This document shows positions 1 through 64,000 of a DNA stretch of 64,000 nucleotides, one piece after another. The first letter of the stretch is position 1; each line of letters starts with the position of its first letter. The DNA is taken from assembly GCA_018902385.1 (NCBI GenBank), contig JABSSW010000038.1:372001-436000 (forward strand), read 5' to 3'. The DNA is from Physcia stellaris (taxonomy: Eukaryota; Ascomycota; Lecanoromycetes; Caliciales; Physciaceae). Below the pieces are notes generated by a model that ran no database searches, was not told the DNA's origin, and was given only the letters and a program-made list of their open reading frames with translations. Position numbers and translations under genes: made by a program.

Positions 1-1181
1 CAGCCCAATGATTATGGACCATGATAACCATCTACAATTCGCTCGGCTACAAAATTTCAAGGCGATACAGCAGCTTCGAAAGAGCATCTCTTATGGCGAG
101 CGACGTTCTGTGGAGCTGGCTCTTATCTCTTGTTTCCTGTTCGCCATATTCGACTTCTTTATAGGAGACGACGAAAATTCTTATATTCATCTCAAGGCCG
201 GGTTGAATATACTCCGTGGGTTTTATGCTATGCGAGATGGTGGCAGCATATCCAAAGATCGAGCAGTATTTATAGATCAAAACCCCCTAGTTCAGGACTT
301 TGCAAGAATTTTCTCGGAAATGGACCTTCACGCTGTGATTTGGCTTGGCCTGGGATCATGCCAGTCACCTCCACTTATTGAGATAGTTAATGCTGTTACC
401 ACGCTTGAACTGGTGAAATCGTTCCAAAGCCTGGACGATGCAGCTGACAGTCTGCACTACCAAATGATGCGGATTCACATGTTCTGCCACTCGCTTGCAG
501 AGTACAAATTTGCAGCTTTCAGTAACGGTACGTAGCTCTAGCCTCCAGCAAGTAGCGAAAAGCTACAGCGGAACAAGGCGGGAGTGGAGGTGGGATGTTT
601 TGATTCATACTCGGCATAGCCCTTCACCAAGAGCAATGCTGACATACTACTCACGGCTATTAGTTCCCTTCCATGTACGAGCTAGGAAAGAAAGCCTTCT
701 TCATGATTTACAAGCCTGGCCCCTTGCCTTAGACACTCTCTTGGATATTATCGACCCCTTAACCATTACAGACGAGTTCTCACGACGCCTAAGATTGTTA
801 AGAATGAACTATCTCTCGACCCTGGTCAATGTCTCTACCTTACTGCAACCCTGCGGGATCGACAAGTATCAAGAATCCACCACTGTATTTAGACAGATTA
901 TGCATTTAGCCAAGTCGATACTTTGTCCAGCGACCGCGAAAAGCCGCACCGACCTCGTACGTGCTATTGTGATCGAGGACACCATGCCGATCCTTGCATT
1001 TGTGGCCGGCGCAGTACAGCCGCTGTACATGGTCGCAGATAAATGCGTCGATAGTAAGCTATGCCTAGAGGCCATTAAGCTGTTGGAAGAGCGGCCATGG
1101 AGAGAGGGAGCCTGTATGTATAACTCGGAGCCAACTGCACCCCCTTTGTACAATTTAGTCGATTTTTTACCATGCGTTTGA
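1..1181 (+). CDS. C6-type transcription factor, C-terminal part (5' end outside window)
   Basis: The reading frame is open from the left edge to about 527 and resumes in another frame to the stop at 1181. A short GT-AG intron (for example from GTACGT at 528) probably joins the halves, but I could not fix the acceptor. The stretch ALISCFLFAIFDFF followed by SYIHLKAGLNIL is the pattern typical of the C-terminal region of fungal Zn2Cys6 regulators, as is the later LQAWPLALDTLL segment. The DNA-binding Cys6 cluster would lie upstream of the window. The end near LLEERPWREGA is also typical of this class. Target genes cannot be inferred. It could be a decayed copy, because the junction is not clean. 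Confidence 0.55.
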
Positions 1182-2219
1182 AGCCAGAGTGGTTTATGAG
1201 CTCCCAAGGCATCTCGCAAGACTACACCTGCTTAGCAATGCTAACTTTGATATTTCCCGTAGGGGACAGCCTAGTCATGGCGACTATTGTGAGGAAAAAG
1301 CTTAAAAGACTCCACGCGGTTGGCTTGTAATTATTCAAAAGGCAGTCACCGTACATCAAGGCCTTTGTGATTCTTTCAGGAGGCCTAAACATAAGCAGGG
1401 AGGGTAATCACCTCCCCCACTGCAGGTTCGACTTGAGAAGGAATTGATGACGTCCACATAGCCTGTGCCTAAGAGCCAGATAGTGTGGCTGCATAAGTCG
1501 TGCGGAGGGCAACACGAGTATAGCGAGGTAGGAAATGAGCCCCTGTCAGCAAACCGCTGTCAAGAGCTCGGCAGCGGCGTTCCTTGCCGTTCTTGTCCTA
1601 AATACTCACGGGAAGCGAGATGGGATAGATATGTGACGAATAGTCTGAGATCGATATGAAGGAAATAGCAGAGACAAGATCGTTCTGCAGAACGATATGT
1701 AATATTACTGACGCACCTCGTCAACGAGACACTGCCATGACCTCGAATGCGACTTTCACGTGTTCCTCAATGAAGTCGAGCTGCCGAACATCAAGATATC
1801 CTGGGAGTAAACGTTAGATCGCTAAAAAAAGGGTCGATACGGCCTCCGGTCTCAATTGTTACTGAAGTGTTTTAGGAATGTACATTCTCCACAAAAACGA
1901 TCGAGACTTTGATCAATACGAGAGGACATACGCAATGTAAGATGCCCAGCCCTCAGGCTCAGAAAGACCTATGCTAACATCTCGATCGTATGCAGTAATT
2001 CAACTTGTTCATCAATGATTTCAGGGACAGAGAGACGGCACCCACTGACCAGGATGGTTTGACGAGGGGAATACGATTTTGAGAGTTAACCTGCTAGGAG
2101 TGAATGATCTTCAGTCATTCGATGTAATGCGAATCCATAGTAAGAATTTTGTGAACGCAGGTCTCACAACAATCAAGTATCGATCATAAAGTGTCACTTC
2201 TTCGAGGCTAAGTTGCCGA
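1182..2219. other. Intergenic, nothing recognised
   Basis: About 1 kb with no convincing coding frame, RNA gene or repeat. It separates the convergent 3' ends of the transcription-factor fragment and the MYND gene. Confidence 0.5.
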
Positions 2220-3641
2220 TTAATGACAGATACAGAAACAGGAAGGAATAACACTAGTTTCCCAAATCAACCGGCCTCTCAAATCAGGGAACAATGCTCC
2301 TGTCTTGTACTTGTTAAAGTACCTCCTCGTATCCACCATGCTCTCGACGTAATTCTGCAACGCCCTATGGTCCTCACTGCGCCTCGCAGCTAGCATTTCG
2401 CGAGCGTCGAAATCTTTTGAAGTGAAAATATCCTCCCACAGAACTATCATCTGCCAACGCTCCCATGGACTCAACTTGTCAAAACCATACTCGATTACAG
2501 ATTCCACGCTGAAGCGTGACTCTGGAAACTTCTTGCAAGATCTCTCATGGAAGGTTCCACATCGGCACCATATTCCTCGATGGACATGGTTAATCTCCAC
2601 CATCAACTGGTAGACGCCTCGCTCCATCTTTGTTGGCCTACCAAAAGAGATTCGTGCCGTCTTGAATATGGTTATGTCAATACCTTTAGCCTCGAATAGC
2701 CCATCCAACCGGCTGTAAGAATCCCAGAAGTTTATAATTTCTGAGAAAGAAGCCTTCATGGCTAAATCTATATATGCGTCAGCCATTTTAACCATCCATT
2801 CGCGGTTTTGGCAAAAGCAAAATCCAAAGTCGAGCCACGCGGAATGGCTCCTATCGGGAAGGTTATCAAAGTCTTTGAGCAAATGCGAGTAGAGCCACAA
2901 GACCCTGTATTCCGCGTCAGTAACATCTCCATAGCCTGACCCGTTCGGCATAAGTAAGCCCATTGCACGACGGAAACCATACTCAATATGAGCAGCCATG
3001 CCGGAATCTCTTTTCTGGAACAATTTTGTTGAAGCTAGAAACCATTTTTGACAAGAATGGCGCTGCTCTTGTCTAACAAGGATACTGCCCTTGATATTTT
3101 CTTGGAGCTCGCCGTGGTCGACCCATTTTTGCAGAAATCTAGCAGATGTTTTCCGTGTAGTCAGATGTCTGTATATGCAGATCAAGTTGCCCACTTCCTC
3201 TGCAGTCTCACAAGAACTAAATCCAAATGCCATAGAGACGTCCTTGTCGGCAAGAAGCTTTTTGCTCAACAAGCCTTGGCTTTCGGGGTCGTTAAGGCTG
3301 CCAGCATCTCGTATTAGTAATAAGAGGGAGTCTGCCAGTGTTGGTCGACCACGCACTGCACAGACGAAAACATGTCGATGCCAATCGAGATTTTGGCACT
3401 TTCGTGAGCAATATGTCGCCCGGCAGGATTTGCAGCGAAAGGCCGGGACAATCTGACATAGTCGCTGATGACAGCGTCGCTTGACCCGACCGTTCATATT
3501 CGGTAGCAATTTCAGCCTCTCGAATCTATCTTTATAAATTTCGGCGTCCTCGATCCACATGTTTAATTTACGGCCTTCATGAAACATTGTGACGCGGCCT
3601 GGGTTCTGAAAGTCCGGGAGCAAAAGAACAGCGTCATCCAT
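2220..3641 (-). CDS. MYND-type zinc finger protein
   Basis: A single exon encodes 473 aa. Near the N-terminus (residues 57-94) is a MYND-type zinc finger: Cys57 and Cys62, Cys70-x2-Cys73, Cys78-x3-Cys82, then DWHRH and Cys94. The spacing CKSC...YCS..CQ..DW..H...C is the family hallmark, though the first cysteine pair is spaced x4 rather than the usual x2. MYND domains bind proline-containing peptides. The remaining 380 residues match no domain I know, and no SET domain is visible. The start at 3641 is the first ATG of the frame. The neighbouring deaminase-fold gene upstream ends only 69 bp away on the same strand. Function beyond a protein-interaction role is unknown. Confidence 0.8.
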   Translation of the reverse strand: MDDAVLLLPDFQNPGRVTMFHEGRKLNMWIEDAEIYKDRFERLKLLPNMNGRVKRRCHQRLCQIVPAFRCKSCRATYCSRKCQNLDWHRHVFVCAVRGRPTLADSLLLLIRDAGSLNDPESQGLLSKKLLADKDVSMAFGFSSCETAEEVGNLICIYRHLTTRKTSARFLQKWVDHGELQENIKGSILVRQEQRHSCQKWFLASTKLFQKRDSGMAAHIEYGFRRAMGLLMPNGSGYGDVTDAEYRVLWLYSHLLKDFDNLPDRSHSAWLDFGFCFCQNREWMVKMADAYIDLAMKASFSEIINFWDSYSRLDGLFEAKGIDITIFKTARISFGRPTKMERGVYQLMVEINHVHRGIWCRCGTFHERSCKKFPESRFSVESVIEYGFDKLSPWERWQMIVLWEDIFTSKDFDAREMLAARRSEDHRALQNYVESMVDTRRYFNKYKTGALFPDLRGRLIWETSVIPSCFCICH

Positions 3642-3710
3642 GACCGTAGGGCCAAATGCACTGTTCAGAGTTAATCTAAGGAATTATGGATGTAACCCAT
3701 CAGCACTTGC

Positions 3711-5476
3711 TCACCCTTTACCCATCCATTTCGAATTTGGAGACGCCAAAGTCATTTTATCCATTTCCTGGGTCGACACTGTCGCCGCGGTTGATAGATC
3801 CACCGTCGACTCTGGTCTCAAAGGATCTTTCGTGGATTGCGCCCCTCTTCTCATGATTGATCTCACATGCTCGACGATCTCACGATGTACAAGTCGAAGC
3901 GTATTCTCAAAGATGAGTGCAGTCTTTCCAGTCTTAAACGCCTCCGGTACATGCCACTTGTGGTATATCTTCCAATGGGTACCTCGATACTGAAAGAATC
4001 CATGATGGCGCAGGAAGCTATCGCAAAGATAACAGCAAAGTTTGCTGCCTCCGATGTAGGGGTGAGTCCGCCAACGAGTCTCCTCTCGTCGACTCTCATA
4101 TTCATCCACAAGTTGTATTTCCGCATGGACGTAGCAAGACTGGTGCCGTGCTCTGTCAAAATCCTCATCGATGTTGGCTATCCTCTTCGTTTTACTTCCA
4201 AATTTTTTCATCATCAAAGCCTCACTGCTTCGCACGCTCAGTCCCGCAAGTACATCACTTGCAGCCTTTTTCTTCATCCCATCTTTGGAAGGCAATATCT
4301 CAGAAAACGGTCTTACGAACTTGAAAGTTATATTCCGGAAAGAAGAAAGCCGAGCTGCCGCCTCTGTGAAAGTCAGAATAGCGGCGTAGAATCTGCACAA
4401 AAAAAGTAGCGCTCGTCGAGCCTTTGAAGCTGCCTCAAAAGCGAGGCCGAAATGTCCGACGAAGAACCCCTGGAACACTACTCGACTCCTCACATTTTTC
4501 TGCAGAATTGAAGCCGACTTGATAATTTCAGAAAGATCTTCAATAGGTGGGCTTGTAGTGTTGCAAAAGTCTAACACTCTTTGGAAGAGAGAGGTTGTAT
4601 CTCGCCTCACCCCTTCGTAAGTCTCTTCATGGGCTATGCAGCTTAGCCTATTGATCTCATCTAAAGGGCAATCTTGGTCATTTATCTCATTATCAGCAAT
4701 GGAAAAATCATAATCTCTCCATGCCTCATCGCTCCACGATTTCAGACACCTTGAAGGGTCCGTAGCAGCGGCAACAAGTTTTTGTACTCTCGATGGATCA
4801 GACAGCTGACCTCCAGGTCGTGGACTGAACTCATGCCTGAGCGACTCGACATGGAAGTCGATCCTTGGACTAGCGTGACATATAGTCTGCTTGAGCAAAG
4901 TCTCCCGAGCCTTCTCAGGGGACGTTTCTATAGTAGACCACTTGCGTATTAGCATGTTGCAGTAAAAGTCTTCCATCCTAGCCGGATTTGCGTACCGCCC
5001 CTTGCAACCTCCATCAATACGTCAAAAAGCGTTTTCACGTATTTATAGTCTTCATCAGACAGTCCTTCGTTCTTCGCAAGCCGTATCTCGACGCTTTGAT
5101 TCCCATCATCAACATCCATTTCTGCCATATACGCACTCGCGACCTGCTTCACGGCTTCCGGCGGCTTCTTGACTCTTGCCAAAACTTCGGCAAGGCGGTC
5201 TAGAAAACGGCTCTTCAGAGCCGCTTCGGCCAGTATTGATTTCTGCTTGTCGTACTGATCCCTCTCGTCGGAGTCCCATATTTCGATCGCTTCGTCTCCA
5301 CAATCAGAATCATTCTCTGCGGCCTCGACATTTTGTCTCTGCTCCGCGTCTTCGTCGTCGAGTACATCGCTTCCCAACTGACGACATAGCATAGACAGAA
5401 CCCGCTGGGGGTTCGAGTGATGATTTGCGCTGTTCTCTCTATGCCTTCTCCCTTTCTTCCTAGCCATCTCCGTCAA
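3711..5476 (-). CDS. OTT_1508-like deaminase-fold protein
   Basis: Two exons, complement(3711..4927,4996..5476), give 565 aa. The 68-bp intron starts GTACGC and ends CTATAG with a GCTAAT branch-like site, and phase 1 agrees on both sides. The C-terminal half carries the signature of the fungal OTT_1508-like branch of the cytidine-deaminase superfamily: HAE at residues 428-430 and the zinc-binding pair Cys459-x2-Cys462 in LCCYLC, followed by FFQYRGTHWKIY. These residues should hold a catalytic zinc, so an enzymatic role is plausible, but the substrate is unknown. The first ~160 residues are acidic and low in complexity (DDEDAEQ, DSDERDQYD). It lies just upstream of the MYND gene on the same strand. 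Confidence 0.75.
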
Positions 5477-6389
5477 ATGTCGGTGCTTCGAGAGTCAACA
5501 GATCAATGAATCTCAAGGCGGGGTCATTGAAAATAAGCGGGCCTGCTAGCATCCAATTGGCTATCACGACAGGGAATATCTTGAGGCAGTCTCGATTTGT
5601 ATTCATGCATGAGAAGCTAACCAGGAAGATTTCACCTCTTACTAAGCAGTCTCTAAATTCTTACGCTGAACGACTTCCTCCAAGCACCACATCGTCGTCG
5701 TTCGCCTGTGTCCCCAACTCCAGCAGCTGCAGCCGCCCAATTCTTAAATCTCGTCGCTTCGACTATGCTTTCCCATCAATTCACTATCAAACTCTGCTTA
5801 ACAAAAGTCAACACCCTCCCCTCCACAGTCCTAATGGCCTCTGCCCGCCACTCCCAAGCACCACTAACAACAATACAAGAAATCCAAGGAAATAAGAACT
5901 TTGTCGAGGTTGCGGGGTTCTGCCACATGATTTCCGATCAACTTGGGCCACTGACCTAATGAGATGGCCAAGATCATTTGATTTATCTAATCAACGATCA
6001 TAGGATTACGACGAATCTGAACGTGGCTTAGATGAGAGAAGTGGGAGTCTCATTCATTGCACACCCCTTGAATAATTACCCGAATCATATCGCGCTGTGA
6101 AATGAAGCTGCTAGTAACATGCCACAAGGGCATGAATTAAAGTGATTAAGCGTAAAATTGCGCAACTCCTTCGGTGTATTTGAATAACGAGATATCTTTG
6201 CTCAGTGTATTGCTAGGAGACCATCTTAGTCTGCTTACATTATGCAATAGTATAGTCAGTAAATTGTGCGAAGCATGGAAGCTTGAAGTAGCGTGACGAA
6301 ATTCCGTTATGCAAATAGTTCACCACATCGAGAAGTGTTTTGCATAACTTCATCTCCATGCCCACCCCGCCCCTAAGTCGAGGAAAGTC
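5477..6389. other. Intergenic, nothing recognised
   Basis: No supported gene. Short frames at 5506-5959 have proline/serine-rich, family-less translations and I leave them out. Confidence 0.4.
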
Positions 6390-6638
6390 CTAGGCTGCTT
6401 TTCCATGGCTCTTTTTGTCCGAAAGGAGTTTCCCGTAGCAGCCATTGCACAGCGGCTCGTCCGGTTGGCCCTGGTTGTAAGCCACCAGCTTCGATGTCTT
6501 TTCAAGACTGCAGCGACTGCAAGTGAAGTTTGCCCATCTAACAAGTCGATGCAAGCACAGAGTGCCTCGTGAAGGGAATAGCTTGGCTACCTCGCCGAGA
6601 GCAGTCGCTGATTTGAGAATGCCCTGGTCGATGAGCAA
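6390..6638 (-). CDS. Possible small CxxC/CxxC zinc-binding protein
   Basis: An open frame of about 82 codons contains two spaced cysteine pairs: FTCSRCSLEKTSKL, then 22 residues later LCNGCYGKLLS. This CxxC-x~23-CxxC layout with a preceding Trp looks like a small zinc ribbon or treble clef. The frame has no ATG in this stretch. It extends upstream through about 6660, where a GTCAGT...TTCAG intron could join it to an upstream ATG, but I could not settle that. No family is recognised. It may be real, partial or a relic. Confidence 0.35.
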   Translation of the reverse strand: MLIDQGILKSATALGEVAKLFPSRGTLCLHRLVRWANFTCSRCSLEKTSKLVAYNQGQPDEPLCNGCYGKLLSDKKSHGKAA

Positions 6639-6980
6639 GAGTTTGTCATTAATTTCTTCTGAAGGAAAATTCAGAGGTAATTGCGATGCTACTGACCATG
6701 CTGCCTTTCCCCTCTGGGGAAAAATGTAGTCAAGAAAATGTGGTTCTGCACGGGCAGGAGACCGACTACTGTTGCGGTATCAAGCGTGTTGAAGGATCAA
6801 TGTGAAGCGTATCTGGATAGGTCATTCACAAGTTGGTGGATGTTCTTGTTGGACTGATTCTATCTGCTCACAGGCGGAGTGGTTAATTACATATATTACC
6901 TTAGTCTCTAGGGCTGACCAAGTCACTAGTCCTGGTTAGGCATTTATCACCCTTCTGCCAGGGAAAAGGATAATCAGCGC

Positions 6981-7190
6981 ATGGGTATGAGGTCAAAATC
7001 GAGGACGGAAGAGTCTATCGAATGGGTAGTATGCAATAGATGTATGGGGGTCTCAATTGTGGTACGCGATGTGTGCAGAATCTGCAGAATGCCGACCCGG
7101 AAGACCGATTACATAAGCGGGTTCGATATGGCCTGCCAATTTCGTCTTACTCAGTTCAATATGGCCATTGGCCTAATGCAAAATCTTTGA
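6981..7190 (+). CDS. Possible small CxxC/CxxC protein
   Basis: An ATG-started 69-codon frame with WVVCNRCMGVSI, then DVCRICRMPTRKTDY. Two CxxC pairs 12 residues apart suggest a mini zinc ribbon. It has no recognised homologue. The low length and lack of context make it uncertain. Confidence 0.25.
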   Translation: MGMRSKSRTEESIEWVVCNRCMGVSIVVRDVCRICRMPTRKTDYISGFDMACQFRLTQFNMAIGLMQNL

Positions 7191-7469
7191 AGAGCCTTAG
7201 CTCTGATCATCATCCTCACTTTGCTTGCTTATCCGCCCCATGGAGCGGCAGGTACTCGTAAGCAGTCCACGCTAGTCTCAGTCACTCCAACGGCTATCTA
7301 ACACAGATCCTTTTGAGCCGTAGACAAAGGGTTTAACAACACCTCATCTTTAGATATCACGCCACTCCTCGGCACCTTCCCTGTTTATCAGCAATTCCCC
7401 CTAGTCGTCATACAACTAACCAGCAAAACATCTCTTGCTCTCCTTTTGTTACCGACAAGATTCGCGACT

Positions 7470-8917
7470 ATGGGGGTCGACGCCGGGTTCGACATGGTCC
7501 CACGTTTGTCTAAGGGGGCAGTGGACAAGCAAAACTGGCAATCGTTCATCAAGGTCATAAAGGAACGTTATCAGAACGACGAGCTAGTAGAGCTTAAACC
7601 CAATTATCTCGAATTCAAAGCGGGCGAGCATCCTCTGCTCCCTTTCGAGGGTCACAAATTCTTGCGCTTCAGCTCAAAGATTTCGGGAAGTCAGGCCAAG
7701 GGAGTAATGGAATACGTCGATACAGTGACTACGGTCGCACGCGTCTATTTTGGCTCTCGGGTTCGATGCTGGAGCGAGGCTGCCGATGAAAGTGGCTTTT
7801 ACAATTGGCAAGAGGTCTTTACCTCGATCAAATCTTATGAGCAGGTTCGTTGTGATACATTTAATGTGACTGATGAGAGATTCTATATCTGAAATAGCCC
7901 GATGAACCAGAAATTCCCACCACCATAGCTCAATTTGTGTTTGGGACCGACCCTATACGTGACCTCGACTTACCACTTTTTGAGGTCCTGCCAGTGCCAG
8001 AAAAGGGAAGAGGTCTTGTAGCTCGCTTCGACATCGCCAGAGGCACACGTATACTTTACGAGAACCCCCTTATTACTACTCCTCACTTGTCACCAATTGG
8101 CCAAATGGAAAGTAACATTGCAACAAAACTAAAGTTGCTATCAAAGACCCAGCAACGACAATTTCTTTCGCTTCACAACAACTTCCCTGGCAAACACCCG
8201 TTCAGTGGCGTCGTCAAAACCAACGCTCTACCCTGCGGTCCCAACTCCCTGATTGGTGGCATCTACCCTACCATTTGCCTCATAAACCACAGCTGCCTTC
8301 CAAATGCTCACAATAGTTGGAACAGCGATACAAGGTGTGTAACAATCCACGCAATTCATTACATCCACGCGGGGGAAGAAATTACCATCTCCTACGACAA
8401 AGGCGGACCCTCCGATACCCGACAAACTCATCTGAAAGATGCATTTGGCTTCGACTGCAATTGCAGTGTATGCTCCCTTCCACCTCTCGAGCTCCAAAAC
8501 AGCGACGCTCGTCGTCTCCAAATCCAACATTTGGACCAGACAATCGGTGATCCGAATCGCGTGATGAGCAGGCCAGATGATTGTCTAGCGGATTGTCGCT
8601 CCTTACTTCAAGTCCTTGAAGAGGAGTTTCATGGTGGTGCTCCGAGTGCTAGGCTTTACTATGACGCCTTCCAAATCTGCATCACTCATGGCGATCAGGC
8701 TCGAGCGAGCGTTTTCGCGGGGAGGGGATACAAATCGAGAGTAATTTGCGAGGGAGAGGATAGCCCAGAGACGCAGAAAGTCAAGAATTTGATGGAGAAT
8801 CCCGCGAGCCACAGGAATTTCGGGGCCTCTACGAGATGGAGGACTGCTAAAGGGCTGGTACCGAAAGGGCTGAATGCTGATGAATTTGAGAGGTGGTTGT
8901 GGAGACAAGGGAGGTAG
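7470..8917 (+). CDS. SET-domain protein (putative lysine methyltransferase)
   Basis: Two exons, join(7470..7844,7898..8917), give 464 aa. The 53-bp intron runs from GTTCGT to AATAG in phase 0. Exon 1 is an N-terminal extension without a recognised domain. Exon 2 begins the SET domain at PEKGRGLVARFDIARGT and contains the S-adenosylmethionine/pseudoknot motif NHSCLPNA at residues about 255-262, then GEEITISYD. A post-SET-like zinc cluster CNCSVC follows at about 312-317. The architecture resembles the fungal SET family whose members methylate lysines of histones or other proteins, but the substrate cannot be read from the sequence. The ATG at 7470 is the first in frame. Confidence 0.85.
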
Positions 8918-10425
8918 GGTGTAGTGGGTCGGCGAAAACATGCTGCTGTGTAAAAGAAGCTGTCCAAACCTACTCCAGACATACATTATAGTCAGTGGCG
9001 ATAGACCACGGTCCCTGGTTCGATAGGGGTGATACATCAGGTCGAAGTGCTGCCGTAATGAGTACTAACTGATGCCTTGCACTCGCACTTGCTCCATTTC
9101 TGACACCCTAATCCGTCCCTGACGCCCAGCATCCAAATTTCCTGGGTGACGTTTAGCAGGACAATCGGCGCAATGGTGCCTTGCCACCTACATAGGCCCT
9201 CGCCACGGGTTATCCGGGCTCCCCTGGGAGAACTCTTCTGGCGAAAGAATGCCATATACTGAAGCATGATAATGCTACAGACGTCTCTTCTTCTGAACTT
9301 AAAATGTGTCGATAATTGGAAATTTCTAAAGGTAATCAGACTTCCGCCTCTCCAGTGGGTTGCGTAGCTTGTGCTTCAAAGATCGGAGACGTCGAATCGT
9401 TCATTTCAAAAGAACGCTATCGATTTCTTTCATGTCATTCCATATGTGTATTTCTAAAGTTGGCGGACTCCTCATCAGTGAGACTATTTCTAGAAGTTCT
9501 TAGAGCATCTTCGAAAACTTTTCACACGTTCACACGTCGAACAGGTCAGAAAACTGAAGCGACCCTCAGGAAGATCCATGTTAGTCTCAGCCAACAGCGC
9601 GCTTAGTACGTCTTGTACGTCACTGACAACGGTCATAGTCCTACATAATGCGTCGTTGCATTGGAGGTGACTGACAGTGACGGACCTGTCGCATATTGAA
9701 ATAGCTTCCTTAAGCTTACACCGCCTAAAGAAATCTTTCATCGGCTCAGCTTTAACTTTTATGCCTCCCCACGCCATTGGTGGCGACGGACCATGGGTAG
9801 CGTCGCTTGGTTGACTTAGATGCTAAAACATGCATCTAACCTGCCGACATGGGATACTAGATCACAACACGGTAAGATCAAAAATCCTGCCTGATCTAAA
9901 ACCATCGTCGAGTTTGCGGACCCCGCACTGGATCAGCTGAATGGCCTAGAGCGCAAAAATTCGCCAGTGCACTGATCCGCGGCTCTGATTCAAAAACCTA
10001 AATGGGCAGGCCGGCATGGAGGAAGCCACAGGGCCGCTTTTTTCCGCCGAGATACCTTTTCCCCAGACCTGGGGTAGACGGACGAGATTCAGAATTTTAT
10101 GTGGTCAGCCTGCGTCAGATCCAATCCCTAGACACAGGCCAAGAAAGCTCTCGAGCTGACTACATGACTTGGCGAGGAAGAAAGACTTGCTTGGAAATCA
10201 AATTCAGTTTAGTCCGCCAGATAAGTCTTTTTAGCTGCCTTCGAGTCTCCAGTCTCACAGTGGACAATCCTATGCTGCAGGGCTCGGTCTTTACGTATCG
10301 CTGGACTTAGCTTTCTTGATCCATTCATATATAGCTCTATTCTTTCTCACCGATTTTATACTGTTGCTTATCTGCGATAAAAAGTATAGTTCCCGAAATA
10401 TAGTCTCTTGAGGCGCAAAACCGTC
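8918..10425. other. Intergenic, nothing firmly supported
   Basis: 1.5 kb without a convincing gene. A 95-codon minus frame at 9490-9777 has no recognisable motif. The segment probably contains the promoter of the downstream oxidase: a TATATA stretch lies at 10328-10333. Confidence 0.4.
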
Positions 10426-12409
10426 ATGGCCAAGAGGGTGTCGTTGTTCGCTTTTACTACTTTGGTATCTTTACTCCATCTCGCAGCCTCAACGGCCCTT
10501 AGCACAAATCGATGTCGTTGCTTTCCGGGAGATGCTTGTTGGCCAAGCCAGGCGGACTGGGCAGGGCTCAATAGCTCTGTCAATGGGAGGCTGATCGCTA
10601 CTGTGCCTCTCGGCAGGCCTTGTCATGATCCGTATTACAACGCTACGGAATGTAAAGCAGTGGAAGCAAATTGGGAGCAGCCGAGTGAACAGTAGGCATT
10701 CCCTAGTTTATTCGAATTTTGTGGCTCAAAGCTCTAGTTTCAATTCTTCCTCTTCGGTCTCAGCGCCATTCTTTGCCAATCAGAGCTGTGACCCGTTTAC
10801 TTCAAGGTCTATTCCTTGCACTCTAGGCAACTACGTGGTGTACGCGATCAACGTCACCGAGCGCTCCGATGTATCGAAAGGTATAGCATTTGCAACGAAA
10901 CACAACATTCGTCTTGTTATTAGAAATACAGCACATGAGTAAGCTTCCTCAAGATATCTAGGAACATTAACGTTAATGTTCGATAGCTACAACGGAAAAT
11001 CTACAGGCGCAGGAGCCTTGGGGATTTGGACGCACCATTTGAAGGGCATCAAGTTCTTTGACTACAAGGACGCTCATTATACTGGAAAAGCCTACAAGAT
11101 TGGAGCAGGAGTTCAAGGCATTGAGGTATATGAAGCTGGAAAAAAGGTCGGACTCACCATCAGCTCAGGCGAATGTGCGACCGTAGGTGTAGCCGGTGGA
11201 TACACTCAAGGCGGCGGACATTCTGCGTAAGTTTCATTTTCCTCCATATACGGCTGAAAGACTTATCGTATTGAAGGCTTGCGTCGAAATATGGTCTGGC
11301 TGCCGATCAGACCCTCGAATGGGAGGTTATCACTGCAACTGGCGAGTTCCTGACAGCGACTCGAACTAAGAACTCCGACCTCTACTGGGCGCTCTCAGGC
11401 GGAGGTGGTGGGACCTATGGAGTCGTCTGGTCACTCACCGCAAAAGCCCATTTCGACATTCCTGTATCAGGCGCCAGTCTATCCTGGACCACTGAGGGAA
11501 TCAGCCAGGACACTTTCTTCAAATCAGTGGCTGCTTACCACGCCTGGACACCCACCGTAGTTGATGCAGGTGCAATGAGTCTAGGCTTCGGCTCCAACAT
11601 ATCCTTTGCCGTAGGCCCAATCACAGGGCCAGGGATTCCAGTAGCGAAGCTGGAAGCACTCCTCCAACCATTGTTAGATCAGCTGCAGAAGCTAGGCGTC
11701 AAGTATACAACTCCGGTTCTGCGGCAATTTCCAGGCTATCTCGAACAATTCAATGCCATGATGCCGCCGATCCTGACGGGCACTTCGCAGTATGGTGGCT
11801 GGTGGCTGCCCCGCTCGGTCGTGCTAGGGAATCCTGAAGGCCTTGCAGCTGCCTATGCGAATATCACCAATGGTGGCGCGGCGGGCTTCTCGTCGGTCGC
11901 GCTGAACGTTAACAAGACCGTGGCCGGGGATGTCTACAATGCGGTTCACCCCAAATGGAGGACGACGTTGCTCGATGTTATCATCACCACGTAAGCAACA
12001 GGACTCATCCAGCCACGACTGTACTGACATAGCACCACAGTAATTACAACTACACAGCGCCGCTCTCCTATACCCTGGCGCAACAGCGCGACATGACCAC
12101 CAAGTATATACCTGCCCTAAAAGCGATAGCCCCGGATTCAGGGGCATACTTGAGCGAGGTCAGTGCTTCCTATGCTATGTAAAAGGGGTTTGGGTCATTC
12201 GTTAACTGTCTGGGGAACAATAGGGCGACTTCCGCGACCCGGATTGGCAAAGCGCGTTCTATGGCACCAATTACCCGAAACTCAAAGCTATCAAAGCCAA
12301 GTACGATCCGAAGGACATTTTCTATGCTACCACGGCCGTGGGGAGCGATGACTGGGTTATTGAAGCCCCGGGTAGGTTGTGCAAAGTGAAGAAGACGGCA
12401 ACCGCGTAG
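10426..12409 (+). CDS. Secreted FAD-binding (VAO/BBE-type) oxidase
   Basis: Six exons, join(10426..10691,10738..10938,10987..11226,11277..11990,12041..12158,12224..12409), give 574 aa. All five introns (46-65 bp) are GT-AG and phase-consistent. The N-terminus is a signal peptide (KRVSLFAFTTLVSLLHLAAS) followed by CRCFPGDACWP, as in secreted fungal isoamyl-alcohol-oxidase-like flavoproteins. The FAD-binding PCMH fold shows RNTAHDYNGKSTGAGAL and GYTQGGGHSALASKYGLAAD. The C-terminus has the berberine-bridge segment FYGTNYPKLKAIKAKYDP. Potential N-glycosylation sites are frequent. The enzyme should oxidise an alcohol or a secondary-metabolite intermediate with O2, but the substrate is unknown and there is no biosynthetic cluster nearby. 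Confidence 0.85.
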
Positions 12410-13119
12410 GCTTAAGCGCGGAGATTTTCTCACCGCTTCTTCTTCTTAGTCCTAGATTGGGGGATTTCGGCAGGGGCTGGATGCAGGTATAGATTCCGTC
12501 GAGGTTGGCAGTTGGGTTTGTGACGTACTTCGGTGTGTTTGGTTTTCAATGGTTGAAAGAGCGGAGCAACAATTGGGATTGATGCGCACTAGTAAGAAGA
12601 CGAGTGATGACCTATGTTTTGAGGGTAAAGCTAGACTTTATTGGTGTTAGACTTGGTTCGAAGGGATCGGTACCAATGACCCTGGGCTGATGTTGAAAGG
12701 TCCACTGGGCCATGCTGTTAATAGGACTTTCACCCCATCTTTTCAATCCTTCACTTTCATTTCGATACCAACTCTTGATGTCTGACGGACGAATTCGGTT
12801 TCGTGGCATCTGAGCTGTATAAAATGAGGTGGATTGTGACTTATTCGCTGTATAATATCGAAGATATATCTCTAAACAATCTTTGTAGCCAGTTATATCT
12901 GTCAACGCTAGTATCGCAATTTTCATCACAGACACCCTTATACATTCCTTTAGGTATTCAATCATGTGAGTTCCGATAGACTTGGGAGGAAAGGTCCCTA
13001 TGTCCTTCTGCCGATTCTTGAATCATCCAATCATGAATTGCGTAGACTGAAGGGATCAACATCCAAAAAGTACAGTCGGACGTGATACAGCTTGGGTATC
13101 TGTGTATGTAGCATGGTAG
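12410..13119. other. Intergenic, one doubtful minus-strand frame
   Basis: It holds a 117-codon ATG-started minus frame (12612-12965) with no recognised domain and no splice partner. I do not call it a gene. Confidence 0.35.
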
Positions 13120-14097
13120 TCACAGTGACCTCAACGTAGGAGGGAAAAGTCGCCAGGTATAGACATCATGCGCTGCATGCTCGGGGTCCTCTTCTTCTTC
13201 TAGGGTTGGATCTGTCTCTTCGATCGCCTTTCTCCTACTCATTGAGTCACTCTGATTAGCATCCGGTCGAGCCAGCTCGACACCGTTACTGCCATAAGTC
13301 AACTTCGTAGCTGCCAATTCCCAGTCTTTGTTTTCAGCCAAAGCATTCGCAAAGCCACCTTTCGTCACATCATTATACCTACTCACGGTAATCACGATCC
13401 TCTCCCCAACATCGAGAGCGAGCGCAGCTTTCATTAGCTTTGAGCCCGCAGCGAAAGCTTCAGGTTCACAGTAATCCCCAAATCTTAAATCCAGCTTAGC
13501 CGTCTTCAAAGCAACTCCTGATATCGCCAGATCCCTCAGAAGACCTGCTAATGATATAGCGCTCGATACTGGCTTCTCAAACCGGTCTACAAAGTAGTCG
13601 TCATAGTACATGATAAGTCCAACATGCTGTAGCCTCTTCCTCCAATAGATTGTCGACGAGCCACAGCCAAGTTTTTCGTGGAAAATGCGAGGTGTCAGAC
13701 AACTTATCGACTTGATATATGCTAGCGCAAGCTTTTGCTGCCACTTGATGCCCCTAAAACAATGCTTCGAATTCCCGATCTTGAAGTCGATCTTGGGAGG
13801 CCCTAACGGTTCACAAACAAACCAGAACACATTGTCGCCATAGAATATCGAGAGTGCTTCACTAGAGACGATGCGACATACTCTGAAGATGGATAACCGA
13901 AAGCTGGGCTCAAAGAAAGCCTCGTATCGACCGTGGCGAAAGCGGTTGTGGAGAAATGCTCTGCGATAACGCCACGGTCCAGAGGGAGAAGATGGAACTA
14001 TGGGACAACGGGTTTCGTGTGGAGATTGGAGTACGAGCGCGCACCGGTATATTTTGTTGCGCACTGTTCCTGGAAGGCAAAGGAAGGAAATCGGCAT
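13120..14097 (-). CDS. Fungal protein of unknown function with an LPxxVRNxIY-type N-terminus
   Basis: A single exon encodes 325 aa. It opens with SFLCLPGTVRNKIYRCAL, matching the F-box-like L-P-x-E-V/L-R-N-x-I-Y start seen in a very large group of lineage-specific fungal proteins. Next comes the group's FRVCRIVSSEALSIFYGDNVFWF (R-x-C-x...E-A...I-F-Y...N-x-F). The middle measures a LAGLLRDLAISGVALKTAKLDLRF-like stretch. The C-terminus is acidic (DPTLEEEEDPEHAAHD). The function is unknown. An F-box-type adaptor role is only an analogy. The ATG at 14097 places the motif at residue 4, so the start may be complete. Confidence 0.7.
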   Translation of the reverse strand: MPISFLCLPGTVRNKIYRCALVLQSPHETRCPIVPSSPSGPWRYRRAFLHNRFRHGRYEAFFEPSFRLSIFRVCRIVSSEALSIFYGDNVFWFVCEPLGPPKIDFKIGNSKHCFRGIKWQQKLALAYIKSISCLTPRIFHEKLGCGSSTIYWRKRLQHVGLIMYYDDYFVDRFEKPVSSAISLAGLLRDLAISGVALKTAKLDLRFGDYCEPEAFAAGSKLMKAALALDVGERIVITVSRYNDVTKGGFANALAENKDWELAATKLTYGSNGVELARPDANQSDSMSRRKAIEETDPTLEEEEDPEHAAHDVYTWRLFPPTLRSL

Positions 14098-14814
14098 GCT
14101 TCACGACAGGTATAGTAAAAGCTGATTAGGTATCAATCGCATACCTGAGAGGATATACCCTATAAAATCGCACGGCTAGACTAATAATTTGTAGATCCCA
14201 TGGGGTACGAGGTGAACGTCAGAGAAAAACACGCCCAAGACGATAGGGTATCGGCTGACTGAATAGTTTGAGCGCCGGTAGTGCCTTGGCGTAAAGAGAC
14301 GAGCCATTACTGCTTGTCGGTTCTGCAGAGGCAGATAACGTCCTGCTTTCAGGAGGTCCTTCTGTCTCGCTTTTGGAAGGAAGGAGCCGCGATTTTGTGG
14401 TTCATCTAATATTGTAAGGTTTCTATTATCCCATTACAATTTTTTCATCTTCAGACCGATGAGTGTATGTTCTCCTCCCTTCGTTATCTTCTTCTGTTGC
14501 GGTATCCCTCGTCGAGATAGGTACTCGAGTATATTTGATCGGGCAATATTAGATTACTCATATGCCAAGCAGTCTAATGACAGCCCTAAGCTTGTGCGAC
14601 GTCACGCTCACGAGTCACGAGTCACGACAAGAGTCGACAAGGGTCCGTCCCGAAGTTAAGCATTGAAGTGCCGAAGCTATCCGCGTTGCCGAGTCGCCAA
14701 GCTTCCCCGCATTATCAATGCCTTAAGGACCGCCACAACCTTCCTTGTCCTTTCCTCCAACCTCTGTCCCCACAATTCCAGGTCAATTGCCAGCGCGACC
14801 TTATCATTATCAAG

Positions 14815-16524
14815 ATGGCTGACTACGCTGACGAGAAAACGCGCGGCGACTCGCCCTCCAGCGGATACATCGAGCATGACGAGCATATGAGCGTCGGCAG
14901 ATATATCGCGACGCGCATTCCATCCCTCAAACCACCCATGAACAAGGCCCCCAACCCCTTTTCACTTCTTCGTCTTCTGAATGCACAGCAATGGCTCTTC
15001 TTTCTCGTTGCTTTCTTCGCTTGGTCTTGGGACGCGTTCGATTTCTTCACCGTTTCTTTGACTGTCGAGCAGCTGTCCGAGGAATTTGTCAAAACTCCAT
15101 CACAGATCACTTGGGGAATCACACTGGTGCTGATGTTCCGATCTGTCGGTAGTGTTATTTTCGGTGAGTAATACTCGAGCATTTGAGCCTAGCGCGATGA
15201 TATTGACTCGACCATCAGGTATTGCTGCTGATCGATATGGGCGCAAATGGCCTTTCGTTGTCAATAATATCCTCTTCATTATCCTCGAGCTAGGAACAGG
15301 CTTTTGTAATACATACAAGCAGTTCTTAGCATGCCGGGCCCTATTTGGCATTGCCATGGGAGGGCTGTACGGCAATGCCGCTGCGACAGCCCTAGAGGAC
15401 TGCCCTGAAGCGGCAAGAGGCATCCTAAGCGGGATGCTGCAGCAAGGCTACGCTTTTGGCTACCTCCTTGCTACGGTTTTTGCTCGTGGTCTCGTCGATA
15501 CCACGTCTCACGGCTGGAGACCCTTGTTCTGGTTCGGTGCATGCCCACCGGTCCTCATCATCATCTTCCGACTATGCTTGCCAGAGACCAAGTCCTTCCG
15601 AGAGCGACAGGCTGTCCGCGCCGCGAAGGGCAATGTTGCTGGTACTTTCATAGCTGAAGGCAGAGTTGCGCTTAAGAAACATTGGCTGCTACTGACATAC
15701 CTTGTTTTACTGATGGCCGGTTTCAACTTCATGGTATACGCAGCTGCTACGGTGGAGCTTATGCATCTTGCTAACACTATTGTAGTCACATGGCTCTCAG
15801 GACTTATATCCCACAATGTTGAAGAATCAGTACAATTTTTCGCCGAACGCCGTCACGGTGACTCAAGTTGTAGCAAACCTTGGGGCCATGACTGGTGGCA
15901 CCACCATTGGTTACTGTGAGTTCTGAAGCCTTCTAGGTCACCGGCTTGAATTAATCATTTCCAATAGCCTCCCAGATTTTCGGCCGTCGCTTTTCCATCA
16001 TTGTCATCTCGATCATCGGCGGGGTCCTATTGTACCCCTACTCGTTCACGGGCTCAAAGTCCGTTATCGCGGCAGCTTTCTTTGAACAATTCTGCGTCCA
16101 AGGCGCATGGGGAGTAATTCCTATCCATTTAATGGAACTCTCACCAGGATCTTTCAGGACCTTCGTGGTGGGCACGTCCTACCAGCTAGGCAATCTAGTC
16201 TCCTCTGCTTCCTCAACCATTGAATCTACCATTGGCGAGCGTTTTCCTCTTCCACCCAAGGGCAAGACCAAGAGATATGAGTACGGCAAAGTTATCTGTA
16301 TCTTCATGGCTTGCGTGTTTGTTTATGTCATTGTCCTTGCATTAGTTGGGCCTGAGCGACTGGGCAGGAAGTTTGGCGTTGCGCATGACAATGATATGGC
16401 CGAAGCTGCGGGCCAGGACGCAATGGCACAGGTGGTGCATCACAGGGACGGGAAGGGGGCAGCTGATGCGGACTCGAGTGATGATGGAAAGGATCATGAC
16501 CATGGGAAGATGGGTCCCGTATAA
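14815..16524 (+). CDS. JEN1-like MFS monocarboxylate/proton symporter
   Basis: Four exons, join(14815..15163,15219..15733,15786..15915,15968..16524), give 516 aa. The introns are 52-55 bp, in phase, and one has a perfect GCTAAC branch site. Membrane helices start at QQWLFFLVAFFAWSWDAFDFF, and the MFS signature ADRYGRKWPF follows TM2. The JEN family motif appears across the intron 2 junction as NFM + SHGSQD, and YLLATVFARGLVDTT and ALFGIAMGGLYGNAA are strongly JEN-like. The protein should import lactate, pyruvate or related short carboxylates at the plasma membrane. The C-terminal tail is hydrophilic, His/Asp-rich (DGKDHDHGKM). JEN genes are usually glucose-repressed; no operator was identified here. 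Confidence 0.9.
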
Positions 16525-16991
16525 TTAACAGCCTGAGTTATTATAATGTAGGTTTATTGGTGACAGGGGTGTAGCTTTAGGACCTTGGCGTTCGGCTAGC
16601 CACGTCCAATCCGAGCCAATCCCATCATGCCTGAATCATTTGCCCTTTGTTGAAGTTGTCATTCACTCCTCACAATTCGCACAAATTCTTCGATGCGTTT
16701 CTCGAACGCAAGTGGCTTCTTCTGACGTGCTGGTCGCCGTGGGATATTGTGAGTCATGTTCTGATCGCTTTCAAGCCGGGGAGGGACTGACCGAGTTTGA
16801 CCCGCGATGTCAGTCGGACTATCTACTTCGGTATGAACCCAGCCTTGTTTCTTGTTGTTTTGTTGCCTTTAGTACGCCGTAGTTGACACCGATCTCTTTA
16901 GAAAACCTATTATTTCTATTAATCCACATTTGGCCTGTCTGCTCGAAACTCATACTCTATTCGCGACAACCAGCCCTGAAAGATAAACGCT
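16525..16991. other. Intergenic, promoter side of rvt
   Basis: 467 bp between the transporter stop and the rvt start, with no gene seen. Confidence 0.4.
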
Positions 16992-19916
16992 ATGGCACCA
17001 AAAGGCAGTGTGTATTCCCAGACATTGCACGACATTACAAACACCAAGCTGGATGAACTTGCGAAGAAGCGAAAAAACTTTGAGAAGCAGTCGGAACAGA
17101 TTAGTGCTCTCACGCTGGAAGAACAAGATGCTGCTAAAAAGCTCGCTATCGTGGCTGAAAATATGAAAACCTGCTTTTCAATTGTGACCTCCAAGGGCGG
17201 TGTTGTCCGCGGTTCTTCGAATCATTCCCGATTAGAAATTGATCTCGGCAACATTGATAGGTTCCTAGCACAAGCACGATATGACCCATCGGTGTCGCCT
17301 AAAGTTTTGGAACAGTGGCGCGATACCATGGTCCGCCATCTCGAGATACAATCTTTGAAGTATACCTACGCCTCTTTATATGGTCAATTGACGACAGAGT
17401 GGCTCTCCAGTAACCAGGGTCCGGTATCTACCACGCAAGATGAGGATGCTGAGATGAAAGACTTCGAGCATGTGTCCACGGCTAAGAAGATCGAGTCACG
17501 GCGTAAATGGGAAGATTCTGTATTCCATGCCGTGGAAATTGATCGGTCTGCTGTAACGGAGCTGCTTCACAGCTTATTCGAATCTACCCCAGAGGACTCC
17601 AAGCATTTAGTGAAAGCTTTGAGACAGTTGCGGGACAAGGTCGCAGACTTCGAGCAAGAACTGGCGAGACCTGAGAGTTTCAATAGAAATACTCTTACTT
17701 GGATCATCACGGGTCTCATTGCTTCTGATCTCTTGGACGACGAAAAGCGTGCTGCTCTACGAGACTTCATGGCCAATCCCACAATACTTAATGAAATAGC
17801 AGACGTTCTCAATATGCGTATGGCGGCACTTGAGGATTGGTCTTGGGGTGACGAGGTCTTGCTGGAGCAGCGTCGCAAGTTGAACGGAAGTTTCAATATC
17901 TACATGCACGAGGATCTGCTGCAAGCCATATTTCTCCAGTACATCGGGGTTCGGTGGTCTGTCTTCTGGAAACAGGCTTTTGCTAATTTTCGCAAATCCA
18001 ACAGCGTCTGGAAGACGTCACGTACATCCATCGACCCATTGGATCGAAAACGTCGCGATTATTTTCTAGGTGCAGTGTCCGAGACCTCGAGCAACGTTGA
18101 CTCCAAAAGGCAAGATATTTATCGGAAGAGCTACTTCGTATCCCAGCTCCTCGACTATGAGACTCAAAAAGGCTCTACGGAGGAAGGAGATGAGGAGGCT
18201 GAGCTTGAGACCATGGCCGTGCAGAAACCGCAGGGTCGGGCTAGGCAATCAGCCAGCGGATACGCTGGAGGGCAAGCAACCCACAAACGGAAGGTTAATA
18301 AAACCCACAACAGTATCAGGCAGAATAGATCAGCATATGCCAACGAGCTGGAGATGACCGATGCCGATGAAGGTGTAGATGATGAAAACGATAAGCCTAA
18401 AAATCCCATGGAAGCTAAGCAGAACTTGCTTCACCTTCTCTCAACAGAAATTTTAATCAAGACTCGACTGCATGGCGAACTTACCTGCTTTCGATCTCAA
18501 GTCGATAATTTGTATCCTTCGCTTCCACACAGCACCATCGCTGTGGTCTTGAGTTTCTTCGGTGTCTCTCAGAAGTGGCTCAACTTCTTGACTCGTTTCC
18601 TCAAGGCACCACTCAAGTTTCAGGATGATGATTCATCAGGACCTCGGCAGCGTCAGACCGGTACTCCTGGATCGCATGTCCTTAGCGAAGTATTTGCTGA
18701 AACCATTTTGTTTGTCTTAGACTTCCAGATCAATCAAGAAACCAATGGCGAGTTGCTCTGGCGGATGCAGGATGACTTCTGGTTTTGGTCATCTAACCAT
18801 GCAACATGTGTCAAAGCCTGGTCGATAGTTCAACGCTTCATCAAAGTTATGGGCCTAGGCCTCAACAATGCTCGTACTGGTGCGTTGCGAATGTCGCGGA
18901 AGTCGGACGACCTGAACAGGATGGTGCCACTTGACGTCGGCAACGCGCTACCGAGAGGTGAAATCCGATGGGGTATGCTACATCTCAAACCCGAGTCTGG
19001 CCGTTTCGAAATCGATCAAGAATTGGTCGACCATCATATTGACGAGCTCAGCCGTCAACTCAAAGACAAAACTTCCAAAATATTTGCCTGGATTCAAGCG
19101 TGGAATAGCTACGCCGCAACTTTCTTCACTTCGAATTTCGGGAAACCCGCCAACTGTTTCGGTCGCCAGCACGTAGATAATATGCTTGCCACCCATGAGC
19201 GCATTCAGCGACAGCTATTCAAATCCTCGGCAGGTACACGAGAGAATAGTGGCGGTGGCAGCGTCATCGAGTTTCTGAAACGTACGATTGAGCAACGCTT
19301 TGGTGTGAAGGACATACCAGACGGGTATTTCTACTTCCCAGCCGAGCTCGGCGGCCTCGATGTCCGCAATCCCTTTATCGGTTTACTTCAGATACGCGAT
19401 GCCGTGAAAGATGATCCTAATAATCTTTTAGAGGATTTTGAGGAGGCGGAGAAGGAGGCCTACAGAGCTGCGAAGGTCCGCTTTGAGAACTGGCGGGCAG
19501 GTAATACGGAAGATATCCATGTTGGTATTCAAGATCCAGGATTCGAACCCAAGGACAGTGCCACGTTCTTCTCGTTCGAGGAGTACACCAAATATCGCGA
19601 AGCACTGCATTATGGTTTCACTAACGAGTTGGCTGAGGTTTTCACCACTCTCTTAGCAAAGCCTCAAGAACAGTGCATTAAATATGATTCAAATGGAGAG
19701 GTTGTGAGAGCGCTGACTGCACTTGGCGGTACGCGTGGGCCGATGGGAATCCTCAGTGACTGGTGGTTGATGGAACCTTACTGGATGTGGGTCGCGCAGC
19801 TGTATGGACCGGAGATGATTGATAAGTTTGGCGGTTTCCAGATCGTAGAGCCGAGTTGGTTGCCTATGGGTATGGTGAGTGAGTTCCGGAGCGGAAGGGT
19901 TGATTGGCAGGAATGA
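16992..19916 (+). CDS. rvt: Reverse-transcriptase-related cellular protein (rvt-type)
   Basis: An uninterrupted single exon encodes 974 aa. A basic coiled-coil-like N-terminus (residues about 10-60) precedes a helical region. A charged linker rich in Lys, Asp and Glu (about 385-470) follows, then an RT core. Visible RT motifs in order are: A-type QVDNLYPSLPHSTI with Asp505; B-type QTGTPGSHVLSE at 555-567; C-type LWRMQDDFWFWS with Asp594-Asp595; D-type GLGLNNARTGALRM at about 622-635; and E-type IRWGMLHLKPESGRF near 660. This matches the rvt class of single-copy, domesticated RT-like genes described in fungi. All three catalytic aspartates are kept and there is no endonuclease, gag or LTR around it. 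The DNA looks like its neighbours, not like the AT-rich island. The cellular role is unresolved in the family. Confidence 0.85.
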   Translation: MAPKGSVYSQTLHDITNTKLDELAKKRKNFEKQSEQISALTLEEQDAAKKLAIVAENMKTCFSIVTSKGGVVRGSSNHSRLEIDLGNIDRFLAQARYDPSVSPKVLEQWRDTMVRHLEIQSLKYTYASLYGQLTTEWLSSNQGPVSTTQDEDAEMKDFEHVSTAKKIESRRKWEDSVFHAVEIDRSAVTELLHSLFESTPEDSKHLVKALRQLRDKVADFEQELARPESFNRNTLTWIITGLIASDLLDDEKRAALRDFMANPTILNEIADVLNMRMAALEDWSWGDEVLLEQRRKLNGSFNIYMHEDLLQAIFLQYIGVRWSVFWKQAFANFRKSNSVWKTSRTSIDPLDRKRRDYFLGAVSETSSNVDSKRQDIYRKSYFVSQLLDYETQKGSTEEGDEEAELETMAVQKPQGRARQSASGYAGGQATHKRKVNKTHNSIRQNRSAYANELEMTDADEGVDDENDKPKNPMEAKQNLLHLLSTEILIKTRLHGELTCFRSQVDNLYPSLPHSTIAVVLSFFGVSQKWLNFLTRFLKAPLKFQDDDSSGPRQRQTGTPGSHVLSEVFAETILFVLDFQINQETNGELLWRMQDDFWFWSSNHATCVKAWSIVQRFIKVMGLGLNNARTGALRMSRKSDDLNRMVPLDVGNALPRGEIRWGMLHLKPESGRFEIDQELVDHHIDELSRQLKDKTSKIFAWIQAWNSYAATFFTSNFGKPANCFGRQHVDNMLATHERIQRQLFKSSAGTRENSGGGSVIEFLKRTIEQRFGVKDIPDGYFYFPAELGGLDVRNPFIGLLQIRDAVKDDPNNLLEDFEEAEKEAYRAAKVRFENWRAGNTEDIHVGIQDPGFEPKDSATFFSFEEYTKYREALHYGFTNELAEVFTTLLAKPQEQCIKYDSNGEVVRALTALGGTRGPMGILSDWWLMEPYWMWVAQLYGPEMIDKFGGFQIVEPSWLPMGMVSEFRSGRVDWQE

Positions 19917-22330
19917 AGCGTAAGCATACGGGACTCCGTGTAGGTGCGCCGACTTCTAATTCTGATCATCACAATCAGCTCCAGGTGGAGTTGAAGTACA
20001 TGTATCAGAAGATCCGGGATGCAGTACAGATTCGGTCGATGAATCAATACTTGACAACACTCTCGATAACTCCACACGTTCGCTTGATGCAGTATTCATC
20101 TCTGTCACATCATGAAATTTTTCCTTCTGGACATGTTCCCGTTTAATTCGTCCATGCAACACAGTGTGCTGATACGGGAAGACTATATGAGAGGGGTTTC
20201 GATCGGCAGGCGTCCTCATTAAATAGAACGCTTTCGCCCAAGCCCTTCCCTTCCTCATTCTTCATCTTTTCTTGGCCCCGCTTACCCATTCCTGTTAGCA
20301 CTCTTTCGGCCTTTTCACTTTAGCCCGGTTCATGATTATTTTTTCGTCCTTAGTCCTTATAAGTACGTCAGCAGAGTACATGAAACACGTCGTCCACGTT
20401 AGTCCTGGGTAATCTCGTACCTACATGGCTTACAAGTACATCAACTAAAAGGACCATCGATGTTCCTTTCAACTCCTGTACCGTTCTTATCGTACCTTGC
20501 CACTAGCGCGAATGCGATGTTTACGTCGAATTTCACTGCGTCAAGAACTAGAATTTAGTTCTGTACTGCAGGTCGTCTTCACGACGGCCAGTATTAATAA
20601 GCCTTACTAGTGAAATGGGACTGATGCTCCAATAAGGCTTAATGGACAAACACAAACCGTCATGATAGGCCTGTTCGTAGATTGAGAGGGGTTTCGTTCC
20701 ATAATTAGGCTGTAGAAGTGGAAGAAATATTCGACAGACTCTTGAATCCTATACATTCAGTTTTAAGATTCAGGGATGAATAAGGCCCAAAAGACCAAGG
20801 TTTTGCATACAAAAACGACGAAAAGGAACAATATCAATCTCCCTCTAACTTCATAGCATTAGCCCCACCCTCCTCGCACCCAACATGATTTTCCCTATCA
20901 ATTAGCGTCCCATCTTTCAACCCCTTTTCCACAATTAAGCCCGCACGAAAAAGCGACACCATCCCAATCCTCTACCGTCAAAGCTCTCCTCCCGATTTCC
21001 GCACTTTGTTGCGCTAACAACAGACACTAAGAACATGTCCCATCAACTAGCTGGGCGCATCCCGGCCTGAATGCTTGCTCAACGGCGGTTCGTACTAAAG
21101 GGGGAATTGAAAGTGGATGTTGGAAGTCGAGTAGGAGGGGTGAGGGGCTTAAATGTCCAGGTTCCATTAGATCTAGTCTATGGAGAGCTTGCTGGATCTA
21201 ACCTGGGAGTTGAAAGTTGGTCAGTACGAGGTTATCGCTCGGTATCTTGCATGAAGGTGAAAACTTGAAAGTTATTTTGTCTTGGACTGTATATTTGATG
21301 AGCTAGGCTTTTGGCGGAAGTGATTCAGGGCTGGGTGAGAGTTTGGAATGAGCGTATGTTCGGAGCGAATGCTGAGATGAGATAATTGAAGACTACCATT
21401 TCGGACAACATCAGGGTGAGTGGGATGAACGTATCGCTAATGAGAGTATCATATGGTGAAGTGAGCGAGGGGAAGCTGTTGGGAACTAGTCTCTGCTTAT
21501 ATATATAATACACTTGAAAGAGCGCAGGTACCCTAAAACAGTTATACTCTCTGATTACAAATGCCCCTGCGGATATGAATGAGAGCTCTAAAGCTCTTTT
21601 CTTTGCTGGTGGAGACGATGACTTGTAATTCGGTGAGAGATGAGTGAGACTGCGATTTATTTTGAGATTTTGTATCTGATATTTCGTCAGAACTAGCTAT
21701 TTGTCAGTATTCTATGATATAGACGGCATGTCGGTGGTACGGAGATTGCCCTTCTCATGATCCCGCTGATCATCGTGATGTGTGCATGTCGTCACACGTG
21801 TTCTAATTTGAATGATGATGGAATAAGTCATGTTAATAGTCTGGAACAGCAGGACTGATATGCTAAGATACTTTACGCTACATAACTACCAGAACAGCGT
21901 TGGTGCGGTACCGGAGTTTATCCTATGCACTAGGCAGGGTGGTACTCTTTTTGGGGTTTACTCGCGAGTGCTTCTTAGAGATCGCTCAGAGAGGCCGGGA
22001 AAAAACCGCTCGAAGGATAAATTTAGTATCAGAAAGACCGGCCGATTTGAGTCAATTGGGGCGAGCTCTATCAGCCTGGGCACACTCGAACAGTTATATC
22101 ACAAAAGGGTGACATGCCGGTTCATGGGATACCTTGGTACTCTCCAAGCAATAGAAAGGTCATATATCATATCTGCGAAATTCAAAGTCGAGACCCTTCC
22201 CAAAACAGAAATCCCTGCCACGAGTAAACCATCCCGACGGACCAAAGGAGAAACCTGAAACTCCGCACTTAATTCAAGGAAGGGTATCGTCGGATTCACG
22301 ACGTCCTACGATGGCGTGTCTCTTACATAT
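19917..22330. other. Intergenic, 2.4 kb without a supported gene
   Basis: No convincing coding frame. A small imperfect hairpin (TAAGCCTTA / TAAGGCTTA arms) lies near 20598-20640. A 142-codon frame at 21830-22258 has no family features. TATATATA occurs at 21499-21507. Confidence 0.4.
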
Positions 22331-23809
22331 TCAACGTCCCGACGGCGCTGTAGGGATGCTGGGGACCACTGGTCTGCGAGCCGCGGTAGTGCTCGAGTCG
22401 TACCGGGTTCTGCGTGCCATCTCTAGGTCCTTCTCAATAGTGGTGGCATTTGCTCCATATTTGTGCTCAAAGTTCCACATATCGCGACGGCGTCGCTCTT
22501 CAACATGGGGATCGAGCGTCTGATTTTGGCCGTCCTTCGGCGCGCCTCCTCGCCTTAGACCAAGACGTCGTGGCCAGCGATTAATGAAGTCGAAAGGTGC
22601 CAATTCGTACGAGTCCGGGGAAGCATCCAAGGAGATGAGCGAAGAAGCATGGAAATCGAAGACGTTGTGATGTGTTAGAATCTCGTCTCCAATAACAACG
22701 TCAGAGCAACAATTTTCGAGAATCTCGAATGTCACAGGAACACGCTCTCCGGTGGCAAAAGTCCAGTAAGTGTCGACTTGGCCTATTGTGTATGCACAAC
22801 TGCCATCAGCAAATTGTAGCCAGTTACGGTGTTCTGTTTCCTTCTTGATCTTGAAGCCACGGTTGATGGCAAATTGCATATCCATAACGTTCCGCTCCGC
22901 CCCCGAATCTGGGACGGCGAGGACGTCATATTCATCTGCCAGAACTCCCTGCAAGCGCTGGCAAGTCTCGCCGAGGAAAGCGAAAGTAGCATGTTTGCTG
23001 GCTACCGGAAACAGACATGATGTCAGACGGTGGCGAAACCTCGACATAGTCTCCGTGGCGGTGAGAAAACCATTCCCCAATATCAAATCATAGATGCAGC
23101 GCGGGAGGACATGGCAGATGATCGGGACGGCCTTCTCAGGAGACTCAGCAAACGACCAACGCAAGGAGACGGTCCCTATTGAATTTAACTTTCGCGAATT
23201 TCCAAGGGTGAAGGACGAAGGCAGATTCTCGATCGTTAATCCAAGTCTCGCTGCATAGGACGCCGATATTACGTTCTTTTGAGAGCCGGTGTCTGCTACA
23301 GCAGAAGTACGAGAGTTGTTTGCAAAGCCAGCAAGACCTTGCTTCCGTTTTGTTTCAGACCCTTTCAGCCGATGCTCGATCCTATCCGGTATATGTTTGC
23401 GAATAAAATTTCTTTGCTGCCTCTCCTTCGCTTTCCCCGCTTTCTCCACTTCCTTTCGTAATTTTTCTTCCTCGTTTCTCTGAGCCCGTAGTGCCGCCAG
23501 CTTAAGCTTGTTATCATATAGCCTTTCCTCGTTTCTCTGAGCCCGTAGCTCCGCCAGCTTGACCTTGTTATCATATCGCTCCCGTTCTCTTTCATCGCTT
23601 AGTATAAAGTAAGCCTGTTGCACCCGGTGAAATGTTTCAGACGCAGCTTGCTTTGTTGCTTCATCGATAGATGTATTTCTATCAGGGTGACAGACGAGAA
23701 TCAGCTTGCGATAGGCGCTCTTAATGACAGCTAGGGGAGCGCTCTCCTCAACGCCCAAGGCCTTGTAAGGGTCTGGAGCATGGAGTACTTGTCGCGATAC
23801 ATGATTCAT
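22331..23809 (-). CDS. J-domain protein fused to two retropepsin-like domains
   Basis: A single exon encodes 492 aa. Residues 12-80 form a DnaJ domain with the HPD motif at 41-43, so it should stimulate an Hsp70. A charged helical linker carries a 19-residue tandem repeat (YDNKVKLAELRAQRNEER, then YDNKLKLAALRAQRNEEE). Two retropepsin-like folds follow. The first has DTGS at 173-176 and DLILGNGFL at 241-249. The second has DSGA at 301-304 and DVVIGDEIL at 370-378. Each pair is the catalytic-Asp and hydrophobic-Gly signature of viral-type aspartic proteases, so the two domains could pair within one chain. Protease activity is an inference. There is no RT or integrase next to it. An inverted-repeat element sits about 150 bp upstream of the start codon. 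Confidence 0.8.
   Translation of the reverse strand: MNHVSRQVLHAPDPYKALGVEESAPLAVIKSAYRKLILVCHPDRNTSIDEATKQAASETFHRVQQAYFILSDERERERYDNKVKLAELRAQRNEERLYDNKLKLAALRAQRNEEEKLRKEVEKAGKAKERQQRNFIRKHIPDRIEHRLKGSETKRKQGLAGFANNSRTSAVADTGSQKNVISASYAARLGLTIENLPSSFTLGNSRKLNSIGTVSLRWSFAESPEKAVPIICHVLPRCIYDLILGNGFLTATETMSRFRHRLTSCLFPVASKHATFAFLGETCQRLQGVLADEYDVLAVPDSGAERNVMDMQFAINRGFKIKKETEHRNWLQFADGSCAYTIGQVDTYWTFATGERVPVTFEILENCCSDVVIGDEILTHHNVFDFHASSLISLDASPDSYELAPFDFINRWPRRLGLRRGGAPKDGQNQTLDPHVEERRRRDMWNFEHKYGANATTIEKDLEMARRTRYDSSTTAARRPVVPSIPTAPSGR
23467..23580 (-). repeat. 57-bp tandem duplication inside the J-protein gene
   Basis: CCTCGTTTCTCTGAGCCCG starts at 23470 and again at 23527, and similarity continues through TTATCATAT. 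The 57-bp period is in frame and makes the 19-residue linker repeat. Confidence 0.8.
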
Positions 23810-23958
23810 CTATGGAAGTAGAAGTTTCGAGACACGATAGTTGAGTTCCAGTCCGTCAAGCTACCAGAGGAGCGTGATTATCTCGATATACGTATTGACT
23901 TATAATGTCGGGAGTCGACGGTGAGCCTCGCCGATAGCTTCGTCCTTGGCGGTGAATA

Positions 23959-24263
23959 GGGATGTGCAGAACGCACTGGAATCTCTTGGCGAAAAATAAT
24001 TTTACTTTCTCGCACTCCTCACCAAAAGTTCGCTGCAAAGTCACTCACAATGATGACGAAAAATGCTCACAATTGAAAAAAATCAAATATAATCAAACAA
24101 TTCATCATAATATGTATGAATTTGTATGCACAATAATAAATTGTGATGGTTATTCGTCAAATTGAATAGCAAACAGCTGTGAAGATTTCAGAAGATGCAT
24201 CGAAATCTGGTGCGGAAGAATTATTTTTAGTGCCAAGACATTCCAGTGCGTTCTGCACATCCC
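23959..24263. mobile_element. MITE-like element with long terminal inverted repeats
   Basis: The left end (23959-23982) and the right end (24240-24263) are perfect 24-bp inverted repeats beginning GGGATGTGCAGAACGC. Similarity continues inward with a few changes (CTCTTGGCGAAAAATAAT against ATTATTTTTAGTGCCAAGA), giving arms of about 45 bp. The 305-bp unit is non-coding and AT-rich inside. TA precedes the left end but GA follows the right end, so a target duplication is not clear. Confidence 0.65.
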
Positions 24264-24550
24264 GAAATAGCCTTGCCAAGAAGGTCTCGTCTAATTTGGC
24301 TGTTTGGCAGAATCGCTGAGTCGTATGTTTCCGTTGTTTTCCAGGACTTCTCTGCTATAGACGAAAACGAGACTGCGTATGAGCGACGGAGTTGCTGCCG
24401 TCAGATTCAGTCTGCAAGGTGGGGCGCAAGGCGGCTGTGCTGCTTGGTGGGGCGCAGTTTTCGTCCAGCCGTAACTCCGTACACTGTTATTGCCGTGTTT
24501 GTGGGGGTATCGGAAGATGACCGGGGCCACTTTTGTAGATCAAAAGTACA

Positions 24551-24976
24551 ATGACGAGTTCTCCATCTGTTGCTCTTCAGATGTCGACCATTCCTCGAAC
24601 TGTAGTGTGTGAGTCGCAACCAGCAAGGTTGGAAGGCTACCCTTCGTTCGCCCAATTCATTGCGACTGACAGTGACGCGGCCATCTACCGCAAATACGGG
24701 CATCTAAGCGCAAGGAATCTTCTGTACTTACAAAGCGAGCTCCATGAACTCGAAGCACAGCTCCAGCAGCTGGACCTGGAAGACGCCAAGGATATCAACA
24801 ACGAGGCAGCGCAGAAAGTTGCTCGCGAATGGGTCCACTGTAATGATCCAAATAATCAAGCTGCATGCCGACACAAAGTGTTGCAGGAGAAGATCAAGTT
24901 GAAGGTGAGAGAATACCGTACGCATATGGTACCTCGGGTAAGCATCGACGATTATCAACCGGATCCTATCTTTTAG
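24551..24976 (+). CDS. DUF6594-type protein, truncated
   Basis: The 141-aa frame carries the N-terminal hallmark of fungal DUF6594 proteins: EGYPSFAQFIATDSDAAIYRKY, then LSARNLLYLQSELHELEAQL. Family members normally continue for 100-200 residues and end in two or three membrane helices. Here the frame stops after residue 141, and I find no exon with membrane helices downstream. A possible donor GTAAGC follows HMVPR at 24938, but the sequence after it does not restore the family. It is probably a truncated copy or pseudogene. Function unknown. Confidence 0.6.
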   Translation: MTSSPSVALQMSTIPRTVVCESQPARLEGYPSFAQFIATDSDAAIYRKYGHLSARNLLYLQSELHELEAQLQQLDLEDAKDINNEAAQKVAREWVHCNDPNNQAACRHKVLQEKIKLKVREYRTHMVPRVSIDDYQPDPIF

Positions 24977-25420
24977 CCCCAGGCTAGCAATTCCCGACCA
25001 GAAGCCTCAGAGAAACGCCAAAAGTCGCTTTCGAAATTTTCCATGAAGCATCTCTGTCCCAGGGTCTAGCATGGTGCAGTTATGGTATTCACCCGTCGCC
25101 ATTCATGGGATAGAGCCTTTCATGTGCGTAGGGCACTGAGTAATGTTTCGAAAAACTGCCAGAAGGGTGAGGAGGCTTTCTACCGTATTATATTCCAGTT
25201 GATAAGTCTTGGAAAAGCTGGGAAGAAATACATATAGAGCATGCAGGAATATGTGGCCGCCGTCTTTGAGTCTCTCGTTCATGCGACTTCCGAGCCGCTT
25301 GAAATCTGCTCTTTCGTCACTTCGACTTTCCCGATATCCGCATTTAGTATCGCAATCACAAAAGCTCGTCCGAGACGTTGTCTTTCTCTAGACATCTTCA
25401 ACGTGATGCATCTAGTGGGA

Positions 25421-26452
25421 ATGGCAAAGTTGATAGCATTTATGCTGCTCTGGTTTCCCAACCTTATCTCGGCCTTATCCGTTGCAGCACCAAAAGGGAT
25501 ACCGAACAACGTTACCACACCCAAGCTCTCTAGGCCTAACATGTAAGTAGATAGATCTTTCCGATTGGGACCGTTGATCTAAGATGTCCTCGAATTAAGC
25601 GCTTCATACATCGAGCCAATCCATCCCCCTGGGCTCTTCGTCCGAAACGGATGGAGCACTAACGTCGTTCTGGACGCCGCCGAGGTCTGGCTATGTTTCG
25701 TCGTATTCCAATCCGTATTCGCCGCCTTCGACAAAGATGAAGTATTAACTCGTATAGCACGATACAATGCGCTATGCAAGAATGTGCTTCTGGCGGTTAC
25801 TGAAACCGATCCCGGGCAGCCCGACGTGCACGAACTGCACTACGGCCAAATCGTCTGGTGCTTTTACGACATCGGTGTGGAGATGGCTCACCGCTATCCC
25901 ATGCCAACAGGCGTTCATTCTCTGGATTCCCTGATTTATGCGCCGCAGCGCTTAGGCGCCATCAGGATCTTCCCAACGCGTGATCTGCAATTGAACACCA
26001 ATACCACGCGAGAAGGCCCCATAACGGCGCGTGGCGAGGCAGATAAAAAAGTGTTAAGAGCACGGCGTGGCGAGTTCAGAAGCATGGACGACCCTAATCT
26101 CGTGGTCTATTTTCAATTCGACGGGCAACGGGTCCAGCCCGATCAAATGCTGACGACCTTCCTGCGCAGCATGACGTTCTGCTCCGAGCATGAAGGAGAC
26201 GAGCCCAATGCACGTATGGTCGCTTTCAGCGCCGATCGCCTTGCGAGGCTGCGTCTGGATGGTTTTTCTGGAGCTGGCGCGCATCAATTGTCCTGGCGTA
26301 GGGCTAGGTTGGCGCTGCGGACGCTGTGGGTGCATGTTGTAATGGGGCTCACTTTTCCAGTTGAGGCCTTTGATCTTGCGCCCAGGTGGGAGAGCTTTTC
26401 GTTTTTGATTGAGTATAGGGATGTGAGGATTGGGCACGGGTGGTTGGGATAA
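25421..26452 (+). CDS. Putative secreted protein, unknown family
   Basis: Two exons, join(25421..25542,25600..26452), give 324 aa if the ATG at 25421 is used; a second in-frame ATG lies at 25406. Intron: GTAAGT donor, 57 bp, acceptor at 25599, phase 2, the only nearby acceptor that keeps the frame. The start MAKLIAFMLLWFPNLISALS is a good signal peptide. The mature part has no recognised domain. It contains DAAEVWLCFVVFQSVFAAF and the segment PTRDLQLNTNTTREGP with two potential glycosylation sites. The smooth frame over 850 bp supports a real gene. Confidence 0.6.
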
Positions 26453-27077
26453 GATGGTGACGGAGAAAGAATTTTAGTGAGGTTCTGACCCACGATTTGG
26501 ATTGGTTGGTGATTTGTGAATAGATTCCAGCTCAACGGCATGCCTTTGTTCATCTGACCTTTCTGACCCTTCTTCCTTTGGAAGTACAACAAGCACCGGC
26601 TCTGGAGTAAAATCCTCCCTACCCTAGCAAATACGGCTGCTGCTCAATCGTTCTGCAATTTTCAGTGTGGTGTTCGTCTCTACTAGACCTCGTTCTTTGG
26701 TCCTCTTGTTCTTGCTCTTGCTCAAGGAATCCTCACTGAAACAACAAGGTTCTGCATGTTCAGATCCAACAAATATTGTGCTTCAGTGTTCGTGAGTCGA
26801 AAAGGAACTTCTTTCAATACTTCTGCTGCGTTGCTTTGAACCTCTACTCTTTACACTTGAGGGCAACCCTTTATGGCGATGTAAAAAAGAAGCTCACTCA
26901 GTATGCAGAAGAAAATGAGAATGGAAAGTACTCTCGCTGGACTGATGATTCTCGGAAATAACTAAAGGAATCCACCTGGGAAAAGCGCGGAAGAATTGCA
27001 ACAACCACTGCGTAGTGCACAATGATGTGATATGCCAGAGGATCAATCTTCATGAGAGTCGATCATTAGCAATACTA
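26453..27077. other. Intergenic, nothing recognised
   Basis: No supported gene between the secreted protein and the MITE that begins at 27078. Confidence 0.4.
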
Positions 27078-27311
27078 TCCCGTGGTCTGGTAATAAGTGA
27101 TGCTATTTTCTAGAATACACCGCCAGATCTACGCTTACTCGGCTTGAGACGAAATCAAAAGATTATGTTGTTTTCATGTCGTTTTCATATCGTTTTCATG
27201 CCGTCTTCATGTGCTTTGTGTCAAACACGGGTAAGCGTCTTATCATGATAGTATTGTGTGTATGGATGGCGATGCATGGGAGGCCAGATAGCACCACACC
27301 AGACCACGGGA
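27078..27311. mobile_element. TA-flanked MITE, copy 1
   Basis: A perfect 14-bp terminal inverted repeat, TCCCGTGGTCTGGT at 27078-27091 and its complement at 27298-27311, is flanked on both sides by TA, as for Tc1/mariner-type insertions. The 234-bp unit is non-coding and contains a run of related TTTTCATRTCG steps. A diverged copy lies at 55688-55886 in the same orientation. Confidence 0.75.
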
Positions 27312-27685
27312 TACTTGGTTTTTATCCTTCCTCTATGTACACAAGTGACGCATTCTGGATAACATTTTGCGTTAGAGAGAGCGGGAGAAGTGAGATCTGG
27401 TGATTTGGTTGGAGTCTGGTTTTACTGGATGGCAGTAGCAGGAAGATGAATGATGATTTGTATTGTTGGGCTGGATTTACTGCTATGTATATATCGCTGA
27501 ACTAGGTATGGATTCCATGACCTGACGAGCAGTGGAAAGACTTGAATCTTATTCTTATTAGAACTTCGTGCTATATTCCCAAGACGGTTACACAAGATCT
27601 TAAGGATGAAAATTGCGCACGTTTACACCACACCGGACTACGTACACAAATCCACTCCCCCAATCTCTCTTCCCTATCGCTAGCC

Positions 27686-29494
27686 TCACCCCTCGAGTGT
27701 GAAATTACCACAAACATAATCATAAACATCGGGATGCACAAACGTCGCTTCCCCCTTATTCCCATACCCAAGCCGTACCAACGTCGCTCTCACCGGATCA
27801 TACACCGGCCACTCCAACCCCTCCCTCGGATCCCTCGCAAAGTCCGCCCAAGCCTTCATCATGACCCTCTCCATCCTCCTCTGCTCCTCGCTCTTCGGCA
27901 ACCCGCTCACATCCTCGCTGCCCCCAAAGACCATTTCCACATCCGCACCATGGTACGCGCCTGAGCCTCCTTCATTCCCGTTACCTTTACTAGGCCCGTA
28001 AAGGCGCAAGTTCTGCCAGTCGCCGTAGTAGCGATAGCGCCATGTGGGGATGTTGTAGAAGGCGCGGTGTTGCGCGGCGAAGGCGATGGGGCAGGTGAAG
28101 CTGCCGTCGTTGAATTGTTGCCACTGCTCTGCTGAGAGGGTTGTTCCTTGCGAGAAGGCGGGGATCTTGTAGTAGCCGGCTTCGTTGTTGTTGTGGCCCA
28201 TGAGAACGGGCTGAGTAGGGGCATGGATTAGTGGAATTGAGAAAGTGGGGAAAGGGAGGGAGTAGGGGAGTAATGGAGAAGACTTACTAGACGCGAGAAA
28301 TTGCCGTTTTCGTAGCGCGCTTTGTAGTCGTCGAAGACCATCTCGCCGTCTGGAGTAGGTTGGAAAATGGGGGACGTGCGCGCTGGGTTAGAGGAAGGTG
28401 GCGGAGGAATCTTTGTGGTAGCTTCTTCGATCGCAGTGACGTTCTCTATCGCCCGCATACACGGTATCGTATTACCCTTCGCACCACATCCCAGTAGTGA
28501 AGAGATCCGATACCAATGTTGCAGCGCAAGCTCGTTGCTATTGAGTCCAAAACCGAGTGAGTTTCCAGAGTGCTCGATATATCCGCTAACAATCGGCTTA
28601 TCGACGTATGCAAAGTTCCAGTAGTCGACAGCAACACTGCCGGAAGATTGACCAGCGATGACGATCCGGTCCGGGCTACCGCCGAAGTTTCGGATGTTGT
28701 CATGGACCCATTCGACCGCGAGGCGTTGATCCAATAGGCCGACGTTCTGGGCTGTGTCTGGGGCGCCGGAGAACCCAAATACGTTCATGCGGAAATTCAG
28801 AGTCACTACAACGACATCTTCTTTATGGGCGAGATGCCGACCGCTATAAAACGGTGTGTTGGAGCTGCCGAAGGAGTATTCTAAGCATCAGTGAGATGGA
28901 TTCGGGTGAGCTTTTAGGGGTATTGTATGAGGATGGGAAACGTACTGCCGCCATGGAAATAGATGATCACGGGTTTAGCCCTATTGGGGGTGTTCTTGGT
29001 CCATATATTCAGGGTCAGGCAATCCTCGCTTCGGATTTTGTCGATGGAGCCAGTGAAGGCAGCGAGGATTCTACCGAATTGGTCTGTTGCTTCTGGATAC
29101 GGTCGTGAAGCTGCTGATGATGATGGGGCAACGGGGCATCCTCTGAGATTATAGTCAGTGATTCCGTCACCCGAGGCATGAGGAATGTTTATACGGTGAC
29201 TGTACGACGAGAGGTCAGCTTACACATAACGCATAAAGGGTCTATACTGAAGATGCCTACGAATTTTGAAGCTCTGAAGGTACTTTTTGCATCCCCTGCA
29301 AATGCTACGGGAGCAGCGAATCGGAGGTCCCCGAGTGGTGGCTGCGCATAGGGGATACCCAGATACTCGGTGACATCGGAAGCATTGGGAGCTTCATGAC
29401 CAATGATCATGCCGGTTGAGGTTTGCACAGGAGTATTGTAGCTGGGCCTATGTGCCATACCCATCCATCTCGTGACCAACTGTAATGCGCGCAT
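27686..29494 (-). CDS. Type-B carboxylesterase/lipase
   Basis: Four exons, complement(27686..28210,28288..28880,28946..29142,29226..29494), give 527 aa. The exon 1/2 junction uses a weak GTGTAA donor and is the least certain. Type-B esterase features: GIPYAQPPLGDLRFAAP near the N-terminus, SEDCLTLNIW with the conserved EDCL, oxyanion segment IIYFHGG, nucleophile elbow GQSSGS with Ser at about 234, acidic residue in NNNEAGYY, and His in GAYHGADVEMVF. The full alpha/beta-hydrolase triad is therefore present. No clear signal peptide is visible at the chosen ATG, so the start could be elsewhere (a second ATG pair lies 11-13 codons in). It should hydrolyse carboxylic esters; the substrate is unknown. 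Confidence 0.8.
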
Positions 29495-30518
29495 ATTTGC
29501 TGCTGCACGCGGAAGAAAACGTGGGTAGACGCAGATGTTAAAAGTTTGAGAGGTGGAGCGATCAAGCTACGGTATGGTCACAGAATGCTACGAGGTCAAT
29601 TGATCGCTTTTCCGGGTTCTTGTTCGTTCCTTCGAGTCCAGGTTACAGAACGTTGACTTCGGCAGGTCATTCCTATCCGCCTGAATGGACCACGAATTGT
29701 AGAGAAGGAAGATACGGATGAATGCAACCCCGTAATAGAGGGAGGTTCTTGTACCTCTAAGCCCGCCAGCTAATGTCCCTAGAGGCTTGTATACTTGTAG
29801 TCGAGACCGTGTTGGTTAAGCCGGCGAGTGTGCACCGCTAAAATATACTTACAGTGACTCTGCTGAGTAATAGCAGTGCGCCAGTGCCCGCAAGCTCATT
29901 ACATTTGCGCTCTCGGGCTATGGAGTTGGAATGTACATGAGACCGGACCCCTCAGCGAGCGAATGGGCAGAAATGAAGATCCGAAGAACGACGAACGAAG
30001 AACGGAGAACCACTCGGCGAGGGTCTGCATTATAAGAAGAAGATAGTCTAAGTACTTCCCTAAACGAGGTGCGCCTCACCTACATCATTAATCTGTCTAA
30101 AAGGCCAACTGCCAAGCGACCGGCTTTTGTTAAGAGCGGGCGGCGAATCCCTCAGGTGCTTACTGTGCCTTGCTGTCAGGTTCATCTGAATTTGTCAGCA
30201 TGCAACTAGAGGGAGTTGCGGGTCTCTCACTGGAGGGGATACATACCATCTTAGCGGCCCCTCGATGCAGCATAGATCCTTCGGGCCTTGGCTCGCCCAG
30301 AGGCTTACCTAAGCCAGTAGTGTCAGTTCAGGTTCATGAGTGGTGGGTGCATAGCCTTAATCTACGAAATTCGCCATTGTTCGACAATCAGCAGAGTTCC
30401 CAAGAATTGTATTGTGAGTAGCTAGGTGGATTTCATTTGAACTTATGTACCTCCGTACTCCCATCCAACCCCCAACCACCCGACCACCTTCGCCTCTCCT
30501 CGCCCCTCCTTCCTTTAC
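29495..30518. other. Intergenic, nothing recognised
   Basis: 1 kb between two minus-strand genes: the upstream region of the esterase and the 3' side of the GH12 gene. No gene seen. Confidence 0.4.
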
Positions 30519-31574
30519 TCAATTAACCTTAATGGTATACCCCGTCGTGGTGAGTTTCGCGCCACTCCCGGTAAACACCTCCGTTCCCGCTTGGATGCTT
30601 TGGATATACTGCGCCGATGACAGCTTATAATTCGTAATCAGGTATTTATAGAAGTTCAGCAAATCGCCATTGAAATTCGTGGCGCTGCTTTGGGCCACAA
30701 AGCTGTAGACAACGACGGCGCCGTTGTGGCCTGCTATTAGGTTGAATGGGATGCCTAGATATTAATCTGTAAGTATGTGATGTAATACTAGAAACTTAAG
30801 GGGAGGAAGAGGGATGAAAGGGGGTGGAGGGGGATTTTGGATTGAGATAAGAGGGAGAGAGGGCGGGGGAAAGGTGAAGAGTGATGGTAGTAGGGCGATA
30901 GTGGTACGAACCGCCGATGGTAGGGGTGGCGATTGGCGTGGGCGGATACCCATTGTCGCTGAGGGGACTCACGCCGCCGAAGACGCCGAGCCACACCATG
31001 ACTTCGTAGGCTTGAGAGCCAGTAGGTGAAGCGCCTAGGAAGGTGTCGTAAGCGACGTTGGCACGGAGAGAGGTTCCTGTATAGCTATATTACAGTATGG
31101 TCAGTCATTTTGCTATCTCTCGCTGCTTACACTAGAATTCTAATTCAACTCGAAGGCGCGAAGCAGCATAATCTTCATAAATGCGCAAAGAAACAGAACG
31201 TACCTCCAAGCCCACGTAGTCGGAATGCTAGTATACTGGCTCAGCTGCTTGCTCGTCGAGCCTATCGCAACATTCGTATAACTCTTCACTTGGTTGGGGG
31301 TGTTGGCCCATGTCCACGTCGTGCTCCAGGCGAGAGAAGATCCGGTCAAGCCGTCGATCTGGGAGCATTGGCTTCCTGAGCCGGATGAGGCGCCCCATTC
31401 ATTGGCGTAGATTGTGTAGGCGCCAGTGGAGATGCTGCTGTACTGTCCGCATTGCGATGGGCCTCGCGGAACGAGGACTTTGGTGGGGTTGGGGGATGAA
31501 CTGGGAAGAGAGAGAATGGGTGAAATTAGGGTGACAAGGGAAAGTGATAAGAGGCCGAAGGAGAAGAGGCGCAT
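30519..31574 (-). CDS. GH12 endo-beta-1,4-glucanase/xyloglucanase
   Basis: Three exons, complement(30519..30754,30912..31084,31204..31574), give 259 aa. Introns are 157 and 119 bp, both GT-AG and in phase. The N-terminus MRLFSFGLLSLSLVTLISPILS is a signal peptide. GH12 features follow: CGQYSSISTGAYTIYANEWG, then WSTTWTWANTPNQVKSY, the nucleophile Glu151 in AYEVMVWL, and the acid/base Glu240 in AGTEVFTG near the C-terminus. The length matches secreted fungal GH12 enzymes, which cleave cellulose or xyloglucan in plant cell walls. There is no carbohydrate-binding module. Confidence 0.92.
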
Positions 31575-33358
31575 CGTCGGCGGACGAGTAGTACTGGAGT
31601 AGAGGGCTATGCTCGGCCTTGGGGCCGAATATCTATGGATTTACAAGCTGTCTCGAAGGACAGTCTTTTAGAATATGACCTCGACTCTTTTGATTTCCAG
31701 CATTACGGCTGAATTCCTCTCCAGTCCCTCACACTAAAATGAAAGCGCACATGCTCCATTCAGGCCAATGAGAAGAGCTTCCTTCGAAGATCGGATATTC
31801 GTGAAGTAAGCCATCCGTCAGCGGCATGGCCATGGTGCTGGTCATGACTTGTAACCTTGTTCTAGCTTTCCGCTTTTCGTGGCGAAGTAACAAGAGAGAA
31901 GAAAGCTCGATTACCATGGATTGGGCTTTTCCATTGTTGCTAGCGAGACGAGGCCATCGCATTATCTAGCTCAACGCTATGAGACAGTCCAGAATCAAAG
32001 TTGATCTCCTGGTCTTCTGCTATTGGCCGGCAGGAAATATCTAGGCTTTTATAGTCGAAGGAATGTGGGGGAGTTCCACCTCGACCCGAAACTGTGGTCC
32101 AAAAGTCCAGACATCGGAGGATTTGTGTGGAGGGTTGCAGGTAAAAGTGGGTAATCATGGCACGCTTAAACTCGGCCAGGTTGGCCACGTTGCTCACCTG
32201 CATGAAGGGTGACGCAGGTTCTTTGCTTTTTTCGGTAGTCGATCCTCGGTGTTTTCGGTATTTTGCACTTGGGTCAGCAGTATGCCGCCTAGATTATCAT
32301 TGGTGGGAAGTGCCGGGATATACTTGTTGAGCTAGTTATCGAGGTGGGAAGGCGAGGCTCTCCTACTCCAGACATCTTTTTAGGTTGACTTGCTATGCAT
32401 CAATCACAACCTCCTCGAACGACTCTATTCAGCATAAATACGTACGAGAATCAGATCTTGATGAGGAATAGTCTTACCGATGTCTCGGTAGTACCAGTGG
32501 TCTACAAGCCCGCCAAAGGCTTTTCAAACAGTGCCATCTTTTGGAATGTGAGGTAGTAAGCACCCCGATACAGCGGCTGAGCTTTGAGAATTCAAGACAA
32601 CAGACGCTCTCCAAAGAACACTGGAAAGACGATGAGAAAAGTTAAAACACAGAGCATCTTCAAGAAACAGCAGGGATAAGTGCCAAACTAAAAGAACGAT
32701 CATATGCCTGATTGAATGGTAACCATTTACTAACAGAAAACCTTGATTATACTACCTCCAGCAGAGGTCGTAAACGTCCGAACGAGGATAATTTGGCCAA
32801 GATGGCCTTTGCTCAGACAGCTATCGCAAGCGAAACAGTCGAAGCTAAGATTATTTGTGCCTATTGGTTGCTTTTGTCATAGCTTTTCTTCCGACTTAGC
32901 TCTATGTATCTCCTAGCATCGTCGCCGTAGAGCGAGTAGAAACCATGGAAGCAAACGAGCTTCTCGATTGTTATTCTGCGTGTGCAAATGAACATTTACG
33001 GTAAGCAAAGTATTTTGAAATCGTCTGCGCTTGATTTTAAATATACATACGGTTTGCAGAAGCGTCCCACCTGGTCGCAGCTGCTATACCAATGCTGATG
33101 CCGCTAATGTCATAGACCTGAGAGGAGAGTCGATATTCTTCCTAGTCAGCCAATCGCTCAGAAAGATCTCGTACCTTTAAAAACGCCAAATGTGTTAAAA
33201 CGCCTCGCCAAATGCGATTTTGTATTTTACAGCCATCTTTGAATGCGCAAAGCAGCAGCACCTCTATTGCTTCATTATCCTACATCTCCTTCACCCGTTG
33301 ATAATTTAGTGGATTCTATCCATAGACTCGTTCTGGTAACTGAAAAGCGCCTGGACGA
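31575..33358. other. Intergenic, 1.8 kb without a supported gene
   Basis: It contains the GH12 promoter on the right of the gene. Minus-strand frames at 31729-31962 and 31940-32203 have no recognisable features. Confidence 0.4.
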
Positions 33359-34554
33359 TCATTGTGCATCGTTCTTTTGTCTCGTGTCGTGCCATTCCTT
33401 AGGCACAAGCTCTTCTTGTCCACCCATCTCATGATCTCTCCTCACTTGCTCGGTAGCTGTTTTGGCTTTCGCGCTCTTCGCCTTATCGTCATCGTTTGTG
33501 GTGTGTGATGGGTGTATGTCTGCATCTGAAGGTGTGGGTGATGCGAGTGTTTCTGGTGGTGGGATCCTGGTTCTCGATTTTGTTTCTGAGCCCGAGAAAT
33601 TCGAGGGCTCTGATAAGGACGACACGGAAGGAGAATCTGAAGGCTGGGGGATGCTCGAAATCGGTAAATCTTCAGCAACCCCCGCAACCGCAGCATCAAC
33701 GGCGCCACCGATCGCTGGCTCGTCATCTTCGGGAGGACCGGGATCGGCGAGTTCCTCTGGGTAGTCATCTGGATGAAGCCGGAAGCAATCTTGCATTCCC
33801 CTATGATTGGCCTCGTCAGCATTCATACTGCTACGTAATTTCTTCTCCTAATGCTCTCTGGCGCCTCATGGCATATCGCCCAAAGCGATACGTCTCGTCT
33901 TGTTGCATGCTGCAGTCCACTCACTTGAAACGATCGATACAATCCATTCCCTTTGGCTCGTCTTTTGAGAACACGAAGCAGCTGAAGGCCGCTCTGAACT
34001 CTTCGCCACAAGGCCCATGCGCCATGCCGCCCAAGCAGGGACAGTCCCAATTTATCTCACCCGTCTCTTCATTGAACGCGCCTTCTTGGGATGCTTCCTC
34101 TTCAGTTTCCTCAAGACCACCCGGCCGAGGGTCGTCGAGGGCGCCCGAAGTGTGCTCGGCGATTGCTGTTGTGGGCGATGCTGTTGATGAGGCAGGAGAT
34201 GAGGAGCTCGAGGATTTGAGTCGCGTAGGCGCTATCGAGTCAAGGGTAGGATATGATGTCTCTTCGGGGGTCGTGGCGTGCGCAAGAGAAGGGGAGACTG
34301 GTCTTATTAGCTAGACCGCAAACAACAACAGGGCTGCATGAGAAACGAAGAATCTTACAGGGTGGTTCTTCGGCAAATACAGAGCTGGTATTATAGTAGT
34401 AAAGCCCTCCTATGGCGATGCCCCATCTTGCGGCGCTGCTTTTCCAGCTCCGCGACTTTTGATGGGGTGGCGCTGTAGAGAGAAGGCGACGGGAGTGGAT
34501 GGTACGTAAACGAGGAGCTTGCCGTAAAGCAATGCGTGAAGCTATAGGTAACAT
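33359..34554 (-). CDS. MIA40: Mitochondrial intermembrane-space import protein Mia40
   Basis: Three exons, complement(33359..33800,33925..34297,34359..34554), give 336 aa. Introns are 124 and 61 bp and phase-consistent. The basic Arg-rich N-terminus ([19 protein letters not shown]) is a mitochondrial presequence, followed by a single membrane anchor around [11 protein letters not shown]. The catalytic region starts with the redox-active CPC at 151-153, then a twin CX9C motif: Cys162/Cys172 and Cys185/Cys195. Mia40 oxidises cysteine proteins entering the intermembrane space together with Erv1. The low-complexity Ser/Pro/Glu-rich C-terminal tail (about 140 residues) is longer than in yeast but usual in filamentous fungi. 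It is divergently transcribed from the thiamine pyrophosphokinase gene. Confidence 0.92.
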
Positions 34555-34877
34555 GATAGGCAATTGAGTGTATCGTTAATTTGCAGTAAAGACAGTGGAA
34601 AGAATGAAAGATGATGTTGGTCAGCCCCAACTGCCTCTGGGCGCTCTGTAATTTTCGCTTACTATCGTATGTAATTTTTGGTTTCGGGATGACGTTTTCC
34701 ATCACCGAGCCAAGACTTTCATTCCATCCTCCATCCCTTACTACATACAGTACTAATCGTGCTGCACTAATCGTGGGGCTCTTATGGTATCAAAATTAGG
34801 ACTTACTTCGGCCATGGACATTCCACAATTATGGTAGCAGCCTGCCCCTTGGACTAATTTTCAACCAAAACAGCGTG
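34555..34877. promoter_or_regulatory. Shared divergent promoter region of MIA40 and the thiamine pyrophosphokinase gene
   Basis: Only 323 bp separate the two start codons, so the promoters of both genes lie here. No specific operator was recognised. Confidence 0.5.
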
Positions 34878-35869
34878 ATGGGCCATACTTGGGATCCAGC
34901 ACGCTTCACCTTAGGAACCTTGGGTCATGTCTCCTCAAACTCGGAAGGATCATATGAAGATTTCTATGCCGTTATATTGCTCAACCATCCACTGGAAAAC
35001 CCAGAGCTCGCTTTGTCGCTTGGATACAATGGTACGTAACAATCATCTTATCTGGTGTAGCTGTGACTCAAATCTACAGCCGGATACAGTATCTTCGCTG
35101 ATGGGGGAGCAAACCGCTTTCGAGATATGGCGATCGGTGGAGATACTCGGTTCAATCTCGTTAGTAGAGCTTCTACATTCTCTTCACCAATTCTGATCCC
35201 TCGAAGTGTCCTGATGTCATCTGTGGAGACTTCGATTCCATAAGGCCAGATGTATTGAATTATTACCAAGGACAAGGTGCATATCCTATGAAGGATTGCG
35301 ATGAGTATTCGACCGATTTGATGAAAAGCCTGAAGCACGCTAGTAAAGTGGCTGAGGAGTGTCTCGAAGAGTTCAATCGATATTTTGCCAAATGGCCAAA
35401 GACGACCTCAATGGATGTCGTCGTGCTTGGAGGTCTAGGCGGTAGGGTCGACCAAGCCTTTTCTCAATTGCACCATCTATACATGGCAAGTATAGACTCT
35501 TCTCTGAATCTCGGAGACCTATATCTCGTCACAGGCACGAGCATAATTTTCCTGTTACAAAAGGGACTAAACTGGATTCGCACACCAATGGGCCCTGGCT
35601 TCTTCACAGAGAACGTCGGTATCATTCCGATTGGCAGGCCGTCAGTGATCACTACGACGGGTTTAGAGTGGGACGTTAAGGATTGGTCAACCGAGTTTGG
35701 CGCCCAGATCAGTACAAGCAACCATATCAAGGCAGACGTCGTAAGTGTAAAGACGACAGAGAGAGTCCTTTTCACCCTCGAATTTGCAGAATCAGAGGAG
35801 CCGCAGGAAATGGAGAAATCTGAAAGGGCCGCTAAAAGGGTGAAGAAGGAGAATGAGCCACCGCCATAA
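34878..35869 (+). CDS. THI80: Thiamine pyrophosphokinase
   Basis: Three exons, join(34878..35031,35080..35159,35207..35869), give 298 aa. Introns are 48 and 47 bp, GT-AG, in phase. Family motifs: IFADGGANRFRD (P-loop-like substrate site), DVICGDFDSIRPDV with acidic metal ligands, DEYSTDLMKSL (the conserved D-x2-STD segment) and VVVLGGLGGRVDQAFSQLHHLY. The C-terminal beta domain has GPGFFTENVGIIPIG and STSNHIKADVV. The enzyme transfers pyrophosphate from ATP to thiamine, giving the cofactor TPP in the cytosol. The C-terminus ends in a basic stretch (KSERAAKRVKKE) that could be a nuclear signal. Usually an essential single-copy gene. Confidence 0.93.
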
Positions 35870-36499
35870 CCACAAAAGCACGGATCTGCAAATCTCCCAA
35901 AATACGAACACCTTGTGCAAATTGAAAGGCGTTGTTCATAGCTTCCTTTCCAAAGCACGAAAGTAAGGGGACCAATGGGCGTGATGCCATACGTAGTTCC
36001 TCATTTTGACAATCAAAGCATGCACCAGTAGGTCCCTTCTCTTCTCAATGCTTTTTCGAGAGCGAAATTTCGCTAACACTACGGTGGAGACCTCCAATAG
36101 CTCCTGCTTGGTCTACCGGGTTAACATGTCGAAATGATTTATGAGGAAAGACGAGTACGAGTAGATGACATGGATATACCGCTGACACGAAGGTCAAAAG
36201 CCACACGCCGAACTGTGTCCATGAGACACCCGTTAAGCCTGACAAGCTCGGCCACTGCCTCGGTCTGCGTTTGGATATACATGGCTGTACAGGGCACCTG
36301 GTCAAAAGTGTAGGGCTCTTGATTCATGGTTGCTGTTTTTGGCGGTAGTCTTTACACGATGAAATATGACAAGGATGGCAGTTGCTTAAGAAGACAGCAA
36401 ACCTCCGTGGTTCAAACCTCGGGTCGTCATTATCCATCAACTGATTACCTCTGAACCAAAGTCAACAGCCTCAAACGCAATAACATCACAATCGGGCTC
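35870..36499. other. Intergenic, nothing recognised
   Basis: No gene seen. A GGTTCAAACC box at 36412 resembles a tRNA B box, but no tRNA cloverleaf surrounds it. Confidence 0.4.
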
Positions 36500-36765
36500 A
36501 TCCGTTGTTTCCGCAGCCATCGTGACAATTCCTCGCCAGCCACACCATAACTCTCCCCCAATCCCGCCACTCCTGACTGCTTCTAGCCTTCCATAAGTAA
36601 GCACCATACTCCGTAACCCCTTCCTCACAAAGCCTTCTCCCTGCCTCTAGTACCTCCAACTCCTTAAACTAATCCTTGAAATACCCCTCGTATTGAGGCC
36701 GCCGAAATTCAATAAAAACCACAGCTAGGATCCAAGTCAGGACCTTCGAGTCATATTCACTACGC
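36500..36765 (-). pseudogene. Degraded coding remnant, family unknown
   Basis: Reading the minus strand from about 36740 gives ILAVVFIEFRRPQYEGYFKD, an in-frame TAG at about 36672, and then FKELEVLEAGRRLCEEGV and WGRVMVWLARNCHDG before a stop near 36500. The amphipathic, biased composition looks like protein rather than noise, and only one stop interrupts about 85 codons. No start or splice partner was found. Probably a gene relic. Confidence 0.35.
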
Positions 36766-37480
36766 CACTATCGTCTTGCGAAAGGTCAAATTACAAGCGA
36801 CGCCCCAAAGCAGTCAAAGTCCTCAAAAGAGAAGGGACTTGATAGGTTGTAAGGGGAAGATAACCTTTTCGGTAATTCTACTTCTCTTCTCTATTCTATT
36901 CTATTCTGACGGGGAAATATTTGGTGCGTTTTCCTCGCCGAGATATCCAAGATTTTGAAGATACTGAGGAGTGGGAATGATTGATGGGTCTCGATTAGGT
37001 CGGTCTTGTTGGCATTATGAGAACGATGAATGGTGAGTGGAAAACATGAACGAGAACAGCTCGTCTATTGAGAGAATAAAGTTGGCCTGCCTTTCGAATG
37101 CTGGTTGGAGATTCAGGGCAGGAATATGCGAGGGAGAGATTGTGAAAGAGGGCAGTAGAGAGGGGAGGAGCTGGTGGCGTTGCGTGACAGCCTTACGGCA
37201 TTATGTTACTCTACGAGATATCCTGGGAAGAAGAGTCTTAGCTGATAGTTGGACCACTGGGACACGGAGCCGATGCGATGATTGATAGGTCCAGGGATTC
37301 GTTACAAGTGATAGATTTCCTCTCTTCCACCCACGCAGTCGCGTTAGCATGATTCTGATTCAATAATACCTGGGTTACCGATGGTAAAGGCAATCCTAGA
37401 CGATGATAACAACTATGAAATCTCCTGTTCTGCGCGGCAGACAGAATATACGGGAAAGGCTTCAAGTGTATTCATTCATC
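36766..37480. other. Intergenic, nothing recognised
   Basis: No supported gene. A short CTATT repeat (TCTCTATTCTATTCTATTC) lies near 36889-36906. Confidence 0.4.
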
Positions 37481-39175
37481 TCAAAGTGCCCTCCCCGCGA
37501 CGTGCACATGAACCATCTTCGACAGCGGATTCGGCTTTCCAACCTTCGAGCCATCAGGATGCAGGCCTACGATCGCGCTGTTGATTGCCTGCTCGCCACA
37601 CTCTTCCCTCTCGATGTGGCTTTGCGGCAAAGGTGCAACATGTCCATCCTCCGCCTTGGACCAATCTCCGTTCGCTTCGTGGCGAGCCTCGTATGCATCA
37701 TCCCAATTCCTCGCGTCCCTCGATGAGGAGTAGTGATTTGGATTTTTCGAAGCCGGACTATGTCTTGGGGCGAGGGAGATGCCTCCGCTTGATGGGCGTT
37801 GAGAGAAATAGTGCCAGAGGAGGGGCAGTATTGGTAAAGATCCGCAGAGAATACCGCAAGCCGATTCGGAGTAGCTGTGCCCCATGAGCTAAGAACGATA
37901 TGAAAGTTGTAGGAGTGGCTAATTACCCCCAAAGAGCGGTCTGCGTCTTGACGAACGAATAATCCAAAGTGCGGGTGAGTTTGATCTGGTAGATAAGGCG
38001 CATCACGCTGGATATACAGGCGCTGTAAGATCTCAGTCCGGTTGCTAGACCCAGAGTATGGAAAGGAGGACATACAAAAGGCCGGTGCCGAAAATAGCTG
38101 AAATACCAAATTTGCGCCTCACACTGGTCTGTAGCGTCCAAATTAAATAGAGTGGGACTGAAAGCATGGCGATATCTGAAGCTACATTGAAGCCTGCGGA
38201 GAAAATATATAACGTCTTATTATCAAAGCAATGTCCAGGGGTTTCAGGGTTCCAGATTTTGCTACGAGGTCTGCAGTTGAAAATCGCCATGAAGAAGGAG
38301 ATGGCGTAGAAAGCCGTGTTGCAGAAGATTAATATATGGGTGACCCAATAGAAAATATCTCGCTGGACAGAGAGGAAGATTCGAAGGATCAGCAGGAGGA
38401 TGGAGAGCTTTATACAAAGTATAGAAACACAATAGAACATATCTCCAATGTTTGACAGCTGATCGGTTAGTGTACATCAATCAACGATCATAAGGGGAAC
38501 CTTTCACCATACCCGTAAGTTATATTGTACTTGTTCAAAGCTAATATTCCATTGATGGATCCCAGCGCCACGATGGCCTGTTCGCCATTGAATGGCAAGG
38601 AAAACCATAAAGGTAAGCTAAGCATCCGTCAGCGTAGTATTCAGTCATGATCTGAATCGAATATTCGATTCCGAATTGGATATCTCTTGGACGCGCAGCT
38701 GGTCGCGTGATCAAATTGGTGCACCGCTGAATTTGTTCGCCATGTTCGTCCATATGATTCGAGTAACTCCTTCAAACGGCTTTGAGACGGCCGATTACGC
38801 TCGAATCTACAACGTACACAATGATAAAATGTTTCTCTCAACGCCAATATTGCTCCAAGCAAGTTTAAGACCTATGTTGCAGCAAGGACGTATGCTGGCC
38901 GACCAAACGGATGATGCAGACACTAGATCGAAAACGCTTACCCATCCCAAATTTGCAGTCCAATCTTCCCAAAGAATCTTCTTGACAATACGGACTTTGA
39001 CGAACATCCGCGCCGCCACCACCAAGGTAGTTGCAACGATGAACAATGCACATTCAAGTTCGAGATATGGCTGCAGCGTATACGGATCCTGAAAATCAGG
39101 TATCACGCCTGGCGGCGGTGTGAGACCAGGGTTTGGCGGAGCGGTCACCGTGTACACTGCAACGGTGGGAGACAT
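37481..39175 (-). CDS. PTH11-like/fungal rhodopsin-type seven-helix membrane protein
   Basis: Five exons, complement(37481..37874,37927..38031,38076..38458,38513..38617,38942..39175), give 406 aa. Every junction is GT-AG and phase-consistent; one intron is long (324 bp) and one very short (44 bp). Successive hydrophobic helices include LECALFIVATTLVVAARMFV, LTFMVFLAIQW, CIKLSILLLILRIFL, LIFCNTAFYAISFFMAIF and ACGILCGSLPILPLLW. Family hallmarks are GAGIHQWNISFEQ after TM2 and CRPRSKIWNPETPGHC in the outer loop. The C-terminal cytoplasmic tail is charged and unstructured. Such proteins are thought to act as plasma-membrane sensors; PTH11 itself is needed for surface recognition in a rice pathogen. 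Ligand unknown. Confidence 0.8.
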
Positions 39176-40592
39176 GATAGCATTGGGAGCTGACGACAAG
39201 AGAAGCGGCAGCTTGACTTATTGCCAACACCAAGATCAGATGGTCCGGTGGTAATGGTAATGGGTGAATCGCGCTGCTTAGAGTATGGAGACAGAGTAAA
39301 GAAGAAAAGACAGGGCGCGTTGTCCAGTTGTATTCCATCTTCTCCTGTTGGTGTACTAATCGGCGCCCCCCCTATTCGCCAAGGCTCATAAGTATGAACC
39401 CCAAGGCTTGAATCTCTAGTCGGCGCCCCGTGCGCAGAAGTCGCGATCAATTAGTTCGCCTCTAGCTGACAGCGGTCACGGTTGAAGTAGACAGCGTCAA
39501 GGTGCCTGCTCTGGCAGTAGGAGCATCTCTTACAGCTCAATTGACAGGTCTACCACTGGAATATGACGATCCATGATTTCGAACAGATGTCCTTCTTTTG
39601 GACACTGCAGAAATGTCAGGTACACTGTACAGCGTTAGCTGCTAGTCTTCGCCGCCGTCGTAACGCTAGACTGGGTCCTTCTCTTGGCGTGCGACTCTTA
39701 GATTTCTCACTCCACGAAGCATGAACAGCCATAAGAGTAACAGTTGAGGTAGTCTGTGTTTAGTGCTGTGCCTGATTCCTAGGGGTTGCTTGGAATTGTT
39801 GTCAGGATCGGAGGCGTTGAATATTGAAAATTGTAGAAAACACATCGAAATTCGGGACGGAGAGGGGAATTGCGGATCTGCATTTAAGCGAATTTCCGAT
39901 GAGAAATGCATACGCCAAATTGGCTTATTTCGTCATTGCGATCGCGCCAGCTGCATATGCAAAGGATGTTCGGATGAGACTACTGGTGTCGCTTATCCTA
40001 GGCAAACTCCTAGCCGTGTGTGGCGCTCAATGGTGAGTTTGCCAAGTTGCCGACCTCGTGGCAAGCAGAATAATTCGGACACTCCAACCCTATCTTTTTT
40101 TCACAACAAACTTCTTGACGACGACCGTGAGCACAAAAGTTTTGACTACAAAACTGTAAAATTTCCGTAACTTGACAATACTCACGTAGAGATCATAACG
40201 TCATTGTGTATCGTTGTTAAGTTTATCAAGCTTGCATATGCGTAGGGCTGGAGGTGTTCGAAATTTTGCTCATCGGGAGCCGACTGCTACCATGTGGCCC
40301 TAATCGCGAGTCCCCGCTCCGGGTACAGTAGTAGTACAGGTATTTAATGAGTGGCATTCCGTATATTAGTACTGTATGCACACTATTGATCACCCGCTCG
40401 GAGAATCGACGGAGGCTGCGGATAATTGTGAGTCAGGATCGCACTATGGATTTAGTGAGGTCCTGGCCCACGACTTCCTTACGTCACGAAGGATGCAGAG
40501 AATATCCATATAAACCAGACTGTTACGACTCGCCTCTCGACCTTTCTACCTGCAAAATCGGATATCCCATTGCGAGAGATTGAATATCCATT
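39176..40592. other. Intergenic, nothing firmly supported
   Basis: 1.4 kb between divergent genes. A 70-codon plus frame at 39824-40036 has a weak hydrophobic segment but no family support. Confidence 0.4.
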
Positions 40593-42193
40593 ATGGGTTA
40601 TCTTTTCAGAAACACTCGTAGCATCGCCTCCTTCGCCCTTATGGGCTGGGTAGCTGCGGCCTTCGATCAAAGATATTCTGACATTTTGCCACAGAACACT
40701 TTCAAAGTCGACGTCTGTGTTATCGGTGGTGGTGCGGCCGGGACCTATGCTGCGATCAAATCATTAGATGTGAACAAAACGGTCGTTGTAGTTGAACAAC
40801 AAGATAGACTTGGCGGGCATACCAAAACCTACATTGACCCAATTTCAAAGAAACCAATTGAGCTTGGGGTCGCCGAGTATGAGGACTCACCGATCGTGAG
40901 AAAGTGGTTTGCCCGTTTCAATGTCCCATTGTACCAATACAACTTCACTATACCTGGCGTTACATCGGAATATGTGGACTTCCAAACCGGACAAATTGCT
41001 ACTCCAAAGCAAGGCGATCTCTTGGGCGCTTGGAATGCCTTTCAGGCGCAAGTAGCTAAATATCCATCCCTGGATTACAGCCTCGATAGTGTTCCTTTCC
41101 CGGTGCCGGCTGATCTATTGTTACCGTTCGGTCAATTCATCACAAAGTACAATATTCAGGATGCAGTTCCCTATCTGAGTCTTTATGGTCAAGGCTGGGG
41201 TAATTTTGTGACTCTACCGACTCTTCTCGCTGTCAAGTACTTCCCGCCATTCTTCTTCAGCCCGGCTTCTCTCTCTGGAGGAGGAGGTGGAGCCGTGGCC
41301 GCGAAAGACAACAGCCTCGTTTATGAGAAGGCCACGAAAGAACTAGGATCTAATGTTCTCCTGAACAGTACGGTCATCCACATGGATCGGAGTGCTCCAG
41401 ATCTAGTACAAATCATAGTGCGGACGCCAACTGGAAAGAAACTCATCCACGCCAAGAAGCTCGTCTCTGCGATCCCTCCTTGTGAGTGTATAAAGAATGC
41501 ATAGTGCTCCACATTGCGGAATTTGCGAGCTCTGTATCACAAATTGAGGAGGACAGACTCCATAAAACAAAATGCATGGCTTATTTTGTTGAGTTCAGGA
41601 CTCATGCTGACTCCGTTGTTGACATAGTAATCGACAATCTAAAGGGCTTCGACCTAAACAAAACCGAAACCCCAATCTTCAACAAATTCCAGGGCCATTC
41701 CTGGTACGTCGGCCTAGTGAAGAACTCCGGCATTCCCTCCAACGTGTCATTACTCAACTACGGCACGCACAATACCCAGAATTTCAACATCCCAGTCCTG
41801 CCCGGCATCTACGAGATCTTCGCAACTGTAGTCCCTGGTCTTCACTACTTCCTTTTCGGCGGCAACGATTCTCAGCCAACCTTCACCCAATCCCAAGTGA
41901 AAGCAAGCCTGCAAGACACCCTGACCCGATTGCGAGCCACGAGTATCATTCCCAAATTACCAGAGACCGCGAAAGCGCTCGAGATCATTGACTTTTCGAG
42001 CCACACGCCATACGAGGTCTATGTACCATCAAATCAGATCGCCAAAGGGTTCTACAACAAGCTTTTTGCTCTTCAAGGGCAGAGGAATACCTACTGGACC
42101 GGTGCCGCCTTCGTAACGCATAGTTCGGCAGCTATCTGGAACTACACTGACCAATTGGTGACTAAGATGTGGCCTTCCGAACCGGAAAACTGA
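40593..42193 (+). CDS. Secreted or luminal FAD-dependent amine-oxidase-like oxidoreductase
   Basis: Two exons, join(40593..41481,41628..42193), give 484 aa. The 146-bp intron joins SAIPP to LIDNLKGF in phase 1. A hydrophobic leader (IASFALMGWVAAA) is a likely signal peptide. The Rossmann FAD site VCVIGGGAAGTYAA lies at about residues 41-53, and the second glycine-rich element VVVVEQQDRLGGHTKTY follows. This is the layout of the flavin amine oxidase group that includes beta-cyclopiazonate-dehydrogenase-like fungal enzymes. The C-terminal FAD contact ends at FYNKLFALQGQRNTYWTG. The substrate is unknown, and no pathway genes adjoin it except possibly the NmrA-like gene. Confidence 0.8.
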
Positions 42194-42819
42194 TACACTG
42201 TAAGCGGTCAAAGTGATTTGAGAACATATCGAGGGATTAACGACTGTAAAGTAGCGGAAAACATACGATGATGAACTTTACAAGAGAAACACGTCAACAA
42301 TTAGGTTGAAACACTGAGGCCCATAAAAAGGATCCGCGTCCGGCTTCAAGCTAGGATCGATCCTTGAATTCATCATGACAGGCAGATCTATATATATAGA
42401 GTGTAGAAAATCGCCCTGACACACAACGTGGTATTTACTTTCATCTTAGTGTTTCAGCCCCACTCTCTCGATTCTCTGCCTTGATATTGACACGATAATG
42501 TTCAACGCTTTCACTTTCGCAAACGGGATGTGCTTAAATTTTCATGATTTTTCAATTATGCCAAATGCTTTCATTATTCGATTTTGGATCAATTCAAAAA
42601 ATAAAATATTAAATGTAACATGCACTCCTACAATCTCCTATTGAATAAGACACGACGCTTTCAAACATGCACGGCCGAGCTCACGCTTGCAATACAGGTT
42701 ACTTCGTAGCCCTCAGTGTTACTGATGCTGCAGGAGAGGCATAGCTGTCAGTGTCAACAGCATGGATATCAGAACAATTTCCAAAACACCGCAGAATGCA
42801 TATTTCATGCTTGACGGAC
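42194..42819. other. Intergenic, nothing recognised
   Basis: The 3' ends of two convergent genes face each other here. AT-rich in 42540-42640, no gene seen. Confidence 0.4.
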
Positions 42820-43934
42820 CTAGTGTGAAGCCTTAGAACGCTCGATCGCAACCTTGGTCGCTTCGTCGATGTCCTCTTTTGGAAGGCCAAGTAAGCTATT
42901 GAGCGTGCCCTTGCTGTGCTCAACGTCGCCGGAACCGTCAGCATAAAAGGCCCGGGACATCAACTTGCCAAATCCCTCACGATTGCCCTCCTTCAATTGC
43001 TGCAGGCCGCTAGCAAAACGATCCTCTGCTCGTTCTTTCGATATAGTCCAGTCGCCTTCATTGGTACCAGTCACACGAATTGCCGACTGGAGCATATCTT
43101 TCTGGCTAATGGTGAATGAGTTGACATATACTACCTTATTTCTGTGGGCCTCAAGGCAGGCCTCTTGATTAGGCCTCTCAGCCTTGATGGGCAGGCTGAG
43201 AAGCGCGGCAACAGCACGACCCACCTAGCGGGAGTCAGCAGCACGCTGTAGACCATTAGACGGGACGATGTACCTGTGGCACAGTTGAGGTGGACATCAA
43301 GGCCTCGCCCTCGTCGAATAAAGTGACAGTGCGGTTTGCGAAGTCGATGCCAAAGAACCCGGGCACAGCTAGACCCCATTCGTACCAAAAGCCTGTGGAT
43401 ACTGCGATGAAAGAACTTTTGCCAAGATCCGTGATTGCTTTACGGGCGGCCACTGCAAGTATGGCATTATTAGCAACTCCATATATGACGGATATACTCA
43501 CCTTTCGGCTGGAAATATATAATGTCTTTGACCATCGCCTCATTAGCGGTATCTGGGGACCATTCATTCGGTAATATCCAGCCTACGCCTGCCTCACCAG
43601 CGGCGTTGATGAGTGCCATTTCAGTCTCTTTGGGGGAATGACCACTCAAAGTAATTACGAGTACATCTTGGCCTCGGAGTGCATTCACAATTGTATCAGG
43701 CTTGTTGTAATCAACCTTTTGGACTGCCACACTATCTGGAAATTTGTTCGGGCTGTCAGCCCGTGTGATTGCTGTAACGGAGTGCTTGCCGGTCTCGAGT
43801 AGGGCTTTGGTTATGGAGCTGCCACTGTTGCCACCAGCCTAGGCTCGTCAACTGATGACTGGAGGTAGAAGGGAGAGATCGATGCGACTTACGCCGACGA
43901 TCGCAACCTTGGTGATATAGTTTGAGGTCGTCAT
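42820..43934 (-). CDS. NmrA-like/isoflavone-reductase-like NAD(P)-binding protein
   Basis: Four exons, complement(42820..43224,43274..43452,43502..43838,43893..43934), give 320 aa. Three introns of 49-54 bp are all GT-AG and phase-consistent; the first exon has only 14 codons. The N-terminus KVAIVG + AGGNSGSSITKALLETG, spanning intron 1, is the glycine-rich dinucleotide-binding motif of the NmrA family. Then come ITRADSPNKFP, VLVITLSGHSPKE and GVGWILPNEWSPDT (the family's P-x-E-W region). Members are NAD(P) sensors or reductases of aromatic metabolites. No catalytic lysine/tyrosine pair is obvious, so it could be a redox-sensing regulator or an atypical reductase. Confidence 0.85.
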
Positions 43935-44429
43935 CGTTGCATGTGGATCGCTGTTGCGATTTACAATTTGACACGATTGACGCAAGTTGAAACTCTGTGT
44001 TTTGCTGATGGCTGAAAGTCTGACAGGCGAGAGATTTCAAATTTGTTTATGAAGACGTCATGGCAACTCTACCTGAGTTGTGATCGGTGTTAAGTCTCGG
44101 CGTTAATCAATTTCCATCGGATGAAACCTTTCTCGCTGACGTAACGATGTCAGGATCATGTTCTAATTAATATTGACAAATTATAGTATAACGCAAAGAA
44201 AAATGCAAGTTTTTCATCTTTCAAGATTTAAAAATCACATGTTCGTATATGACATCTATTTACTGTTTTTTCGTTGAACAGTCATGAAAACAACGATATA
44301 TTTTGTCGTCATTTTTGTTTTTGAAATTTTGTTATTTATATGTTAACGTCTTGACGTTCGCTGAATGTGCAATTCTTGATCGACAACGAATAGAAATCAA
44401 ATCAATGATTTAAAATGTCGTTTGTATTG

Positions 44430-44611
44430 AAAAACATAAACAATGATTCGCATTTAATTGCGTGTAATTTCTAAATATAAACAAGTCAAAAACTTTGATG
44501 TGTGCGATGTCAAAACACTAATTTCAACAAAAACACATTAATTTTCGTTTCGTCAGATTATATCAATCGAATTCTTGCGCATTTATCATTGAGAAAATTG
44601 TTTTTTCAATC
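44430..44611 (+). repeat. Island-flanking direct repeat, left (mutated) copy
   Basis: It aligns with 52901-53083 (for example TTGCGTGTA-TTTCTAA, TGTGCGATG-CAA-ACACTA, CTTGCGCAT). Most differences are C-to-T or G-to-A in this copy, as expected if it was hypermutated and the right copy was spared. Confidence 0.7.
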
Positions 44612-44679
44612 TTTTTCACAGCATTCGTTTGTGTTTTCTGTTTAAAACAAATATTTTGATCAATTTGAAATTTTCGTTC

Positions 44680-44935
44680 AAACTTTTTAACGACGCGTGT
44701 TTTGAAACTTTCGTACAAATTTTTTCGACGACGAGTTTTGAAACTTTTTCAACGATGTGTATCTTGAAATTTTCGAGCAAACTTTTTCAACGCGATAAAT
44801 TTTCGATTTATTGAAACGAATGATTGTTATTGTTGCAAATTTTTTCAACGAAATGATTTTTAAAATTTTTTCAACGATGTATTGTTTGAAATTTTCAAGC
44901 AAACTTTTTCAACGCAATAGATTTTAAAATCAAAT
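44680..44935. repeat. Degenerate tandem repeats (about 60 bp unit)
   Basis: Repeated TTTGAAA-TTTTC-GCAAACTTTTTCAACG blocks recur five to six times with small changes. They belong to the older repeat DNA into which the Gypsy element inserted. Confidence 0.5.
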
Positions 44936-45650
44936 CATACATCGATGCGAAAATTGCAAAAACGAACGAATCGAAATTCGATAATTTATTGATTTCAAAT
45001 ATGACGTAAAATCGATTTGTAAAACGTGCGATCGAGCAACTGAAAACGCTTTGCGTTTTTTCATGAAATGTTACATTCATATGATAACAAATATTCAAAA
45101 TTGACTGAAAAAACACATTGTGAAACAAGTATTTTGTGTTTGAAAAATTGTCGTGAAAACGAAAATAACAATGCGACATATTGACGATTCGTGTTGTAAT
45201 TTATTCGACGACGTCATTGATGTTTCACAAAAATTTTCGATTTTTCATTTCACATTGCGATTTCATTGACTCAATATTTATGTAATTTCGCTGTAAAAAT
45301 TCAAAAATGTGTCAATGAAATGAAAAAAATGAAAAATGATCGAAAAATCGAAAATCAACAAAAAATATGCAAGACATCGAACATGCGAATCGTTTTCGCG
45401 AACATACATCGATGTAAAAATTGCGAATTCGAACGAATCGATTTTTATGTAATTCAAAAAATTTTGTCGAAAAATCAAATCGATTTGTATGACGAAAAGA
45501 CGAATATTTTTTGCAATTATTCGTTTTTTTTGATCGAGTTTTTGTTTTGCGAAATCGAAATGTAATGATTGATAATACGCTTTTTCGAAACGATATTATT
45601 TGATTTCAATTCGTATCATTGATTGTATATTTCACGAAATTGTACATCAT

Positions 45651-45755
45651 TGTAACAAATTCATTAGAAATACATCGTTGTAACAAATTCACTAAAAATA
45701 CGTCGTTGTAACAAATTCATTAAAAATACATCATTGAAACAAACTCATTGTTGTA
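45651..45755. repeat. 28-bp tandem repeat, about 3.5 copies
   Basis: The unit TTGTAACAAATTCATTA plus AAAATACATCG recurs at about 28-bp spacing with few substitutions. Just outside the 5' LTR of the Gypsy element. Confidence 0.7.
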
Positions 45756-45904
45756 ACTGTACAATACGTTTTTTCGAGATTGTATTGTCACGCATATTGT
45801 TTTTTTGTTACGTTTGATCGTTTTTTTCGTTTTTTTTTTCGTATTTATCGTTCGATAACGAATCGCAAAATGTAAAAAATAAATGAATTGTCGTGTTAAA
45901 TCAA

Positions 45905-45909
45905 AACGA
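45905..45909. repeat. Target-site duplication AACGA, left
   Basis: The five bases just before the 5' LTR are identical to the five after the 3' LTR (51403-51407). Confidence 0.85.
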
Positions 45910-46126
45910 TGCGACGAGCGTACATCGAATTCAACATCTGACAAAGTTAACATCGAATTAACATCGTTATCTTATCACATCGAATGTTAGAATCGAGGCT
46001 CGTCTTGACGCATTCAAGAAATCAAATCTTCTACATATGTCTTTGCAGATCTCATGTATTTGTTCTTCATTTCGATATTTTCGTGTAATTATGTAATAAT
46101 ATCATATTTTTGCATAACATTTCACA
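45910..46126 (+). repeat. 5' LTR (217 bp)
   Basis: TG...CA ends, exactly the same length as the copy at 51186-51402. The two differ at about 25 sites, nearly all transitions, most in CpT/TpT context. Confidence 0.9.
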
Positions 46127-47459
46127 TTATATCGAAGTCACTCGCTTCATGCTCGTTTATGATACGCGAGCATTCAAATAAACAAAGCTTTCTGTCTCAA
46201 AACTCAAGAATTGATAGAGAAGCATAATAGATTCGTATCGCTTGATCATTCAAAAAAAACAACAAAACGTAACAGATTGATTGTGAATGCGAAAAAACGA
46301 AGCATAATAGACTCGTTTGTCGATTCAATTGAATATTTTGACAGACGAATCTCAGCGATAATCGATGTCACGAAAATAATTTTCTCGAACGTCGATTCAA
46401 ATTCGTTTCATTATTAACTGACAAAGCTTTTTTGTTTCAGAGATGATTCGATTACATCATCAAACACATATCAAATCATTTCGAAAAAGTGACATTCATA
46501 CAAAGAAACATCAAGAAGTTAATCAGAAGTTTCATTCTCAATGATATTCAACTTTTTATCATTTCGAACGACATTACATTCAGTCGACTACTTAAGTTTT
46601 TATACTTCGGATTTTTTCTTCTTTTTTTCTTTTCAAGTTCAATCATCTATTATCTTTTATCATCATGATTTTTTCAATTCGTCTGAAAGAACGTCAACGA
46701 CTCAGCGAAGTAAAAGAGCTGAATATCTTCGATTCTAATCAGAAAATCGATGATTCTGAACGTTTTTTCGATATCTATATGATCACAACAGTGTTCGATT
46801 TTACAAAATCGAGTTTCATCATGATTTTGACGTCAATTGACATATTCAGTCTTTCGAAGTTAAAGAGAGCGACTCTTGAACAATCTGCACGACTCTGAAA
46901 AGTTCTGAAATCTTTTCGAAAGAATAGAAACAAGAAAGATCAATATCATTCGTGCTTGAAACAATCGCGAGAAGTACATAGAGACGAAAAATCTAAAGCA
47001 CTCTTTAGAGCTCGATGAAGTCAACGTTCAACTCGAAGCAAGTCGAGCTGAAACTCATAAGTATCGTATTAAAATCAACAAACGATTCGTCGCTGATCGT
47101 AAGCAAAAAGAAAAGAAATCAAGACATTCTCTTTGATCATGAAGAAGCTAAACGAAATTATCGACAACGTCAAAAGAAATTTAGTCAAAATAGAGACTGA
47201 TTTCGATCTGAATTTCAAGAAAGCTTTTAAGATCATGAAGACAGTCGTCGAGAAGTTGAAACGTAAAATTTCTGAATTTCTTAAGCGATTCGAAAGCGTA
47301 CTCAATTCGAAAGAAGTCGACAAACTGTTTTCGCATAAATTTTACGATCACAAAATCGAATTGACGAAAAGTTCGAATCAATTATTTCGAAATCGAGTCT
47401 ATTTTTTATCGTCTAAGAAGCTCGAGACTCTTCAGAAATATTTACACGATAATTTTCAA

Positions 47460-48046
47460 AAAGAATTTATCAATTCAAGCAAGACGTTCTATGTTTCGCT
47501 CATTTTATTCGTCGTCAAGTCGAACGAACAACTTCGCTTGTGTGTCGATTATCGAAAGTTGAACGTCATAATCAAGCGTAATAGTTATTTTATTTCGTTG
47601 ATCGAAGAGACTTTCGCAAAAGTTATCGATTGTAAATTTTTGTTCAAGTTCAATATCATATCTGCTTTCAATAAATTTCGAATGAATTCACAAAGCGAAA
47701 ATTTCACTATTTTCATATGTTCGTTAAACATTTACAAGTATCATGTATTGCTTTTGAATTAATCAACGATTCGATCAATTGACAGCATTACATGAACGAT
47801 TTGCTGTTCGAATACATCAATCATTTTTGTCAAGTGTATTTGAACGATATTCTCATTTACAGCAAGACTCGAAAGCAACACGAGCGACATTTCACTCAAA
47901 TATTTCAGAAATTAAAGAAAGTCGAACTTCAAATCGATATCAAGAAATGCGAATTTTTTCAAACAAAAGTTTTCTTTCTCGACGTCATATTATCAACAAA
48001 GAGTTTGCGCATGAACTCAAAGAAAATGCAAGACATTGTCAATTGA
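47460..48046 (+). pseudogene. Reverse transcriptase region of the Gypsy element (broken)
   Basis: Contains LRLCVDYRKLNVIIKRNSYF (the conserved V-D-Y-R-x-L-N block), FNIISAFNKFRM and, after a stop and frame change near 47763, VYLNDILIYSKTRKQHERH. The catalytic YxDD box reads YLND. Confidence 0.85.
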
Positions 48047-48179
48047 ATTCGTTTCACTTGCATCAAGAAGATGCAAACGTTTGTAAACTTTTGCAATTTC
48101 TATCGACGTTTCATCAAAACATTTTCGAAACTCGTCAAATTCTTAATTCGAATGATCAAAAAGAAAGTTGATTTCGAGT

Positions 48180-48560
48180 GAATCGATTTGATCAATGAGG
48201 CGTTCGAAATCTTGAAGAAACAAACGATCGAAGCTTCAATTCTTCGACATTACGATCGCAATCGTAAGACGATTTTGAAAACTGATTTTTCGAATTGATG
48301 TCTAGAAGAAGTTTTCTCTCAGTACGACGACGACGAAGTTCTTCATTCGATAGTTTTCTTCAGCAAGAAGATGATTTTTGTCGAATGCAATTACGAGATA
48401 TATGACAAGAAACTTCTAGTCATTATTCGATGTTTAAAGCATTCAAGATTCGAACTCGAAAATATCGACGAATTCGTCGAGATCTACATCGATCACAAAG
48501 ATCTGAAAATCTTTATAACAAGCAAGAAATTCACTTTTCGTCAAATGCGTTGAGTCGAGA
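48180..48560 (+). pseudogene. RNase H region of the Gypsy element (broken)
   Basis: Residues NYEIYDKKLLVIIRCLKHSR and YIDHKDLKIFI correspond to the Y-x-x-x-E/D-KEllAIv...W and TDHkdL blocks of Gypsy RNase H. Stops interrupt it. Confidence 0.75.
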
Positions 48561-48949
48561 TTCTGACTGATTACAACATCAAAATTCAATATCAGTTCGA
48601 CGTCAAGAATGTTAAAGCTGATGTTTTGATTCGAATGTCTGAATTTCGTTCAGCGAAGAACGACGAGAAAGAGTTTTATAAAGAGCAAATTTTGTTTTTT
48701 TTTTTTTTCGACTACAACTATGTTCAATAAACGCGATGAATGATTTGTACGAGCGTGTCATGCAAGTCAATCGCGAGAACGAAAATTGTATTAATCATCG
48801 TCAAACTTTGATCGATGATCAAATCATCAACGAAAAAGTAAATTTTCGGAATTGTTCGAATCGAAATGAAGTTCTATTTAAGAACGAGAATTTCTGAATA
48901 TCAAATCGATTAGATTTTATGATTGAAATAATTCGTGACGTTCACGATC

Positions 48950-49990
48950 AGTTCTTTTTGCGCACATTCGAACATGAATCGTATTGAGAAACTCATTAAG
49001 CGCTATTACTATTGATTTAGTATGAAATTATTCATCAAGCGCTATATTCGTAATTGTCACAAATGTCAACGATCGAAGTTCTCACACGATGATCGTCACG
49101 AATTACTTATTTCATTGTCGATTTCTAATCAACGATGAATTGATATATCGATGAATTTCATAATCGAACTGTTTGATTTCAAAAGCAACAATGTCATTTG
49201 TATTATCATCGATCGTTTGATCAAAAAACGTCATTACGTTTTTTGCGTAATCGATGACGATGATTTGACAATTCAAGTTTGTGTCAAAATATTGATACAT
49301 TACGTATTTCGTACTCATGAATTACTTTTTTTCATCATTTCAAATCGAAATGATCAGTTCGTGAATCGCGTCTGAAAAATTTTTTGTAAGCGACTAAAAA
49401 TCAAATGTAAATTGTTCATTGTTTTTCAATCTGAAATTGATGATCAAATCGAACGAATCAATCAAAATATCGAAACTCGACTACGTTTGTATTGCAATTA
49501 TCGTCAAGACGATTGAGTTGATTGAATAAACATCATGAAGTTCGTTGACAACAACGATGTTTCAACAGTCATCGAATTCACTTCATTTTTCATCAATAAA
49601 AATATCATTTTCGAATGATTTTCGAATCAAATCTAGATGATTACATGAAATTACAAAAGAACGTCTGTTGACTAAACAGAACGAATTCATTGTCGAGAAA
49701 ATGAATCGTATCATCGAATATGTCAAGATCAACGCTGTCGACGCAAGACAAAAATGATTGTTCGAATCAACAAATCTCGCTTGTTTATAAGTTTTGATAT
49801 AGAAAATTATCTTTGATTAAATCGTCGTCATATAAAAACGATTCGTTCATCAAACAAATTCGATGATAAAAAGTTGAATTCATACAAAATAATCAAAAAA
49901 AAAAATCTCGTTTATGAGTTGAAATTGCTCGACGACATGCACATTCATTCAGTTTTTCATTTTTGATTGTTGAGAAAAAATTTTAAAAAC
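48950..49990 (+). pseudogene. Integrase region of the Gypsy element (broken)
   Basis: Zinc-binding end IRNCHKCQRSK at about 49050, core VICIIIDRLIKKRHYVF at about 49196, then the Gypsy-type C-terminal motif KIIKKKNLVYELKLL-DDMHIHSVFHF at about 49890-49965. Several in-frame stops. Confidence 0.8.
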
Positions 49991-50499
49991 TCGTTAAAGA
50001 AACAACATAACGACTTTTCAAAATCAATTATTGCAAATGAAATGTTTGAGTGAAAATTCGACAATATATTAAAATTTCGATATCATTATCATCGATTACA
50101 ATATCGTTGCAATTGATTCGAATGAAAATTTCACAATCGAACATGATATTACGTCGACGACGACGAATTTCAAAATGTTCAAAACATCGTGAATGTCTTT
50201 CACGATGTTAATTCAAAAACAACAAAATCTGTTTTGCGAAATGACTAAATCATGAACTTTATTGTTTATGATCGATCAGAAAATTGTCATCGAATTCGTT
50301 ACAACTCATTTTCACATTGATTTCAATAATTTTTTTTTTTTGTCATTCGTTTCGTTATCATTTCGCGTTGTTTACAGTCAGAACTTACGTCGCATGAAAA
50401 ATTGAATCGTGTCAAAAACATTTTCAAAGATTGTCGTCAAATCTTATTGAACAATGAGTAATAATGTAAAATGTCATGCAATGAAATGAATAAACGCAA

Positions 50500-51010
50500 A
50501 TTGTCAAAAAAGTTCGAACATTTACGAGTTCGTCAACAAAATTCTCAATTGCTTACTAATGACACGCGAAGTTATTTGTAAGATTCGTTCAAAATATTTG
50601 TCTTTCAGAAAATTTAATACATGCATATTTCGCTGAATGCAATGTACGAATCAAACGTCGTATATGCGATAACATCAACGCGTTAATCGTGATGATAAAA
50701 ATTTTATCGACATGATCAAATTGTTCGTCTCGTGATATCAATTTGATGTTGCAAAAATTCTCAAAATTGCTGACGCGTTCAATTGTTTGCTTATTAATGT
50801 TCGTCGAAATTACTTCTGATGAATTGTATGAATTGATCATTTTTCACGACATTCATTACATTCACGTTTTGTCGCATGCAATGTACACATCAACTTTCGC
50901 ATACGCGAAAATGTCAAGATTTTAAACATTGTTACGATGATTCTATTAACATGATCAGACTGCTCATTTCATCGTAAATCGATTTGATGTTTTCACGATT
51001 TTTGACGAAT
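50500..51010. repeat. Internal tandem duplication, about 240-bp unit
   Basis: GCAATGTACRMATCAA followed by GATAA...ATGATCARA occurs at about 50639 and 50878. The bases upstream also align (AAATTCTCAA...TTGCTTA-TAATG). It lies between the integrase and the 3' LTR. Confidence 0.55.
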
Positions 51011-51185
51011 CGATTTCGCGAACGAAATCGATTTCACAACATTTCGAATTTATTTGTTCATTTCATCAATCATTCAATTCAACGTCACTCAACAGCGCAT
51101 TTAGATCGCGCAAAACGTTCATCGTTAAAAACAAAAAAATTCAATTGATCGCTTCGAGACGAAACTGAAAAAAAACGAAAAATAA

Positions 51186-51402
51186 TGTGACGAACGTACA
51201 TCGAATTCAACATTTGACAAAATTAACATCGAATTAACATCGTTATTTTATCATATCGAATGTTAAAGTCGGAATTCGTTTTGACGCATTCAAGAAATCA
51301 AATTTTTTACATATGTTTTTGCAAATTTCATGTATTTGCTTTTCACTTCGATATTCTCGTGTAATTATGTAGTAATATCATATTTCTGCATAGCATTTCA
51401 CA
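51186..51402 (+). repeat. 3' LTR (217 bp)
   Basis: Begins TGTGACGAACGTAC and ends CATTTCACA; pairs with the 5' LTR. Confidence 0.9.
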
Positions 51403-51407
51403 AACGA
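51403..51407. repeat. Target-site duplication AACGA, right
   Basis: Matches 45905-45909. Confidence 0.85.
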
Positions 51408-52900
51408 AACAACAACAAAAAAAAACAATCATGTTTTTACAAATCAACAAAACAATTTTTCTTTTTTCTGATCAATGATTTTTTCAAAATAAAACGAAAT
51501 AAACGATAACAAAACGAAAAAAACAAACAATAAAACAACAACATGTTAAATTTTTTCAAAAACGATTTTTTTTAAATGAATGATAAAACGAACGAAAAAA
51601 ATAAAAACAAATTAACACGATTTAAAACTTTTTCGAAATAATGATTTTTTCAGATTAAAAAAATCATTAACGAGAAATTCGAAAACAACAATTTTTGTGA
51701 TTTTTTCAAATCAACACTTTTTCAAGAAAAAAATTCTCATGAATATTTTATTGTTTTCAATTTTCAAAACGATCGATGCGAATCAATTGTTAAACAAATA
51801 AATGACAAAATAATTTTGACAACGTTTGCAAATTGAAATTGAATGAAAAATTTTCGAAAATCGAAAATCGTGAATCGAAATCGAAAATTGACGCGAAAAG
51901 CTTTCGCGAATATGTGTAAATTTGAAAATTTCGAATTTGATCGTTTCGAAAACAAATATGATCGTCGCATTGAAATATGACGTAACGTGAATTGTATGAA
52001 ACGATCATTGTTTTTGAAATTGCATTTGTCATAATTGCGCGAAAAAAACGAACGCAATTGATATTGTTGCAAACTCATTGATTTCGATTTTTCAAAAACA
52101 TACGATGTAAATCATCGTCGATCAGATGAAATTCTGATTGAAAATTTGAAAATAAATGATGAAACGAACAAATCGGCAATTTTTGATGCAAATTTCGATT
52201 TTTTGATTGAAATTCATCGTTTTTATTTCTTGTTATGTTTTTATTTTAGTTTTTTCATTGACGTGTTGCTGAACAAAACGAATAACGAAAATCGAAAAAT
52301 GAATCGAAATGTCACGTGTAATATGAACGATCGATTAAGTTTTTCGATCGAATAACGATTTGACGAATGTCAATAAAATAATTAATTCGTATCGTACATA
52401 ATTAATTGACGCATTGACGAGTAATCATTTGAATAATCGTTTTCGTACATGATTAAATGATCGATTGTCGAGTAAATGTAAATTTGTTGAATTGACATTT
52501 TTCAATTTTTTTGTTTTTAACGCAAAATCGTGTATTTTTGTTTCAATGCAAAATCGTTGTAAAGTTTTTCTATTGTCGTTTAATTCATTCGTTGAACATG
52601 ATGATCGATTTCGTGAATTCTTTTCACAATCGTTTGTTCATTCGCAAAGCTGATGATCGAATCGTGTAAATTTTTTTATTGTCTTAACGCGATCGAACGA
52701 TGAGTTTTTTTTCACAATCGTTTGTTCATTCGTTGAACTGATGATCGAATTCATGCGATAAATGAATACGAGTTCGTTTACGAAAAGTCATCTAATATTT
52801 TTAAAAACACGTTTCACGGCTTGTCAGGTCGAACTGCTTGTCAAAAGCAGTTGCAACATCATTGCCACGGACAGCATACGCTAAACTCGGGCTCATAACC

Positions 52901-53083
52901 TATTGAAAGACATGAGCAATGAATGCATGAATTGCGTGTATTTTCTAAGTTACAGACAGGTGATAGCATTCTTGTGTGCGATGCCAAGACACTAGTCTCA
53001 ACAAGAACGCACTAGTTCTTCTTTCGTCAGGTTATACCAACTGGACCCTTGCGCATCCACCACTGCGGAGGCTGTCTTTTCAA
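52901..53083 (+). repeat. Island-flanking direct repeat, right (unmutated) copy
   Basis: Normal base composition, unlike its partner at 44430-44611. It lies directly upstream of the broken Atg22-like gene. Confidence 0.7.
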
Positions 53084-53286
53084 CAGCTTGCATACTTGTC
53101 ACGACCGTAGAGATTTGGACTCGGCAAAGTTGAAGAAATTCTCGTTAGTAAAGTCGTCTGAGCGCGTCAGCCTACTAGCGCAAGGTGATTTATGATCGAG
53201 CAGCTATGTTCATTCTTTTCGATCGTTAAAGAGCGTCTTCGCAGAATGCATTCACGTCTTGAGGTTATCTTACGCCTTCACCTGTC

Positions 53287-54208
53287 ATGAGGAAAGTCTC
53301 TCCAACGACACCGCGAGAGCTCTGAGGGTAGTTCAGCTATGGACTCGCAGCTGAAAAATTTGCTGTGTGGAGCGTCGGTAAGTTGCATTGAATTCTGAGC
53401 TCGAGCTTATGGATGAACGCTTATAGACCTAGCCGAATCATTTGAGCAGGGTCTTTCTTGCCAGTGACCTCAGAGCAACTAGCTCGAGAACGTGGAGTCT
53501 GGTTCTCAGACTGTAGTACTGCTTGTATAACTCCAGCCTCTAAAAATGCTGTTACTGCAAGAATCGTGGCGCCGAAAGCCCTTCGTGCTAGGTCGGACAA
53601 CCAATGCATCATCCAGCCATTCGGAGCAGATATGACTACTGCAAGCTTTGCGATATATACCTTTTCAACTGCTGTAATCATCCAAGCGATTTGCCCTGTG
53701 TCTTTCAGCTCTTTCGCAGATCACGGTATGATTTTGTCGAAGATGATGCAGCTCGGCAAGGCCGACTTGGATCGTTCAAGGCCACCACCGGAATCAGAGG
53801 CTCCTGCTCCTATTTGGGTTCGCAGGTGTTACCATGTGCATACATTTTTTACTGGACAGTCCAAAGGTATCCCTTCTTGGCACAGTACTCATTGTCATTG
53901 GCGTCACTTGCCTTGGATCATGGATCTTCCTTTTGAATTCCTACCTCCCGCTTATTGTGTCAAATCACCTTTCCGTACATGCTCAAGAGAAAGCAGAGCG
54001 TTCTCCAACTGTAGCCTCTCAATCCCAGGCAGGGGTGACACTGAACCCCGTCTCATCGAGACCCTCACATAAATTGCCGGAGATGCAGCTCTCTACACAA
54101 ATATCTTCCAAAGATATTGGTTATGATTACTGTGCGGCAGTCTTTGTGCAATGCATGCGCATACTGCTTCAATATCTTTCTGTGATCTCTTCATCGGGGA
54201 ATACATGA
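53287..54208 (+). pseudogene. Atg22-like vacuolar transporter, broken and truncated
   Basis: Three exons can be followed: 53287-53377, 53450-53725, 53781-54208. Introns are 72 and 55 bp and phase-consistent. The N-terminus reads MRKVSPTTPREL, a TGA (53323), Gly, a TAG (53329), then FSYGLAAEKFAVWSVG joined to SFLPVTSEQLARERG. In Atg22-like proteins the two stop positions are normally Arg and Trp. Membrane segments continue (TASFAIYTFSTAVIIQA, LLGTVLIVIGVTCLGS). The frame ends after about 260 residues, while the family has about 500-600 residues and twelve helices; the second half is missing. Intact relatives export amino acids from the vacuole after autophagy. The gene lies 0.5 kb from the hypermutated island. 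Confidence 0.75.
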
Positions 54209-54644
54209 GACAGAAGGGACCGGGGTCAGAGAAGATGAGGAATAAGAATGCCTTTGCAATTAAGGTCAGTTTCCATAGAACTAGAGGCCATTTCTACTAA
54301 ATTGAAAAGTCGAACATAGATTATCGTCAAAGATCACGAGTCGCGTCATGGTTTCGATTTCATCAAAGGGTCCATCACTCTGCTTCATATTTGTGGTATC
54401 ACGAGCTTTGCAAGCAGTGATGTTGAGGTTACTCATATACACAGTGTCAGCGGTCCCCGTCGCCTAGATGACTGGAAACCCAGAGTACTTTTGTGGCGAA
54501 TTAATGTATATGACAGTCGCTTCACCTCTGGCTGTATTCCTATCATAAAACCCCAAAATTCGAACCACACCTTTTCAGCGGCCACCATTTACCCGCTGCT
54601 GATATTCCTAGACTGAACGCTTTTACTGCTTTGCAACCCACACA
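54209..54644. other. Intergenic, nothing recognised
   Basis: No remains of the missing Atg22-like C-terminus could be recognised here. Confidence 0.4.
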
Positions 54645-55370
54645 ATGAGGCTAATTCCCAAAAGGCATCCAGATGGTCCTCACTGGCTGAATTTATTGAT
54701 CAGCTTGATCACCAGAGAAACACCACATGATGCTTACTGGTATCGTAACTTCAACCCTGGTGTTCTTTTTGTCGTGCAAGGTATAGAAGAGGAGGCTTAC
54801 CGGTACATGAATAAACAAGGTAGGCCTGGTCCCTGACCTCAGCTCATCTGAGAATACACGGCTGACTTACCAGCAAAAGGGCTCGTCGTGGACGTTGGTA
54901 CTCCGACTAAAGAAGGCAACATCATTGTCTCGCCGCTATCCGACGGGTCGTGCAAATTCGATATTACGGCACTTCGATCTTACATCAACCGCGAATTCTC
55001 AGAGATCAGCCGCTCCCAGTGCGAAGATATGACACAAGCCTACGTCGCCAGCAGCGTGCACGTTCTCCGTAAGCTTAGCCTTGCCTTATCCAAACCCACT
55101 ATTCGAGAATCGTACGACTCGATGCGAGATTTTGTGTCGCGACCGGACAGCATGGAGGTTTACTGTCGACAGCTGAGTGACCAGTTGACGCTTTGCGAAA
55201 GCTGCTTTGACAGGCCGATATTGTACAATATTGTCAAGGACGAAGCTGCGATGCAGAATCATATCAGCAACCATAATTACGGGGGCTCGGCTCGTGATTC
55301 CCTGTATCAGATGCTCATGTCGGCAATAACAGATCACCGTTTGTGGCAGTGGCAAAATGAACGGGATTGA
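54645..55370 (+). CDS. Tandem family of unknown function, copy A
   Basis: Two exons, join(54645..54819,54874..55370), give 223 aa. The 54-bp intron has a GCTGAC branch site and phase 1 after the codon before Gly/Ala. Exon 1 has the family motif RETPHDAYWYRNFNPGVL and EEEAYRYMNKQ. Exon 2 has SPLSDGSCKFDITALRSYI, then the cysteine core YCRQLSDQLTLCESCFDRP and ILYNIVKDEAAMQNHI. The C-x9-C-x2-C plus downstream His pattern could bind a metal ion, but this is an inference. No signal peptide or membrane helix. I do not recognise the family. Confidence 0.7.
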
Positions 55371-55687
55371 GTCCGTGGACCTAGCGAGCAGATCGAGTAG
55401 CGGATTTCTTTAGGCGAATTTGAGAAATTTGAGATATGGTGTTGATTGGATTCCAGGGATTGCAGGGATAACAGCAATCATGTTGCAGACGATCAAATAT
55501 GCGAATTGCCGAACTAATCTGTTACCAGCCTATTAGATAGTAGAGATATTCTAGAAGCTTGATCGCGATGACATCAGGATGCGTTGCAATAGCTACTTTG
55601 TCGAAAACTGCTTAATCAGTACACGTAGAGGACCTTTGATGAACATTTGAAGCGGAACACGAGTAGTTCGCTCAGTGCTTATATTCA
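55371..55687. other. Intergenic, nothing recognised
   Basis: Lies between copy A and the second MITE. Confidence 0.4.
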
Positions 55688-55886
55688 TTCCATGGTCTGG
55701 TAATAAGTGGTGCTAATCTTCACGATTACCCGATCCAGCAGAAAATGATGCCATCTTCATGTCATATTCATATCATCTTCACGCCGTCCTCATATGCTTT
55801 GTGCCCAACACGGGGAAGCGTGTTATCATATTGAATGTATCGATGACGATGCATGGGAGAAGATAGCATCACAACGGACCATGGGA
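55688..55886. mobile_element. MITE, copy 2 (diverged)
   Basis: Related along its length to 27078-27311 (CATGGTCTGGTAATAAGTG, TTCATGTCATATTCATATC, GCTTTGTG-C-AACACGGG, GATGCATGGGAG). Ends are imperfect inverted repeats, TTCCATGGTCTGGT and AACGGACCATGGGA; the flanking TA is lost. Confidence 0.65.
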
Positions 55887-56332
55887 ATAGTTGAAGAAGT
55901 ATCTCTGAATGAAATTAGATAGCCTTGACTTGTTTTGAGATTAGTATCAAAATGAAGAGAAGCCAAATCACTCAATTCAGTTGGTAGTACTCGGTCCGTT
56001 CTATGGTTTCCGCTACACAAATCTGTTGATACGTTAGGAATCGGTGCTAAATTGGAATGATCATGATGTGAAGGGTTCAAGGTAGCACAAAGTTCAGGGC
56101 GTCAGCGTCACCATACACGCACATATTAGTGACCAGCTGCAGGGTCACAGGCCTCCTTTCATTGAGACCATTCACCGACTCCTCAGGCCAGATGAGTCAC
56201 TTGTCCATCTATAAGACCTAAGATTGTCGATTGATTCATGGCCGCCGACTTTCCTCGACGCACCTGCGAAGATTAGTGTAATACTTTCCTATACCCTCTT
56301 TCACAGTCTCGGTCGTCTGCAAGTAACTCGAT

Positions 56333-56986
56333 ATGGGTAACTCGCTCAGCAACCTCTTGCAGGGTCCAAAAGAAACCCCTGACGATGCGTTCTGGTACAA
56401 ATACATCAACGTTGGGGTCCTACAAGTCGCAGCAATGCTAGAACAGGAGGCGTACAAGCAAATGGGGAAACCAGGTAGACAAGACTTGGCTCTTTTCGAA
56501 CACGAAAGACTGACTGGAGCTGCAGGTGGTAGGATCGCCATTCGCCATTCCAATTTTGATACTCGGAAAGGGATGACATTTTCAACCCCACTGTCCCGAA
56601 GACCCGCTATCTACGACCATACGGTGATCAGATCGTTTATTGAGGATCGTTGTGCGAACGTCGACAAACGCCGAGCCGCAGAATTAACGAAGCATTTCAG
56701 CATAATCCACGATAATCCACATTCTGGCCTGGCTCAACTAGAAGGCGCGATGCCTACATCATTTGCGTACGTCAAAGAAGGATTAGTGGGTAAAGATTGT
56801 AAATCGGTCTTCTGTGAGCAGCTGAGTGATCAGCTTGGATTCTGCGACGAGTGTCAGGCAAGGCCCATATTGTATAGCGTTACAAAGGATGAGGATCGGA
56901 TGCGGCGCCATCTGGAAAACACCGCAATAAAAGAAGTGAGGATAGGGAGCTTCTCGACCTGCTTCTGTCGACGCTTCAGTGAGTAG
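56333..56986 (+). CDS. Tandem family of unknown function, copy B (frameshifted C-terminus)
   Basis: Two exons, join(56333..56474,56526..56986), give 200 aa. The 51-bp intron sits exactly where copies A and C have theirs (phase 1) and contains no stop, so unspliced RNA would also stay in frame. Motifs: KETPDDAFWYKYINVGVL, EQEAYKQMGKPG, then FCEQLSDQLGFCDECQARP and ILYSVTKDEDRMRRHL. After HLEN the frame diverges from the paralogues. Another frame continues as NKRSEDRELL and DLLLSTLQ to a TGA at 56980, like the copy C ending, so one base is probably lost in the GAAAAC run at about 56917-56922. Confidence 0.65.
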   Translation: MGNSLSNLLQGPKETPDDAFWYKYINVGVLQVAAMLEQEAYKQMGKPGRQDLALFEHERLTGAAGGRIAIRHSNFDTRKGMTFSTPLSRRPAIYDHTVIRSFIEDRCANVDKRRAAELTKHFSIIHDNPHSGLAQLEGAMPTSFAYVKEGLVGKDCKSVFCEQLSDQLGFCDECQARPILYSVTKDEDRMRRHLENTAIKEVRIGSFSTCFCRRFSE

Positions 56987-57430
56987 ACACATCCACATGT
57001 GATGCCGGAAGCTTCTTGGAGTGAGTTGGGTCTAAGGAGCTGGTTGGAAGGCTGTAACGGACGCAACGAGAGTATTGCATTGGCGATCTTGCGGGTTCCC
57101 AGATACGGGAGCGTGAATAATCAGACCACACGCTTGCTACATAGCTTGTGACAAGTTATTGAATTAGAGGGACGCTGATCCAAAGTATGACTGATGCACA
57201 CCCACATGACAGGATACTACTTGTGAAGCCCGAGATTAGCTTTGAACGGAGGGCTAGTGGAGAATTGACTGTCACTAGGTGCTGTGATTGGTTTGGAAAC
57301 CTCTTCACCTCATCGGTTGCACAGCGCGCCATCTTTAAAAGGGTCCTCCTTCCACCAACTTTGCTCACAGATCCACTCTTTTTTTCCGTTTTAAAATCTA
57401 GACTCATCATCGGATCTTAGCCAGTATACC
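56987..57430. other. Intergenic, nothing recognised
   Basis: Spacer between copies B and C. Confidence 0.4.
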
Positions 57431-58108
57431 ATGGGAGGTAATACCTTCAGCGCCTTGTCGAAGGAGACACCAGATGATTTCTTTTGGCTAAATTCCTTCA
57501 ATCTATACGTCCTCCAAGTCATATCGGAAATGGAAGTGGATGCACATAAATACATGGAGCGAAAAGGTGTCTCTAATCACTTCAAATTCTGAACATAAAC
57601 TTACCGCTGTACTGCAGACGCCCATATTGCGAAGCCCTCGGGCGCAGTTGAGAGGACTGGAGCCACTTTCAAATCACCCCTCTCTCGGGAAGCATACAAG
57701 TTCAACATTCAGGAATTGAGTTCTTACATCGACAACCAGTGCGAGAAGATTGACAAAGCCCGCTGTCACCGGATGGGACAGAGTTTGCGTATATCATCTC
57801 TGGTGGCCAACATCTTCCTTCGGATCGACAAGCGTAACCTTACCGCATCATACGAGCCCGTGCGAGCCTTTGTGGCGCGAGTGAGTTGTAAAGAAGAGTT
57901 CTGCCGGCAACTTAGTGACCAGCTGGTTTACTGTGATGATTGTACGGAAAGGCCGGTCTTACACAATATATTGAAGGATGAGGATGCGATGCGTACACAC
58001 CTGGATAAGCACAACAACGAGAGCGATGCTAAGAGGGCCTTGTATGATTTGCTCTTATCGGATGTAGAGAAGTTGAAGTCTCTTGGAGCATCTAGCTCAA
58101 CGACCTAA
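57431..58108 (+). CDS. Tandem family of unknown function, copy C
   Basis: Two exons, join(57431..57566,57618..58108), give 208 aa. The intron (51 bp, phase 1) is at the same position as in copies A and B. Motifs: KETPDDFFWLNSFNLYVL, EVDAHKYMERKG, SPLSREAYKFNIQELSSYID, then FCRQLSDQLVYCDDCTERP, VLHNILKDEDAMRTHL and DAKRALYDLLLSDVEKL. It has the most regular C-terminus of the three and serves as the family reference. No signal peptide, no transmembrane helix, no recognised domain. The next start-codon frame (58111-58467) begins just after its stop but shows no family feature. Confidence 0.75.
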
Positions 58109-58743
58109 AAATGGGCTTTCGAGGATACATTTCCCCGGAGTGTGCCGATGCAGAACAGATTTGGCAGTTGGCAGTCGGGAAAAATTCAGAGGAACTGAGT
58201 GGTAGTCGAATAGAAGGGAGAGGTCCAATAATGTTTCATCAGACGTCTATTGCGCCTACACAAGGCATGTCGCTGTGTTATCTGCAGCTCGAAAGCAAGT
58301 CAGGTAGCCCTACCAGCACTAGTGACGTGATTTATATGGAAGGAAAAAATGGCCAGGACTTTGGAACGTTCGATTTGTTTGGTAATAGTAGGTTTGGCAC
58401 ATCGTATGGAGTACAGGATTTAGAAAGTAGGCTTCTTTGTCGCCCTTGTTGGATTATCGCACTGTGAGGTACTCTGCTTACACTTAGCCCTGACTGATGT
58501 TGGATCAACTTCATCGTTCTTTCAGTGCGTGCCTTATCACATGGCATTGGCAAAGAGGTCGTTTTTTGCGAGTGGAGTTAAGGATATCCCAGTAAGCGCC
58601 AAGCCAAGTCGCCGAGGTCCTCGGCTGTTTGTCAATTGATTGAAGATTATCTGCTTCTCTCCGCACTCTCTGTCTGCCCTCATCCTCCCATAGCTCTCCA
58701 CAGCTTGCTTCCCATCACCCATTGTCTCCAGATATTCCTCATT
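58109..58743. other. Intergenic, doubtful small frame
   Basis: A 118-codon frame starting two bases after the copy C stop has no recognised motif. I treat the region as the copy C 3' UTR and the thiolase promoter. Confidence 0.4.
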
Positions 58744-60252
58744 ATGGCTACCGAAAGACTCAACTCAATCCTCAACCACCTCACCCCCACCAAGAGCGGT
58801 CTTTCCACCATGTGAGCCCCCAATTTCCCCGCTTCCGTCACATGCTCCGGGCTGACATCAGTCATAGCACTCAGCAAAACCCCGACGACGTAGTAATTAC
58901 CCTCGCAATTCGGACACCTCTAACCAAAGGCTTCAAAGGCGGCTTCAAAGACTCACCGTTGGACTTCATCGTCTACTCCCTCCTCAAAGAAGTTGTCAAC
59001 AAATCGAATCTTGACCCACAGCTGGTAGAGGATATCTGCCTTGGCAATGTTTGTCTCCTTCTCTTCTCTCCAGCTACCTTACTCCGATGCATAGTATTTT
59101 CTGGCTAATACGCTCATGACGAATAGGTATCGGACCCCAAAGCCGCCTACATAATCCGGGCCGCCTCCCTCGCGGCCGGCTTCCCCAACACCACCGCCGC
59201 CAGCTCCGTAAACCGCTTCTGCTCCTCAGGTCTCAAAGCTGTGCAAGATATTGCCAACCAGATCACGACCGGCAGCATCGAATGCGGTCTCGCCATCGGC
59301 GCAGAACACATGTCCGCCGGCGGTGACCGCCTCGCGCAACCCTTCCACGAAGCCATCTTGAAAACCCAGGAAGCGGCAGACTGCATGCAGCCCATGGGCC
59401 AGACATCGGAGAACGTGGGCAAGGACTTCGATATCTCGAGGGAAGCGCAGGATCGGTTCGCGGCGGAGAGTTATCGGCGCGCGGAGGTAGCGCAGAAAGC
59501 GGGGTGGTTTGACGACGAGATTGTGCCGATTAAGACGAAGGTCAAGGATCCGAAGAGTGGAGAGGAGAAGGAAGTCACATTGAGTAACGACGAGGGACCG
59601 AGATGGGGGACTACCTTTGAGTCTCTGTCGAAGATTAGGCCTGCGTTTCCGGATTACGGCGACAGAAGCACGGGTGGAAATTCGAGCCAGGTCACTGATG
59701 GCGGTACGCTTTCCTCTCTCTCTCTCCCTCTGATCTTTCTGCCCTCTCGCTCTATTCCCATCCTTATTGTACTCTTCGAATGGATACGAATATACCTTAC
59801 TAACCCATCCACGTCCCAACAGCCGCCGCAATCCTCCTAATGAAGCGCTCAACAGCGCTCACCCTCAACCAACCCATCCTCGCCAAATTCGTCGGCGCAA
59901 CCGTCACCGGCGTCGCCCCCGAATAATGGGCATCGGCCCCTCCCTCGCGATCCCCAAGCTCCTCGGCAAATTCTCCCTCAACCTCGCCACCGACATCGAC
60001 ATCATCGAGCTCAACGAGGCCTTCGCCTCCATGGCCGTCTACTGCATCAACACCCTCGGCATCGATCCCGCGAAGATGAATGTCCGCGGCGGCGCCATTG
60101 CGCTGGGACATCCGCTTGGGGCGACGGGGGCGAGGCAGATCTGTACGGGGCTGAGTGAGTGTCGCAGGCAGAAGAAGAGGGTGTTGCTGACGAGTATGTG
60201 TATTGGGACGGGGCAGGGGATGGCGGGGTTGTTTGTTAATGAGCAGCTTTGA
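58744..60252 (+). CDS. POT1: Peroxisomal 3-ketoacyl-CoA thiolase, with a one-base frameshift
   Basis: Four exons, join(58744..58811,58868..59048,59127..59703,59823..60252); about 418 aa if the frame break is ignored. The N-terminus has a PTS2 peroxisome signal RLNSILNHL (R-L-x5-H-L) at residues 5-13. The active-site cysteine is in SSVNRFCSSGLKAVQ, the histidine in GGAIALGHPLGATG and the second cysteine in SMCIGTGQGMAG. IELNEAFASMAVYC is also conserved. The enzyme performs the last thiolytic step of peroxisomal beta-oxidation. In exon 4 the frame is broken at 59916-59920: VTGVAP is followed by Glu-stop, while the +1 frame continues RIMGIGPSLAIPK. One C seems missing from a C run, either a real mutation or a sequence error. 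Confidence 0.85.
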
Positions 60253-60651
60253 AAGTGGGGAATGGATGGATGATGGGATGATGAGATGATGGGATGGTTG
60301 ATAGCGGATAGCATTTATTTGGCTTCGATGTATGATATTTTTTGAGAGGCGGATTGCACATAGCGGAGAGTAAAAACAAAAGCAATAGCATTATTTCCCA
60401 TATTTCTTTTTCAAGCGAAAACCGATGTTATCGATGTGAAGGGAATGTAGACAGCATGATCGTCTCGTATCTCATTATGTCAAACGTTACCAGCTACCTA
60501 GCCATGCAATGCAAAGAGTTCATCCACCCATTTTCCCAACCGAGATGCTATGCCATTACTATGCCTCACCAGCCCACGATCTCCAGCACGCCTCTCTCCC
60601 CATTTCCCCCCAAGCGCTTTTGCAACTCCCACCATCACCCATCTCAACCCC
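60253..60651. other. Intergenic, nothing recognised
   Basis: Convergent 3' ends of the thiolase and the AA7 oxidase. Contains a short GATGG/GATGATGGGA repeat at 60262-60300. Confidence 0.4.
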
Positions 60652-62463
60652 TCAATTCCCAATCGCCTGCGGATTCCAAAACACCTTCCCCGGATCAACC
60701 ACATTCTTAATGCCCACCAGCTTCTGATACGTCGCGCCATCATAATACGACGTATGCGCCTGACTCGGGCTCAAGCTGGGGTCCACGTAGTTCAGATAGC
60801 CGCCAAAAACAGTTCCCGGCATCTGGCTGACGAGACTCTGGCTGAGGCCGTTAATGAAGCTGATGCTGGCGGGGGGATAGGGGCTGTTGGTGTTGCCGGT
60901 GAAGCCGTAGTGCTGGATGACCCACAGCGCGGTGCGGTCGCTGTAGGCGGAGGAGGAGACGGCGGGCACGTTGATTTGGCTGTCTGGCCCGCCGTAGAGG
61001 TTGATGATGCTGAACCAGGGGTTTGGCGCGTTGACGCCGGTGGTGATGGTGTAGTTGAAGTAGCTGTTCAGCGCCTTGGCGGTCAGGGGGCTCGAGGAGG
61101 GCACGACGACGGATTTGGCGAAGAAATCGTCGTGGAGGGTGTATTGCGCGCGAGGAAGGGGTTGGGAGAGGGGCGTGTTGCCTGCGAGCAGCGTGAGGGA
61201 TTTGATCCAGTCGACTGCTTGCACTGAAGAGGAGGAGGGGGTGGGTAAAGTGCGGAGCAGCTCGGGCTTTATTTTGTCGTTGAAGGTGGTTAGGGAGCCG
61301 AAGTAGGTTCCTGAGATTGAGAAGCCTTGGCCATCGAAGTAGAGGCCGAGGCCGAGGTTGCGGTCTACGACTGATGCGTTGAGGGCGAAGGATTGGAGGT
61401 GCAGGAAGGCGTTAGTAGTGGTTTGGGGGGAGGCGAACATCCCTGGGAGGCCGAAGGACCAGTTCACGACTGTGGCTGGGGCGGGCTGCGTTTTGAGGTA
61501 GAAGGTTGTGACTATGCCGAAGGAGTCGCCGGCGCCGCGCATGGCGTAGTAGATGTCTGGGTAGGCAGTAGATGTTGCGTGGATGAAGCTGCCGTTGGCG
61601 AGAACGACATCGAGACCGACGATGGTGTCGAGGGTCAAACCCCAAGCCCGTGATGACAATCCAAAGCCTCCGTGCGTGGCGTGACCTCCTACTCCGACGC
61701 CGGGGCAGGTACCGTGAGGAAGAGCGCGTTTGCCTGCATTGTAGATTCCCACAGCTAGATTTCCGAGTCTGACGCCTCCACCAGCTTTGGCAATGAACGT
61801 GGTAGTATCCAACGAGACGGTTTGAAAGCCTTCGAGGTCGATGACCATGCTCCCACTCTGACCTCCCGAGCTGTATGATGCATAGGAGTGGCCTCCACCC
61901 TTGGCTTGGACCTTGACCTTGCTCTTTGCAGCACAGACGACGGCATCCGACACGTGCTGAGTCGTAGTCGGCAGGACGATGACTGCAGGAGTGTATGCTA
62001 GGCGTAAGTTGTAGGGCTGAGCGAGGGACGAAAAGTCGGAGGACGAAGCAAATTTGACCGGGACATTGGCTTTACCAAGGCAGTCGGCCAAGGTTGTTGA
62101 TGGTGTAGGATTGGGAGGTGTGGTCCCTGTGCAGGTTCCATAGGCCGACTGGCAGCCAGTACCGCAGTATGCAGAGGTCGAGCCGCTAAGATGGAATGTC
62201 AGTGCTATTCACCGGAGCAGTCGAAAGGTTTGTTGAAGAAAAAAGTAGAATGGAAGATAGTTGAAATGTACTCACCACCATCCATTGGCGCTACAGCAGT
62301 TGCCAAATGAGGAGCCTTGACAGGTATACTTGTTGGTCCCTCCGCAAGTGGCATCTGGAGTCACCGCTCTCTTCTCAAGAGGTCCATTGGCAGCAATTTC
62401 AGTGAGTGGAGCTGCGAAGACGGCGCCAGCGAAAGATGCAGCTGCGACACAGGCGAACAACAT
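60652..62463 (-). CDS. Secreted AA7-type oligosaccharide oxidase with CBM18 chitin-binding module
   Basis: Two exons, complement(60652..62185,62276..62463), give 573 aa. The 90-bp intron falls inside the CBM18, and joining restores GWCGSTSAYCG. Signal peptide: LFACVAAASFAGAVFAAP. A CBM18/hevein-like domain (about residues 40-81, eight cysteines) binds chitin. The flavin domain has His162 in KGGGHSYASY and Cys223 in HGTCPGVGVGGH, the pair that would link FAD twice covalently as in glucooligosaccharide oxidases. The C-terminal BBE segment is YLNYVDPSLS...YYDGATYQKLVGIKNVVDP. The enzyme should oxidise the reducing end of oligosaccharides, perhaps chitooligomers, releasing H2O2; the substrate is inferred from the CBM only. 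Confidence 0.9.
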
Positions 62464-63164
62464 GTTGGCGATGGTAAGGATGGCGATGATGCCATCAAGG
62501 GGGGAGAAGCCATGGCCTTTATGCTTCCCTTAGACGATCTATTTCCGGCTCGTAATTTCAATTTTTCATGTTCGTATGAATATTATTATTCATCCCTCAT
62601 GAATCCCTTGCGGTCACATGTTGTTACTCAAGGTCAAGGTTAAGGTATAGCCCGCCTCGGCGCCTCCGCAAATGGGGCGCTTGAATTAGACCGGTATTAG
62701 CGGCGTCGGCAGCAACCGAATACGGGGAATCAGGGGTCACATCCTCAATGAAGGGACCCTCAATTGATGCTACCCAACAGTCGCAGCGTTCCATGCATCC
62801 TGCAGGAATCCCTGGCTCACCTCAGTCCTTGCTGTAATATGGCAGATGTGGGAATCACCGTGGAATGGTAGCATGGCGTGCTTTCATCCGTATACTCGGT
62901 GATCAATTGGCCATGAGGTGGCGTTTACATCATCTTATGCAAGGTACGATCGCCTCTTTCGAGACGGATGTCTGTGCCTGCTTGAAGATCGAGGATTCAC
63001 TAAAGATATGTTATTATGCCCGAGTATCCTTGTAGTATGTCTATTCAACCGACCCGGGTATCGCTATTCTATAATTAATATCCAAGAACCTTGTTGAGAG
63101 GAGTTATGACAGCTCCTCGATGTTGTACAATCTACGTTACCAAACTTCTTGATCACCTGTAAGC
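62464..63164. other. Intergenic, nothing recognised
   Basis: 0.7 kb with no gene; the right half holds the 3' side of the MFS gene, the left half the AA7 promoter. Confidence 0.4.
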
Positions 63165-64000
63165 TCACACCTTCGCAAAGAGTCCCTGCGCTGTCGTATA
63201 CTTTACAAGCGCCACCGACAAGCCCCCAACCAGTGTGACCGCACCACAGAAGTACGAAACTTCATTGAACCCATGGTACTCTTTCACCAGAGCCCCGCTG
63301 ATGGGAGGACCAATCAGAGCGCCGGTTGATACCACCAATAAGCCTTGTCCCAGGTATGTTCCGATGTCCTTGGGGCTCTTGGGGATTTGGGCGAAACACA
63401 CGGTCATGAGGGACACGATAGCCCCAGAGAAAAAGCCGTAAAGTGCAGAGAAGGCAATGATGGAGGCGTTGTCGTTGGTCAATTGCCAGCAGAAGGCGAG
63501 GATACCGGTGCAAATAGCCATGACGAACAGCATGTTCAAGCGACCGACCTTATCTGCAGTGATTCCGGGGATGACCCGACCAAAGAATGACGCGGCGTTG
63601 AGGATGGCGGTCAGGTAGAAAGCCAATTCCGTACTCATTCCCTTCGATACAGCGTATGATGGGAGATAGAAGATTGGTACAAAGACGCCGAGTATACTCA
63701 GGAAGACCGCGAAGATGAGAGCGAGATACTGCGGCTCTTTGAATGCGGTGAAGAGGAAAAAGCGATTTCTCCGAGGTGGAAGGCGAGCGCGAATGGCCAG
63801 AGAGGAGGACACCATTATAGCTGCGATGAGGAACCCGCAGATCCGGACTGTCCATCCGAAGCTCAGGTTTGGATTGTTCAGCATCTTGTTGAGGGCTATG
63901 CTGAGAAATATCAGCATCAACGCTCAAGATCAGGCATGCCCATGAATGCCAGAACAGAATACATACGGAAAGATTACGCCACCCAGTGAAGATCCAGCCA
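63165..64000 (-). CDS. MFS monocarboxylate-transporter-like protein, C-terminal part (5' end outside window)
   Basis: Two exons are visible, complement(63165..63900,63967..>64000); the 66-bp intron joins GSSLGGVIFP to IALNKMLNN in phase 2. This is the MCT-type signature of the fungal monocarboxylate/riboflavin-transporter-like MFS group. The visible helices include LAIRARLPPRR loop, YLALIFAVFLSILGVFVPIFYLPSYA (split here into two helices), FFGRVIPGITADKVGRLNML and GTYLGQGLLVVSTGALIGPP. The C-terminus ends AQGLFAKV. It should move a small organic acid or similar compound across the plasma membrane; the substrate is unknown. The N-terminal half lies beyond the window. Confidence 0.8.

Follow-up and report, generated by a model that had tools for sequence, protein, structure and literature searches.

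An 8,640-nt tract in the window (the whole 64,000-nt stretch of Physcia stellaris DNA that was analysed) is very probably transposon DNA that underwent episodic, near-exhaustive, repeat-directed C-to-T mutation by a RIP-like mutator with CpY specificity. The order of target contexts, CpC>CpT>>CpA>CpG, holds for both strands and depends hardly at all on the 5' neighbour. The change at CpY is near complete, and it is present in several LTR-element families and in an rDNA relic. A RIP-like process with an unusual target had been proposed in the first-pass annotation; the copies examined do carry CpY changes, with C-to-T transitions on both strands and little other change, as in RIP in the broad sense. 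It may also be RIP in the strict sense, i.e. premeiotic, homology-triggered and RID-dependent.

The tract is as follows:
44161..52800, strand not assigned: CpY-depleted (CpC/CpT-mutated) tract, with 0 CC and 6 GG in 8640 nt

The near absence of CpC and GpG over about 8.6 kb thus goes beyond the initial estimate, as 389 CC+GG are expected from base composition and the minimum of 300 shuffles was 341. Two successive GG are 2423 nt apart inside the island, the longest run without CC/GG in the remaining window is 124 nt, and the nearest GG outside the tract are found at 44153 and 52818. The GC content is 30% in the tract vs 49% in the remaining window, and CpY mutation is absent from these other 55 kb. 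CpA/TpG and CpG remain abundant, as had been reported, with observed/expected ratios of 1.25/1.15 for CA/TG and 2.65 for CG; those of CT/AG and TA are 0.48/0.54 and 0.43, respectively. Because CpT is strongly depleted too, the target is a C that precedes a pyrimidine, with CpC affected most of all. Under a simulated rule (CpC 100%, CpT 60%, CpA and CpG 0), the 55,360 nt of flanks acquired the composition of the island (simulated vs real GC 0.297 vs 0.300; simulated/real values per kb 52.8/53.7 for CT+AG, 134.6/126.3 for CA+TG, 54.8/59.7 for CG, 48.7/52.2 for TA and 311.7/308.4 for TT+AA). A CpA-type rule did not give this match.

The tract harbours a nested retrotransposon relic with the following features:
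45910..51402, + strand: relic of a nested Ty3-type retrotransposon, flanked by the TSD AACGA (45905-45909 and 51403-51407)
45910..46126, + strand: its 5' LTR, 217 bp, TG...CA
51186..51402, + strand: its 3' LTR, 217 bp, TG...CA
47783..48043, + strand: reverse transcriptase (RT) piece (RVT_1, PF00078, E 8.5e-12)
48299..48550, + strand: RNase H piece (PF17917, E 3.7e-13)
49016..49135, + strand: integrase zinc-binding piece (PF17921, E 9.5e-5, 22.9 bits, under the curated cut-off of 25.5)
48044, 48179, 48296 and 48551, + strand: four in-frame stops within the RT/RNase H segment (frame 47783-48553), all TGA

The LTR pair, the TSD and the order RT-RNase H-integrase, the integrase piece scoring under its cut-off, identify the Ty3 type. 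The preceding piece (47103-47762) is in a different frame and ends in TAA, and further downstream the RT/RNase H frame contains TAA/TAG. Pfam analysis of 47103-47759 gave no reverse transcriptase match, though this segment is RT-like by eye. Pro, Gly and Trp are missing altogether (0/434 residues) from the four open pieces of 47103-48550. CpY mutation would cause this type of damage, since CCN (Pro) and GGN (Gly) codons are lost and TGG (Trp) becomes TGA; CpA-type RIP would, in contrast, generate TAA and TAG out of Gln codons. About 20 of about 25 differences between the LTRs had been counted by eye as affecting a C before T, and alignment bears this out: it shows 27 transitions and no transversions, with 21 changes at CpT, 2 at CpC, 3 at CpG and 1 at CpA, two of the three CpG cells of the 224-column alignment lying just beyond the 217-bp LTR. 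Relative to a diverged unmutated copy, L049 (60% identity, 344 transversions in 2124 columns), the nested element is changed at 172/275 CC (.63), 124/276 CT (.45), 54/271 CA (.20) and 59/274 CG (.22).

The host of this insertion is itself an LTR element:
44425..53085, + strand: outer LTR element of ~3 kb (nested insert excluded), with an LTR pair and TSD letters
44420-44424 and 53086-53090: its TSD, GTTTG (mutated) and GCTTG (unmutated), respectively, read from the printed letters
44425..44609, + strand: its 5' LTR, mutated (BLAST extent; last few bases uncertain)
52901..53085, + strand: its 3' LTR, largely unmutated
44161..44424, strand not assigned: mutated flank beyond the outer element, possible spill-over

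The LTR pair of this element is what had been described as a flanking repeat pair with the same mutation pattern (44425-44609 / 52901-53083). The two copies differ at CpT 17, CpC 10, CpA 3 and CpG 3 times, with one further C adjoining a gap and 10 transversions. Paired matches to the outer LTRs are found ~3 kb apart on several contigs, and the right arm was matched in 40 scored candidates (139 candidates in all), its own place included. In the main alignment with unmutated relatives, the left arm is changed at 119/136 CC, 118/160 CT, 24/167 CA and 9/117 CG, and the right arm at 157/190 CC, 122/178 CT, 16/194 CA and 9/183 CG. Eight diverged copies of the outer repeat give.81 for CC,.62 for CT,.22 for CA and.18 for CG, and transversions equal transitions in number among them. 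At the right end, CpY conversion fades: it is 37/44 in 52650-52799, then 15/37 and 7/35 past 52800, such that ~285 nt within the outer element are largely unmutated. The mutated sequences that were examined are parts of repeat families or of rDNA, except for the seemingly single-copy flank: a genome search found no second copy of its 264 nt (44161-44424), at a sensitivity that an unmutated copy of ~70% identity could escape. With this mutated flank and the ~285 nt left largely intact, the evidence for homology dependence is indirect.

The context rule was polarised with five mutated retroelement copies (L054-L058) and an unmutated copy, L048, of the same genome; the five share ancestry and are read against this one reference. 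Pooled conversion reached 98% at CpC (1978/2027) and 86% at CpT (1817/2116), vs 9% at CpA (177/2029) and 5% at CpG (89/1869), with per-copy ranges of 94.6-99.3%, 79.5-93.9%, 5.9-14.5% and 3.3-7.4%, respectively. Reverse transitions amounted to 156/7792 (2%) and transversions to 115/15835 (0.7%). As 6-14% of CpA are changed, above the ~2% reverse rate, this context is not wholly spared. The C side and the G side behave alike in the four polarised copies split by strand. The 5' neighbour has hardly any effect, with values of.83-.90 for the four 5' contexts at CpT, and this near-equal conversion led us to reject a 5'-neighbour rule. In the control comparison of the unmutated copies L049 and L050 (95% identical), the bias is absent (CC.038, CT.039, CA.031, CG.020).

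Further comparisons concur. Among 31 distinct LTR copies, T is found where another copy has C at 59/60 CC, 3603/5207 CT, 1821/27902 CA and 294/20389 CG. In the rDNA relic, conserved positions of the Rfam consensus are changed at 27/30 CC, 19/35 CT, 0/28 CA and 0/35 CG, with A/U changed at 3/235, in a count that excludes two variable-sequence LSU rows, the SSU match ends and one poorly aligned SSU row. Removal of two further SSU rows leaves 10 rows with 25/28 CC, 17/33 CT, 0/27 CA and 0/27 CG. Inclusion of the poorly aligned row gives 28/34 CC, 19/38 CT, 1/33 CA and 0/35 CG, plus 6 changes of other kinds and 10/251 at A/U, and the use of all consensus positions (10 rows) blurs the contrast (CC 93/135, CT 57/93, CA 12/90, CG 21/115). 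The polarised family, the LTR copies, the outer repeat and the rDNA relic thus agree with the earlier claim that CpC ranks above CpT and that CpA and CpG are largely spared, and mainly-CpA change was not seen among the copies examined. The single polarised alignment of DDE_1 transposases is too diverged to be informative (58% identity, 163 transversions in 777 columns; CC 17/64, CT 31/88, CA 15/101, CG 7/82). The stops of this family number 44 TGA, 3 TAA and 0 TAG (10 matches, two overlapping), and RT matches contain 250 TGA, 33 TAA and 3 TAG (150 scored matches; 527 candidates). Per 250 bp, CT drops from 32.7 to 26.2, 17.4 and 6.0 as CC goes from >20 to 0, and the densities of CpA and CpG are nearly flat across the CC bins.

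The mutation was episodic, since one pristine element, whose two LTRs are identical and whose TSD is GTTTT, is nested within mutated DNA (0 CC/GG in the 1492 and 1504 nt that flank it). CpY mutation is missing from some young insertions. Moreover, a pair of unmutated copies that share 95% identity over ~3.5 kb coexists in the genome, which indicates that the process is not acting on every repeat now.

The genome contains both RID-type and DIM-2-type genes, for which the first-pass annotation had suggested a check, plus a second, divergent RID-like gene:
C5: RID-like gene, motif PPCQ...EQT
C6: divergent second RID-like gene, motif PPCQ...EET
C3: DIM-2-like gene, whose open frame is long

From their motifs, we take these three genes to be of the RID and DIM-2 classes; a RID/Masc1-class methyltransferase, so assigned, is present. 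The RID-like and DIM-2-like genes point to a filamentous ascomycete. The DIM-2-like protein matches PDB 9bap (4.6e-188), and a PDB search with the RID-like protein returned other C5 methyltransferases alone (HaeIII, HhaI, DNMT1 and DNMT2, among others).

The presence of the long-frame DIM-2-like gene gives some credit to a scenario in which DIM-2 lays CpY methylation in heterochromatin and the methylated C are deaminated in mitosis or over time, without RID or a sexual cycle. Consistent with it, the repeat mutation rate of Zymoseptoria tritici falls upon Dim2 loss, according to the published material available. The part of a 2026 review that covers Neurospora DIM-2 cuts both ways: it gives a preference for CpT, not for CpC. 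Slow deamination would, however, need a CpC change ~500 times the per-site transversion level (-ln(1-0.976)=3.7 vs 0.0073), and the pristine young element surrounded by mutated DNA also argues against it. We thus consider this scenario unlikely.

An artefact of sequencing or base calling, such as methylated C read as T, is very improbable as judged from the assembly: CpC conversion is near complete and depends little on the 5' base, the extent at CpT varies by copy, and the change ends where the LTRs of a young copy begin. As CpY is not palindromic, reads of the opposite strand would show the true base. C-to-T hypermutation of retroelements might evoke an APOBEC-type cytidine deaminase acting on single-stranded DNA or cDNA. 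The context that such enzymes recognise is the base 5' of the C, and they prefer one of the strands. In these repeats, that base scarcely matters, the C and G sides are equal and the rDNA relic is mutated too, and we rejected this explanation as extremely improbable. Elements without CC/GG from the start, for which the depletion itself and nothing more speaks, have a negligible probability, refuted by the normal CC/GG content of unmutated relatives of the outer element, the inner element and another family, by the Pro/Gly/Trp count (0/434) and the four TGA stops of the RT/RNase H frame, and by altered conserved rRNA positions.

In the preferred explanation of a RIP-like mutator, sequence repetition would be the trigger, and action may be limited to a phase such as the sexual cycle. 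The agent would be a RID-family cytosine methyltransferase, i.e. the RID-like protein of C5, the divergent one of C6 or both, possibly with DIM-2. That the divergent C6 enzyme, with EET for EQT, or a re-tuned RID brings about near-complete CpY-specific RIP is a tentative proposal, with a little less than an even chance in our estimate. If it is true, the RIP target context is an evolvable property of the enzyme. Purified RID has no detectable activity in vitro, according to the relevant part of the 2026 review, which has made target context hard to study. With its near-inverted specificity, its pair of RID-like genes and a conversion that is almost complete, this genome represents a natural system to ask what sets the context of RIP.

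Like RIP of Neurospora crassa, the process described here acts on both strands of repeats, where it replaces C:G by T:A, and inactivates transposons, in a genome with a RID-type gene. It differs in the order of contexts, which is CpA>CpT>CpG>CpC in Neurospora as far as the available portion of PMC5496416 goes, in its products, TpC/TpT rather than TpA, and in stops that are mostly TGA. The conversion of CpT to TpT as a major class recalls the CpT-biased RIP of Botrytis, Sclerotinia, Magnaporthe and Colletotrichum truncatum. Those genomes also carry a CpA signature, unlike here, and no CpC signature is reported for them in the accessible parts of Amselem 2015 (PMC4352252) and PMC6180176. The TpA/ApT index is 0.93-1.68 in C. 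truncatum families vs 0.39-0.57 in 30 LTR loci here. Trichoderma reesei likewise has a shifted dinucleotide preference, seen in crosses, but with CpA~CpG, then CpT, and CpC last (PMC5496416, same portion). Microbotryum and other basidiomycetes share transposon C-to-T change in a non-CpA context; it affects CpG (TpCpG) and involves Masc2-like enzymes according to sections of PMC4352252, whereas CpG is the most spared context here. Within the literature searched, largely available in part, we found no published CpC-first or CpY preference.

The index-based RIP surveys consulted score CpA loss and TpA gain, with thresholds given in the available sections of PMC2621366 and PMC7882544. Strong CpY mutation of repeats yields opposite index values, so that these surveys would score such a genome as RIP-negative; if the target context is evolvable as proposed above, fungi called RIP-free on this basis may hide alternative specificities. 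None of 270 CC-depleted 1-kb windows passed the CpA-type indices, nor did any of 429 windows under stricter thresholds, which together with the failed simulation led us to reject CpA-type RIP. A survey of 1,239 fungi with context-free k-mers attributes, in its accessible text, a shared 'preference for CpA' to RIP-like defences (PMC12543289); from the same text, its k-mer screen could in principle detect a CpY case. RIPCAL already offers the index (CpC+GpG)/(TpC+GpA), as described in part of PMC2621366, which makes a re-scan of public genomes cheap.

The genome that holds the window comprises 43.97 Mb in 147 contigs, the window being part of contig C38. Outside the island (44161-52800) the window is gene-bearing, with 49% GC. 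The tract itself, delimited by GG dinucleotides at 44153 (left) and 52818 (right), has 30% GC. The loss of CpC and GpG described in the first-pass annotation was confirmed by direct counting, with 0 CC and 6 GG in 8640 nt, as compared with 389 CC+GG expected from base composition and a minimum of 341 over 300 shuffles. Nearly the whole tract consists of two nested LTR elements:

44425-53085, outer LTR element, 185-bp 3' LTR, TSD GTTTG (left) / GCTTG (right)
45910-51402, inner LTR element, 217-bp LTRs, TSD AACGA

Three domains are recognisable as pieces in the inner element and follow the Ty3 order: reverse transcriptase, RNase H and integrase zinc finger. Matches to the LTRs of the outer element recur as pairs approximately 3 kb apart on several contigs. 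Its left TSD copy, GTTTG, bears a CpT change, and its insertion is not young, since 10 transversions separate its two LTRs.

The composition of the island was closely matched by a one-rule simulation on flanking DNA (CpC to TpC always, CpT to TpT in 60% of cases, CpA and CpG never), in which the 60% rate was fitted to the island and the remaining values follow from the rule. A CpA-type rule applied to flanking DNA did not reproduce it. The strongest test of the context rule is a polarised comparison with an unmutated copy, L048, of a retroelement family with reverse transcriptase upstream of integrase (51% GC, CC/GG observed/expected 0.98, no stops in the reverse-transcriptase match). In five other family members (L054-L058), pooled so that each L048 site enters once per copy, 1978/2027 CpC and 1817/2116 CpT sites were changed, as were 177/2029 CpA and 89/1869 CpG sites. 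Reverse transitions were seen at 156/7792 A/T sites, and transversions numbered 115 over the 15,835 aligned columns. These counts support the initial proposal of a RIP-like process that prefers CpC to CpT and largely spares CpA and CpG, and a mutational rule targeting CpY (C followed by a pyrimidine) is near certain. The 5' neighbour had little effect at CpC (ACC.98, CCC.97, GCC.97, TCC.98) or CpT (ACT.83, CCT.86, GCT.84, TCT.90), and conversion was similar on the C and G sides in the four of the five copies split in this way. No such bias was found between two unmutated copies, L049 and L050 (CC.038, CT.039, CA.031, CG.020).

In the main alignments of the outer element with unmutated relatives, the changes amounted to CC 119/136, CT 118/160, CA 24/167 and CG 9/117 in the first arm, and to CC 157/190, CT 122/178, CA 16/194 and CG 9/183 in the second. 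The inner element kept the same order with lower contrast (CC 172/275, CT 124/276, CA 54/271, CG 59/274) relative to L049, a distant relative at 60% identity with 344 transversions in 2124 columns.

An LTR search, in which 40 of 299 candidates were scored and 30 loci fetched, revealed CpC depletion in all 30. CC/GG was zero over ~3.2 kb in 20 of them, including L011 with 1292 N, and loci with at least nine CC/GG extend into normal DNA. Ten outer-repeat loci showed the same depletion; L038 extends into the flank of the window, and L047 is mutated in part only. Like L053 and L064, the latter has patches of higher and of zero CC, and the three are possible intermediates for the order of mutation. 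Eight of the outer-repeat copies, which are more diverged, are weak evidence taken alone, because their differences are raised at CpA (.22) and CpG (.18) and they show as many transversions as transitions. Among 39 scored of 2644 candidates, the sole 5.8S rRNA found is a mutated relic (L066, G000:C41:44399 onwards), changed at conserved Rfam positions in CC 27/30, CT 19/35, CA 0/28 and CG 0/35, with 3/235 A/U changed; a functional rDNA array may be absent from the assembly. CpA-type RIP turns glutamine codons into TAA and TAG. Of 527 candidate reverse-transcriptase matches, 150 were scored; 140 of these contain stops, whose types (TGA 250, TAA 33, TAG 3) are as predicted by TGG to TGA conversion through GpG change.

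PMC5496416 gives the preference as CpA>CpT>CpG>CpC in Neurospora and as CpA~CpG, then CpT, with CpC last, in T. reesei. Signatures reported by Amselem et al. 2015 (PMC4352252) are CpA, CpT and CpG, and the authors of a context-free k-mer scan of 1,239 fungi (PMC12543289) concluded that CpA preference is common to RIP-like defences. In contrast, in the Physcia stellaris repeats examined CpC is the first and most converted context, CpT comes next, and CpA and CpG are largely spared. With RIP-index thresholds from PMC2621366 and PMC7882544, the stricter set (product >= 1.1, substrate <= 0.75, positive difference) was passed by 0/127 one-kb windows of the stretch and by 0/429 in 79 loci, although 270 of the latter are CC-depleted (<=10 CC+GG); the milder 0.89/1.03 set was passed by none of these 270. 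On this comparison, and with no description of CpY-type mutation found in the literature searched, we call this a new form of RIP-like mutation.

Ordinary methylcytosine deamination appears inadequate, as CpC conversion per site in L054-L058 (3.7) is ~500-fold the transversion level (0.0073). In 250-bp tiles from the retrieved loci, which overlap in part, and the window, CA+TG (31-35) and CG (13-15) are independent of CC content, whereas CT+AG falls from 32.7 to 26.2, 17.4 and 6.0 at CC+GG >20, 6-12, 1-5 and 0, so that CpC is lost first and CpR (CpA/CpG) remains. Contig C75 carries a complete outer element (65057-68020; L070, L071) with identical LTRs, normal CC/GG and TSD GTTTT, yet the DNA into which it inserted is free of CC/GG for 1492 nt in one direction and 1504 nt in the other. 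Mutation there thus predates the insertion and did not recur, which argues for episodes rather than steady chromatin-linked drift.

The unmutated L049 (G000:C5:1166521-) and L050 (G000:C12:60312-), whose open frames measure 1024 and 1151 aa, coexist at 95% identity over 3.5 kb without CpY-biased change; in a classical RIP system, their mutation would be expected.

A PF00145 profile search of the genome yielded three genes (four exon-level matches), and both types of cytosine methyltransferase gene sought, RID-like and DIM-2-like, are present. The C3 gene is DIM-2-like, with 1118 open codons, an ENV motif and a match to PDB 9bap at 4.6e-188. The C5 gene is RID-like, with motifs PPCQFFS and EQT; we take EQT in place of ENV to be the mark of RID. 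A second RID-like gene on C6 (L037, G000:C6:789500-793500) has apparently intact motifs, PPCQSFS and EET rather than EQT, and shares with that of C5 38% identity over 286 methyltransferase columns and 34% over 149 columns of the N-terminal stretch. We propose a RID-class enzyme as the candidate mutator.

In the right arm of the outer element, CpY conversion is 74-96% per 150 bp up to 52800 and drops to 15/37, then 7/35, in the last ~285 nt, which include the 3' LTR. On the left, the mutated tract overshoots the 5' LTR by 264 nt (44161-44424), of which a search found no second genomic copy. With 52801-53085 largely unmutated and 44161-44424 mutated outside the element, the mutated segment is not exactly aligned with the outer element. 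Beside the island, at 54852-58108, three adjacent open frames of normal composition have related sequences and share, by eye, a CRQLSDQL / RPIL motif, as a diverged gene family.
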